Shown: positions 1 through 45,699 of the stretch, piece by piece
Layout: each line of letters opens with the position of its first letter
Position numbering within the stretch: position 1 is the stretch's first letter
Source: Deltaproteobacteria bacterium
Lineage (GTDB): Bacteria; Desulfobacterota; Binatia; Binatales; Binataceae
NCBI GenBank assembly: GCA_021780225.1
Contig: JAJXZF010000044.1
Location: 1 to 45,699, forward strand
Length of the DNA: 45,699 bases
Direction: 5' to 3'
Notes under the pieces: model-generated
Databases searched by the model: none
Seen by the model: only the letters and a program-made list of their open reading frames with translations
Told to the model about the DNA's origin: nothing
Position numbers and translations under genes: made by a program

Positions 1-529
1 TGGCGTATTCGAGCGCCGCGGTCTTGGTCAGGCCGATCACGCCGTGTTTCGACGCGGTGTACGCCGGCATTCCGTGCGATCCGACGAGTCCCGCCGCCGA
101 CGCCGTGTTGACGATCGCGCCGCCGCCCTGCTTGACCATCTGGATGATCTCGTACTTCATGCAGAGCCATACGCCGCGCAGGTTCACCGCCATGATGCGG
201 TCGAAGTTCTCTTCCGTGTCGTCGGCCGTGCGCGCGATTTTTCCCGCGACGCCCGCGTTGTTGTAGGCGCTGTCGAGCCGGCCGAACGCCTTCACCGCGG
301 CCGCGACCAGCGCTTGCGCTTCGCTCGCCTGGGCCACGTCGCAGCGCGCAAACTCGGCGGTTCCGCCCGCGTCGCGCACCAGCTTCACGGTTTCGCGGCC
401 GCCGTCCTCGACCACGTCGGCGACCAGCACCTTCGCGCCTTCCCGCGCGAACGCGAGCGCGGCCGCCCGGCCGATTCCCGAACCTCCGCCCGTTACGAGC
501 GTGACTTTCCCATTTAACAATCCAGCCAC
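1..529 (-). CDS. SDR-family NAD(P)-dependent oxidoreductase (partial, C-terminus beyond window)
   Basis: Classical short-chain dehydrogenase/reductase; about 176 residues are visible before the window edge cuts the C-terminus. The Rossmann glycine motif TGGGSGIG is at residues 13-20, NNAG at 90-93, and the catalytic Ser, Tyr and Lys follow (NTASAAG, then YTASK), so the visible part is intact. The start is taken as GTG at 529 because AGGAGAGG lies 7 nt upstream; the first ATG (513) is out of frame. It resembles glucose 1-dehydrogenase / 3-hydroxyacyl reductase-like SDRs, but the substrate cannot be deduced. It reads away from the HEPN islet, so the adjacent 5' region holds its promoter. Confidence 0.9.
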   Translation of the reverse strand, partial: MAGLLNGKVTLVTGGGSGIGRAAALAFAREGAKVLVADVVEDGGRETVKLVRDAGGTAEFARCDVAQASEAQALVAAAVKAFGRLDSAYNNAGVAGKIARTADDTEENFDRIMAVNLRGVWLCMKYEIIQMVKQGGGAIVNTASAAGLVGSHGMPAYTASKHGVIGLTKTAALEYA

Positions 530-619
530 TGTTGTCCTCTCCTGATTGGGTGAACGGTGCACCGCGGCCCGCGCGATCGCCGGCTCCAGTCCGTTACTGG
601 CCGTGGTATAGCATCGCGT

Positions 620-644
620 GCGGCGTTTCGCCTATCGCGCCGGC
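620..644 (+). repeat. 25-bp direct repeat, left copy
   Basis: Twenty-five bases, starting GCGGCGTTTCGCC and ending CGCGCCGGC, recur exactly at 1687-1711. Identity stops on the right of both copies, and one mismatch is followed by two matches on the left. The repeat contains a short hairpin (GGCG-TTT-CGCC). The two copies flank the HEPN gene, so they may be attachment-like sites or the scar of recombination between short homologies. Confidence 0.8.
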
Positions 645-860
645 CGCGGGCGATCTGAATCGGGACCGACTTCGACCCAACCAAGGGCGGAGAACAAGCC
701 AGCCGGCGCTTGCACGGCTGGCACGCCTCTGATCGAACCGGCTGCCGCTGGCAGCAAAGAGCGCTCGCTGCTCGAAAGCATCAGCAACCACATCTCCGCC
801 CGCCCAATCTTGGTGGAGGAAAGACAAGCGGATATGTTCAAAGCCAAGGAGGTGGGCTAG
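645..860 (+). pseudogene. Possible 5'-truncated reading frame coupled to the HEPN gene
   Basis: An open frame enters from the left 25-bp repeat and ends with TAG at 858-860, two bases before the HEPN start. Its C-terminal part looks protein-like (SLLESISNHISARPILVEER), and its last codons include the AAGGAGGTG that serves the HEPN gene. It has no well-placed start after the repeat, only GTG at 618 within the junction or a late ATG. A gene truncated at the junction is therefore one reading, and chance openness in GC-rich DNA is the other. No family was recognised. Confidence 0.25.
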
Positions 861-862
861 CC

Positions 863-1579
863 ATGACGGGCGACGGACTATCCGAGGCCAAACACGACGC
901 GAACCGCATAAAAACGTGGCGCTCCTTGCTCGATCGTCTTTGGGCCTCCATGTCCGACCTCGCACGATCTCGACGCGGATTTGAAGAGGCTGCGGAGGCG
1001 CTAATACACTGTCACGTCTCTCTGGATGCGATGAAAAGCCTTGGAATCAGCTATCAGTTTTTCGTGACGATAAAGTTGAGATGCGAGTTGGACTTGAATC
1101 CACAAAGCGTGTCCATGGCCCGGCTCCTGACCGACATCCGCAATCATCCGGGGGAGATTTCCCGCGAACAGTTCGTGTTTAGATATTTAGCGCAGACAGA
1201 TAATCGCATGCTGCCCACGGGTAAGACGGCGTCCATGAGTCCATGGCTTCCGGATAGAGATACGCTTTCGCAGTGGTCGCGAGCCGCGCATCTGCGGTTC
1301 GACGAACTCGTTGGCGACGGCCAGTTTGGGTTAACCAAAGAGCATGTGAGTGCCGATCTCAACAGACTCAAAGACTTGGGCGCCAAGGCCAAAAATTTTG
1401 CCAACCGGCGAGTTGCGCACAACGACTTGTTCGGGTCAGGCCCGGCTCCGCAATCCGGTTCCGTAGAAGATTGGGTTCGTTTACTTAGCGTCGATCCCTG
1501 CATCGAATTACTTCAATCACTGTTTGTAAAATATTGGTGGCTGGTTAATGGCGAAGCGCCTGTAGGGTTTCCAATGTAG
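863..1579 (+). CDS. HEPN_AbiU2-like protein (putative RNase-type defence/toxin)
   Basis: The protein has 238 residues and starts at ATG 863 behind a strong AAGGAGGTG 10 nt upstream; upstream in-frame codons are ignored. It appears largely alpha-helical. Two segments match my recollection of the HEPN_AbiU2 family: an N-terminal SVSMARLL stretch (residues about 80-88) and an NRRVAHND motif at 181-188. In that motif Arg182/Arg183 and His186 correspond to the Arg...His pair of HEPN ribonucleases, and AHxD is typical of AbiU2-type members. Such proteins act in abortive infection or toxin-antitoxin systems, probably by cutting RNA. GC content falls well below the neighbours, approaching 45 % in parts, and the gene lies between two 25-bp direct repeats, suggesting transfer. 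Assignment is from motif memory only; no partner antitoxin was identified. Confidence 0.65.
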   Translation: MTGDGLSEAKHDANRIKTWRSLLDRLWASMSDLARSRRGFEEAAEALIHCHVSLDAMKSLGISYQFFVTIKLRCELDLNPQSVSMARLLTDIRNHPGEISREQFVFRYLAQTDNRMLPTGKTASMSPWLPDRDTLSQWSRAAHLRFDELVGDGQFGLTKEHVSADLNRLKDLGAKAKNFANRRVAHNDLFGSGPAPQSGSVEDWVRLLSVDPCIELLQSLFVKYWWLVNGEAPVGFPM

Positions 1580-1686
1580 TTTTTTCGACTATTTAGCTAG
1601 ATGTGCCGTCCAACATAAGAAAGCTCGCAGCGAGAGAATGGCGTGAAGCATCGGCCTCACACCAGGTCGAGCACTTCGCGGAGCGC

Positions 1687-1711
1687 GCGGCGTTTCGCCT
1701 ATCGCGCCGGC
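1687..1711 (+). repeat. 25-bp direct repeat, right copy
   Basis: Exact second copy of the repeat at 620-644, start-to-start spacing 1067 bp. To its right the sequence returns to high GC and leads into the cobalamin-binding protein gene. Removing one copy plus the intervening DNA would leave an uninterrupted intergenic region between the SDR gene and that gene. Confidence 0.8.
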
Positions 1712-1781
1712 GTCTTTCGGCGCGGACCCGCGCCCGCCCGCCTCTTGATCCGCGCCCGCGCGGCGCGCAGAAATTGTCGCG

Positions 1782-2708
1782 ATGCCTCGAATCGTCTCAT
1801 TGCTTCCCAGCGCGACCGAAATCGTGTGCGCGCTTGGTTTTCAGGACCAACTCGTCGGACGTTCGCACGAATGCGATTTTCCGCCCGGCGTGGCCGCGCT
1901 GCCCGCGCTCACCGCGCCGCGCTTCGATCCCGAAGGCGCCAGCGCCGAGGTCAACGATCGCGTCAAGCGCATCCTGACCGATGCGCTCGCCGTCTATAGC
2001 GTGGACGCCGCGCGGCTGCGCGAGTTGCAGCCCGATTGCATCGTCACCCAGGCCCAGTGCGACGTATGCGCCGTCAGCCTGCGCGACGTCGAAGACGCGG
2101 TCGCGCAATGGACGGGCGCCCGGCCGCGAATCGTTTCGCTCGCGCCGTGGGGCATGGCCGAAGTGTTTGGAGATATGGAGCGCGTCGCCGCCGCGCTCGG
2201 CGCATCCGCGCGCGGAGCCGAAGTGGTCGGCGGACTCAAGCGCCGCATGGAAAGCATCCGCGCGCGCGCCGCCTCCGCGGACCGCCGTCCGCGCGTCGCC
2301 TGCATCGAATGGCTCGATCCGCTGATGGGCGCGGGCAACTGGATGCCCGAACTGATCGAGGCCGCGGGCGCGGCCAGCCTGCTCGGCAAGGCCGGCGAGC
2401 ATTCCTCATGGATCGAATTCGACGCGCTGGCCGCCGCCGATCCCGAGGTTATCCTGATCGCGCCGTGCGGCTTCACGATGGAACGCACGGCCGCCGAATT
2501 GGCCGCGATCACCGCGCGTCCCGGATGGAACGATTTGCGCGCGGTGCGCGACGGGAGCGTCTTTCTCGCCGAAGGCAATCAGTATTTCAACCGGCCCGGC
2601 CCGCGCATCGCCGAGTCGCTCGAAATTCTCGCCGAAATTCTGCATCCCGGGCTTTTTCGCTTCGGCCACGAAGGCTCCGGATGGCGCCGCGTCGCGTCCG
2701 CCGCTTGA
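1782..2708 (+). CDS. Soluble cobalamin-binding protein (BtuF-like, no signal peptide)
   Basis: The 308-residue protein is of the class III periplasmic-binding (BtuF/FecB-like) fold. The N-terminus starts directly with the first beta strand (MPRIVSLLPSATE), so it has neither signal peptide nor lipobox and should stay in the cytoplasm. SHECDFPP (residues about 28-35) and the QAQCDVCAVS segment near residue 90 are characteristic of the cytosolic subgroup annotated as cobalamin-binding proteins. The start ATG 1782 is at the family-expected position. It shares the CDFP motif with the lipoprotein of the BtuFCD-type operon at 6409-9354, which suggests corrinoid handling after uptake. No cobalamin riboswitch was recognised upstream. 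An iron-chelate ligand cannot be excluded. Confidence 0.85.
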   Translation: MPRIVSLLPSATEIVCALGFQDQLVGRSHECDFPPGVAALPALTAPRFDPEGASAEVNDRVKRILTDALAVYSVDAARLRELQPDCIVTQAQCDVCAVSLRDVEDAVAQWTGARPRIVSLAPWGMAEVFGDMERVAAALGASARGAEVVGGLKRRMESIRARAASADRRPRVACIEWLDPLMGAGNWMPELIEAAGAASLLGKAGEHSSWIEFDALAAADPEVILIAPCGFTMERTAAELAAITARPGWNDLRAVRDGSVFLAEGNQYFNRPGPRIAESLEILAEILHPGLFRFGHEGSGWRRVASAA

Positions 2709-2759
2709 CCGGCATTTCGCATCGGCTGGACTGCCCCGCGCTCCCTGTTCGTTTTCGCG

Positions 2760-3689
2760 TCAGCCCCCGGCCAGGTACTTCAATCCTTCGCGCGGCGGCG
2801 TGAGGGTAATCGGAAACTCGGCGCGCAGGAGCGAGAGGTCGCAGGCGTTGTCGGCGATCAGAAAGTCCACCGCCTCGCGCGAGAACAGCGCCCCCGGCGC
2901 CATTTCCGCGATTCTGCCGGCCATGCGCAGCGCCGCTTCGCGTATATGGATAATCGGCCGCCTGCGCCCCGTGATCTCCATCGTCAGTCGCACCAGCGCA
3001 TCGAACGTCATCGTTTCCGGCCCGCCGATTTCATAAATTCCGTTGCGCCCCCGTCCGTCGGCGGCCAGCGCCACGCACGCCGCCAGATCGTCCACCAGCA
3101 ACGGCTGCAGCCGTTGTTTCCCGTCGCCCGGAACGATCATCGCCGGCGCGAACTTGAGCGCTTTCGCGATCATGTTCACGACCCGGTCTTCCGGTCCATA
3201 TACCAGCGAAGGCCGGAAGATCGTGAACTCGATTCCCGATTCCCTGATTTTCCGTTCGGCGCGCCCTTTCCATCGGAACGCGCCGGTCGAGGACCGCTCG
3301 TCGGCGGCGGCGCCGCTGATATAGATGAATCGTTCTACGCCCGCCGCGCGCGCGGCCGCGAGCAGCGCGACCGTGCCGCCATAATCGACGCGTTGGAAGG
3401 TCAATCCTTTCGCGGGATTTTCGATCGGATAGCCGTCGAACTGCGCGGCGTTCACGATCGCCGCCGCGCCCGCCAGCGCCTCGCCGAGCCGCGCGCTCTG
3501 CGTAACGTCGGCCGCGACAAATTCGATATTCGCGGCGTCGCCCGCGAAACGCGCCCGCGCGCGCTGCGGATCGCGCGTGAGCACCCGCACGGTCGCGTCC
3601 GGCGCCTGCGCGATGCGGCGGACGATCGCCCGTCCGATAAAGCCGGAACCGCCGGCCACGGCGATAATTTGTCGTGCGGTTTGCGTCAT
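2760..3689 (-). CDS. NAD(P)-binding epimerase-like protein (complex I NDUFA9-type SDR)
   Basis: This 309-residue atypical/extended SDR belongs to the NmrA/NDUFA9-like group. The N-terminal Rossmann motif is AGGSGFIG (residues 12-19), with an arginine-rich second strand (VLTRDPQRARAR) that favours NADP(H). FRPSLVYGPEDRVV near residue 160 is the usual extended-SDR landmark, but the classical YxxxK pair is replaced by RWKGRAERKI, so catalysis may be lost or altered. The C-terminal helix set and GGPETMTFDALV match the NDUFA9-like family. It is convergent with the cobalamin-binding gene, with a 51-bp gap. Substrate unknown. Confidence 0.85.
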   Translation of the reverse strand: MTQTARQIIAVAGGSGFIGRAIVRRIAQAPDATVRVLTRDPQRARARFAGDAANIEFVAADVTQSARLGEALAGAAAIVNAAQFDGYPIENPAKGLTFQRVDYGGTVALLAAARAAGVERFIYISGAAADERSSTGAFRWKGRAERKIRESGIEFTIFRPSLVYGPEDRVVNMIAKALKFAPAMIVPGDGKQRLQPLLVDDLAACVALAADGRGRNGIYEIGGPETMTFDALVRLTMEITGRRRPIIHIREAALRMAGRIAEMAPGALFSREAVDFLIADNACDLSLLRAEFPITLTPPREGLKYLAGG

Positions 3690-3725
3690 CGGCGGGCGGC
3701 GCCGTGCGCCGCTGGATAAAAGAGT

Positions 3726-3929
3726 AGCGCGATGTCCTCTAAATAAGTTTGCACTCTGCGTCTATCTTGCGCTCAGCGTGGATGCCCGGATCAAGTCCGG
3801 GCATGACACACTCAGTTCGTCATTGCCGAGCCCGGACCCGGCAATCTATCCCTTGCCGCCCGACAGTGGGCGACCTGCGCGCCGAGCTGATAAGGCGTCA
3901 GGTGGAAGTTATTTGCGGGACGCCACAGT
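3726..3929. mobile_element. MITE-like element, copy 1, with two internal REP hairpins
   Basis: Non-coding repeat closely related to the element at 40739-40924. The right end (3909-3929) is the inverse of that element's left end with one mismatch in 21 bases. The left end (about 3728-3745) is more decayed but keeps AAATAAGTTTGCACT. It contains two hairpins: a 9-bp perfect stem ATGCCCGGA/TCCGGGCAT around TCAAG (3782-3804), and an ATTGCCG...CGGCAAT stem just after. Relative to copy 2 it has about 16 extra bases near 3760-3776. No transposase is present, so movement would need an enzyme encoded elsewhere. It sits between convergent-side gene ends and starts and holds no gene. Confidence 0.75.
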
Positions 3930-3981
3930 AGCGCGTCGCGCGCGCCCATTCGACAAAAAATTTTCGACTGACCAGGCCCGG

Positions 3982-4932
3982 TCAGGCGGAATTGCGCTTG
4001 CGGCGCCGCGGCCGGCGTTTCGGTTTCGCAATCGCAGCCGTGTCGCCGTCGGCGAGCGGGATCAGCCGGAAACGCGAAATCTCCGGGCGGCAGTTGATTC
4101 TGATTCGCACCCAGAACGTGCCCAGGCCGCGATTGGTGTAGAGATAGAAATCGCCGTAGCGGTTCAGCCCCGCGTAATATTCCTTGCCGATGCGCAGGAC
4201 CGACCTGATCAGCGAGCCGTAAAACGGTATCCGCACCACGCCGCCGTGCGTATGCCCCGACAGCATCACGCCCGGCCCGAGATGGCGCGCGTAGAGCGCG
4301 GTGTCGGGATTGTGCGCCAGCACAATCGTGCAATCGTCCGGCCGCACGCCGGCGAATGCGCGCGACGGTTCCGCCCGGCGCGACCATAAATCGTCGATTC
4401 CGACGATCACGGCCTCTTCGCCGCGGAGCGCGACGCGCTCGTTCGCGTTCGCCAGCACGCGCGCGCCCGCATCCCTGAGCGCCTGCGCGATCGTGCCGAA
4501 CGACGACCAATGATCGTGATTTCCGGCGATCGCGAAGACGCCCGCTTTCGGCGCAAGTCCGGACAGCGCCCGCTCGAACTCGCGCAGATAGCGCCGCATC
4601 GTGTCGGGTCCCGAAAAATAGTCGCCGGTCAAAAAAACGAAATCGGGCGATTCTCGATTGATGGTGCGCACCGCCTCCTGCAAACGCGCCAGATCCTCGT
4701 CGCGATCGACATGAAAATCGCTGATCTGGCATGCGACGATGCCCTCGAGCCCGGCGCTCAAGCGGCGCACCGGCAAATCCAGCCGCACCACCTCGACCGC
4801 GTCGATCGTCCGCCGCCACATCCGATGCAACGGGCGCAGCGCGATCGGCGGTTTGCGCGGAGCGCCGCGATGGCGCCGCGGCCGCGCTTCGCCGACAGGC
4901 GCCTCGGATATTTTCAGGCTTGCCGTGGACAT
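3982..4932 (-). CDS. Calcineurin-like metallophosphoesterase (YkuE/LpxG-like)
   Basis: The protein has 316 residues. The complete metal-binding series is visible in order: ISDFHVD, LTGDY, GNHDHW, VLAHNPD and SGHTHGG. This spacing is that of the YkuE/YaeI/LpxG subgroup, some members of which hydrolyse UDP-2,3-diacylglucosamine in lipid A synthesis. The N-terminus is basic and proline-rich (PRRHRGAPRKPP) and lacks the transmembrane helix often found in that subgroup. The C-terminus ends in a KPKRRPRRRKR tail. It follows the HAD gene on the same strand after 12 bp, so the two are probably co-transcribed. Substrate not determined. Confidence 0.9.
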   Translation of the reverse strand: MSTASLKISEAPVGEARPRRHRGAPRKPPIALRPLHRMWRRTIDAVEVVRLDLPVRRLSAGLEGIVACQISDFHVDRDEDLARLQEAVRTINRESPDFVFLTGDYFSGPDTMRRYLREFERALSGLAPKAGVFAIAGNHDHWSSFGTIAQALRDAGARVLANANERVALRGEEAVIVGIDDLWSRRAEPSRAFAGVRPDDCTIVLAHNPDTALYARHLGPGVMLSGHTHGGVVRIPFYGSLIRSVLRIGKEYYAGLNRYGDFYLYTNRGLGTFWVRIRINCRPEISRFRLIPLADGDTAAIAKPKRRPRRRKRNSA

Positions 4933-4944
4933 CGGCGTATCAGT

Positions 4945-5652
4945 CTAGAATACGCGCCGCAATTCGTGAAAGCCATTTAATTCAATAAAACGTTCATGCG
5001 TTTGGTCGAGCGGTTCGTGCTCCAGCTCCCAGGTGTGCGGATACGGAATGAAGACCGCGCCCAACCCCGCCCGCAGCGCCGGATTGATGTCGGACCGCGG
5101 ACTGTTGCCGATCATGAAGGTGCGCGCCGGGTCGAGTTCGGCCTGCGCCGCCAGCAGCCGGTAGGCCGCCGGATCTTTCTCGCGCGGCACGCCGACCCGG
5201 CTGAAGTATCGCCGCAGGCCCGACCGCTCGAGCTTGCGCAATTGCTCGGAGGGGTTGCCCTTGGTGAAAAGTATCAGCCGATGGCGCTGCGCGAGCTCTT
5301 CCAGCGTCTCAGGCACGGCGGGCAGGGGGGCGCAATATCGCTCGATCAGCCGCGCGCCGATCGCCTCGGTCCGCGCGCGCATCCGAGGCCGCCGTTCGTC
5401 CGGCGTCAGCTCGTGGGCCACGCGATGCAGCGCGACGACGTAGGCGCCGCGGCCGTATCCGTGCGTTGTGATTATTTCCAGCTCGTGCCGCCGGAGCGTT
5501 GCTTGAATTTCCTGGCGATGGCGCGCCGCCTCCCGCTCCAGCTCGGCGATAAACTCGGCCTCGGCTTCAAGGAAATGGACGTTCGATTCCCACAGCGTGT
5601 CGTCGGCGTCGAAAATCAGGTTCAGTTCGCCGCCCTCTGCGCGCACGTCCAT
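4945..5652 (-). CDS. HAD-superfamily hydrolase
   Basis: The 235-residue protein carries all four HAD motifs: motif I DADDTLW (residues about 16-22, nucleophile first Asp), motif II Thr in ILFTKGN, motif III Lys in PREKDP, and motif IV GNSPRSDI. The helical cap between motifs I and II is of the C1 type, as in phosphatases and dehalogenase-like members. The N-terminus could begin a few codons later; ATG 5652 is the first ATG of the frame. It is the first gene of a likely two-gene unit with the metallophosphoesterase, and both are hydrolases of unknown phosphate ester. Confidence 0.88.
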   Translation of the reverse strand: MDVRAEGGELNLIFDADDTLWESNVHFLEAEAEFIAELEREAARHRQEIQATLRRHELEIITTHGYGRGAYVVALHRVAHELTPDERRPRMRARTEAIGARLIERYCAPLPAVPETLEELAQRHRLILFTKGNPSEQLRKLERSGLRRYFSRVGVPREKDPAAYRLLAAQAELDPARTFMIGNSPRSDINPALRAGLGAVFIPYPHTWELEHEPLDQTHERFIELNGFHELRRVF

Positions 5653-6014
5653 ACAATTAGCTTAGGCGCCGCAGACCCTCCGCGCAATTTCCCCGTCCCT
5701 ACCGCCAGGAAAGCTCTGCACAAGTTGAGCTTGGCCCGAATTTCTCGGACGTGGATCGCCGGGTCAAGCCCGGTGATGACGAAGCAACAGAAGACCGGAG
5801 GGTTGATCGTCATGGCCGGGCTTAGACCCGGCCATCCATGTCCCTGACCGGTCGCCGCCTTGTGCGGAGCTTCCTTAGCGAACGTTACGGCATCGGTAAT
5901 TTCATTTCCAACTGAAATATCGCTTATAAACAATTGATTTTCGTGTATCCGATTGAATCTCGGGAGGATTCGCGGCGGTCCTGAATGACCGAAGCGGCCG
6001 GAAAGGAAACGGCG
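5653..6014. other. Intergenic region holding REP-like palindromes
   Basis: This 362-nt gap between divergent genes contains the pair of palindromes annotated at 5755-5835. The rest (about 5870-5990) is AT-richer and is a plausible place for the promoter of the lipoprotein gene, but no clean -35/-10 pair was found. No RNA gene was recognised. Confidence 0.5.
5755..5835. repeat. Pair of REP-like palindromes
   Basis: Two hairpins lie 34 bp apart: ATCGCCGGG-TCAAG-CCCGGTGAT (5755-5777, one mismatch) and ATGGCCGGG-CTTAGA-CCCGGCCAT (5812-5835, perfect 9-bp stem). The TCAAG loop and CCGG stems match the hairpins inside the two MITE-like elements, but no terminal inverted repeat is recognisable here. 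It looks like a separate, older member of the same repeat family. Confidence 0.75.
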
Positions 6015-6428
6015 ATGTCTGTGCTTCGCGTTACGGTCATGATGGTTGTTCTTTTGGAAATGGCGCTGGCAAGCGGATGCGGCATCACTCAATTTCCGGA
6101 TCCCGACAAAGTCGCCGCGCTCACGCCCGCCCAATTGCAGGAAGACGTCAGAAAGGCGCGCGCCAACGAGGATCGCTTCAATGAGGTTTACAAGGAACCC
6201 AAGCTATGGTCGAACCACGATCGCAATCTTGCCGTATGGAACTTGCCGCCCTTACCGTTGCCGAAAGCATGTATGACGCCGGGCAGCGAAACCAATATGG
6301 ACTGTATGCGCTACGCGGCGCGGCTCCATGCGATCCCGTTCTTCGCTGCATCCGGTATTCGAAGCTATAGCTTTTACGCGAACGGTTGGTCGGAAACGCA
6401 GCCGCAAATTAATCCCGAGGGTTATTGA
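6015..6428 (+). CDS. Small putative lipoprotein, unknown function
   Basis: The 137-residue protein starts at ATG 6015, chosen over ATG 5985 because GAAAGGAAA lies just upstream and the signal peptide then begins properly (MSVLRVTVMMVVLLEMALASGC). Cys22 follows ASG, a slightly weak lipobox. The mature part has a charged helical region (LQEDVRKARANEDRFNEVY) and a Pro-rich stretch with two or three cysteines. No family recognised. Its last 20 bp overlap the 3' end of the convergent ABC ATPase gene. Confidence 0.65.
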   Translation: MSVLRVTVMMVVLLEMALASGCGITQFPDPDKVAALTPAQLQEDVRKARANEDRFNEVYKEPKLWSNHDRNLAVWNLPPLPLPKACMTPGSETNMDCMRYAARLHAIPFFAASGIRSYSFYANGWSETQPQINPEGY

Positions 6429-7302
6429 TTCTCGACCGGCGGGCCGCGTCGATCGGCAAAATCGCGAGCGCGCCGGTCGCCGGATTCCGCCCGACGTAAA
6501 CTTCGGTATCGTAAACCGCGCTGAGCCGTTCGGCCGTCAGCGCCTCTTCGGGACGGCCGTAACCGGCGGCCGCGCCGTTTTTCATCAGCAGCACGCGGTC
6601 GGCATAAAGCGCGGCGGCGTTCAGATCATGCATCGTCGCCGCGACCGCTATCCGTTCCCGTTCGGCCAGTTCGCGAAAACGGCCGAAAATCTCGGCGACG
6701 TGCCGCATGTCCAGAAACGCCGACGGCTCGTCGAGCAGCGCGATCTCCGGCCGCTGCGCCAGCGCCCGCGCCAGAAACACCCGCTTGCGTTCGCCGCCTG
6801 ATAGTTCCTGAATCGCGCGGCCCGCCAGTGGCGCGAGATCGAAGTGGTCGAGCGCTTCGCGCGCGATCGCCAAATCGCGCGCGGATTCGAAGCGCCACGC
6901 TCCCAGATGGGGCGCGCGGCCCATCAGCACCACCTCCATCACGGTGAAGCGGAACGCGATCGGATTTTCCTGCGCGACCGTCGCCATCCGCCGCGCGATC
7001 GCGCGCCGGTCGTAATCCCCAAGCGGCCGTCCCGCCATCTCGACCGTTCCGCTCCACGGCGTGAGCGCGCCGCTCAAAACCCGCAGCAGCGTGGATTTTC
7101 CCGCGCCGTTCGGGCCGACGATCGCCAGCAGCTCGCCGCGCCGCACGTCGATCGAAACTTCGCGCACGGCGGCGCGTCCGCCGTAGCCGGCGGTCGCCTT
7201 GATCGCGCGCAGCGCGACCTCGCCCGGCGCCGAGAGGCATTCCGAAGCGTCGCCGCGAATTGCGCGGGCGTCGGTGGTCTCGCCGGTCGCTTGGTCGGCC
7301 AT
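6409..7302 (-). CDS. ABC transporter ATP-binding protein, BtuD/FepC type
   Basis: ATPase of a class II importer for cobalamin, haem or Fe-siderophore, 297 residues. Walker A GPNGAGKST is at 63-71, the Q-loop in VAQENP, signature LSGGERKR, Walker B IALLDEP and the switch His in TMHDLNAA. An N-terminal extension of about 28 residues precedes the domain; later starts are possible. It is the third gene of a three-gene operon (binding protein, permease, ATPase), one base after the permease stop. The C-terminal tail (VYVGRNPATGALAILP) is typical of HmuV/BtuD-like subunits. Confidence 0.92.
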   Translation of the reverse strand: MADQATGETTDARAIRGDASECLSAPGEVALRAIKATAGYGGRAAVREVSIDVRRGELLAIVGPNGAGKSTLLRVLSGALTPWSGTVEMAGRPLGDYDRRAIARRMATVAQENPIAFRFTVMEVVLMGRAPHLGAWRFESARDLAIAREALDHFDLAPLAGRAIQELSGGERKRVFLARALAQRPEIALLDEPSAFLDMRHVAEIFGRFRELAERERIAVAATMHDLNAAALYADRVLLMKNGAAAGYGRPEEALTAERLSAVYDTEVYVGRNPATGALAILPIDAARRSRINNPRD

Positions 7303-7303
7303 C

Positions 7304-8395
7304 TCAGAGCACGGCGGCGCGCCGTCCCTCCTGGCGCAGCACGTAGATAAAGAACGGACCGCCGCACAACGCGGTAATCGCGCCGACCGGAAGCTCGGCC
7401 GGCGCGATCGCGATTCGCGCGATCAGGTCCGCCGCGACTGTGAACGCCGCGCCGCCGAGCAGCGCCGCCGGCAGCAGCAGGCGATGGTCCGGGCCGAGCA
7501 TCGAACGCAATACATGCGGCACGATCAGGCCGACGAAGGTGATAATCCCGCTGACCGAAACGGCTGCCCCGATCATCACGGAGGTGACGACAAATACGGT
7601 CCGCCGCAGCGGATCGACTTCGACCCCCAGATGCGTCGCCTCTTCGTCGCCGAGGCTGAGCAGGTTCAGGTCGCGCGCCCGGCCCATCAGGATGGCGAAA
7701 CCGCCCAGGCCGAGCGCGGCCACGATTGCGACTTCGCGCCAGGTCGGCGCTTCGAAGCTGCCCATCAGCCAGAACAGGATGCTGTGGGTGAAATAGAAAT
7801 TGACCACGCTGTTGATCAGCATGATCGCCGCGCCCCAGAAGGCGTTGAAGATCACGCCGATCAGCAGCAGCGTGAGCGGCTCCAGCCGTCCGTCCACCTG
7901 CGCCAGCCGATAGACCGCGAAGGTGGAAAACAGCGCGGCGCCGAAGGCGGCGGCCGGCACGATCGCGTCCACGCCGGCGAAGCGCGAAAAGAGGATCATC
8001 GCGAGCACCGCGCCGAATGCGCCACCGCCCGAGATGCCGAGAATGCCGCCTTCGGCGAGCGGGTTGCGCACCAGCGCCTGCAACGCCGCGCCGACGACGG
8101 CCAGCGCGGCGCCGACCGCCGCGCCCATCATCACGCGCGGCATCCGCACGCCCATCAGGATCGCCCGGTCCGGGCTGGCCGCATCGCGCATCGCCGTGAC
8201 CAGGCTCAGATGCGCGCTGCCGCAGGCCAGCGCCGCAAGCATCGTGGCGGCCAATATCGCGCCCAGGATTGCGAGCGCGGCGGCGACGCGCGCGGGGGTC
8301 AGGTAATCGTGCGCGCTCGCCTCCGGATGGACGGACACGCCGGATTCGCCCGCGCCTTCCGACCGGCGGGTCTGCCGCGACGCCGCGCCGCTCAA
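7304..8395 (-). CDS. ABC transporter permease, FecCD/BtuC family
   Basis: The 363-residue polytopic permease has about ten hydrophobic segments. Family landmarks are MRMPRVMMGAAVGAALAVVG in the first third, NPLAEGGILGISGGGAFGA, the LGVEVDPLR coupling region (LSLGDEEATHLG) and GIITFVGLIVPH near the C-terminus. The first 30 or so residues are polar and cytoplasmic. Its start overlaps the stop of the binding-protein gene by 4 bp (ATGA), a sign of translational coupling. It forms the membrane channel for the ligand delivered by the upstream lipoprotein. Confidence 0.92.
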   Translation of the reverse strand: MSGAASRQTRRSEGAGESGVSVHPEASAHDYLTPARVAAALAILGAILAATMLAALACGSAHLSLVTAMRDAASPDRAILMGVRMPRVMMGAAVGAALAVVGAALQALVRNPLAEGGILGISGGGAFGAVLAMILFSRFAGVDAIVPAAAFGAALFSTFAVYRLAQVDGRLEPLTLLLIGVIFNAFWGAAIMLINSVVNFYFTHSILFWLMGSFEAPTWREVAIVAALGLGGFAILMGRARDLNLLSLGDEEATHLGVEVDPLRRTVFVVTSVMIGAAVSVSGIITFVGLIVPHVLRSMLGPDHRLLLPAALLGGAAFTVAADLIARIAIAPAELPVGAITALCGGPFFIYVLRQEGRRAAVL

Positions 8396-9354
8396 TTTTT
8401 CGCCTCCGTTCGCGCCGGCATGGCCGGGAACTTCCGCCCGATTGCCGCGGCGGTCGCGGCGGCGCGGAACGCCTCGGGATGGATCCGGTCGGCGATCAGC
8501 AGCAGCGCTTCGGCGACGCGCGGCCCCGGATGGAGCGTCGGGTCGTCGGGGTAGCCATATATCCGTCCGTCGCGCACGGCGGGAATTTCCGGATAGCGGC
8601 GCCAGAAATCGGATTTCGCGCTCGCGTCGGCGCCCATCTGGCCGTCTAGAATCACTTGCGGACGGGCCGCGATAATATATTCGAGGCTGAGCCGCGGCCA
8701 GCTTTGCGAATCGGCGTCGGCGATATTGGTTCCGTGCGCCAGCCCGATCAGTTCGTCGAGATAGGTTCCGCGACCGACGGCGACCATCGGTTGATGCCCC
8801 ACGACCATCAGCACGCGGCGGTTCGGTACGCCCTTGAGCGCGGTTTCGACCGCCTCGAATCGCGACTGAATTTTCCGGATGACCGCGTCGGCGGACGCCG
8901 TCCGTCCGACCGCCGCGCCAATCCGCGCGATGCTATCGCTAATTTCCGCGATCGAATCTTCATCGACCATCAGCACTCCATAACCCATCGCATCGAGCGC
9001 GCGCACCTCGCGCCCATCGGCGGAGTTTCCCAGTCCGATTACCATCGTCGGCCGCAACGCGGCGATCGCTTCAAGGTTCGGCGTCAGGAACGTGCCGACC
9101 TTTGGCAGGCGGGCGGCGGCGGGCGGAAAATCGCAATACTCCGAGACGCCGACGACATCGTTTCCCGCGCCAATCGCAAACAGTGTTTCCGTTACTGATG
9201 GCGCCAGCGCCACAATCCGGACTGTGACAGGCTTTTCAGCCGGTTGAAAAATCGTCTTTCCGGACCGATTTTGGCATCCGATGGCGCCGCCGGCCATCAC
9301 GAGCACGATCGCCGCCAGCTTCGCCGGAAAGCCTCGCTTGCGCCACCATCCCAC
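8392..9354 (-). CDS. ABC transporter substrate-binding lipoprotein, BtuF/HmuT-like
   Basis: The 320-residue class III binding protein has an N-terminal signal and a lipobox-like AIGC (Cys27). EYCDFPPAAARLPKVG (residues about 72-87), LTPNLEAIAALRP and the C-terminal HPGPRVAEALLLIADRIHP are hallmarks of the BtuF/HmuT group. It is the first gene of the importer operon. The ligand is most likely a corrinoid, given the soluble cobalamin-binding protein in the same window, but haem or a siderophore remains possible. Only 111 bp separate it from the divergent ETF gene, leaving no room for a full cobalamin riboswitch, and none was recognised. Confidence 0.9.
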   Translation of the reverse strand: MGWWRKRGFPAKLAAIVLVMAGGAIGCQNRSGKTIFQPAEKPVTVRIVALAPSVTETLFAIGAGNDVVGVSEYCDFPPAAARLPKVGTFLTPNLEAIAALRPTMVIGLGNSADGREVRALDAMGYGVLMVDEDSIAEISDSIARIGAAVGRTASADAVIRKIQSRFEAVETALKGVPNRRVLMVVGHQPMVAVGRGTYLDELIGLAHGTNIADADSQSWPRLSLEYIIAARPQVILDGQMGADASAKSDFWRRYPEIPAVRDGRIYGYPDDPTLHPGPRVAEALLLIADRIHPEAFRAAATAAAIGRKFPAMPARTEAKN

Positions 9355-9465
9355 CAGCCGAAACTATCGGATCGGCGCTCAGCGCTTAAGAGGACGCGCC
9401 CGCGACCGGCGCGATTTGCATCCGCGCGCCGGCTCGATTAGCTTTCGAGCCGCGAGGTGGTTCCG

Positions 9466-11292
9466 GTGCGCAAAATCGCCGTTTGTCTCAAGCAGATTCC
9501 GCTTATCGAAGACGCCAATTTCGACCCGGCGACGCGCACTATCCGGCGCGACGGCGTCAACGTGATCAGCGCCTACGATTTGCGCGCGATCGCGCAGGCG
9601 GTTGACTTGAAAAATCGCTTCGGCGCGGAGACCTGCGCGGTCACGATGGGTCCGCCGCAGGCGCGCGAGGCGTTGACGGACGCGCTCGGGATGGGTCTCG
9701 ATCGCGCGGTCCATCTGCAGGACCGCGCCTTCGCCGGAGCGGACACGCTGGCGACCGCGCGAGCGCTGGCGCTGTGGCTCAAACGCGAGGGCTTCGACCT
9801 TATCCTGATGGGCAAGTATTCGCTCGACGCGGAGACCGGGCAGGTCGGTCCCGAGGTCGCGGAACTGCTCGGAATCGCGCAGATAACCGGCGTCCGCAAG
9901 CTCGAAATCGAGGGCGATTCGATCCGCGCCGAGCGCGAGAGCGACGAGGGCCACGACGTCGTGGAATGCCGGATGCCGGCGCTGCTGACCTGCGCCGAAC
10001 GGCTGATCAATCCGCTCAAAATCGACCCCGCGACGCGCGAGGCGGCCCAATCCCGTTCGATCGAAACCGTCACCGCGGCGGACTTGGGCGCGGACCTCGA
10101 TCAGTTCGGCCTCAAGGGATCGCCGACCTGGGTGCAGGAAGTTCGCGCGCAACCCTCGCCCAAGGTCGCATGCCGGATGATCGACGCGAGCGACCCGGAG
10201 CGCGCCGCCGAAGAAGTCGTGGCCGCTCTTGAAGCGGCAGGAGCGCTAAAACCGCGCGAGCGCCGCCGCCGTCCGATCAGCGGCGCGATTCGCAAGTCGG
10301 CGCCCGGTCGCGACCTGTGGGTCGCCGTCGAGCACGACCTGTCGGGCCAGATCACGCTCGGCAGCCTCGAACTGCTGTCGGCGGCCGATCGATTGGCCGG
10401 AGAACTGGGCGGCGCGGTTTTCGCGGCCGGGATTGGCGAGGCCGACAGCCATCACGCCGGATTGCTCGCCAGCTACGGCGCGGACCGGCTGATTCTGCTC
10501 GACGATCCGGCTTTTGCGCATTATTCGCCGGAGGTGCTCGCCGCAGTCTTCGCGCGGCTGGTCGCGGATCGGAAGCCGTGGGGCTTGCTGCTATGCGCGA
10601 GCGAGCGCGGGCGCGATTGGGGGCCGCGTTTGGCGGCGCGGGCGGGGCTTGGCCTGACGGGCGACGCGATCGGTCTCGAACTCGACGCGGAGCATCGATT
10701 GGTTGCGCTAAAGCCAGCTTTTGGCGGCAATATCGTCGCGCCGATTTTGTCGCGTACCTTTCCGCAGATGGCTACCGTGCGCCAAGGCGTGCTCGAACTG
10801 GCCGAGCCGAATGCGCATCGGAAGGCGGAAATCGAACGCGTCAGTAGCGCGCCCGGACAGCCTTTGTCGCGCCTGGTTCGCTCCGATTCGAACATCGACC
10901 ATTCGCTCCTGCCGCTCGACGGCGCCGAGGTCGTGGTCGGAATCGGGATGGGCGTCGGCGGGCCGGAGGGCGTCGATGTGGTCAAGGGCTTCGCGCGGAC
11001 GATCGGCGCCGCGCTCTGCGCGACCCGGCGCGTCACGGACAAAGGCTGGGTTCCGCGGCAGTTGCAGGTCGGATTGACGGGCAAGGCGATCGAGCCGCGG
11101 CTCTATTTTTCGGTCGGCATCCGCGGCGTCGCCAACCATACTGTGGGAATCAAGCGCGCGGAGACGGTGGTGGCAATCAATTCGGATCCTGACGCCGTGA
11201 TTTTTGAGCGTGCGAATTTCGGTTTGGTTGGCGATTGGAAGCCGCTTACGCTGGCGCTCGAAGCGGCGTTCAGACGCCGCCTCGCCCGCTAG
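9466..11292 (+). CDS. Fused electron transfer flavoprotein (EtfB-EtfA in one chain)
   Basis: One continuous 608-residue protein joins both ETF subunits. Residues 1 to about 245 are the beta subunit (KIAVCLKQIP start, MGKYSLDAETGQVGP, MPALLTCAERLINP). A basic linker near 265-280 follows, then the alpha subunit to the end. The FAD-binding C-terminal domain is well preserved: GMGVGGPEG near 493, GWVPRQLQVGLTGK, LYFSVGIRG, TVVAINSDPDAVIF and NFGLVGDW. The start is GTG 9466 with GAGG 8 nt before; GTG 9457 is an in-frame alternative. ETF carries electrons from acyl-CoA and other dehydrogenases to the quinone pool through ETF-QO; no ETF-QO or dehydrogenase adjoins it. Single-chain ETFs are known in some archaea; bacteria usually have two genes. 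Confidence 0.9.
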   Translation: MRKIAVCLKQIPLIEDANFDPATRTIRRDGVNVISAYDLRAIAQAVDLKNRFGAETCAVTMGPPQAREALTDALGMGLDRAVHLQDRAFAGADTLATARALALWLKREGFDLILMGKYSLDAETGQVGPEVAELLGIAQITGVRKLEIEGDSIRAERESDEGHDVVECRMPALLTCAERLINPLKIDPATREAAQSRSIETVTAADLGADLDQFGLKGSPTWVQEVRAQPSPKVACRMIDASDPERAAEEVVAALEAAGALKPRERRRRPISGAIRKSAPGRDLWVAVEHDLSGQITLGSLELLSAADRLAGELGGAVFAAGIGEADSHHAGLLASYGADRLILLDDPAFAHYSPEVLAAVFARLVADRKPWGLLLCASERGRDWGPRLAARAGLGLTGDAIGLELDAEHRLVALKPAFGGNIVAPILSRTFPQMATVRQGVLELAEPNAHRKAEIERVSSAPGQPLSRLVRSDSNIDHSLLPLDGAEVVVGIGMGVGGPEGVDVVKGFARTIGAALCATRRVTDKGWVPRQLQVGLTGKAIEPRLYFSVGIRGVANHTVGIKRAETVVAINSDPDAVIFERANFGLVGDWKPLTLALEAAFRRRLAR

Positions 11293-11354
11293 CCCGCAGG
11301 CGGCGACATTTCACGCCGTTTCGCATCGACGCGCCGCGCGGGTAAGCTTTGGCG

Positions 11355-12149
11355 ATGAAAGTCCCGCTGTATCAGGTCGATGCGTTCGCGTCGCGGCCGT
11401 TCACGGGCAATCCTGCCGCCGTATGCCCGCTGCCGCGATGGCTTCCGGATGCGACCATGCAGGCGATCGCGGCCGAGAATAACTTATCCGAGACCGCCTT
11501 CTACGCGCGGGGCCGGAACGGGTACGAATTGAGATGGTTCACCCCGACCGTCGAGGTCGATCTCTGCGGCCATGCGACACTGGCGACCGCATTTATAGTT
11601 TGGGAGATTCGGCGCGAATCGTCGGCGTCGCGCCTTATATTTCAATCGAAGAGCGGCGAGCTTGCGGTCGAGCGCGAAGGCGATCGCTGCGTGCTGGATT
11701 TTCCCTCGCGGCCGGCGTCCGAATGCGTGGCCGATCGGGGCGTCGTGGCGGGACTCGGCGCGCAACCGGAGCTAATCCTCGCCGCGCGCGATTACCTTTG
11801 CGTTTTCGACAGCGAGGAGCAGGTGCGCCGACTCGCGCCGGACATGGCGCGGCTGGCAGCGATCGATCGCTTCGCCGTGATCGCGACCGCGCCGGGGCGG
11901 GACTGCGATTTCGTATCGCGATTTTTCGCGCCCGCGCAGGGCGTGCCGGAAGATCCAGTGACCGGGTCGGCCCATTGCACGCTGATTCCGTACTGGTCGG
12001 GTCGGCTCGGCAAGTCGCGGTTGTTTGCCCGGCAGGTTTCCCGGCGTGGCGGCGAGATCTGGTGTGAGAATCGCGGCGATCGAGTCGGAATCGGCGGGCG
12101 CGCGGTAAAATTCCTCGAAGGGGAGATCCAAATTCCCGGCGACGACTGA
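11355..12149 (+). CDS. PhzF-family isomerase
   Basis: The 264-residue protein starts at ATG 11355; TTG 11349 is in frame but unneeded. The N-terminal signature QVDAFASRPFTGNPAAV and NLSETAF with the catalytic Glu (residue about 45) are intact, as are the FTPTVEVDLCGHATLA and PVTGSAHCTL segments that close the active site. PhzF enzymes catalyse proton shifts in diverse substrates. Nothing here suggests phenazine synthesis, so the substrate is open. It follows the ETF gene after 62 bp on the same strand and converges on the hydrolase gene. Confidence 0.93.
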   Translation: MKVPLYQVDAFASRPFTGNPAAVCPLPRWLPDATMQAIAAENNLSETAFYARGRNGYELRWFTPTVEVDLCGHATLATAFIVWEIRRESSASRLIFQSKSGELAVEREGDRCVLDFPSRPASECVADRGVVAGLGAQPELILAARDYLCVFDSEEQVRRLAPDMARLAAIDRFAVIATAPGRDCDFVSRFFAPAQGVPEDPVTGSAHCTLIPYWSGRLGKSRLFARQVSRRGGEIWCENRGDRVGIGGRAVKFLEGEIQIPGDD

Positions 12150-12182
12150 GACTGACAGCGCGGCGTTGCGCGGTTCAGCCGA

Positions 12183-13463
12183 TCATGGCGCGAAGCGTTC
12201 ACCGGCCCACGCCGTCAGCACGCGCATCAGGCGCGGACGCGGATCGCCGAGGTTTTTGCGTATGCCGCCGGCGCGCATGAAATGGTCGGCGCCCGCGATA
12301 AATTCGATACGCTTGTCGGCCGCCCCCGAAAGCTCGAATTCGCGTTTGACGTCGCTGACGAAGATATCCTGATCGGCCGCCGCGCCGACCACCAGCGTCG
12401 GAACCGTCACCAGCGGCAGGTTGCGCTCGATCCGCGCGTGGGAGCTCAAGCCCGACCAAGTTGACAGCCACGCCTCCGGCGTCATGATCCGGCCAAGACC
12501 GAAGGCGTGATAATTCGCGACGTCGGGCCGGGCCGAAATGATCGATCCGACGGCCCGCTCGGACGGGTCCAGCGATAGATCGGGGTAGTTCGGATTAGCC
12601 TGCGTTCGATAAACGATCATGTAATGCGGCGCCATCGAACGGCGCGCCATGAACGTGCGCGTCGTGGCCGGCCAATCGGCGAAATCGGGCGTGCGCATCG
12701 CCATTCGCGCTATCGCGGTCTCTTCGACGCGCCTGCGCGCGAGCGCGTCGATTCGCGCGACCCGCGCGCGCTGCGCGGCGCGGTAACGTTCCAGCCAATC
12801 GGGCGCATATTGCGACGGCTCGGGCGGTTTACGGAAGCCGTTGCGTTCGTCGTACATGTCGAGCGCCGGATCGGTCGCGAACGGATCGTTTTCGTCCACC
12901 ACCGCCGCGTCGAGCGAACCCATCAGCACGATTCCCTGTCCCGGATGGGCCGCCAGCAGGATAAAGCCGTCCGCTGCCGGCATCGCGAACCGGTTCAAAT
13001 CGGGCGGACCGCCGCCCGGCGGCGCCGCGACGCGCGATCCGGCCGGCTTGCGCGCCTCCGCGTCGTAATAGGCGAAGAGCGAGCCGCCGCCCGAATTGCC
13101 AAGCATCACGATCCGCGCGAAGCCGCATTCCTCGCGCAGATAGCGGATTCCCGCCGCCAGATCGAGCAGCAGGTTCTCATGCAGCATCGTCGAGTCGTTG
13201 TTCAGATAGCGCGTATTCAGCGCGCAAGCCGCGAAGCCCGCCTCGACCCAATAGGGAATCGAATAATGCTGGGCGAAATCGACGCGCGGATGCGCCATGA
13301 TCACGACCGTGCGCGGCCGGCCCGCCGGTGGTTCGTAGAGCAGGCCGCGCGCTTTGCCGCCGTCCTCGGCATAAAGCTGCACGACCGTTTGGCGGACGTG
13401 CGGATCGATCTCGCCGAAATCGACCGGGTAGCGCGTCTGGTAGTCCGCAGGCGCCTGAGGCAT
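12183..13463 (-). CDS. Alpha/beta hydrolase
   Basis: The 426-residue protein starts at ATG 13463, chosen because GGGAGGTG lies 7 nt upstream; a 12-codon extension to 13499 lacks this. The alpha/beta-hydrolase core has the nucleophile elbow GNSGGGSL after IVMLGNS, the acid probably in VVGAAADQDIF, and the catalytic His in AGADHFMR near the C-terminus. A large insertion of about 200 residues between nucleophile and acid contains a charged helical stretch (RARVARIDALARRR). This architecture resembles uncharacterised hydrolases beside CoA and lipid metabolism genes. Substrate unknown. Confidence 0.85.
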   Translation of the reverse strand: MPQAPADYQTRYPVDFGEIDPHVRQTVVQLYAEDGGKARGLLYEPPAGRPRTVVIMAHPRVDFAQHYSIPYWVEAGFAACALNTRYLNNDSTMLHENLLLDLAAGIRYLREECGFARIVMLGNSGGGSLFAYYDAEARKPAGSRVAAPPGGGPPDLNRFAMPAADGFILLAAHPGQGIVLMGSLDAAVVDENDPFATDPALDMYDERNGFRKPPEPSQYAPDWLERYRAAQRARVARIDALARRRVEETAIARMAMRTPDFADWPATTRTFMARRSMAPHYMIVYRTQANPNYPDLSLDPSERAVGSIISARPDVANYHAFGLGRIMTPEAWLSTWSGLSSHARIERNLPLVTVPTLVVGAAADQDIFVSDVKREFELSGAADKRIEFIAGADHFMRAGGIRKNLGDPRPRLMRVLTAWAGERFAP

Positions 13464-13576
13464 CGCCGTACACCTCCCGTGACCGGCTTTGCATAGCACG
13501 AAGCGGCGCCGAGGAGTCAGCGGGGCTTACCTGCGCGTTCGGGATATGCCAACCTTTGAGTTTTGGAGTTGCGAAT

Positions 13577-14623
13577 TTGAAAAGCGGCATAATCGGCGCG
13601 CGCGGCGCCGGCAAATCCACCGTCTTTCACGCCCTGACCGGACTGGCGCCGATCGCCGGCGGTGGCGACGTGAAAAATCGCGCGCGGCCCGGCAATCTCA
13701 AGGTGGCGGACTCGCGGCTGGATTTTCTCGAAGCGACCTACGGCTCGAAGAAGAAAATTCCGGTCGAACTGACCGTGGTCGATTTCGCGCCCAATCCGCG
13801 CGAGCAGAAAGAGGGCGCCGCGCTCGACCCCAGCCTGTTGCCGCTGATTCGCGACCTTGACGCGCTGCTGATTGCGATTCCCGAATTCGCCGGCCGCGAA
13901 ACCCCGCTGATCCCCGCCGTCGAAAGCGTAGAGGGCGAGCTGGTCTTCGCCGACTTCGATCAGGCCGAGCGCCGCCTTGAGCGTCTGAAGAAGGAAAAGG
14001 GCAACGTCGATTTCGAGCGCGCCGCGCTTGAGCGATGCCTCAAATGGCTCGAAGAGGGCAAGCCGCTCCGGACGATGGAGATGACGGCGCAGGAGTTGCA
14101 AACTTTTTCCAGCTTTGGCTTTCTTTCGCGCAAGCCGGCCTTGATTGTCGTGAATTGCGACGCCGACGCCGCGACCGCCGCGTTGAGCGACACGGAGCAT
14201 CAGGCGCTGGTCACGCGCGGACTCGAGGTGTTCCGGCTGGCGGCGGCGTTCGAGGCCGAACTGTGGGAACTCGACGAAACCGGGCAGGCCGAGCTGCTGC
14301 GCGACGCGGGCCTCGATCGTCCGGCGCGCGAGCGGCTGATCACGGCCCTGTTCCATCATCTGGGATTGCTGACCTTCTACACCGCGGGCGAGCCGGAGGC
14401 GCACGCATGGTCGCTCCGGCGCGGGGCCACGGCGTTGGAGGCGGCCGGTCGCATCCATAGCGATATCGCGCGCGGCTTTATCCGGGCGGAAGTGGTTGGT
14501 TACGAGGATTTCGCCGAATTGCGTTCGGACGCCAAGGTGCGCGAGGCGGGCAAGCTTAGGCTGGAGGGCCGCGACTACGTAATGCGCGACGGCGACATTA
14601 TTCATATCCGATTCAAAGTCTGA
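13577..14623 (+). CDS. Divergent YchF/Obg-like P-loop protein (DUF933/TGS C-terminus)
   Basis: The 348-residue protein starts at TTG 13577 with GGAG 9 nt before; this places the P-loop at the very N-terminus as in YchF. The C-terminal third (from LLTFYTAGEPEAHAW to DGDIIHIRF) is unmistakably the YchF TGS-like DUF933 domain, including RRGATALEAAG and HSDIARGFIRAEVVGY. The G domain is divergent: Walker A is GARGAGKST rather than GLPNVGKST, the G3 DxAGLV segment is replaced by DFAPNP, and the ATP-selecting NxxE is not evident (VVNCDADAA). A helical LERLKKEKGNVDFE coiled coil is kept. It is probably a paralogue of the universal YchF with changed nucleotide use; role unknown. Confidence 0.85.
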   Translation: MKSGIIGARGAGKSTVFHALTGLAPIAGGGDVKNRARPGNLKVADSRLDFLEATYGSKKKIPVELTVVDFAPNPREQKEGAALDPSLLPLIRDLDALLIAIPEFAGRETPLIPAVESVEGELVFADFDQAERRLERLKKEKGNVDFERAALERCLKWLEEGKPLRTMEMTAQELQTFSSFGFLSRKPALIVVNCDADAATAALSDTEHQALVTRGLEVFRLAAAFEAELWELDETGQAELLRDAGLDRPARERLITALFHHLGLLTFYTAGEPEAHAWSLRRGATALEAAGRIHSDIARGFIRAEVVGYEDFAELRSDAKVREAGKLRLEGRDYVMRDGDIIHIRFKV

Positions 14624-14642
14624 GGTCGTAGGAGACGCAGCG

Positions 14643-15161
14643 ATGAAACGTCTGCCCTGCAGAGGCTTCGCGCGAGCGCTCGCAAGGACCGCGGAGGCGG
14701 GGCTGGTATTCAGCATCGTCGTCCATGTGCTGATATTGCTGGGATGGCGCGGCCGAACGATGATCGCGTTTGAAATCGGATCGTTCGCAGGCGCGTTCGT
14801 TGTATTTGTACCGGCCGTAGTCGCGCAGGAAATTCTTCTGTCGGAGCTATCGACCTTCGACAGATTGTGCGCGCTCAATCCTCGGATCGGGCGGAAAATT
14901 CGCAAAGCCACGATCTTTTTCGCGAACCCCCGGTGGCTGCGCATCGTCACTTACGGAATTTTTGGATACGCTGTGGCGACGGCCGCGGTCACGTCGTATC
15001 TGGGCGTCAGGAATGCGATAAATCCGCGCGCGGTTCTGTCGCCGCTCAGTATTTTGCCGGCGGTTTTCTATGGCGCCGCGACGCTCATCCTCCGCGCATA
15101 CTCGCTGCGCGAATACCGGGTGAGCCGCGAGGAAATTTTCGCCGCCGAAGCCAAAACCTGA
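14643..15161 (+). CDS. Small polytopic membrane protein, unknown
   Basis: The 172-residue protein has about four predicted hydrophobic segments (near residues 20-38, 42-62, 98-120 and 133-150) and a basic N-terminus. GTAGGAG lies about 8 nt before ATG 14643. It follows the YchF-like gene after 19 bp and is probably co-transcribed. No family was recognised; the C-terminal YSLREYRVSREEIF is cytoplasmic and charged. Confidence 0.7.
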   Translation: MKRLPCRGFARALARTAEAGLVFSIVVHVLILLGWRGRTMIAFEIGSFAGAFVVFVPAVVAQEILLSELSTFDRLCALNPRIGRKIRKATIFFANPRWLRIVTYGIFGYAVATAAVTSYLGVRNAINPRAVLSPLSILPAVFYGAATLILRAYSLREYRVSREEIFAAEAKT

Positions 15162-15313
15162 TCGAAGCCGGTTTGGGCGGCGCGCCAGCCGCACGATTCG
15201 CGACTGGCGAGAGCGTCGCCACGATGTGTTCCGCCTTGCGCTTGGGGGCGGGCGCTGAAACAATGTTGCAGATCGGCGCCCGCTAACGGCGCGCCTGCCC
15301 ACCGATCCACTTC

Positions 15314-16348
15314 ATGCGCCGCGTTGAAACCCTGATTCTGCTGATTGCGCTGGGCTTCTACGCCTGGTTTCTGCATCATTTCGGCTTTGCCCAGGTGCTG
15401 GCCCATATCCGGATGGTCGGATGGGGTCTCGGCGTGACGATCGCGCTGGAGAGCGTGGCGCGAATCGCCAATACGCTCGGCTGGCGCGCGACGATCGCCG
15501 ATTGTCCGCCGGCGCTCGGATTTGGCGAGATGTTCGTCGCGCGAATCGCGGGCGAGGCGGTAGATTACGTTACGCCTTCGGCGCAACTCGGCGGCCAATT
15601 CGTGATGGCGCTGATGGTGCGGCGGAAACTCGAGATGGCGATCGCGCTGGCGACCGTGATAATCGCGGCGCTGACTGAGATGGTCGGTCAGATCGGCTTT
15701 ATCGCCGGCGCGCTGATGATCACGCTGCCGTTCGCGGCCCGGGTGCATCATCTATTTTGGCCGGCGCTCGGCGGCCTCACGCTGGCGATCGCGCTGGCGT
15801 GCGGATTTCTGTACGTGCAGATGAAGCATCCATTTGCGATGCTCTGGAAGGCGGCGGCGAAGCTCGACCTCGACCATCTGGCCCATCCGGAAATTCGCGC
15901 CGCCGCCGACGAGGCCGACAGCGTGCTGCTCGATTTTTATGAGCATCGGCGCGGCCGCCTGGCGATCTCAACCCTGTGCTATCTGGCGGCATGGAGCATG
16001 GGGCCGGTGGAAATCTATATTTTGCTGTCGCTTCTCGGAGCGCATCCGACGGCGATGGTGGCGTTGCTGGTCGAAGCGCTGGGATTGCTGATCGAGCGCG
16101 CGACTTTCCTGATTCCGGGCAAACTGGTCAGTCAGGAGGGCGGCAAGGCGCTGATTCTTGCGACGCTTGGCTATGGCGCGGGCGTCGGCTTCGCGGTCGG
16201 CCTGCTGCGCCGGATCAAAGAGATGGCGTGGGTGTTGTTTGGATTGGCGGCGCTCGCGGGTCATCGAATAATAACCGAAGCGCAGGCGCCGGAAGGAGAA
16301 AATCCGGCCGGCGGAATAGTAAAGATCTCGGGGGTTCAGGGAGGCTAA
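15314..16348 (+). CDS. Flippase-like integral membrane protein (LPG synthase TM / HpnL family)
   Basis: The 344-residue protein has many transmembrane helices in the pattern of the lysylphosphatidylglycerol-synthase TM region family. The conserved GEAVDYVTPSAQLGGQFVMALM segment (residues about 76-97) and ERATFLIPGKLVSQEGGKALI near the C-terminus are typical of the HpnL-like group, implicated in moving hopanoid or other lipid precursors across the inner membrane. It ends in TAATG, overlapping the next ATG by one base, which suggests coupling with the exported DUF4412-like protein. The lipid is unknown. Confidence 0.85.
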   Translation: MRRVETLILLIALGFYAWFLHHFGFAQVLAHIRMVGWGLGVTIALESVARIANTLGWRATIADCPPALGFGEMFVARIAGEAVDYVTPSAQLGGQFVMALMVRRKLEMAIALATVIIAALTEMVGQIGFIAGALMITLPFAARVHHLFWPALGGLTLAIALACGFLYVQMKHPFAMLWKAAAKLDLDHLAHPEIRAAADEADSVLLDFYEHRRGRLAISTLCYLAAWSMGPVEIYILLSLLGAHPTAMVALLVEALGLLIERATFLIPGKLVSQEGGKALILATLGYGAGVGFAVGLLRRIKEMAWVLFGLAALAGHRIITEAQAPEGENPAGGIVKISGVQGG

Positions 16349-16353
16349 TGCCA

Positions 16354-17142
16354 ATGAAGAAAACGATCGCCGCGATCGCCGGCGTAATGATGCTGGCGGC
16401 GCTTGGCGCCGCGCATGCCGGCGTAATCGTTGATGAGCAGGAGACGATGCAGCAGGGGCCGAACCAGAACGCGAGCCGCCAGCGCACCGTGATGATTCAA
16501 GGGAACAAGCAGAAGATGATCTCGAACCGGATCGAAGTAGTAACCGATCTCGATCAGGGGAAATTGTTCATCATCTATCCGGCGCAGAAACAATACATGG
16601 AGCTGCCTTTTCCGCCACAGGGAGCGATGGCGCGGATGATGACCAATCAGATGTCGACGCTGCAATTCAAAAAGAGCGGCGGCAAAAAAACCATCCTCGG
16701 CTACGCGTGCGAACAATATTCGGGCGCGGGTTCGATGATGGGAAATGAGTATTCGGTATCGGGATGCTTCTCGACCAAGACGCCGGGCGCGAAAGAGTTC
16801 GACGCATTTCAAAAGACCATGGCGGATAAGGTCAAAGGCACGCCGATGGCGATGCAGGGTCAGGTGCCGAACGGAATTCCGATGGAGCTGGTCTCGACGA
16901 CGAAGCTGACCAATTTCAGCGCGCCCGGGATGTCGCCGGAGCAGGCCGCGAAGATCCGGCAGATGCTCGCGAATCGGCCGCCGATGGTCACCAAGACGGT
17001 CGTGACCAAGGTGACCACGAAAAAACTTTCATCCGACACCTTCGCGGTTCCCGCCGGTTTCACCAAGCGCGAGATGCGTCAGCCGGCGGCGCCGTCCGCG
17101 GGCGCCGGAGCGCCGCCGCCGAGCACGAAGGTTCCGGAGTAG
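16354..17142 (+). CDS. Secreted DUF4412-like protein
   Basis: The 262-residue protein has a Sec signal (MKKTIAAIAGVMMLAALGAAHA). ATG 16354 is preferred to ATG 16348 because the GGGAGG ending at 16344 is 9 nt away rather than 3; the 16348 start would add only two residues. The mature part alternates short beta strands (VIVDEQETM, RTVMIQGNKQKMI) like DUF4412/LolA-type outer-membrane-facing proteins, with ITNRIEVVTDLD-like and YPAQKQYMELPF segments. The tail is Pro/Ala rich (APSAGAGAPPPS). Its closeness to the flippase gene suggests a shared envelope role, which is an inference. Confidence 0.75.
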   Translation: MKKTIAAIAGVMMLAALGAAHAGVIVDEQETMQQGPNQNASRQRTVMIQGNKQKMISNRIEVVTDLDQGKLFIIYPAQKQYMELPFPPQGAMARMMTNQMSTLQFKKSGGKKTILGYACEQYSGAGSMMGNEYSVSGCFSTKTPGAKEFDAFQKTMADKVKGTPMAMQGQVPNGIPMELVSTTKLTNFSAPGMSPEQAAKIRQMLANRPPMVTKTVVTKVTTKKLSSDTFAVPAGFTKREMRQPAAPSAGAGAPPPSTKVPE

Positions 17143-17187
17143 GCATATCGCGCCGGAATCGGCCGGCCGCGAAATCATATTGTTCGG

Positions 17188-17202
17188 CCGGATCAAGTCC
17201 GG
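17188..17202. repeat. Single REP-like hairpin
   Basis: CCGGA-TCAAG-TCCGG, with the same core and loop as the hairpins in the MITE-like elements and at 5755. It is a lone copy with a shorter stem, between the DUF4412-like gene and the terminator of the ferritin-like gene. Confidence 0.6.
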
Positions 17203-17225
17203 TCATGGAAGCGAACTTGAATGAA

Positions 17226-17261
17226 AAGGCCGGTACGGCGTCAGGATGCCGTACCGGCCTT
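17226..17261 (-). terminator. Rho-independent terminator
   Basis: Perfect 14-bp stem AAGGCCGGTACGGC / GCCGTACCGGCCTT with an 8-nt loop, followed on the minus strand by TTTTCATTC. It lies 47 nt after the ferritin-like gene stop and so probably ends that transcript. The same hairpin may also serve the plus-strand gene ending at 17142, although the T-tract on that side is poor. Confidence 0.85.
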
Positions 17262-17307
17262 CGTGTTCGCGATTACGACGCTTGCCGCCGGAATTTCCCG
17301 TTGCGGT

Positions 17308-17943
17308 TTACCGCGCGCTGGATGCTTCGGCGCCGGCGGCCGGATTCAGCGCGCCGCACGCATACAGCAGCCATCGCGTGCTCGAAAGTTCATCCTCGGC
17401 GAACAGGCGCAGCGCTTCCTTGGTCTCGAGGTCGTCCTTGATGCTTTCGGCGAACTCGAGAATCGGCCTGATGGCGGCTTCCGGGTCGGGGATGGAAGAG
17501 GCGACGCGCAGCAATTTCTCGTTATCGGGCATCGACGGGTCGGCGGCGCAAGCCGCGAACTGGCGGCTCTCCTCGCTGACCTGTGCATGGCCCTCGCCGC
17601 CCAGCTCCATCAGGCGGTTCGCGAAGATGCGGCTGTGGTAGCCCTCGCGCTCGGCGATCATCTTGAGGCCGCTGCGGATGCAATCGGTCGGGGTGACGCT
17701 CGCCCATGCGGCGAAGGCTTCGGCGGCGTTGCCTTCGGCGACGCGGGCCTTGTCGATGAAGCTGACGATCGCGTCGCGCTCGGAGCGGTAGACCTTGCCG
17801 AAGGCGCGAAAGCCGCCGCCGCCGTCGCCGTTGGCGGCGCGACCGCGCTCAAGTTCGCCGACTTCGGCCTCGAACAGCTCTTCGCTGATGATTCCGGAGC
17901 GATACGCGCGCAGCAGCTGCCGGAAAAGGAAATCGCGATTCAT
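17308..17943 (-). CDS. Ferritin-like domain protein
   Basis: The 211-residue, all-helical protein has Glu/His pairs placed like a ferritin-like di-iron site: ERDAIVSFIDKARVAEG, EREGYHSRIFANRLMELGGE and AEDELSSTRWL. The EREGYH motif is the strongest evidence. The start ATG 17943 has GGGAGGAAA upstream. A perfect palindrome CCCACGTGGG (17956-17965) overlaps that ribosome-binding site and could bind a regulator. A TTGACA sits at 18019-18014 on this strand but the matching -10 is weak. The gene ends ahead of a strong terminator and appears monocistronic. Function, in iron or redox handling, is inferred. Confidence 0.65.
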   Translation of the reverse strand: MNRDFLFRQLLRAYRSGIISEELFEAEVGELERGRAANGDGGGGFRAFGKVYRSERDAIVSFIDKARVAEGNAAEAFAAWASVTPTDCIRSGLKMIAEREGYHSRIFANRLMELGGEGHAQVSEESRQFAACAADPSMPDNEKLLRVASSIPDPEAAIRPILEFAESIKDDLETKEALRLFAEDELSSTRWLLYACGALNPAAGAEASSAR

Positions 17944-18126
17944 TGGGAATTTCCTCCCACGTGGGTGAATGGACTCGTCTGTTCAACCAAGGCTAAAGCG
18001 GCTCGCGAAGCGATGTCAACCAAGTGACATCGGCGCAACGGTCGGCTAAGGCTGGGGTATCGTTGGAGCGTGGGCGGCCGGGCAAGCCGCCGCGGGACCG
18101 CCAATGTGGATAATCAGGAGCCGATA

Positions 18127-19092
18127 ATGGCCGAGATAACGCATAAATTCGTCGATACGAACGGGATTCGGATGCATCTCGCGGAAGCCGGCACAGGCTT
18201 TCCGGTCGTGATGTGCCACGGCTTTCCGGAGCTTTGGTACTCGTGGCGCCATCAGTTGGCCGCGCTCGCAGACGCCGGGTTTCGCGCGATCGCGCCCGAC
18301 CAGCGCGGCTACGGGGAGACCGGCGCGCCCGCGCCGATCGAGGCGTACACGCAGCGGCATCTGGTGGGCGATATCGTGGGGATGCTCGATGCGCTGGGAA
18401 TCGCGCAATGCGCGATCGTCGGGCACGATTGGGGCGGCGCGGTGGCGTGGAACGCGGCGATGATGGCGGCGGAAAGAATTGTCGGAGTGGCCGGCGTGAA
18501 CACGCCCTTCTTTCCGCGCACCCCCGTCAAGCCGACCAATCTGATGAAGCTGATGGCGCAGGGCAAGTTTCATTACATGCTCTATTTTCAGGAGCCGGGC
18601 GTGGCCGAAGCGGAGCTGGAGCGCGACGTGCGCCGTTCGCTGCGCGGCTTTTACCAAGGCGGCGCCGACCTTGGCGGCGGAGTTCCCTCGACCGATCCGC
18701 CGGGAGTGTTCGGGCCGGCCGGCGGCGGCATCCTCGATCGGCTGCCGGATCGTCCGCAGGGCGCGTTCCTGACCGAGGCCGATTTCGACGTGTTCGTCAA
18801 AACCTTCGCGCGCACGGGATTTCGCGGCGGACTCAACTGGTACCGGAATATCGACCGCAGTTGGGAGGAAAGCGCGGGGCTGGAAAATCGCGTCAATCAG
18901 CCGGCGCTGATGATCACGGCGGAACTCGATCCGGTGCTGCGTCCGGAATTGGCCAGCGGGATGAGTATGTTCGTGCCGAACCTGCGGCGCACGGTCCTGA
19001 TCAAAGGATCTGGCCATTGGACGCAGCAGGAAAAGCCGGCCGAGGTTAACGCGGCGATGTTGGAATTCCTCGCCGAGTTCAAAAACCGCTGA
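18127..19092 (+). CDS. Epoxide hydrolase-type alpha/beta hydrolase
   Basis: The 321-residue protein starts at ATG 18127 with CAGGAG about 7 nt upstream. HGFPELWYSWRHQ gives the oxyanion hole, GHDWGGAVAW the nucleophile Asp, ITAELDPVL the acid, and GSGHWTQQEKP the catalytic His. Lid tyrosines are present in HYMLYFQEPG and NWYRNI, as expected for soluble epoxide hydrolases. The protein is cytosolic. Natural substrate unknown; detoxification is likely. It is convergent with gloB, with 12 bp between stops. Confidence 0.92.
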   Translation: MAEITHKFVDTNGIRMHLAEAGTGFPVVMCHGFPELWYSWRHQLAALADAGFRAIAPDQRGYGETGAPAPIEAYTQRHLVGDIVGMLDALGIAQCAIVGHDWGGAVAWNAAMMAAERIVGVAGVNTPFFPRTPVKPTNLMKLMAQGKFHYMLYFQEPGVAEAELERDVRRSLRGFYQGGADLGGGVPSTDPPGVFGPAGGGILDRLPDRPQGAFLTEADFDVFVKTFARTGFRGGLNWYRNIDRSWEESAGLENRVNQPALMITAELDPVLRPELASGMSMFVPNLRRTVLIKGSGHWTQQEKPAEVNAAMLEFLAEFKNR

Positions 19093-19104
19093 GCCGCGCG
19101 ATCG

Positions 19105-19881
19105 TCAGAATTTGTCCTTGAGCGCGCGCGCCTTGGCGAAGATCGCGACCGGATCGTCCGGCACGGCGGGATCGATCTTTTTTATGCTCGCGCGCAGTTC
19201 GGCGCTTGAGGATCGCAAAAACGGATTGATTTGCTTTTCGCCGCCGATCGTCGAGGGGATCGTGAAACGGCCGGCGGCGCGCTCGCTTTTGGCCCACGCG
19301 TATTTTTCTTTGAGCGCCTGATTGTTGGGCTCGAGCGTCAACGCGAATTCGAGATTCTTGACCGTGTATTCGTGGCCGCAATAGACCCGCGTCGAATCGG
19401 GCAGCGCGGCCAGTTTCGCCAGCGACGCGACCATCGTTTCGGCCTTGCCTTCGAACACGCGGCCGCATCCGGCGATAAACATCGTGTCGCCGGTGAAGAC
19501 CGCTTCCAGATCCGTGAAATAGTAGGCGATGTGGCCGTTGGTATGGGCCGGGATGCCGATCACGCGGCCAGTCAGCGCGCCGACGCGCACGGCGGCGCCG
19601 TCGTCAACCTCGTCGGTCTGCGCCGGGATGCGTCCGTTTTCGTTGCGCGCGCCATAGACGCGAATTCCCGGCACGGCGCGCACGAGATCCTCGTTGCCGC
19701 CGACATGGTCGAAATGCCAGTGGGTCGGCAGGACAGCGACCAGTTTCAAGCCGCGCCGCTTTACTTCATCGAGCACCTTCGCCGCTTCGGAACAATCGAC
19801 CACGCCGCACTGGCCCGACGCGTCGTCAACGACCAGATACGCGTAATTATCGCTGAGCTGTGGAACCGCAATGATCGCCAT
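19105..19881 (-). CDS. gloB: Hydroxyacylglutathione hydrolase (glyoxalase II)
   Basis: The 258-residue protein starts at ATG 19881 behind GGGAGG. The metallo-beta-lactamase motif THWHFDHVGG binds the metals, with further ligands in GIPAHTNGHIAYYF, FTGDTMF and VYCGHEYTVKNLEFA. The C-terminal glyoxalase II domain, with the glutathione-contacting KYAWAKSERAAG...TIPSTIGGEKQINPFLR, is complete, which separates it from general MBL hydrolases. It converts S-lactoylglutathione to lactate and glutathione. It is downstream of fabI on the same strand, with a stem-forming spacer between them. Confidence 0.93.
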   Translation of the reverse strand: MAIIAVPQLSDNYAYLVVDDASGQCGVVDCSEAAKVLDEVKRRGLKLVAVLPTHWHFDHVGGNEDLVRAVPGIRVYGARNENGRIPAQTDEVDDGAAVRVGALTGRVIGIPAHTNGHIAYYFTDLEAVFTGDTMFIAGCGRVFEGKAETMVASLAKLAALPDSTRVYCGHEYTVKNLEFALTLEPNNQALKEKYAWAKSERAAGRFTIPSTIGGEKQINPFLRSSSAELRASIKKIDPAVPDDPVAIFAKARALKDKF

Positions 19882-19891
19882 CGCAACCTCC

Positions 19892-19947
19892 CTGATCGGC
19901 GCGCCCGCGCAGCGTTTTTTTTCGCGCGGCGGAATGGCGCCGATCAG
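19892..19947 (-). other. Stem-forming spacer between fabI and gloB
   Basis: Perfect 11-bp inverted repeat CTGATCGGCGC (19892-19902) / GCGCCGATCAG (19937-19947) overlaps the fabI stop codon and ends 10 bp before the gloB start. Inside it a second stem (CGCGC arms) encloses an A8 tract on the transcribed strand. It could act as an intercistronic stabiliser or attenuator of gloB; there is no T-tract after the outer stem, so it is not a standard terminator. Confidence 0.55.
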
Positions 19948-20714
19948 CCGATGATGTTGTAGCCGACGTCCACGTAAACCGTCTGGCCGGTGACGCCGGT
20001 GGCAAAGTCGCTCAGCATCACCGCCGCCATCTTGCCGACCTCCTCGGGACGCATCGCGCGTTTGAGCGGCGAGCGTTCGCCGACCTCGTGGGCCATCGTA
20101 TGGTAGTCGCGGATGGCCGAAGAGGCGAGGGTGCGGGCGGGCGCGGCGCTGAGCGCGTTGACCCTTATATTCTTCGGACCGAGATCGAGCGCGAGATAGC
20201 GGACGCACGCTTCGAGCGCGGCCTTCGCCACGCCCATCACGTTGTAATTCGGAATCGCGCGCACCGCGCCGAGATAGCTGAGCGTCACGATCGAGCCGCC
20301 GCCGCGGGCTTCCATCAAAGGTTCGGCGGCGCGCGCCAGCGCGACCAGCGAATAGGCGCTGATCTCAAGGGCGCGGCTGAATCCATTGCGGCTGACGTTG
20401 AGAAAACGATCGCGCAGGTCCTCGCGGCCGGCGTAGGCGACGGCGTGAACGAGCATGTCGAGGCCGCCCCATAGTTCCTTCAGCCCGGCGATCACGCTCG
20501 CGATTTGCGCGTCGTCGCCCACGTCGAGTTCGCCGGCGACATGCGCGCCGATTTCGGCGGCCAGCGGGCGCACGCGCTTCTCGAGGATTTCTCCCTGATA
20601 GGTCATCGCGATCGATGCGCCCTGCTCGTGCAGTTCGCGCGCGATCGACCAGGCGAGACTTTTATCGTTGGCGACGCCGACAATCAGCGCCCGTTTTCCA
20701 TCAGCTATGCCCAT
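19944..20714 (-). CDS. fabI: Enoyl-[acyl-carrier-protein] reductase FabI
   Basis: The 256-residue FabI has the N-terminal NAD-binding GVANDKSLAW and the catalytic Tyr/Lys set SYLGA...NYNVMGVAKAALEA (Y-x6-K spacing of FabI rather than ordinary SDRs). IRVNALSAAPARTLA covers the substrate loop and VTGQTVYVDVGYNIIG is the usual C-terminus. It reduces enoyl-ACP in the last step of the type II fatty acid cycle. The loop ASSAIRDYHTM corresponds to the mobile substrate-binding helix. Confidence 0.96.
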   Translation of the reverse strand: MGIADGKRALIVGVANDKSLAWSIARELHEQGASIAMTYQGEILEKRVRPLAAEIGAHVAGELDVGDDAQIASVIAGLKELWGGLDMLVHAVAYAGREDLRDRFLNVSRNGFSRALEISAYSLVALARAAEPLMEARGGGSIVTLSYLGAVRAIPNYNVMGVAKAALEACVRYLALDLGPKNIRVNALSAAPARTLASSAIRDYHTMAHEVGERSPLKRAMRPEEVGKMAAVMLSDFATGVTGQTVYVDVGYNIIG

Positions 20715-20837
20715 CGGGCGGGACTCCTTGATCTCAAGTCGATCCGGGGCGCCGCTGGAAACCCGGTCGCGGGCCGCGCGAATCGATTACGCGGCATGAA
20801 TCTTAGCGCGCGGGGCGCGCCGCGACGAACACTCGGC

Positions 20838-21611
20838 TCAGACCGAAATCTTCATCCCGTCGCGCGCCATCGGCAGCCGCACTTCGCGCCGCCGGTCGAG
20901 AACTTCGCGGCCGACGTGCGTGAGCAGCATTCGCCCGACGTGGAAGCGCCCCCGATTCGCGGCGAGCTTGGGATAGTTCATGTGGAAATCCAACTGTTCG
21001 CTGTCGAAATAGGTGCACTCGCACAAAAACAGGTCGGCGCCTTCGACGAACGGCGGCAAAGCGTCGGTCCATCCGCTGTCGCCGGTGAAGGCGATAGTTC
21101 TGCCATCAAGTTCGAGGCGAAGGGCGAGCGAAAGATCGCGTTTCATGTGCGGCGTCCGCATCGCGGCGATTCGCACCGGACCGACGTTGCGGGATTCGCC
21201 GGCGCCGATTTCGATAAATTTAAGATATTTCAGCAGGCGCGGAAGATCCGGTTTGGCGCCCGGGAACATCGTGCGGAACAAACGCCAGGTGCGGTCTTCG
21301 AGGCGCGGCGGCCCGACTACCGTAAGTGGCTTGTCGCGCGGGCTTTCGTAGAGATATTCGAGTATGAAGAACGGCAATCCGCCGTAATGATCGCCGTGCA
21401 GGTGGCTCACCAGAATCATGTCGAGGTCGGCGGTCCGGAATCCCATCCGCTTCATCGCGCACAAGGCGGTCGGGCCGGCTTCCATGAGGATTCGGCAGCT
21501 CGGTCCTTCGATGATATAACCGGACTGGAAACGGCCGTGGCTCGCGAAGGCGTCTCCGGCGCCCAAAATCGTCAGTTCGAGGCCTTCGCGCCTCAATGGC
21601 GATTTACGCAT
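20838..21611 (-). CDS. MBL-fold metallo-hydrolase (RNase Z/arylsulfatase-like group)
   Basis: The 257-residue protein starts at ATG 21611; in-frame upstream codons lack a ribosome-binding site. The N-terminal strand LTILGAGDAF and the metal-binding SHLHGDHYGGLPFFI match the RNase Z/AtsA-like branch. Further ligands are in TPHMKRD, FTGDSGWTD and LLTHVGRE. The exosite arm of tRNase Z is absent, so a small-molecule substrate is more likely than tRNA processing. It is divergent from the LLM oxidoreductase gene, with 52 bp between starts. Confidence 0.85.
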   Translation of the reverse strand: MRKSPLRREGLELTILGAGDAFASHGRFQSGYIIEGPSCRILMEAGPTALCAMKRMGFRTADLDMILVSHLHGDHYGGLPFFILEYLYESPRDKPLTVVGPPRLEDRTWRLFRTMFPGAKPDLPRLLKYLKFIEIGAGESRNVGPVRIAAMRTPHMKRDLSLALRLELDGRTIAFTGDSGWTDALPPFVEGADLFLCECTYFDSEQLDFHMNYPKLAANRGRFHVGRMLLTHVGREVLDRRREVRLPMARDGMKISV

Positions 21612-21663
21612 GGCCACTGTTAATATCATCACCCGAGAGCAGAACCTAGTCGGGAGCGGCAAC

Positions 21664-22623
21664 ATGAAACATATCAAAGTTGGTGTGGGTTTTGGCCTGT
21701 TTCGACTCGGGATGCCGACTCCCGAGGCGATTGCGCATGTGGCGGAAAGCGCCGAGGATTGGGGCCTCGATTCGTTCTGGCTGTCGGATCATTTGATCGC
21801 GCCGACGGCGGAGCTCGATGTGGTCGCGACGCTTTCGCTGATCGCCTCGCGCACGACGCGCATCAAGCTGGGGCCGAGCGTCTTTCTGCTCAACCTGCGC
21901 CATCCGCTGGTCGCCGCCAAGTCCTTCGCGACGCTGGATTATTTTTCTCACGGCCGCATCGTGATGGCGGTTGGAACGGGCGCCAATCTGGCCGATTACG
22001 CCGCCTGCGGCATCCCGACCGAAGGCCGCGGCCGGAGGCTTGACGAGGGCATCGTCATTCTGCGCAAAGCCTGGACCGAAAAGAATTTCAGCTTCCACGG
22101 CAAGTATTTCAATTTCGACAACGTGACCATCGAGCCGCATCCGGCGCCCCGGATGCACAACGACTCCGGCACGATCGATCTGTGGGTTGGCGGCAAAGCC
22201 GACGCCGCGCTCAAACGGACGGCGCGTTTCGCGGACGGCTTTTTCGCGTCGTTTCAGTCGCCCGAGGAGTTCGCGCGCAACATGGCGACGGTGCGCAAAT
22301 ACGCGGTCGAGTTTGGCCGCGCCAACGCACGCATCGAATCCGGCCTGATCCTGTTGTGCCGATTGGCGTCGACGCGCGAGCGCGCGCTCGAGGCGATGCG
22401 TCCGATGCTGGCGGCGATGGGCCGCGGCGGCGAGGCTTTCCTGCAGCGCACGGTCTTCGGATCGCCGGACGATATAATCACGCGCCTCAAAGAATATATC
22501 GACGTCGGTCTCGACAAATTCGTGCTGTGGCCGGTCGCGGAGCCGGCGGCGTGGTCGGAACAGATGGAATTGATCGGACGCGAGATCGCTTCGCATTACA
22601 ATCGCGCAGCGCAGGCCGCATAG
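21664..22623 (+). CDS. LLM-class flavin-dependent oxidoreductase
   Basis: The 319-residue luciferase-like TIM-barrel protein starts at ATG 21664 with GGGAG about 8 nt upstream. WGLDSFWLSDHLI, the RIKLGPSVFLLNLRHP strand-loop, TLDYFSHGRIVMAVGTGAN and WVGGKADAALKRTARFADGFF are the family's conserved blocks. It uses FMN or F420; F420-type members are frequent in similar bacteria, but the sequence alone does not decide. Substrate unknown. The frameshifted LOG gene follows after 47 bp. Confidence 0.92.
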   Translation: MKHIKVGVGFGLFRLGMPTPEAIAHVAESAEDWGLDSFWLSDHLIAPTAELDVVATLSLIASRTTRIKLGPSVFLLNLRHPLVAAKSFATLDYFSHGRIVMAVGTGANLADYAACGIPTEGRGRRLDEGIVILRKAWTEKNFSFHGKYFNFDNVTIEPHPAPRMHNDSGTIDLWVGGKADAALKRTARFADGFFASFQSPEEFARNMATVRKYAVEFGRANARIESGLILLCRLASTRERALEAMRPMLAAMGRGGEAFLQRTVFGSPDDIITRLKEYIDVGLDKFVLWPVAEPAAWSEQMELIGREIASHYNRAAQAA

Positions 22624-22670
22624 GGCGAGTAGCGGATTCAACGCAAGCCGTCGCGGCGCGACAATCGACG

Positions 22671-23260
22671 ATGGGCAGGTTGAAGCGGATCGCCGTTTTT
22701 TGCGGGTCGAGTCCGGGCGCCGATCCCGCGTATGTGGCCGCGGCTCGCAGTTTGGCTGAAACTTTCGCGGCGCGCGGAATCGGGTTGGTGTACGGCGGCG
22801 CGAACGTCGGCCTGATGGGAGAGATCGCGCGGCGCTGGCGCACGGCGCGCCGGTGACCGGAATCATTCCGGATTTTCTCGTTGACTACGAAGTCGCGATG
22901 ACCGAGCTCGACGACCTGCGCATCGTCGGCTCGATGCACGAACGCAAGGCCGCGGTCGCGGAACTGGCCGACGGGTTCATCGCGATGCCGGGCGGCTTGG
23001 GCACGCTCGAGGAGTTTTTCGAGGCGGTCACCTGGGCGCAACTGCGGCTGCACTCGAAGCCGTGCGGACTGCTCGATGTGAACGGCTACTATTCCCGGCT
23101 CGCCGATTTTCTCGATCACGCGGTGGCCGAGCGCTTCGTCAAACCCGCCCATCGCGCGACGATTTTGATCAGCGGCGATCCTGGCGCGCTGCTCGATCAA
23201 TTCGAGCGTTACGAAGCTCCGCCGTCCGACAAATGGATCGACCGCCGCGACCGCATCTGA
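22671..23260 (+). pseudogene. LOG-family phosphoribohydrolase, split by a frameshift
   Basis: The two halves of a LOG (lonely guy) protein lie in different frames. The first (22671-22856) reads FCGSSPGADP and VYGGANVGLMGEIA, then runs into unrelated residues and TGA. The second (GTG 22853 to 23260) continues with VTGIIPDFLV, SMHERKA and the catalytic PGGLGTLEE. Homology suggests loss of one (or four) bases near 22831-22840 in a CGCGCGGCGCTGG tract. The stop and the new GTG overlap as GTGA, so a coupled two-chain product is conceivable but unlikely. Family members cleave cytokinin- or AMP-type nucleotides to free the base. Decay and sequencing error are both possible. Confidence 0.8.
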
Positions 23261-23469
23261 ACGGGCGCGTGCGGCGTTTAGACCCGAAGAAATCCCAAAC
23301 CGTCTCTATCTCGTCTGTTCCGGCGTTAGAACCGGCCGAATATACGAACTGATATCACAATATCATAGTCGTTTACTCTTGAGAGCTTGCGATTGAATAG
23401 AATTGCGCGTATGGAATTCGCAAGACTCATCCGTCGTTAAAGGCGGTTGTTTTCTGGTTCGGGTTGAAA

Positions 23470-24255
23470 ATGGTCAAATCCCTGAAATCACTGAGCAAAA
23501 AAACGGTTTGGAACCTTCTCTTTCCGAACGTAAGGCGTGATTGCAGACCGCTGGCTCCTGCGGTTCTCTGCGTCGCGTTATTTTGCGGATGTGGACCAAA
23601 CCGCGCCGAGTGGATGGCGAAGGCCGCGAAAAATGAGGCGGCTGCCGCCACCGAAGATATGGGATCTCCTGATCAAATTCGAATTCAGGCGAAAGCCGAA
23701 GCCATACTGATTAACTCGATGGCAACGTCTATTTATAGCCACATGGACAAATATTCCGATCAGGAGCGCGCGGTCTATCTCCCATTTGCGCAATCCGCTA
23801 TGGAGGTGGCCAGCGGACTCCAGGAAATAGCTGGAAGCCAGAGCGACGACGGCTTCGCTCAGGCGATATTTGCAATGTGTGAGCCCGAACGTCGAGAAGC
23901 AGAGCCGCAAGTTGGACAAATGGAACTAGAAATGGCCGGAGCATTCGAAGCGGGAAAACTTGGACCTCACGGGACGCCGGAACAACGTGCTGACGCGGGC
24001 GCGATGCTTACGGCCTTCGGCAATACGATGATCTCCATTCCGTCCCGGTGCGACCAAGCGAACGCGCAAATGGCCGAAGCAAACCTCGAGGAGCAGCAAG
24101 CGGAAGTCAAACATCAGGAAAACGTTGATCGCGCCATGACAGCTGCCGCGGTTATATTCGCCGGCACCGCGATGGCAGCTGGTGAAATTGGCGCCGCCGC
24201 CGCAACGCGCCCGCCCGTAAGTTATACCTACGTTAACCAATACGGCGGCAATTGA
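23470..24255 (+). CDS. Putative exported/lipoprotein, unknown
   Basis: The 261-residue protein is read from ATG 23470 (TTG 23464 in frame). A basic start is followed by a hydrophobic segment (LAPAVLCVALFCGC) with a possible lipidated Cys41. The mature part is rich in Ala, Glu, Gln and Met and is largely helical, with EANLEEQQAEVKHQENVDR suggesting a coiled coil. A second hydrophobic stretch (AAAVIFAGTAMAAGEIGAAAA) lies near the C-terminus. No family recognised. GC content is lower than in the flanking genes, as also in the next gene. Confidence 0.55.
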   Translation: MVKSLKSLSKKTVWNLLFPNVRRDCRPLAPAVLCVALFCGCGPNRAEWMAKAAKNEAAAATEDMGSPDQIRIQAKAEAILINSMATSIYSHMDKYSDQERAVYLPFAQSAMEVASGLQEIAGSQSDDGFAQAIFAMCEPERREAEPQVGQMELEMAGAFEAGKLGPHGTPEQRADAGAMLTAFGNTMISIPSRCDQANAQMAEANLEEQQAEVKHQENVDRAMTAAAVIFAGTAMAAGEIGAAAATRPPVSYTYVNQYGGN

Positions 24256-24287
24256 TCCGCGCGTTTTGAGTCGAACGAATATTCGAT

Positions 24288-24848
24288 ATGCCTTCGGATT
24301 TAGGACAAGAGGTTCTTAAAGCCGCGACGGGCGCGGGAATCCCGATGTTGCTTTTAGTTCGGCGTCGCAGACGGCTCCAGAGAGGGGATGTCTCATTGAT
24401 GACTTCGACCGCAAAGCTGCCTGCGTGGGCAGCCCGGCACATGAAAAAGGCGCTCTTGATTGCGAACCAAATGACTGTAGCTGCAATTATAATAGCACTT
24501 GCTCTCATCGCGAGTGGATTTTTATTCGGCGGAATATACGAATCGAGAATCGGCTTCAGAGGCGCGGTCATTTATCGAACAAACCGATTCACTGGTTCCA
24601 TCAGCGGGTGTTTTCTTAACGGAGTCTGCATACAAATTCCGGATACCAAGCCAACCATCGAATCTGCTGTCGTATCTCCCTCAAATCCGACGGCACCCGT
24701 CGCCGTGAAGAGGTCTATGCGTATCGGCAATCACGATTATCCGATGACGCCCGACGGCGTGCCGATCGTTCCGGAATCAGACTTCTTGCCGGTTCCTGAT
24801 GGAACGCCAGCCTCGCCTGTGGGCGGTCCATCGCTCGCGCAATACTAG
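24288..24848 (+). CDS. Membrane-anchored hypothetical protein
   Basis: The 186-residue frame runs from ATG 24288; ATG 24399, after GAGGGG, is an alternative that removes an arginine-rich leader. One clear transmembrane segment is present (TVAAIIIALALIASGFLF), followed by a short periplasmic part with a Pro-rich tail (PVPDGTPASPVGGPS). Two Cys in SGCFLNGVCIQI could form a disulfide. No family recognised. It follows the previous unknown gene after 32 bp and shares its lower GC, so the two may have been acquired together. Confidence 0.5.
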   Translation: MPSDLGQEVLKAATGAGIPMLLLVRRRRRLQRGDVSLMTSTAKLPAWAARHMKKALLIANQMTVAAIIIALALIASGFLFGGIYESRIGFRGAVIYRTNRFTGSISGCFLNGVCIQIPDTKPTIESAVVSPSNPTAPVAVKRSMRIGNHDYPMTPDGVPIVPESDFLPVPDGTPASPVGGPSLAQY

Positions 24849-24923
24849 AGGTAGTGGGGTTTTTCGGTCCAAACCGCTCAGAAAGCAAAAGTGCATTTAC
24901 CGTAGGTGCGTCAGCTCCAAGAA

Positions 24924-26942
24924 TCAGGCGGGAGCGGCGTCGTCCTCTTCCTGCAGCAATGCGGTTGGCAGCACTTCGGCCGGCAGATCTTCCAGAAAGC
25001 GCGACGCGCGGCCCATCACGTAGCCGAGCGAGCGATCGAACATGTGGATCGGATAGGTCAAATATAGTTCGTCGCGCGCGCGCGTCGCCGCGACGTACAT
25101 CAGCCGGCGTTCCTCCTCCATCTCCTCCGGCGACGCGCTCATCGGACCGGGGAAACGGCCCTCAGCCGCCCAGATAACGAACACGGCGCGCCACTCCAGA
25201 CCTTTCGCCGAATGGATCGTGCTCAGCGTCACGTGGCCTTCCTCAGGTTCGACCGCGAGCACGTCGCCGATCGAATCGGTGGGCGGCTCCAGCGCCATAT
25301 CGGCGAGCATCGAATCGAGCGTGCGGTAGCGTTCGGCGAGATTCTGAAAATGTTCGAGGTCGCGTTCGCGTTTCGGATAGTCGTCGGGATGCGCCTCGCG
25401 CATCAGCGGCGCGTAGTATTCGATCACGTCGGCGAGTTGATCGGCGGGCCGCCGTCCGGTTTCGCGCAGGCGGGCGAGCGTCGCCGCCAGCCGCACGCAT
25501 CCGTCGAGCGCGGCCTGCGCGCGCACGCCCGATTGCGCGGCGGCCTCGGCCAGCGCGTCTTCCGGACGCTCGCGCGCGACGATGCTTTCGATAATCCGCT
25601 CGGCGCGCTTCGCGCCCAGGCCGGGAGCCAGCGTCAGCGCGCGCATCCATGAAACCGCGTCCGACGGATTCGCGATCACCCGCAGATGGGCGAGCACGTC
25701 CTTGATATGCGCGGTCTCGATAAATTTGAAGCCGCCGCGTTTGACGAACGGAATATCGCGGCGTTGCAGCTCCAGTTCGAGGTCGAAGGAATGGAAGCTG
25801 GAGCGGAACAGCACGGCGATTTCGTCCAGACCGGCGCCCTCTTCCCGCAATTCCAGAATCCGCTGTGCGACGAAGCGCGACTGGGTCTGCTCGTCGCGCG
25901 CGCGCACCAGTATCGGGCGGAACTCGCCGCGCCGTTCCGTGAACAGCGCTTTCGAGTATTTCTCGGCGGCGCGATCGATCACTTCGTTGGCGAGATCGAG
26001 AATGCCCTGCAGCGAGCGGTAATTTTCTTCGAGCTTGATAATCCGCGCGCCGGGAAAGAGCTTTGGAAACTCCATGATATTGCGGAAATCCGCGCCGCGG
26101 AACGAGTAGATCGATTGCGCGTCGTCGCCCACCGCCATCACGTTCTGATGCGTCGCGGCGAGCAGGCGCGCAAGCTCGGCCTGAATCGCGTTGGTGTCCT
26201 GGTATTCGTCGATCAGGATATGGCGATAGGTGTCCGACAGAAGGTTCCTGATGCCCTCGTGCTCGCGCATCAGGCTCGCCAGCCGGTACAGCAGATCGTC
26301 GTAATCGAGCAGCCCGCGTTCGCGCTTGTAAGTTTCGTACGCGGCGGCGATCGCGATGATTTCCGCCTCATGTTCGAGCAGATGGGCGAAGTCGGCCTCG
26401 AGTTCGTCGTGGAGTTCGCGACTCTTGTTGCGCGCCATGCTGATCGCTTCCGCGATCGTTCCTTTTTTCGGAAAGCGCCGTTCCCTGGTCCCGAAGCCCA
26501 TCCGGGTGCGCAGCAGATTGATCACGTCCTCCATGTCCGACCGATCGAGGATCGTGAATCCCGGCTTCAATCCGATCGCCGCGCCATGACGCCGCAGCAC
26601 CGTGTTCGCGAACGAATGAAAAGTTCCGCCGGCGACCTGCCCGCCGCGCTCGCCGATCAATCGCTCGACCCGCCGCAGCATTTCTTGCGCCGCACGCCGG
26701 GTGAAAGTCAGCAGCAGAATCGCGCCGGGCGGCGCGCCGCTTTCGATCAGCCGCGCCACCCGGTAAATCAGCGTGCGGGTTTTGCCAGATCCCGCCCCGG
26801 CTACGACCAGCAGCGGGCCGTCGCGATGGGCGGCGGCGGCGAACTGCGCCGCATTGAGCGCCTCGCGGTAATTGATGCGGAACTTGCGCTCGTCGATCGC
26901 CGATTCCGGCAGTTTCTTGAGCTGGATGATTCGATCGGCCAC
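24924..26942 (-). CDS. UvrD/Rep/PcrA-type superfamily 1 DNA helicase
   Basis: The 672-residue SF1A helicase starts at GTG 26942. Motifs run in order: Q motif and LNAAQFAAA, Walker A AGAGSGKTRTLI, motif Ia LLTFTRRAAQEM, motif II ILIDEYQDTN, motif III VGDDAQSIYSFRGAD, motif IV LEENYRS, motif V STIHSAKGLEW and motif VI VAATRARDELYL. The 1B and 2B subdomains are of usual size. It is shorter at the C-terminus than UvrD/PcrA and ends soon after DLPAEVLP. Role in DNA repair or fork restart is by family. Not assigned to uvrD, rep or pcrA specifically. Confidence 0.93.
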   Translation of the reverse strand: MADRIIQLKKLPESAIDERKFRINYREALNAAQFAAAAHRDGPLLVVAGAGSGKTRTLIYRVARLIESGAPPGAILLLTFTRRAAQEMLRRVERLIGERGGQVAGGTFHSFANTVLRRHGAAIGLKPGFTILDRSDMEDVINLLRTRMGFGTRERRFPKKGTIAEAISMARNKSRELHDELEADFAHLLEHEAEIIAIAAAYETYKRERGLLDYDDLLYRLASLMREHEGIRNLLSDTYRHILIDEYQDTNAIQAELARLLAATHQNVMAVGDDAQSIYSFRGADFRNIMEFPKLFPGARIIKLEENYRSLQGILDLANEVIDRAAEKYSKALFTERRGEFRPILVRARDEQTQSRFVAQRILELREEGAGLDEIAVLFRSSFHSFDLELELQRRDIPFVKRGGFKFIETAHIKDVLAHLRVIANPSDAVSWMRALTLAPGLGAKRAERIIESIVARERPEDALAEAAAQSGVRAQAALDGCVRLAATLARLRETGRRPADQLADVIEYYAPLMREAHPDDYPKRERDLEHFQNLAERYRTLDSMLADMALEPPTDSIGDVLAVEPEEGHVTLSTIHSAKGLEWRAVFVIWAAEGRFPGPMSASPEEMEEERRLMYVAATRARDELYLTYPIHMFDRSLGYVMGRASRFLEDLPAEVLPTALLQEEDDAAPA

Positions 26943-26994
26943 CGCGACCCGATTTTAGCATGACGCGGCGCGATCGCGCGCTCGTATCGAGACG

Positions 26995-27528
26995 CTAAGG
27001 CGCGCCGGGATTGGAGTCGTCGGGCGCGGCATGCAGGCCGTAGCGCTGGATCTGCTGATAGACCTGGTTGAAGGATTCGCCGGCCGTGGCGCCGCCGCTG
27101 TAACCGCTATAGTCGCTGGCCGTGCCGAGCGCCGAGCCGCCGGCGGTAGTGTTGGCGGGAGCGCGCAGCTTCGCGATCTCAGGTTGAATGACGATGTGAT
27201 CGACGATCTCCGGCGCCGGCGATCCGAGATAGGCGAGCGTGCGGCTTTCGGCGTCGGTCTTGCCCTTTTGCGTCGCGACGTAGCCATACAGCACCACGCG
27301 CCGGGCGCCGGCCGCGTTTTTGCCGACTTGCGCTCCCACCAGCGGCAACAAATGACCGCGCAAATCCGTGGTGAGGCTCTCGCTGAGTTGCTGGTCGACC
27401 GTATAATCCTGCGCCGCGGCGCGGCCGATGGCGATCCCGAACAGGACCATGCAGGCCGCGATTGCCGCGAGCAGTTTCACGCCGGCGCGCGGCCGCCGGC
27501 GGTTTGCGGAGCGCAAGAAAGACGCCAT
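26995..27528 (-). CDS. Exported protein, unknown
   Basis: The 177-residue protein is read from ATG 27528 so that an N-terminal signal (RPRAGVKLLAAIAACMVLFGIAIGRAAA) is correctly placed, with cleavage near AAA-QDYT. An upstream extension to 27639 would overlap the divergent lipoprotein gene. The mature N-terminal half (QQLSESLTTDLRGHLLPLVGAQV...VLYGYVATQKGK) resembles BON-like or surface-antigen-type small domains, but no clear match is claimed. The C-terminal half is Gly/Ser/Tyr rich. Divergent from 27638, sharing a 109-bp promoter region. Confidence 0.6.
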   Translation of the reverse strand: MASFLRSANRRRPRAGVKLLAAIAACMVLFGIAIGRAAAQDYTVDQQLSESLTTDLRGHLLPLVGAQVGKNAAGARRVVLYGYVATQKGKTDAESRTLAYLGSPAPEIVDHIVIQPEIAKLRAPANTTAGGSALGTASDYSGYSGGATAGESFNQVYQQIQRYGLHAAPDDSNPGAP

Positions 27529-27637
27529 GGCTTCATTGTAGTCGCGCGCCGGCTTGCGCTCCATCGTGGACTTGCTCCGCATCGCTTTTGCGCGATTATC
27601 GGTGGAAGCTCGCATGCCGTATCCGTATAAATTGCGC

Positions 27638-28048
27638 ATGCAAAAATTCGGGTTGACGATATTTTCCGTCGCACTGATTGCATTAGCCGCCGGATGCGCC
27701 GAAACGCCCGCCGAGCGCGCTCAGCGCATCGAGCCGATGCTTGCCGCGGCCGGCTTTCACATGCATCCGGCCGACACCTCGGCGCGCGAGGCGCAGTTGA
27801 AGAACGTCACGCCGCTCAAGGTGCGCTACTACCCGCACGACGGCAAGCCTCATTACTGGTTCGCCGATCCGGTCTATTGCGATTGCATCTATATCGGCAA
27901 CGAAGCCGCATACGACGCATACGAGCGGCTGCGATTGCAGCAGCGGATGGTCAATCAGGAGCAGATGGCCGCGGCGATGAACGAGGATGCGGCGCAGCAG
28001 GAGCAGATGAACTTCATGATGTGGCCGGCCGATCCGTTTTTCTACTAA
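27638..28048 (+). CDS. Small lipoprotein, unknown
   Basis: The 136-residue protein starts at ATG 27638. The signal MQKFGLTIFSVALIALAAGC has a good lipobox (LAAGC, Cys20). The mature domain contains TPLKVRYYPHDGKPHYWFADP and VYCDCIYIGNE, followed by a Gln/Met-rich helix and an aromatic C-terminus. It appears to be a lineage-specific envelope protein. No function assigned. The CoA-transferase gene follows after 50 bp. Confidence 0.75.
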   Translation: MQKFGLTIFSVALIALAAGCAETPAERAQRIEPMLAAAGFHMHPADTSAREAQLKNVTPLKVRYYPHDGKPHYWFADPVYCDCIYIGNEAAYDAYERLRLQQRMVNQEQMAAAMNEDAAQQEQMNFMMWPADPFFY

Positions 28049-28098
28049 TCCCGCGCATCCGCGCTTGACCGCACGGCGAATGTGGCGATGATACGGCC

Positions 28099-30429
28099 AT
28101 GGCGAAAGCGCTCGACGGCGTCACCGTAGTCGAATTCTGCTCGAATCTCGCGGCGGCATACGCCGCGATGCTGCTCGCGGAGCATGGCGCGGAAGCGATC
28201 CGAATCGAACCGCCGGCGGGCGACCCCGCGCGGCTGACGCCGCATTTCCACGTGGTCAATCGCGGCAAGCGCTCGGTTGCGGCGGATGCTGAATCGGCCG
28301 ACGGCCGCGCCATTGCCGAAACAATGATTCGGCGCGCCGATATCGTCGTCCACGGCTTCACGCCGGAACGCGCGCGCCGGCTGAGCGTCGATGCAAAACA
28401 AATCGCGGCGCTCAATCCGCGCGCGATCGCGCTGGAACTTCCGCCGTTCGGCAATCGCGGACCGGACGCCGATTTCGACGCCGGGGAGGAGTTGGTCGCC
28501 GCGCTCAGCGGAATTTCCGGTTCGCAGTGGGCGCGCAGCGGCAATCCCGTGCCGCTCGTTTTTCCCGCGGCGGGTTATTCCGCCGGCGTGATGGGCGCCG
28601 CCGCCGCGGTCGCGAGCCTGCTCGCACGCCGCGACGGAGCGGGGCAGGCGGTGGAAGTCTCGCTGCTGGCCGGCGCATTCTCGCTGCAAACCGGCGGCAT
28701 CATGCGGCACGAAAAGATGACCTCGCTGTATCAGGGACCGCAGGATCCGCTCGGACCGATTCCCTGCTATCGATTGTTCGAGGCGTCCGACGGCCGCTAC
28801 CTCTTTGTCGCCTGCGGCAACGCGACCTTCTGGAACAAATTCGCGCTCGCGATCGAGCGCCCCGGCCTTGTGGCCGATCCGCGCTTCGAAGGCGCGCCCT
28901 GGGGAATCCCGAAGGAAAACTGGCAGGCGCTGAAAGATTTTCTTGAACCGATTATCCGCACGCGCCCGCGCGACGAATGGCTGCGGATTCTCCGCGAAGC
29001 CGACGTGCCGAGCGCGCCGGTGATGACGCGCCGCGAATTTATCGACCATCCGCAGACGCGCGCGCTCGCGATGCGCCGCGAAATCGAGGACCCCGCGCTT
29101 GGTCCGACCGTCCAGCCCGGAGTTTCGGTCAATCTGTCCGACACGCCTGGCGAGATTCACGGTCCCGCGCCGGCCGCCGGATTGACTTCCGCCGCCGCCG
29201 CGGCCGCGCTTCTGGAACGCGCGCACACGAACCTCGCCAGGTATTCCGGGGATGGAAAATCGCTGGCTCGCGGTCCGCTCACCGGCGTTACCGTGCTCGA
29301 TTTTTGCAGCTATATCGCCGGTTCCTACGGCCCGATGATCCTCGCCCAGATGGGCGCGGACGTGATCAAAATCGAAAGCCTTGAAGGCGACGCCTTTCGC
29401 CATTTCGGTTTCGGCTTTCTCGGCTGGAACCAGGGCAAGCGCGGCCTCGCCGTCGATCTGACGACGTCCGCCGGACGCGAGATAATTCTTGGCCTCGCCG
29501 ACCGCGCCGATATCGTCGTCGAGAATCTGCGGCCGGGCCGGATGCGCCGCTACGGCTTCGATTACGCCACGCTCGCCACGCGCAATCCGCGGCTTATCTA
29601 TATGTCCGTCACGGCGTTCGGAAATCGCGGTCCCGAGCACGACCAGCCCGGCTTCGATCCGCTGCTGCAGGCGCGCTCGGGCGTGATGCACGCGCAGGGC
29701 GGCCCGCACGACCATCCGGTCTATCTGACCTGCGCGATTTGCGATTACGGCGCCGCGATGCTTTCCGCGTTCGGATGCCTGCTGGCGTTGCATGCGCGCG
29801 AACGCACCGGCCGCGGCCAAATGTGCGAAACCTCGCTGCTGCAATCCTCGATGGCGTTTCAGGCGGGCGAGTTCATCTTCTATCCGAATCGTCCGAATCT
29901 GGAGCACGGCGCGCCCGAATGGCGCGGAAAAGCGGCGCTGTCGCGGGCGTATGAAGCGCGCGACGGCCGCTGGCTCTTTCTTGATATAGCGGCGCGCGCC
30001 CATTACGACGCGTTAGCCCGCGAAACGGGAGTCGCCGGCGCGGTTGATTTCGAAGCGGCCGCGCGCGAACCGGCCGACGGACCGCTCGCCGCCGCGCTTG
30101 ACGAATGGATCCGAAACCGCGATCGCGCCGACACGCTTGCCGCGATGCGTCGCGCGGGAATACCGGCGGTTCCGGTCCACGGCTTCGGCGATCTGTTCAA
30201 TGAACCGCAGGTCGCGGCCAACGACCTGTTGCTCGAACTGAATCATTCGCAATGGGGAAAGGTCGTGCAGACCGGAATCCTGGCGAAATTCTCCGCGACG
30301 CCCGGCGTGGTCGATCGCGCGGGGCCGCTGCTCGGCGAGCACACGGCCGAAATCCTTGCCGGGATGCTTGGCTACTCGGTCGAGCGAATCGAGGAACTGC
30401 GCCGTAACCGCATAGTCCGCACGTCCTGA
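28099..30429 (+). CDS. Tandem CaiB/BaiF family III CoA-transferase (two domains in one chain)
   Basis: The 776-residue protein consists of two consecutive family III CoA-transferase domains. The first spans about residues 1-365 (GVTVVEFCSNLAAAYAAMLL start, FGNRGPDADFDAGEEL), the second about 393-776 (GVTVLDFCSYIAGSYGPMIL, FGNRGPEHDQPGFDPLLQA, PLLGEHTAEILAGMLGY). In both halves the segment after GxGQ reads E rather than the frequent D (GQAVEVSLL, GQMCETSLL); many homologues tolerate this, so activity is not excluded. Family III enzymes act as interlocked dimers, and fusion may give one chain with unequal sites. They move CoA between organic acids; substrate unknown. An antisense open frame of 652 codons over this gene is a GC-rich shadow. 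Confidence 0.93.
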   Translation: MAKALDGVTVVEFCSNLAAAYAAMLLAEHGAEAIRIEPPAGDPARLTPHFHVVNRGKRSVAADAESADGRAIAETMIRRADIVVHGFTPERARRLSVDAKQIAALNPRAIALELPPFGNRGPDADFDAGEELVAALSGISGSQWARSGNPVPLVFPAAGYSAGVMGAAAAVASLLARRDGAGQAVEVSLLAGAFSLQTGGIMRHEKMTSLYQGPQDPLGPIPCYRLFEASDGRYLFVACGNATFWNKFALAIERPGLVADPRFEGAPWGIPKENWQALKDFLEPIIRTRPRDEWLRILREADVPSAPVMTRREFIDHPQTRALAMRREIEDPALGPTVQPGVSVNLSDTPGEIHGPAPAAGLTSAAAAAALLERAHTNLARYSGDGKSLARGPLTGVTVLDFCSYIAGSYGPMILAQMGADVIKIESLEGDAFRHFGFGFLGWNQGKRGLAVDLTTSAGREIILGLADRADIVVENLRPGRMRRYGFDYATLATRNPRLIYMSVTAFGNRGPEHDQPGFDPLLQARSGVMHAQGGPHDHPVYLTCAICDYGAAMLSAFGCLLALHARERTGRGQMCETSLLQSSMAFQAGEFIFYPNRPNLEHGAPEWRGKAALSRAYEARDGRWLFLDIAARAHYDALARETGVAGAVDFEAAAREPADGPLAAALDEWIRNRDRADTLAAMRRAGIPAVPVHGFGDLFNEPQVAANDLLLELNHSQWGKVVQTGILAKFSATPGVVDRAGPLLGEHTAEILAGMLGYSVERIEELRRNRIVRTS

Positions 30430-30525
30430 ATCTATGCCTTACGATTTTATTCTCCTGCGCTCCCGGTTTGACTTTGCGATGCATTGGAGCGTAATGCGGG
30501 ACTGTGAACATGGGGAGGTGTAGCC

Positions 30526-31092
30526 ATGAAATTTGTTCGTTATGCTTTGATGATCGGATTGATTTGCGCGTTCTCGCCGAGCGCCTTCGCGAAGCCCGCC
30601 AAGTCCAAACCGGGAGTTTACGACGTCTGTCTCAACCCCAAGACCGACGTGAAAGTCGACACTACCAGTACGTTCTTCGTCGGCGTCGGCGTCATCGTGC
30701 CCGTCGGCACGATTCCAAACCCTGACACCGCCACCTCCTGCTCGACCTATGAAGCCGAGGCGATCGGCACCTTCTTCGCCAGTGGCGGTTTAATTGGGGG
30801 GTTGAAATTTGCCGAGCCTGATGACGCCGCGTTCGTGACTTGGCACTTCCGTATCGAAAGCGGAAAGAAGGTCGGCGCCTTCGACACGATGGGTCCGGTC
30901 GAAAGCTCAAGCACGCCCGTGTCCTATCCGCAAACCATAATCGGTTCGACCGGCGGCCTCGCGCCGGCCAAGGGCGTCGCCGAGGTGACGCCGATCGCGA
31001 ACTCGTCGGGCCTTGATGAGTTCGAGATCGACGTTCATCCGCCTCACGGCAAATTTGATGCCTCCGGGCACTTCGGCAGATTGGACGGATAG
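30526..31092 (+). CDS. Secreted protein, unknown
   Basis: The 188-residue protein starts at ATG 30526 behind GGGGAGG. The Sec signal MKFVRYALMIGLICAFSPS...AFA is clear, with cleavage after AFA-KPAK. The mature part is beta-rich, with two cysteines (VYDVCLNP, TSCSTYEAE) that could pair, and Gly-rich turns. A TTGACT at 30470-30475 could be a -35 but its -10 is poor. A strong GC stem follows the gene. No family recognised. Confidence 0.65.
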   Translation: MKFVRYALMIGLICAFSPSAFAKPAKSKPGVYDVCLNPKTDVKVDTTSTFFVGVGVIVPVGTIPNPDTATSCSTYEAEAIGTFFASGGLIGGLKFAEPDDAAFVTWHFRIESGKKVGAFDTMGPVESSSTPVSYPQTIIGSTGGLAPAKGVAEVTPIANSSGLDEFEIDVHPPHGKFDASGHFGRLDG

Positions 31093-31106
31093 CGAATACA
31101 ATTCTT

Positions 31107-31148
31107 CGCAGCCGCGCCGCCGCGTTGACGATCGGCGGCGCGGCTGCG
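31107..31148 (+). terminator. GC-rich 16-bp hairpin after 31092, no T-tract
   Basis: Perfect 16-bp stem (first arm CGCAGCCGCGCCGCCG, 31107-31122; second arm 31133-31148) with a 10-nt loop, 15 nt after the stop codon. No U-run follows, so it may be a stabilising 3' structure or a Rho-assisted end rather than a classical intrinsic terminator. Confidence 0.55.
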
Positions 31149-31197
31149 CCAGGATAGCCGCGGTTGGGTTGGCACGTCCCGCCGGAGGTTTTCAGCG

Positions 31198-31416
31198 ATG
31201 GCCCGTTTGAGCGCGAACGCCGTCAAGCTTTTCGCCGCCGAGCTGTTCGACTACGAAATTCCCGCCTACGCCGCCGAGACCGTGGCCCGGATGGTCGGTG
31301 CCAACGGCCATTACGCGCGCCGGATGGAGGGGCTCCGCCTGAGCGGCATCCAGCCGCCCTTCGGCTATCCGACCATGATCGTCGAGGCCGAGCGGTTACG
31401 CCGTTCCCGCTCCTGA
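31198..31416 (+). CDS. Small amidase-associated protein (AtzG/GatC-like, putative)
   Basis: The 72-residue protein has GGAGG 10 nt before ATG 31198. It appears helical at the start (ANAVKLFAAELFDYEIPAYAAETVARMVGAN) and ends in an extended GIQPPFGYPTMIVEAERLR stretch. It lies 21 bp before an AtzE/GatA-type amidase on the same strand. Small partner proteins of this size (AtzG, GatC) brace such amidases; the pairing is inferred from size, position and overall helical-plus-extended pattern. Confidence 0.6.
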   Translation: MARLSANAVKLFAAELFDYEIPAYAAETVARMVGANGHYARRMEGLRLSGIQPPFGYPTMIVEAERLRRSRS

Positions 31417-31437
31417 TCGCCGCGCGAGGTTGCCGTC

Positions 31438-32853
31438 ATGGCGAATCACGAAGAATTGACCGCGTTCAGCGTCGCCGAGCTGGCGGAAAAATTCCGCACT
31501 CGCCAGCTCTCGCCGGTCGAGGTCGCCGACGCCTATCTCAAGCGCATCGAGGAACTTGACGAGAAGATCGTCGCTTACATCACGGTGACGCACGACGAGG
31601 CGCGCGCCGCCGCCCGCCGCGCCGAAAGCGAAATCGCGGCGGGGCATTGGCGCGGCCCGTTTCACGGCGTTCCCGTCGCGCTCAAGGATCTGTGCTACAC
31701 GGCGGGAATCCTGACCACCGGCGGATCGAAAATCCTGGCCGGCTTCGTGCCGAATCACGACTGTACGCTGTGGGCCCGCCTGAAGGCCGCCGGCGCGGTG
31801 TTGCTCGGCAAGCTGAATCTCCACGAATTCGCCAGCGGCGCCACCAACAGCAATCCGCATTGGGGCGTCTGCCACAATCCTTACGATCTCACGCGCATCC
31901 CCGGCGGCTCCAGCGGCGGATCGGCCGCGGCGATTGTCGCCCGGCTGGCCGCGGCGACGATCGGCACCGATACCGGCGGCTCGATTCGGATTCCGGCCGC
32001 CTTTTGCGGCTGTATCGGGATGAAGCAGACGTGGAGCCGCGTGAGCCGTTACGGCGTGCTGCCGCTGTCGGATTCGCTCGACCACGCCGGCCCGATCACC
32101 CGCACCGTCCGTGACGCCGCGTTGATGCTCTCCGCGATCGCCGGCCGCGATCCGCTGGATTCGACCAGCAGCGGCGAACCGGTACCGGACTACGCCGCCG
32201 CCTTGACCGGCGATATCAAGGGGATGCGAGTCGGCGTGATCAAGGAGCTGACGATCGGCCTCTCCGACGAAGTCGCGCACGGATTCAACGCCGCGATGCA
32301 TCAGATGCGCGAACTCGGCGCCGAGGTCGCCGACGTGTCGGTACCGTCGATCGCGATGGCCGCGTCGGTCGCCACCAATATCATGTTCGCCGAGGCGGCC
32401 GAGTATCACGAGCAGTGGATGCGGACGCGGGCGGACGATTACGGCAACGACGTGCGCCGCACGCTCGAGGCCGGGATGCTGACGCCGGCGATCTATTATG
32501 TCCGCGCCCAGCGCGCCCGCGCCGCGGTGCTGGCCGAGGCGCTCAACGCGCTCGAAAAATGCGCCGTGCTCGCCGTGCCGACATCCGCGATACCGGCGCC
32601 GCGAATCGCCTCGGGCGGTCGCGCCCTGCACGACTCCGGCGCATCGGTCGATCTGGTCGCCGACGTGTTGCGCTTCACCGCGCCGTTCAACGTCACCGGC
32701 CAGCCCGCGCTCGCGATTCCGATCGGAACGGCGCCGAAGGGGATGCCGCTGTCGATGCAGATCGTCGGCCGGCCGTTCGACGAAGCGACGGTTTTCCGCG
32801 TCGCCGGCGCCTACGAACAGGCCCGTCCCGCGCTGCCGCTCCCGAAGCTGTAG
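31438..32853 (+). CDS. Amidase (GatA/AtzE-type amidase-signature enzyme)
   Basis: The 471-residue amidase-signature enzyme has the Ser-cisSer-Lys triad placed as expected: Lys in VPVALKDL (residue about 83), cis-Ser in GGSSGGSAAAI, and nucleophile Ser in GTDTGGSIRIPAA. ATG 31438 has GAGG upstream. No mitochondrial-style GatB or canonical GatC is nearby, so charging of tRNA is unlikely; hydrolysis of a free or metabolic amide, as in AtzE-like enzymes, is favoured. The small upstream protein may be its partner. Confidence 0.93.
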   Translation: MANHEELTAFSVAELAEKFRTRQLSPVEVADAYLKRIEELDEKIVAYITVTHDEARAAARRAESEIAAGHWRGPFHGVPVALKDLCYTAGILTTGGSKILAGFVPNHDCTLWARLKAAGAVLLGKLNLHEFASGATNSNPHWGVCHNPYDLTRIPGGSSGGSAAAIVARLAAATIGTDTGGSIRIPAAFCGCIGMKQTWSRVSRYGVLPLSDSLDHAGPITRTVRDAALMLSAIAGRDPLDSTSSGEPVPDYAAALTGDIKGMRVGVIKELTIGLSDEVAHGFNAAMHQMRELGAEVADVSVPSIAMAASVATNIMFAEAAEYHEQWMRTRADDYGNDVRRTLEAGMLTPAIYYVRAQRARAAVLAEALNALEKCAVLAVPTSAIPAPRIASGGRALHDSGASVDLVADVLRFTAPFNVTGQPALAIPIGTAPKGMPLSMQIVGRPFDEATVFRVAGAYEQARPALPLPKL

Positions 32854-33006
32854 TTCGCGCGGCCGGCGATTTCGCCCACGTTCGCGCGCCGTTCGATAAC
32901 GAATTGCACTTTCGGTAAATCAACGCGCCGTATCGACTCATGCGTTACGACGGGTAGCGATCGCGAACGATTACGCGGGTCCCGCGCGCGACGGCGCCGA
33001 ATCGCG

Positions 33007-33549
33007 TCAATGCGCGGAAATGAGTGAGGAGGTTTTTTTCATCCGCCAGCCGTTGATGGCGTCTTTCTGCCGGTTCGTCAGCCGCGCCGCGCGATGAAAC
33101 AAAGTGTAGTCGAACGGCGGCATCTGGCCGCGCGTGACCACCCGCGCGATCGTGTTGATTTCCTCCGTTCGCTGCGCCGCGTCGTATTCGTTCCATTTGG
33201 AAAAATCGAGCGCCTTCCGGGCTGAGGCGCCGAACCAATGCGATGGCGCCAGATGGACGTACCATGCGGACGCGGGCGTATCGGCGTGACAATCGAAGCA
33301 CGATTCGGCGAGAATCCGCCGGACCTGCGGATCGGACGTAATTTCAGGGGCATCGGCGGACTGAACCGATGCGGCGGAGGCCGCACGTTGGCCGCTGGCG
33401 CATCCGACGGCGACGCCGAGCATCGCCGCGAGCGCGATTGCGCCGATGGTTTCCCATCGGCCGGGCGCGAGAGAAATATGCGGTCCCGATTTGCCAGCGG
33501 CGGGCGAGCCTGTCCGCGCGATTCGGTTCCGGTTCCGCGCGGCGTACAC
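33007..33549 (-). CDS. Haem-binding (c-type, single CxxCH) membrane-anchored protein
   Basis: The 180-residue protein has one hydrophobic N-terminal segment (TIGAIALAAMLGVAVGC), possibly an anchor with a following Cys. A single haem-attachment motif CFDCH occurs at about residue 84-88 and a distal Met may be in RGQMPPFDY. The pattern SCFDCHADTP...W..HLAPSHW...G...FSKW is that of the haem_bd (DUF1924-like/haem-binding domain) family. It should face the periplasm. The start at 33549 is tentative because the first 30 residues are basic and poorly supported. Confidence 0.78.
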   Translation of the reverse strand: MYAARNRNRIARTGSPAAGKSGPHISLAPGRWETIGAIALAAMLGVAVGCASGQRAASAASVQSADAPEITSDPQVRRILAESCFDCHADTPASAWYVHLAPSHWFGASARKALDFSKWNEYDAAQRTEEINTIARVVTRGQMPPFDYTLFHRAARLTNRQKDAINGWRMKKTSSLISAH

Positions 33550-33914
33550 GCAGCCCGCCCTAAAAACGCAACCACGCGGCGATGGTTCTTGCGGTCATTG
33601 TAGTCGGGCGCCAATAGCCGGCCGGATTCACGGCGCCATGGGAGCAAGATTGACGATAGCGCCCATCGGCGGTCCGACGCCAGCGCCGCTTGCGATCCGC
33701 GTGATTTCACTTTTGCGCGAAACGGCGATTCCGAATGGGCAATTCAGGCCAATTTCACGCTATAGTTTGGGGAAAATTGTAACTGTAATCATCGCGCGAT
33801 GGACGCGGTAGCGCCGCCGCTATCACTCCGGCTAATATCCAACGTGAAAAACGCTCGGAGGCGCTCTTTAAAATCGCGTCCGGCGGGAACAACCACGCGG
33901 AATTTCTTAAACCT
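33550..33914. other. Intergenic region with possible ppk promoter
   Basis: This 365-nt gap lies between divergent genes. TATAGT at 33761-33766 followed by an AT-rich stretch is a good -10 candidate for ppk1 but has no good -35 at normal spacing. No recognisable Pho box, RNA gene or repeat. Confidence 0.4.
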
Positions 33915-36170
33915 ATGGCAACCACTCAATCCGCCGGCTTGAGGTCCGTTTCAGCGTCGCCATCCAGTGCGGCAGAGGATTCGGCGGCCTTCAGTAGCAA
34001 CGGAGCGGATTCCGGCGCGACAATTTCCGCGGACGAGGCGCCCGGCGACCCGACCATCGATCCGCTGCTGCAATCCCCCGATTTATTTCTCAATCGCGAA
34101 CTTACATGGCTTAACTTCAACCGGCGGGTTTTGGCCGAAGCCGAAGATCCGCGCAATCCGCTGCTCGAACGATTGCGTTTTCTGGCGATTACCGCATCGA
34201 ATCTCGACGAATTTTTCATGAAGCGGATCGGCGGCCTGAAGCAACAGCTCGCCGCCGGCGTGCATGAACTGACCGTCGATGGACGCACGCCCCAGCAACA
34301 GATCGCCGAATGCTACGTGGTCGTGCGCCAATTGCAGCAGCGCCAGCGCGGGATTCTGGCGGAGCTGCGCGAAGCGCTCGCGGCGCACGGAATCGCGGTG
34401 GTCGGTTTTGACGAGCTGGACGCCGCCGAGCGCGCTGCAGTTCGCGACTACTACTACGCGAACATCTTTCCGCTGGTCACGCCGCTCGCGATCGATCCGG
34501 CGCATCCGTTTCCCTTCGTTTCCAATCTTTCGCTCAATCTGCTGGTGACGATCCGCGATCCGCGCGAGTCCGAGCCTTCGATGGCGCGCGTGAAGGCGCC
34601 GGTGGGCGCGGGAATCCCGCGCTTTATCCGTATCGGGGCGGGCAACCGCTTCGTGCGCCTTGAAGAAGTCATGTCGCGCAATCTCGATCTGCTTTTCCCG
34701 GGCGTCGAAATCGCGTCGTGCGAATTCTTTCGCGTGACCCGCAACGCCAATACCGAGCGCGACGAGGAAGAAGCCGACGATCTGCTCGCATTGATCGAGA
34801 CCGAACTGCGCGATCGCCGCTTCGCCCCGATCGTGCGGCTCGAAGTGCTGCCGAATATGGATCCGGTGCATCGCGGGATGCTCGCGGCGGAGCTTGGCCT
34901 CGACGAAAACGCCGACGTATTCGAGACTGAGGGGATGCTCGCGTTGCGCGACCTGATGGAGCTTGGGCAACTTGACGTTCCCGCCCTGCGCGACCCGCCT
35001 CATCATCCGGTGGACGAGCCGCGCCTCGCCGCGGAGGCGGAGCGGAACATCTTTCACATTCTGCGCGACGCCGGCTCGATTCTGCTGGCCCATCCTTACG
35101 AATCCTTTTCGACTTCGGTCGAGCGCTTCCTGCGCGAAGCGAGCGTTGATCCGAAGGTGCGCGCGATCAAGATGACGCTGTACCGCACGTCGAGCGACGC
35201 GCGCATCATCGGCTATCTCTGCGACGCCGCGCGCAACGGCAAGCAGGTCGCCGTGGTGATCGAGCTCAAGGCGCGCTTCGACGAGGAGGCGAATATCCAG
35301 TACGCCGAACGGCTCGAGGATTTCGGCATCCATGTGACCTACGGCGTGGTCGGCCTGAAAACGCATTGCAAGGCGATCCTCGTGGTTCGGCAGGATTACA
35401 ACGGCCTGCGCCGTTACGCGCACATCGGCACCGGAAATTACCATCCGGGGACCGCCCGGCTGTATGCGGACTTCGGCCTGTTGACCTCGGACGACGCGAT
35501 TGGCCGCGATCTGACCGAGTTGTTCAACTATCTGACCAGCGGATGCCGTCCGAAGCGCAATTACGCGAAATTGCTGCCTGCGCCGGTGATTCTGAAAGAC
35601 GCGCTAATCGCGCGGATCGAGCGTGAAATCCGCGGGCATGCCGCGGCGTCGCCGGGCTTGATTCAGATGAAGATGAACGCGCTCGAAGACGTTGACGTGA
35701 CGCGCGCGCTCTATCGGGCGTCGCAAGCCGGAGTGAAGGTCGATTTGATCGTGCGCGACACCTGCCGGCTGCGGCCGGGCGTCTGCGGACTTTCCGAAAA
35801 TATCCGCGTGGTGAGCATCGTAGGGCGGTTTCTCGAACACGGGCGCATCTACTATTTCCGCAATGGCGGCGCCGAGGAATATTTCATCGGCTCGGCCGAT
35901 TGCATGAAGCGGAACCTCGAGAGCCGGATCGAGGTGGTCGTTCCGATCGAAGGTCCGGAGTTGCGCAAGGAACTGCGAGTCGTGATCGACGCGCAACTGA
36001 AGCCGAACCGATGCCAGTGGGAGATGCGGGCGGACGGGACCTATGTGCGCCGCGCCGGCGCCGACGGCGTTCCGGGATGCCAGGAATATCTGATCGAATT
36101 CACTGAAAAGAACCGGATGCGCAAACGGCGCCCGCGCGGATACGCGCGCCGCAACGGCCGCAACCTCTAG
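33915..36170 (+). CDS. ppk1: Polyphosphate kinase 1
   Basis: The 751-residue Ppk1 begins with a disordered tail of about 55 residues rich in Ser, Ala and Pro that is not part of the usual domain. The N domain opens with LFLNRELTWLNFNRRVL and ASNLDEFFMKRI. The catalytic His is in GLKTHCKAIL (residue about 483), with the phospholipase-D-like second His segment HIGTGNYHPGTARLYADFGLLT. ATP contacts in RTSSDARIIGYL and RNGGAEEYFIGSADCMKRNL are kept. The enzyme makes long-chain polyphosphate from ATP, and the reverse. ATG 33915 has no obvious ribosome-binding site; TTG 33942 is an alternative start within the tail. Confidence 0.97.
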   Translation: MATTQSAGLRSVSASPSSAAEDSAAFSSNGADSGATISADEAPGDPTIDPLLQSPDLFLNRELTWLNFNRRVLAEAEDPRNPLLERLRFLAITASNLDEFFMKRIGGLKQQLAAGVHELTVDGRTPQQQIAECYVVVRQLQQRQRGILAELREALAAHGIAVVGFDELDAAERAAVRDYYYANIFPLVTPLAIDPAHPFPFVSNLSLNLLVTIRDPRESEPSMARVKAPVGAGIPRFIRIGAGNRFVRLEEVMSRNLDLLFPGVEIASCEFFRVTRNANTERDEEEADDLLALIETELRDRRFAPIVRLEVLPNMDPVHRGMLAAELGLDENADVFETEGMLALRDLMELGQLDVPALRDPPHHPVDEPRLAAEAERNIFHILRDAGSILLAHPYESFSTSVERFLREASVDPKVRAIKMTLYRTSSDARIIGYLCDAARNGKQVAVVIELKARFDEEANIQYAERLEDFGIHVTYGVVGLKTHCKAILVVRQDYNGLRRYAHIGTGNYHPGTARLYADFGLLTSDDAIGRDLTELFNYLTSGCRPKRNYAKLLPAPVILKDALIARIEREIRGHAAASPGLIQMKMNALEDVDVTRALYRASQAGVKVDLIVRDTCRLRPGVCGLSENIRVVSIVGRFLEHGRIYYFRNGGAEEYFIGSADCMKRNLESRIEVVVPIEGPELRKELRVVIDAQLKPNRCQWEMRADGTYVRRAGADGVPGCQEYLIEFTEKNRMRKRRPRGYARRNGRNL

Positions 36171-36282
36171 TCCGGCGCGTGAGCGGCGCCCCGCGCGAGC
36201 GGCGAAATCGGCCGCTATTGCGCCTCTGTAGTTCTTGTCGTGCGGCCGGCGTTCCCGATCTCGTGATAAAATCACGCTTCCG

Positions 36283-37674
36283 ATGTACGTCGCGGATACG
36301 ATAGTCGCGCCGGCGACGCCGCCCGGCTCCGGCGCGGTCGCGATCGTGCGGCTGTCGGGGCCGCGCGCGATCGAAATCGCGCGATTGTTGTGGCGTCCGC
36401 TGCGCGAAGATGCGCCGCTTGCGCCGCCGCGCGAACTCAGGCTCGGCGAAGTCCGCGATCCGAAGTCGGGCGCGCTGATTGACCGCGCGATGCTCGCGGT
36501 TTTCCCGGCGCCGCGCAGCCTGACCGGCGAAGACGTCGCCGAATTGCAATGCCACGGCGGGCGTTACCTCGTGCGCCGAATCGTCGCGCTTGCGGCGGAC
36601 GCCGGCGCGCGGCCCGCCGCGCCGGGAGAGTTCACCCGGCGGGCCTACCTCAACGGGCGCATCGATCTGACCGAAGCGGAGGCGATCGCCGATCTGGTTG
36701 ACGCTCGCGGCGACGCGGCGCTGGCGCAGGCGCTCGCGCAATTGAGCGGCGCGCTCGCGGCCCGGGTCGAGGGCTTGCGTGCGAAATTAATCGGGTTGCG
36801 GGCGCGGCTCGAGGCCGAAATCGATTTTTCCGACGAAGATATCAATCTGCCGCCGCGCGCCGAATTCGCCCGCGTCGCCGACGCGCTCGCGGCGGATCTG
36901 CGCGCGCTGATCGATACTTTCCGCCGCGGCCGGATCGTGCGCGACGGCGCCCGCGCGGCGATTATCGGCAAGCCGAATGCGGGCAAATCGAGCCTGCTGA
37001 ATCTCCTGCTCGGATCCGACCGTGCGATCGTGACGCCCATCCCGGGCGCCACGCGCGACGTAATCGAGGAAACGGCCGCGATCGGTCCGATTCCGCTGGT
37101 GCTCGCCGACACCGCGGGTTTGCGCGCCGAGGCCGATCCGGTCGAAGCGCTCGGAATCGAACGGACCAGGCGCACGGCGGCGGCGGCGGATTTGACGATC
37201 ACCGTTTTCGATTCGTCGCGGCGATGGGAGCCGGCGGATGACGAGGTAATCGCGCTCGCCGCGCGGCTTCCCGGCCTCGCGCTGCTCAACAAATCGGACC
37301 TGCCGCGGATGCTGACGGCCGGCGAGTTGCGCGCGCGCGGAGTGGCCCTTCCGATAATTGAATTTTGCGCGCTTGCCGCCGACGGGCTTGAACCGCTGCG
37401 CGAACGGCTCGCGGCGCTGGTCGAAGAGCTGGCGGATTCGCCGGGCGCCGGCGATGGCCGCGTCGCAATTACCCGCGAACGTCATCGCGCGGCGCTTGAA
37501 TCCGCGTTCGAGTCGCTGACGGCGGCGAGCGTGGCGGCGAGCGCCGGGATGCCGCCGGAGATCGTCGCGGTCGATATCATGGCGGCGACCGATGCGCTGG
37601 ACGCGATTACCGGCGCCGTCACCACCGAAGACGTGCTCGACCTGATCTTTCGCGAATTCTGCATTGGCAAATAG
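36283..37674 (+). CDS. mnmE: tRNA uridine-5-carboxymethylaminomethyl modification GTPase
   Basis: The 463-residue MnmE starts at ATG 36283 (16 earlier in-frame codons are not family-like). The N-terminal tetrahydrofolate-binding domain begins ADTIVAPATPPGSGAVAIVRLSG and contains AAPGEFTRRAYLNGRIDLTEAEA. The inserted G domain has G1 GKPNAGKSSLLN (about 229), G2 TPIPGATRD, G3 DTAGLR and G4 NKSDL. The C-terminal CIGK motif is intact, so the catalytic Cys is present. With MnmG it modifies U34 of certain tRNAs. The usual mnmE-mnmG pairing is not seen downstream. Confidence 0.97.
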   Translation: MYVADTIVAPATPPGSGAVAIVRLSGPRAIEIARLLWRPLREDAPLAPPRELRLGEVRDPKSGALIDRAMLAVFPAPRSLTGEDVAELQCHGGRYLVRRIVALAADAGARPAAPGEFTRRAYLNGRIDLTEAEAIADLVDARGDAALAQALAQLSGALAARVEGLRAKLIGLRARLEAEIDFSDEDINLPPRAEFARVADALAADLRALIDTFRRGRIVRDGARAAIIGKPNAGKSSLLNLLLGSDRAIVTPIPGATRDVIEETAAIGPIPLVLADTAGLRAEADPVEALGIERTRRTAAAADLTITVFDSSRRWEPADDEVIALAARLPGLALLNKSDLPRMLTAGELRARGVALPIIEFCALAADGLEPLRERLAALVEELADSPGAGDGRVAITRERHRAALESAFESLTAASVAASAGMPPEIVAVDIMAATDALDAITGAVTTEDVLDLIFREFCIGK

Positions 37675-37934
37675 CTTGACCACGGCCGCTTGATACCGGT
37701 TCTTCCAGCGTTTCAGGACGAAACCGTCGGAAACCGGTGTCATGCCAGCGATTACGACGGCTGGAGTTTCGCCGCTCCGGGATTCCTTTGAGAGATTCCA
37801 GGCGGGCTTTCGCTCCAGCGGCCCGCGCTCGAAGTCCGCCGAATTTTTTCAGGATTAAGGATTCTTTGCCGCGCTCAGCATAACCAAAACAGGCTTGACG
37901 TTTGAAATATTGCGGGACGTGCGCCGCGCTAAAA
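37675..37934. other. Intergenic region between mnmE and the exchanger gene
   Basis: This 260-nt gap between convergent genes contains ACCGGTT...AACCGGT arms (about 37694-37738) and an inner GTTTC-AGGAC-GAAAC stem, which could form a 3' hairpin after mnmE. No T-tract directly follows it. Nothing else recognised. Confidence 0.4.
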
Positions 37935-38954
37935 TCAAAACGTCCGCAGCCAGGCGAGCGCCGCCAGAAAAACCGCGTATGCCACGCCGCCGACCATCAG
38001 CGTCGGCGCACCCAATTCGCCGTCAGCGACATTCAGGAACAATAAAACGCTGGAGACGAGCGTTACCGCGCCGGCGAGCATCTCCGCGGGCGACAGCCGC
38101 CATGACGAAAAAACGAGTCCCAGCGCGCCGGGGATGCAGGTCTGAAAAACCATCGCACCGGTGATATTGGCCATCGCCAGATGGTCCTTGCGCTGGCGAA
38201 TCCATACGACCGAGTTATATTTTTCCGGAAGTTCGGTGGCGAGCGGGCTTAAGATCAGCGCCAGCACGCCCGGGTTTAAGTTCGCGTGATGCGCAAACAG
38301 GATGATCTGATTCACGAACTGGGTCGCGCCGAACAGAATCGCGAGCGTGCCGGTTGCGACCTGTAGCGTCGTCACAGATATGCGCGGAGCCTGTTTGTCG
38401 CCGCGAAAAATCCGCTCGAAATAGAGTCCGTGGTCGATTTCGCCGCCGGCGGCCCGCTTCAACCGCAGCATCGTATGGCTATAAAAAACATAAGCCGCCA
38501 AAAGACCGATTGCGACCGTATGCCGGATTGCCGTCGATGCCGGTATGACGCTGACAGCCAACAAAATCGCGAGGATCGGCAAGAAGAAGCTTAAATCGCG
38601 ACGGACATCGACCGGCGATACCCGCAACGTCGTCCTCTTGCGTTGCCGTCGATATCTCAGCGCCGCGCAGCCCATCACCAGCAGAGCGACCGTCGAAAGC
38701 ATCAACGGAGCGCCGACGATTGCGCCCACTCCGACCGCGCCACGCGCGGCCGGGTCGTCGCGGCCCGTCAGCAGCGCGACCGCCGGAATCAGCGTTTCGG
38801 GCAGCGCTGTGCCCACGGCCGCCAGCAGGCTGCCGACGGCGGCCTCGGCGATTCCCAATCGATGGCCAACCCACTCCACGCCGTTGGTGAAAAGCTCGGA
38901 GCCAACCAAGATTACGGCGAAGCTGAGCAGGAGGATCAGTACGTGAATCAGCAT
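37935..38954 (-). CDS. CaCA-family sodium/calcium exchanger
   Basis: The 339-residue polytopic protein has about ten helices. ATG 38954 is preferred because the first helix then begins at once (MLIHVLILLLSFAVILVGSELFTNGVEW); a GTG at 39011 would add 19 basic residues. The two inverted alpha repeats are visible: AVGTALPETLIPA in the first half and SPLATELPEKYNSVVW in the second, each carrying the acidic PE residue for cation binding. The central cytoplasmic loop is short. It probably exports Ca2+ in exchange for Na+ or H+. Confidence 0.88.
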   Translation of the reverse strand: MLIHVLILLLSFAVILVGSELFTNGVEWVGHRLGIAEAAVGSLLAAVGTALPETLIPAVALLTGRDDPAARGAVGVGAIVGAPLMLSTVALLVMGCAALRYRRQRKRTTLRVSPVDVRRDLSFFLPILAILLAVSVIPASTAIRHTVAIGLLAAYVFYSHTMLRLKRAAGGEIDHGLYFERIFRGDKQAPRISVTTLQVATGTLAILFGATQFVNQIILFAHHANLNPGVLALILSPLATELPEKYNSVVWIRQRKDHLAMANITGAMVFQTCIPGALGLVFSSWRLSPAEMLAGAVTLVSSVLLFLNVADGELGAPTLMVGGVAYAVFLAALAWLRTF

Positions 38955-39278
38955 GAGCGATGCCCGAATTAAAGCAGTAAGACGCGGATTTCGCGATCTG
39001 CGGAACTCCACCGGTCAGCGCGGTTGCGCCAATCGCGGAGACGGCCGGCCTCTGTCAACAGGGGGATCGTATGCGCCCAATCGCGAGTGGCGATGGATGG
39101 GGGGGAAGGCTGGTTGTCTGTGAGCGGATTATTCCATGCACGATTATCGATTTCTAACGGATGTTTTTGGATCGAAATAGACCGTTTTCTCTTAATAAGC
39201 TGGGTTTTTCTTTTTTGGTCGATTTGACATTCGTTTAGGCGTTTGTTTCTAATTTCGGATCATGGTGAGGAGGATTCC
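38955..39278. other. Intergenic region between exchanger and NHL-type lipoprotein
   Basis: This 324-nt gap lies between divergent genes. The distal 130 bp are AT-rich (T-runs at 39174-39220) and carry the promoter annotated at 39224-39253. A G8 run near 39099 sits in the GC-rich half. No RNA gene was seen. Confidence 0.45.
39224..39253 (+). promoter_or_regulatory. Sigma70-type promoter for the NHL-type lipoprotein gene
   Basis: Consensus -35 TTGACA (39224-39229), 18-bp spacer, and TCTAAT (39248-39253), five of six matches. Transcription would begin near 39260, giving a short leader with GAGGAGG before ATG 39279. It is among the best sigma70 matches in the window, in an AT-rich patch upstream of a likely abundant envelope protein. 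Confidence 0.75.
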
Positions 39279-40427
39279 ATGAGGTTTCGATTTCTTGGCC
39301 TGTCTAACTTCAGCCGGCGGATGGTTGGTTTTGCGCTGTTCGCGACACTTCCGCTGATGCTTGGCGCGTGCGGTTCGGACAGCGGTTCCGGCGGCGTGGC
39401 GCCGCCGCCTCCGGTCGTCGCCAAAGGGCGTCTGCTGGTGGCCAATTCAGCCGGACCGGACGTTCTGATGTTTGGCGTTAACTCCAGCGGCAACGTGCGG
39501 CCCGCGGCGATCTTGAACAGCGCCAGCTTCAATCAGCCCGAGGGCGTGATCGTCGCGGATGACGGCAATATCTACGTTGGCGACGAAGGCGCGACCAGCG
39601 TTTTTTCGTTTCCCTATTTCAACTCCGGGACCGAGGACTTGAGCCCGACCCTGACGATTCCGAATCAAAAGAGCGGGGCGATCGCGCTGGACGCGGCCGG
39701 CAACTATTACGTTGTCGAAGAAGGTCCGAGCGAATACAGCGGCGGGCAGGTGGTCGAGTTCGCTCCCGGCGCGACCACGCCGACCTGCACGATATCATTC
39801 ACAGGATTCGTCAATCCCGAAGGAATCGCGATCGATCCGAACACGCAAAATGTCTGGGTTTCGGACCTCGGACTCCAGACCAGCCCGCCTGCGGTTCCCG
39901 GCACGCCGCCGAATCCGTACATGCCGATAATTTGGGAATTTCCCGCGACCAGCGGCGGTTGCGCCGGCTCGCAAACGCCGATCGCATGGCTGAACGGCCC
40001 GACGACGACGATGGCCTATCCATACGCGATCGCGTTCGATCCGAGCGGCAACCTGTGGGCCGCCGACGCCGGCAGTTACGCATACGTGACCGCGCCCGAC
40101 CAGGTGCTCGAATTTTCGGCCAATTCGCTCGCCGCGACGGGTCTGATCGACGTTGCGCCGGCCAATACGATCGCCGGCGCAAAAACGAAGCTGAACGGTC
40201 CGGAAGGAATTACAATCGGTCCGGCCAACGTCGTTATCGTTGCGAACGACGGCGCGGGCTCTGCCGATTCAAGCCTGACGGTTTACTCCAGCGCGGCGAC
40301 CGGCAATGCCGCGCCGATTCGGACGGTCGCGGGAAGCAATACCGGCCTCAACGAGCCAGAGCAGGTCTTCTGGTACGTTCCGCCTTCGTCGCCGCCTCCG
40401 GCGGGCACGGCGTCGAAGAATAAGTAG
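39279..40427 (+). CDS. NHL/SMP-30-like beta-propeller lipoprotein
   Basis: The 382-residue protein starts at ATG 39279 behind GAGGAGG. The signal ends in LMLGAC (Cys31, good lipobox) and a Gly/Ser/Pro linker follows. Repeats of the NHL type recur: NQPEGVIVADDGNIYVGDEG, GAIALDAAGNYYVVEEG, VNPEGIAIDPNTQNVWVSD, PYAIAFDPSGNLWAAD and LNGPEGITIGPANVVIVAND. They give a propeller of about six blades displayed on the envelope. Function unknown; similar proteins bind ligands or act as lactonases. It ends before a strong terminator. Confidence 0.85.
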   Translation: MRFRFLGLSNFSRRMVGFALFATLPLMLGACGSDSGSGGVAPPPPVVAKGRLLVANSAGPDVLMFGVNSSGNVRPAAILNSASFNQPEGVIVADDGNIYVGDEGATSVFSFPYFNSGTEDLSPTLTIPNQKSGAIALDAAGNYYVVEEGPSEYSGGQVVEFAPGATTPTCTISFTGFVNPEGIAIDPNTQNVWVSDLGLQTSPPAVPGTPPNPYMPIIWEFPATSGGCAGSQTPIAWLNGPTTTMAYPYAIAFDPSGNLWAADAGSYAYVTAPDQVLEFSANSLAATGLIDVAPANTIAGAKTKLNGPEGITIGPANVVIVANDGAGSADSSLTVYSSAATGNAAPIRTVAGSNTGLNEPEQVFWYVPPSSPPPAGTASKNK

Positions 40428-40454
40428 GAACGATCATTCAGCGAATCTAAATGC

Positions 40455-40492
40455 AACGGGCGTCTCCATGCGCGCGGAGACGCCCGTTTTTT
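40455..40492 (+). terminator. Rho-independent terminator of the NHL-type lipoprotein gene
   Basis: Perfect 13-bp stem AACGGGCGTCTCC / GGAGACGCCCGTT with an 8-nt loop, ending in a run of six T (40487-40492), 27 nt after the stop codon. A textbook intrinsic terminator. Confidence 0.93.
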
Positions 40493-40738
40493 CGTTCCCG
40501 GTAAAGCCTGAGATAGCCGGCCCATGAAACGCCTTCGATGAACGTCCGACAACCGAAACAATGGCGAATTCGAGCGGAAGAATCAGGCATGGATCAGCGC
40601 GAGCGATGGTTAGGTTAATCGGGCGCGCGATCGAAACCGCAATCGAGCGGCCTTGCAACGATCGTCCGCGAAGCGCGGATCGCCAAGCCGGTCCGGTCGG
40701 GCAGGACCAGCCGCGCCGTGGATTTTGAACAGCCGGCT

Positions 40739-40924
40739 AGTGTGGCGTCCCGCAAATAAGTTTGCACTCCGCGTGGATGTCCGGATCAAGTCCGTGCATG
40801 ACCGGCTCGGTTCGTCATTGCCGGGCCCAGACCCGGCAATCCACCCCTTGTCGCCCCGCGGTGGGCGGCCTGCGCGCCGAGCTGATAAGGCATCGGGTGG
40901 AAGTTATTTGCGAGACATCACACT
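40739..40924. mobile_element. MITE-like element, copy 2
   Basis: This 186-bp non-coding element has terminal inverted repeats: left 40739-40759 (AGTGTGGCGTCCCGCAAATA...), right 40904-40924, matching at 18 of 21 positions. Inside are two REP-like hairpins, one imperfect (ATGTCCGGA-TCAAG-TCCGTGCAT) and one perfect (ATTGCCGGG-CCCAGA-CCCGGCAAT). The inner sequence, including CTGCGCGCCGAGCTGATAAGG, is shared with copy 1 at 3726-3929. No clear target duplication was found. It lies about 75 bp upstream of the rpoD promoter. Short open frames across it are artefacts of the repeat. Confidence 0.78.
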
Positions 40925-40997
40925 CGATTGAAGCCGATTTTCAATCGAACCGTCCTTATATTATAGAAGGGCGGCGGAAGCGGCCGGGGGGCGGGTT

Positions 40998-41026
40998 TTG
41001 ACTCCGAACGGTTGATGTTATATTTT
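40998..41026 (+). promoter_or_regulatory. Putative sigma70 promoter of rpoD
   Basis: TTGACT (40998-41003), 17-bp spacer, TATTTT (41021-41026), in an AT-rich patch between the MITE and the leader. Transcription would start near 41033. An overlapping TATATT at 41019-41024 gives a 15-bp spacer and is less likely. Confidence 0.6.
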
Positions 41027-41032
41027 GGGATA

Positions 41033-41181
41033 CTTTGGCAATAGTTTTATCGTCTTCAGGGCAATTTCTCATATCAGGCGGTTGGGTGCGATTCCCACCG
41101 GGGGATTAGGTTGCCTTTAGCCGATGCGCGCAGGGGCGCGTGAACCGGCTCTAAGGCCGGCCAAGGGTGACGCGAAATAGA
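41033..41181 (+). promoter_or_regulatory. Structured 5' leader of rpoD (possible riboregulator)
   Basis: About 150 nt between the predicted start site and rpoD. Elements seen: a closing stem AGGGCAA (41058-41064) with TTGCCTT (41111-41117); inside it a hairpin GGG-TGCGATT-CCC (41084-41096) whose 7-nt loop resembles a T-loop and is followed by ACCGG; then AGCCG (41119-41123), which can pair with CGGCT (41146-41150) around a GCGCGC hairpin. The alternative CCGGC-TCTAAG-GCCGG hairpin (41145-41160) uses the same bases and ends two nt before AAGGG, the probable ribosome-binding region. This mutually exclusive arrangement is typical of cis-regulatory RNAs. The 5' module resembles the FMN riboswitch, but its conserved 3' half is lacking. 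No ligand is proposed. Confidence 0.45.
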
Positions 41182-42945
41182 ATGAAATCCAAGTACGAAG
41201 GCAAGGATTTGCAGGGTCTTGTCGACCTCGGCCGCGAGCAAGGCTATCTGACCTTCGATCAGGTCAACGATTTCCTGCCGCAGGACGTCGCCTCGCCGAC
41301 GGACCTGCGCGCCGCGCTCGAAAGCTTCGAGGACATGGATATCAAGGTCCTCGACGAAGTGCCCGCCGGGAGCGACGACACCGAGCTCGAGGCGGAAGGC
41401 AAAGAGGAACCCGAAGAAGCCGCTGAGCCGGTGGCCGAGGATTCGCTTGCGGAATCTTCCGACCCGGTGCGCCTGTACCTCAAGGAAATGGGCAACTTCC
41501 AGCTCCTTTCGCGCGAGCAGGAAGTCGAAATTGCCAAACGGATCGAGGCTGGCGAGAACGAGGTCGCGGACGAAGTGTTGCGTTCTCCGGTGATGCTCGA
41601 TTTCGTCATCACGCTGGGCGAGCAGGTCGAAGCCGGCGAAGCGGATCTGACCGGAGTATTCGAGGAAAACGAAGAAGCGTCGTCCGAATCGGCGGAAGAA
41701 GAGCGCGGCCCCGAAACCAACGAAAAGCATCTGCTCAAGCTCGAAGCCGCGGTCAAAAAGCTCAAATCGTTGCGTTCGCGCCTTGATGAGGCCGAAGCCA
41801 AGCTCAAGGAAAAGCCCAAAGGCCCGAACAAGTCCAAACTTGACAAATCGCTCGTACGCTATCACGAAGGAATCAAAGAGGAGCTTGAAGGGCTCGACCT
41901 TTCGCGCCGCGTTTACGACGAAGTGATCGAGCGGATGCGGCGGATGCTAAGCGAGGCGCGACGGTCGCAAAATCTCATCCTGCACTATGAAGAGGCGACC
42001 GGCCGCAGCAAATCGCAGCTGATGCGCGAAGCCTCCGACGTCGCCGACCGGCGCCATCTGCTGAAGGTAAACGGGACCCGCGAAAACCTGCTCGACATCG
42101 CCGCGCGCATCAAAGATGCGCAGAGAATGACTCGCGAGGTCGAGAAGACAGTCAAAGCGCCGATCGACGAATTCGCCCGCTCGATTGAAACGATCGCGTC
42201 CGGCCAGGACAAAAGCCGCCGCGCCAAAAAAGAGCTGACCGAGGCGAATTTGCGCCTGGTGGTGAGTCTCGCCAAACGCTACACGAACCGCGGCTTGGGC
42301 TTCCTCGACCTGATTCAGGAAGGCAATATCGGCCTGATGCGCGCGGTGGACAAGTTCGAGTACCAGCGCGGCTACAAGTTCTCCACCTACGCGACGTGGT
42401 GGATTCGCCAGTCGATGTCGCGCGCGATCGCCGACCAGGGCCGCACCATCCGTATTCCGGTGCACATGGTCGAAACCATCAACAAGCTGCTGCGCGTCAC
42501 CCGTCTGCTGGTGCAGCGGCTCGGCCGCGAGCCGGGGCCGGAGGAGATCGCGGAGCAGATGGAGATGCCGCTGGACAAGGTTCAGCGCGTGCTCAAAATC
42601 GTCAAGGAGCCGATTTCGCTCGAAACCCCTATCGGCGACGAGGAAGAAAGCTCGCTGGGCGATTTCGTCGAGGACGAGCTGGCGCCGTCGCCGGTCGAGG
42701 CCGCGATTCAGGGCAACCTCGGCGAGCAGACCCGCAAGGTGCTGGCGACGCTCACGCCGCGCGAGGAACAGATTCTGCGGATGCGCTTCGGGATCGGGCA
42801 GAAGACCGACTACACGCTCGAAGAGGTCGGCAAGCAGTTCGCCGTCACGCGCGAACGAATCCGCCAAATCGAGGCCAAGGCGCTGCGCAAGCTGCGCCAG
42901 ACCGGCCGCTCGCGCAATCTCGAAGGCTTCATGGAGCGCGAATAA
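41182..42945 (+). CDS. rpoD: RNA polymerase sigma factor RpoD (sigma70)
   Basis: The 587-residue primary sigma factor starts at ATG 41182; GTG 41167 is in frame but gives no family-like sequence. Region 1.1 is at the N-terminus, followed by an acidic linker (to about 92). Region 1.2 [21 protein letters not shown] is near 94, then a long charged non-conserved region. Region 2 (about 352-430) includes [30 protein letters not shown] and TYATWWIRQ for -10 recognition. Region 4 helix-turn-helix [26 protein letters not shown] is near the end. It appears monocistronic; dnaG, its frequent neighbour, is absent. A structured leader precedes it. Confidence 0.97.
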
Positions 42946-43073
42946 CGCCGCGCTCCGGCGATGGCCGCCGCCGGGCAATCCGCCGCGATGCTCGCCAAGC
43001 TTCCGCGTGTGCAAGAATTGTCACAATGGTTGCCCCCAGATGACAACAATCGCGTCGGCCTGCCGGACGTCAT

Positions 43074-45641
43074 TCATTGCAGGGGCGGCAGCACCACCTG
43101 ATACGCCGGCAACGACGACGGGCCGAAGTACGAAACCGAGCCGGGCGTGACGCTGTAGGGACCAAAGGTCCCGCCCGGCGCGTCGGTCCAGACGTCGGCG
43201 TCGAGATACGGCGGCTCGGTGCAGACCGGATTCAGCGGCGTCTCGACCGTCAGCGCCGGCGAGCCGCTCGGCGCGCTGAACGTCTCGCAACGGTTGCTTT
43301 CATCCTTTTCGGCGAGGCCGGAGAAGATATTGACCAGTTCGTCCGGCCCGCCGACATTCACCGCGCCGGCACTGGACGCCGTGGCGTCAAGGTTCGGATA
43401 AAGGTACGCTGCATAATCCGCCGGATTTTGATCCGCGCCGCGATACGCCGCGAGAAAGGCGTCAACCTCTCCGCCATAACACTGCGCGCTGCAAGAACCG
43501 CCGCTACCAGCGACGGGTGTAATCGACGCCCCGATTTTGTAGGGCGTGGCGTCGCCGCTCCTATAGGTATGCGCCGCCAGCCACGCCTGCCCGTAGGTAT
43601 TGCAAAAGCCGGATGGCACGGTAACCGTGTCGGCGCCGTTCTGATTCGCCAGCGGCAGAAGCGCAAATCCCGGCGGCAGCGCCGGCGTGTCGCCGCTGGT
43701 CTCATTGCCGACGATTATCGGCGCCACGATAACGTCGCCGTTCGTAACGCCGCTCGGCGGCGCGATGCTCGCGGTCGCCTGATAGGTGTTGCAGGAGGGG
43801 AAGTACTCCGAATCCCCCGCCGTCGCGGCCACGAACCGCACCTGCGCCGGCAGCAGGTAGGACCCCGCGCCGTGGGTCGCGATCGCGATGGTTCCCTGCG
43901 TGTTTTGTTCGATATCGGTCACCGGAACCGCCGGCACGATTCCCATCCCGAAGTCGCTCCAAGTGGTTCCGCCGTCGGTGCTGCGGAACACGCCGATGTC
44001 GGTGCCGGCGTAGAGCGTGTTGCCGGTCGAATCGGTGTTGTCAACCAGCAGCCGCAGCACCGAGAGCGGCTCGCCGTTGTAGCTCGGCGCTGAACTCAGC
44101 AGCGTCCATGTAGGGCTTGTAACGCAGCCGCTGGTGGTCTTGAAAATCGTCCCGGTCGGCGTGGTCGAACCGGCCGTCGCGAACATCGTCACGTACACCA
44201 CGGCATGGCCGCTGCTGGGGTCTTTGAACGGGCTGACGGCGAGGCTGGCTGGAAACTGCGAAGCGGTCTGCGAAGTCAGACTGCCGACACCTGTACCGGT
44301 AACGTCTTTCCACGCCGCTCCGGTGTTGTAGTTGGCCTGCAAGCTGCACGACACCTGGTAGGCGCCGGCGCCGTTGGCGGCGGAGAGCGCCCACGCCACG
44401 TTGCCGTCGTAGGGGTCGAAGGCGATGTCTTCGAGTGCGCAGCTTCCCTTACCCACGACGCAATTGGTCCCGGTCAGGTTCTTCTTGGTCTGTATGGTCC
44501 AGTTCGGCGCGCCGGAGGTGGAGAAAGTGAGCGCATAGACCTGATGCGCGCCGAGCAGCACACGATGCGTGGTGACAGTCGAAGGCGAGACCGTGAAAGG
44601 CGGCAACGGCGCTGCCAGATCAGTCTGGGTTGTCGCTTGCAGCAATGATGAGATGTCGGTCCATGATTGTCCGCCGTCCGTCGAATACGCGAAGGTGGGC
44701 AGGCCGCCGAAGCTGAAATAGGTATGGAAGGCGTAATTCTGATCAATCGGCGCGAAGCTCACCACGCCGGCGTCGCCACCGTCGGTCTAAGCCCAGGCGG
44801 GCGCGCCGGTATAAAGTTCCGTGCCGTTGTCCTGGAAACCGCCCAAGACGGTGACTGGCGGCCCGGAGTTAATCGCCACGCCATAAAGTTGCGCCGAGTT
44901 CAGACCACCGTTGAGATCGGTGAACGAGCTGCCGTTCCAATAGAAAAGGCCGCCATCGTCACCAACCCAATAATTGTTGCTGTTGAAGGGATCGTAAGCG
45001 ATTGCGTGCTGATCGGCGTGCACCCCCTGATCGCCAATAAAGCTCCAGGCGCTGCCGCCGTTCGCGCTCTGATAGAGGCCGACGCCGCCGAAGAGCACGG
45101 TGGAGGCGCTGGACGGAGACACCGCCAGCGCCTGATCGTAAAACGCTTGCGAATCATTGCTAGGCAAGGTCCCATCGATTGTGACTGAATTGGGAGGATT
45201 AATGAAGGACTCCGACGGCACAGTCTGCTGGCTCCAGCTACCGCCCAGATTGCTGGAAATGTAAAAACCGGTGTAGGCATTGAACGGATTCAAAGTCGCG
45301 CTGCCGAACATGGCGTAAACCGTCGTGCCGCCGCCGGCCAGGCTGATGCGGCCGATCGAGCCGGGGCAGCCACCGGTCAGTCCATTACACGCGCCGCGGG
45401 TCAGCACCGCCGACCAGTTGGCGCCATAGTCGCTCGACATGTAAACGCCCGGCACGCCGCTGATCGCCGCGAAGCCATCGACCGCGACGAAAATGTCCGC
45501 GCCGGAAGCGGTCGGCAGAACCAGGATGTCGTCGATCGGACAGGGGTCGTTATTCGGGTCCACCACGCAACTGCCTAGCAGGCTGTTGAGGAAGGGGTTT
45601 GAATACTCAGTTTGATCGCCGCTGTGGTGATGATGGGCGGC
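43074..45641 (-). pseudogene. BNR/Asp-box beta-propeller protein interrupted by in-frame stop codons
   Basis: One minus-strand frame runs from 45641 to the stop at 43074 and is broken once by TAG at 44787-44789. An in-frame TGA also lies at 45642-45644, and the frame beyond it is open to the window edge. Asp-box (BNR) blades occur on both sides of the TAG: SSDYGANWS, SSNLGGSWS and SANGGSAWS before, STDGGQSWT and STDGGTTWS after, so both parts belong to one propeller. GGFQDNGTELYTGAPAWA leads to the TAG and continues TDGGDAGVVSFAPIDQN, as homologues do. The C-terminal 250 residues form a separate Gly/Ser/Pro-rich domain. Either a decayed gene with CAG-to-TAG and TGG-to-TGA changes, or recoding; single-base assembly errors are possible. 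The N-terminus lies at or beyond the window end. Confidence 0.75.
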
Positions 45642-45699
45642 TCAGTTGCCGGGTTCAGCGGTGTTCGCCCGCCGCGGCGAGCGCGGCGGGGATGTGGAG

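Follow-up and report, generated by a model that had tools for sequence, protein, structure and literature searches.

The gene of an apparently secreted beta-propeller at the end of the window, i.e., the whole 45,699-nucleotide stretch of DNA analysed here, is a recently inactivated, ordinary dead gene and not an example of stop-codon readthrough. There is little doubt about the cause: the gene lay between rpoD and topA and was very probably split, not long ago, by an IS5-like element that expanded in this genome at CTAG-type sites. With the split the propeller function was presumably lost. The window is the entire contig C115 of an assembly of 118 contigs, and its relevant features are compiled in Table 1.

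Table 1. Features in and next to the propeller pseudogene (window coordinates)
Feature	Position	Strand	Remarks
rpoD-like sigma factor gene	41167..42945	plus	syntenic anchor
Beta-propeller (Asp-box-like) pseudogene	43074..45578	minus	C-terminal ~830 residues, 5' part missing; from frame reading and homology, weak Pfam matches
Natural stop TGA of the pseudogene	43074-43076	minus	
In-frame TAG of the pseudogene	44787..44789	minus	sense codon in 17/17 aligned homologues
CTAG site	45575..45578		junction of gene and element
"A" end of the IS5-like insertion sequence	45579..45699		transposase presumably minus-strand and reading towards the gene; contig stops inside the element
"Upstream TGA" of an earlier note	45642..45644	minus	inside the element tail, outside the gene

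The propeller frame and its homologues

The minus-strand frame of the pseudogene is open apart from a single interruption, the TAG, and the encoded protein contains Asp-box-like motifs. It resembles the BNR/Asp-box beta-propeller proteins (PF02012, PF15899, PF15902), but this is a resemblance only: the Pfam matches, which include the sortilin type (PF15902, Sortilin-Vps10), all stay under the gathering cut-offs (PF02012 BNR, 19.3 bits versus 27; PF15899 BNR_6, 12.9 versus 27), and no Asp-box repeats above the curated threshold were found in the window protein. A sequence search of the PDB with the homologue L011 gave no match at E <= 0.01, and Rfam yielded none at its gathering threshold between 42900 and 45699.

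The read-through frame was matched in 27 of the 57 genomes examined, the genome of the window (G000) included; in G003 and G004 there was no propeller match. Protein comparison reveals homology to the same family on both sides of the TAG, as an earlier note on this DNA had proposed. Seventeen homologues, drawn from the 19 best-scoring places outside the own genome, were aligned by script; two places in G023, for which there was no locus, and weaker, mostly partial matches were left out. The column of the TAG contains A (6), Q (3), E (3), V (2), T, K and F, and never a stop.

The nearest homologue is that of the congener G001, with 76% identity over residues 206-830 and no stop; it adjoins the same rpoD gene. 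Opposite the TAG it has CAG (Gln), which agrees with the proposed single transition from CAG to TAG. This orthologue begins at residue 206, where its contig ends, so the intactness of the G001 copy is unproven. A scan of named genomes produced one relative, JAJXYM010000116.1 (Deltaproteobacteria bacterium isolate BP6.bin86), with 75% identity; probably it is the record of contig C117 of G001. The TAG itself is real at the level of the assembly, and it could be an assembly error. A gene killed by insertion that merely acquired its TAG through faulty sequencing, binning or assembly is nevertheless unlikely. A single base is concerned, the orthologous codon is one transition away and the evidence is that of an assembly; yet nothing points directly to an error, and further mutation is to be expected in a dead gene.

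A comparison of the window with G001 gives an overall dN/dS of 0.29; the value is 0.17 for the stretch before the TAG (just 53 codons) and 0.28-0.30 for the one behind it, against 0.08 for rpoD. During most of the history shared with G001, purifying selection acted on the propeller gene; the ratios do not date the break.

Other members of the family are also disrupted. The homologues L023 (G005:C91:4019-5835) and G022:C83:1915-3731 are broken into two frames at an identical position and have near-equal scores; the frame change was observed directly for L023. Their likeness across two genera reflects either transfer or cross-binning. A further homologue, L025 (G026:C14:69326-70268), is spread over several frames and apparently is a decayed gene, too.

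The insertion sequence at the window edge

The sequence that belongs to the gene starts at the CTAG site; beyond it, the homologues carry other sequence. What follows in the window is repetitive. For the last ~126 bases of the window, the genome has 12 additional matches of 98-100% identity over 97-126 bases, and the last 121 bases constitute one end of an element, which is found at 13 contig ends of the own genome. A pattern search allowing up to three mismatches detected 13 "A" ends of this kind and 13 "B" ends. The two types are alike in their first 11 bases and differ thereafter; read inward, all 13 of each start with the terminal inverted repeat CAGGCTGTTGA. As far as they extend, the 13 A ends are identical to the letter, and so are the 13 B ends. 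All 26 reach the end of their contig after 93-127 bases. The sites in front of them are CTAG (17), TTAG (4), ATAG (2), CTAA (2) and CTAT (1).

A and B would be the two ends of one element, and we read them as the ends of an insertion sequence of about 13 copies at which the assembly broke. In the own genome the element was never assembled whole, nor were the two ends of any one insertion paired. Translated in one of its frames, the B end yields MRGEERRQRAMLMI, which we take to resemble the start of a transposase. In relatives, an IS5-type transposase has its C-terminus shortly before the A end. The best family match is NF033581 (transpos_IS5_4), that to NF033551 (IS1182) being weaker; the transposases beside the A end score 58.9 bits (L043, in G007) and 133.3 bits (G032:C103) against a cut-off of 140. 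The own genome contributes one degenerate fragment of an IS5-type transposase, on C18. The IS5-type copies L148, L156 and L162 (G032), L149 (G006) and L150 (G002) do not match the ends of this element.

The probable affiliation to the IS5 family is based on these transposase fragments beside homologous ends, on the CTAG-type sites at all 26 ends and on the many identical copies; what departs from a typical member is that the complete element with its transposase is not assembled in the own genome and that the fragments of relatives stay below the curated cut-off. A 4-bp duplication of CTAG is described for ISKpn26, an IS5-family element, in PMC8023600.

G004 has 15 matches (L042 and 14 other places) to the initial ~45 bases of the A end; apparently, a related element has proliferated there.

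The insertion sequence also accounts for a second stop that the earlier note had assigned to the gene. The TGA in question belongs to the repeat shared by the 13 contig ends, which rules out the proposed change from TGG to TGA in the gene. The His-rich stretch AAHHHHSGDQTEY, taken for gene sequence at the time, is indeed encoded by letters of the window, but it arises by chance when the tail of the element is translated.

Since the ends of the element are identical, its expansion is probably recent, and a recent break would explain why the propeller frame is otherwise so clean. The earlier note had seen in this cleanness room for readthrough; recency would make that argument dispensable.

The missing N-terminal half

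Homologues on sufficiently long contigs have about 300 residues ahead of the point where the window gene starts (239 to 389, counted from the stop to the start of the match). In a protein search, the N-terminal stretch of L011 finds such a sequence in the own genome at C29:114-539 (E 3.2e-39, 61%). This N-part has a signal-peptide-like start, as judged by eye, and abuts an A end (C29:1-126), being cut at a CTAG of its own. In the translations of the 13 B-end flanks, no N-part was recognised by eye. Along 16 homologues, the N-part and the C-part occupy consecutive stretches, with a gap of 64-89 residues between them (75 in 6 of the 16). Retained are thus ~152 N-terminal residues on C29 and ~830 C-terminal residues in the window; the middle 64-89 residues were not found in the own genome by protein search.

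A contig end of G001 carries sequence that shares 68% identity with the N-part of C29 and the small gene upstream of it, while the protein search for the N-part at that end gave a weak match (E 0.008). Positions 111-2212 of C29 (L080) comprise a tandem duplication of the gene of a small Cys-containing, apparently secreted protein together with the propeller N-terminus.

The neighbourhood argues for a common origin of the two pieces. The gene after the N-part on C29 is presumably topA-like, and the one next to the C-part in the window we take to be rpoD-like. The congeners G003 and G004 have rpoD and topA converging at a short distance (2.7 kb and 7.8 kb, respectively), oriented as one would expect of adjoining contigs C115 and C29. 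Because of this arrangement in two congeners the contigs are probably adjacent and carry one split gene, the join itself not being assembled. Proximity is seen in only these two of the nine genomes searched for both anchors, and neither of the two has a propeller match. In G002 the distance is ~214 kb; for the remaining six, either the genes lie on separate contigs or no rpoD turned up.

Alternatively, the N-part on C29 might come from a paralogue, and the N-terminus that belongs to the window gene would be unassembled or deleted. Duplications have occurred, as a second, degenerate copy of the N-part with TGA and TAA (C29:1111-1524) attests. On the other hand, a search of the genome at E <= 0.001 yields a single C-part, rpoD and topA are close in the two congeners, and strand and order of the pieces are consistent. 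A paralogous origin is therefore improbable. In both cases, it is the element that truncates the window gene.

How the gene was probably broken

Copies of the IS5-like element would have broken the gene between rpoD and topA at CTAG-type sites. One simple insertion does not suffice, because both halves of the gene meet an A end. In the simplest picture, which we infer from the ends, two copies in opposite orientation would flank a short middle piece. This piece, with its ~200-270 bp and two element ends, would amount to a contig some 450-500 bases long, which may have been discarded because of its size. The TAG is an additional nonsense change within the same split gene, and the TGA is part of the 3' tail of the element. 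Of the decay that the earlier note had favoured, the dead gene with its TAG therefore stands, now with the split by the element; the second stop, by contrast, is an artefact of a contig that ends in that element.

Presumably, the element is read on the strand of the C-terminal fragment and in its direction, so that the fragment could be transcribed from the element. That this happens and that the part downstream of the TAG is then translated from the GTG at 44763-44765, just past the stop, into a shortened propeller without secretion signal is a very remote prospect.

Is the TAG read through?

Readthrough or recoding would mean that the TAG (and the TGA) are read as amino acids and that the gene is functional. 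The otherwise open frame with homology on either side of the TAG and the dN/dS values speak for it. The latter, however, are silent on the time since the break. The TGA belongs to a mobile element, some 300 N-terminal residues have been cut away, and the homologues show varied sense codons instead of a conserved in-frame stop. The search for suppressor tRNAs, as suggested in the earlier note, turned out negative: none of the 39 tRNA matches of the own genome (ARAGORN) has a stop anticodon, in a set that is incomplete, as it lacks an obvious tRNA Ile-GAT; the window itself contains no tRNA. Moreover, TAG is a common terminator here: 14 of 36 long frames picked mechanically in the window, which are not curated genes, end in it (13 of 35 without the one at issue). 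With the N-terminal part gone, no stop-anticodon tRNA detected and TAG ending other frames, readthrough is not needed, and we consider it extremely improbable.

Known systems and implications

Pseudogenes made by insertion sequences and cut by contig ends are familiar from short-read assemblies. The window contig, which breaks ~121 bases into the element, conforms to this pattern; nothing notable sets it apart. For common assemblers, shared contig ends at repeats, with a length of maxK or maxK-1, are described in PMC10914622.

The finding amounts to ordinary recent gene loss. It removes one candidate for stop-codon readthrough and exposes a trap: where a contig ends in a mobile element, the tail of the element can resemble an in-frame extension of the gene.
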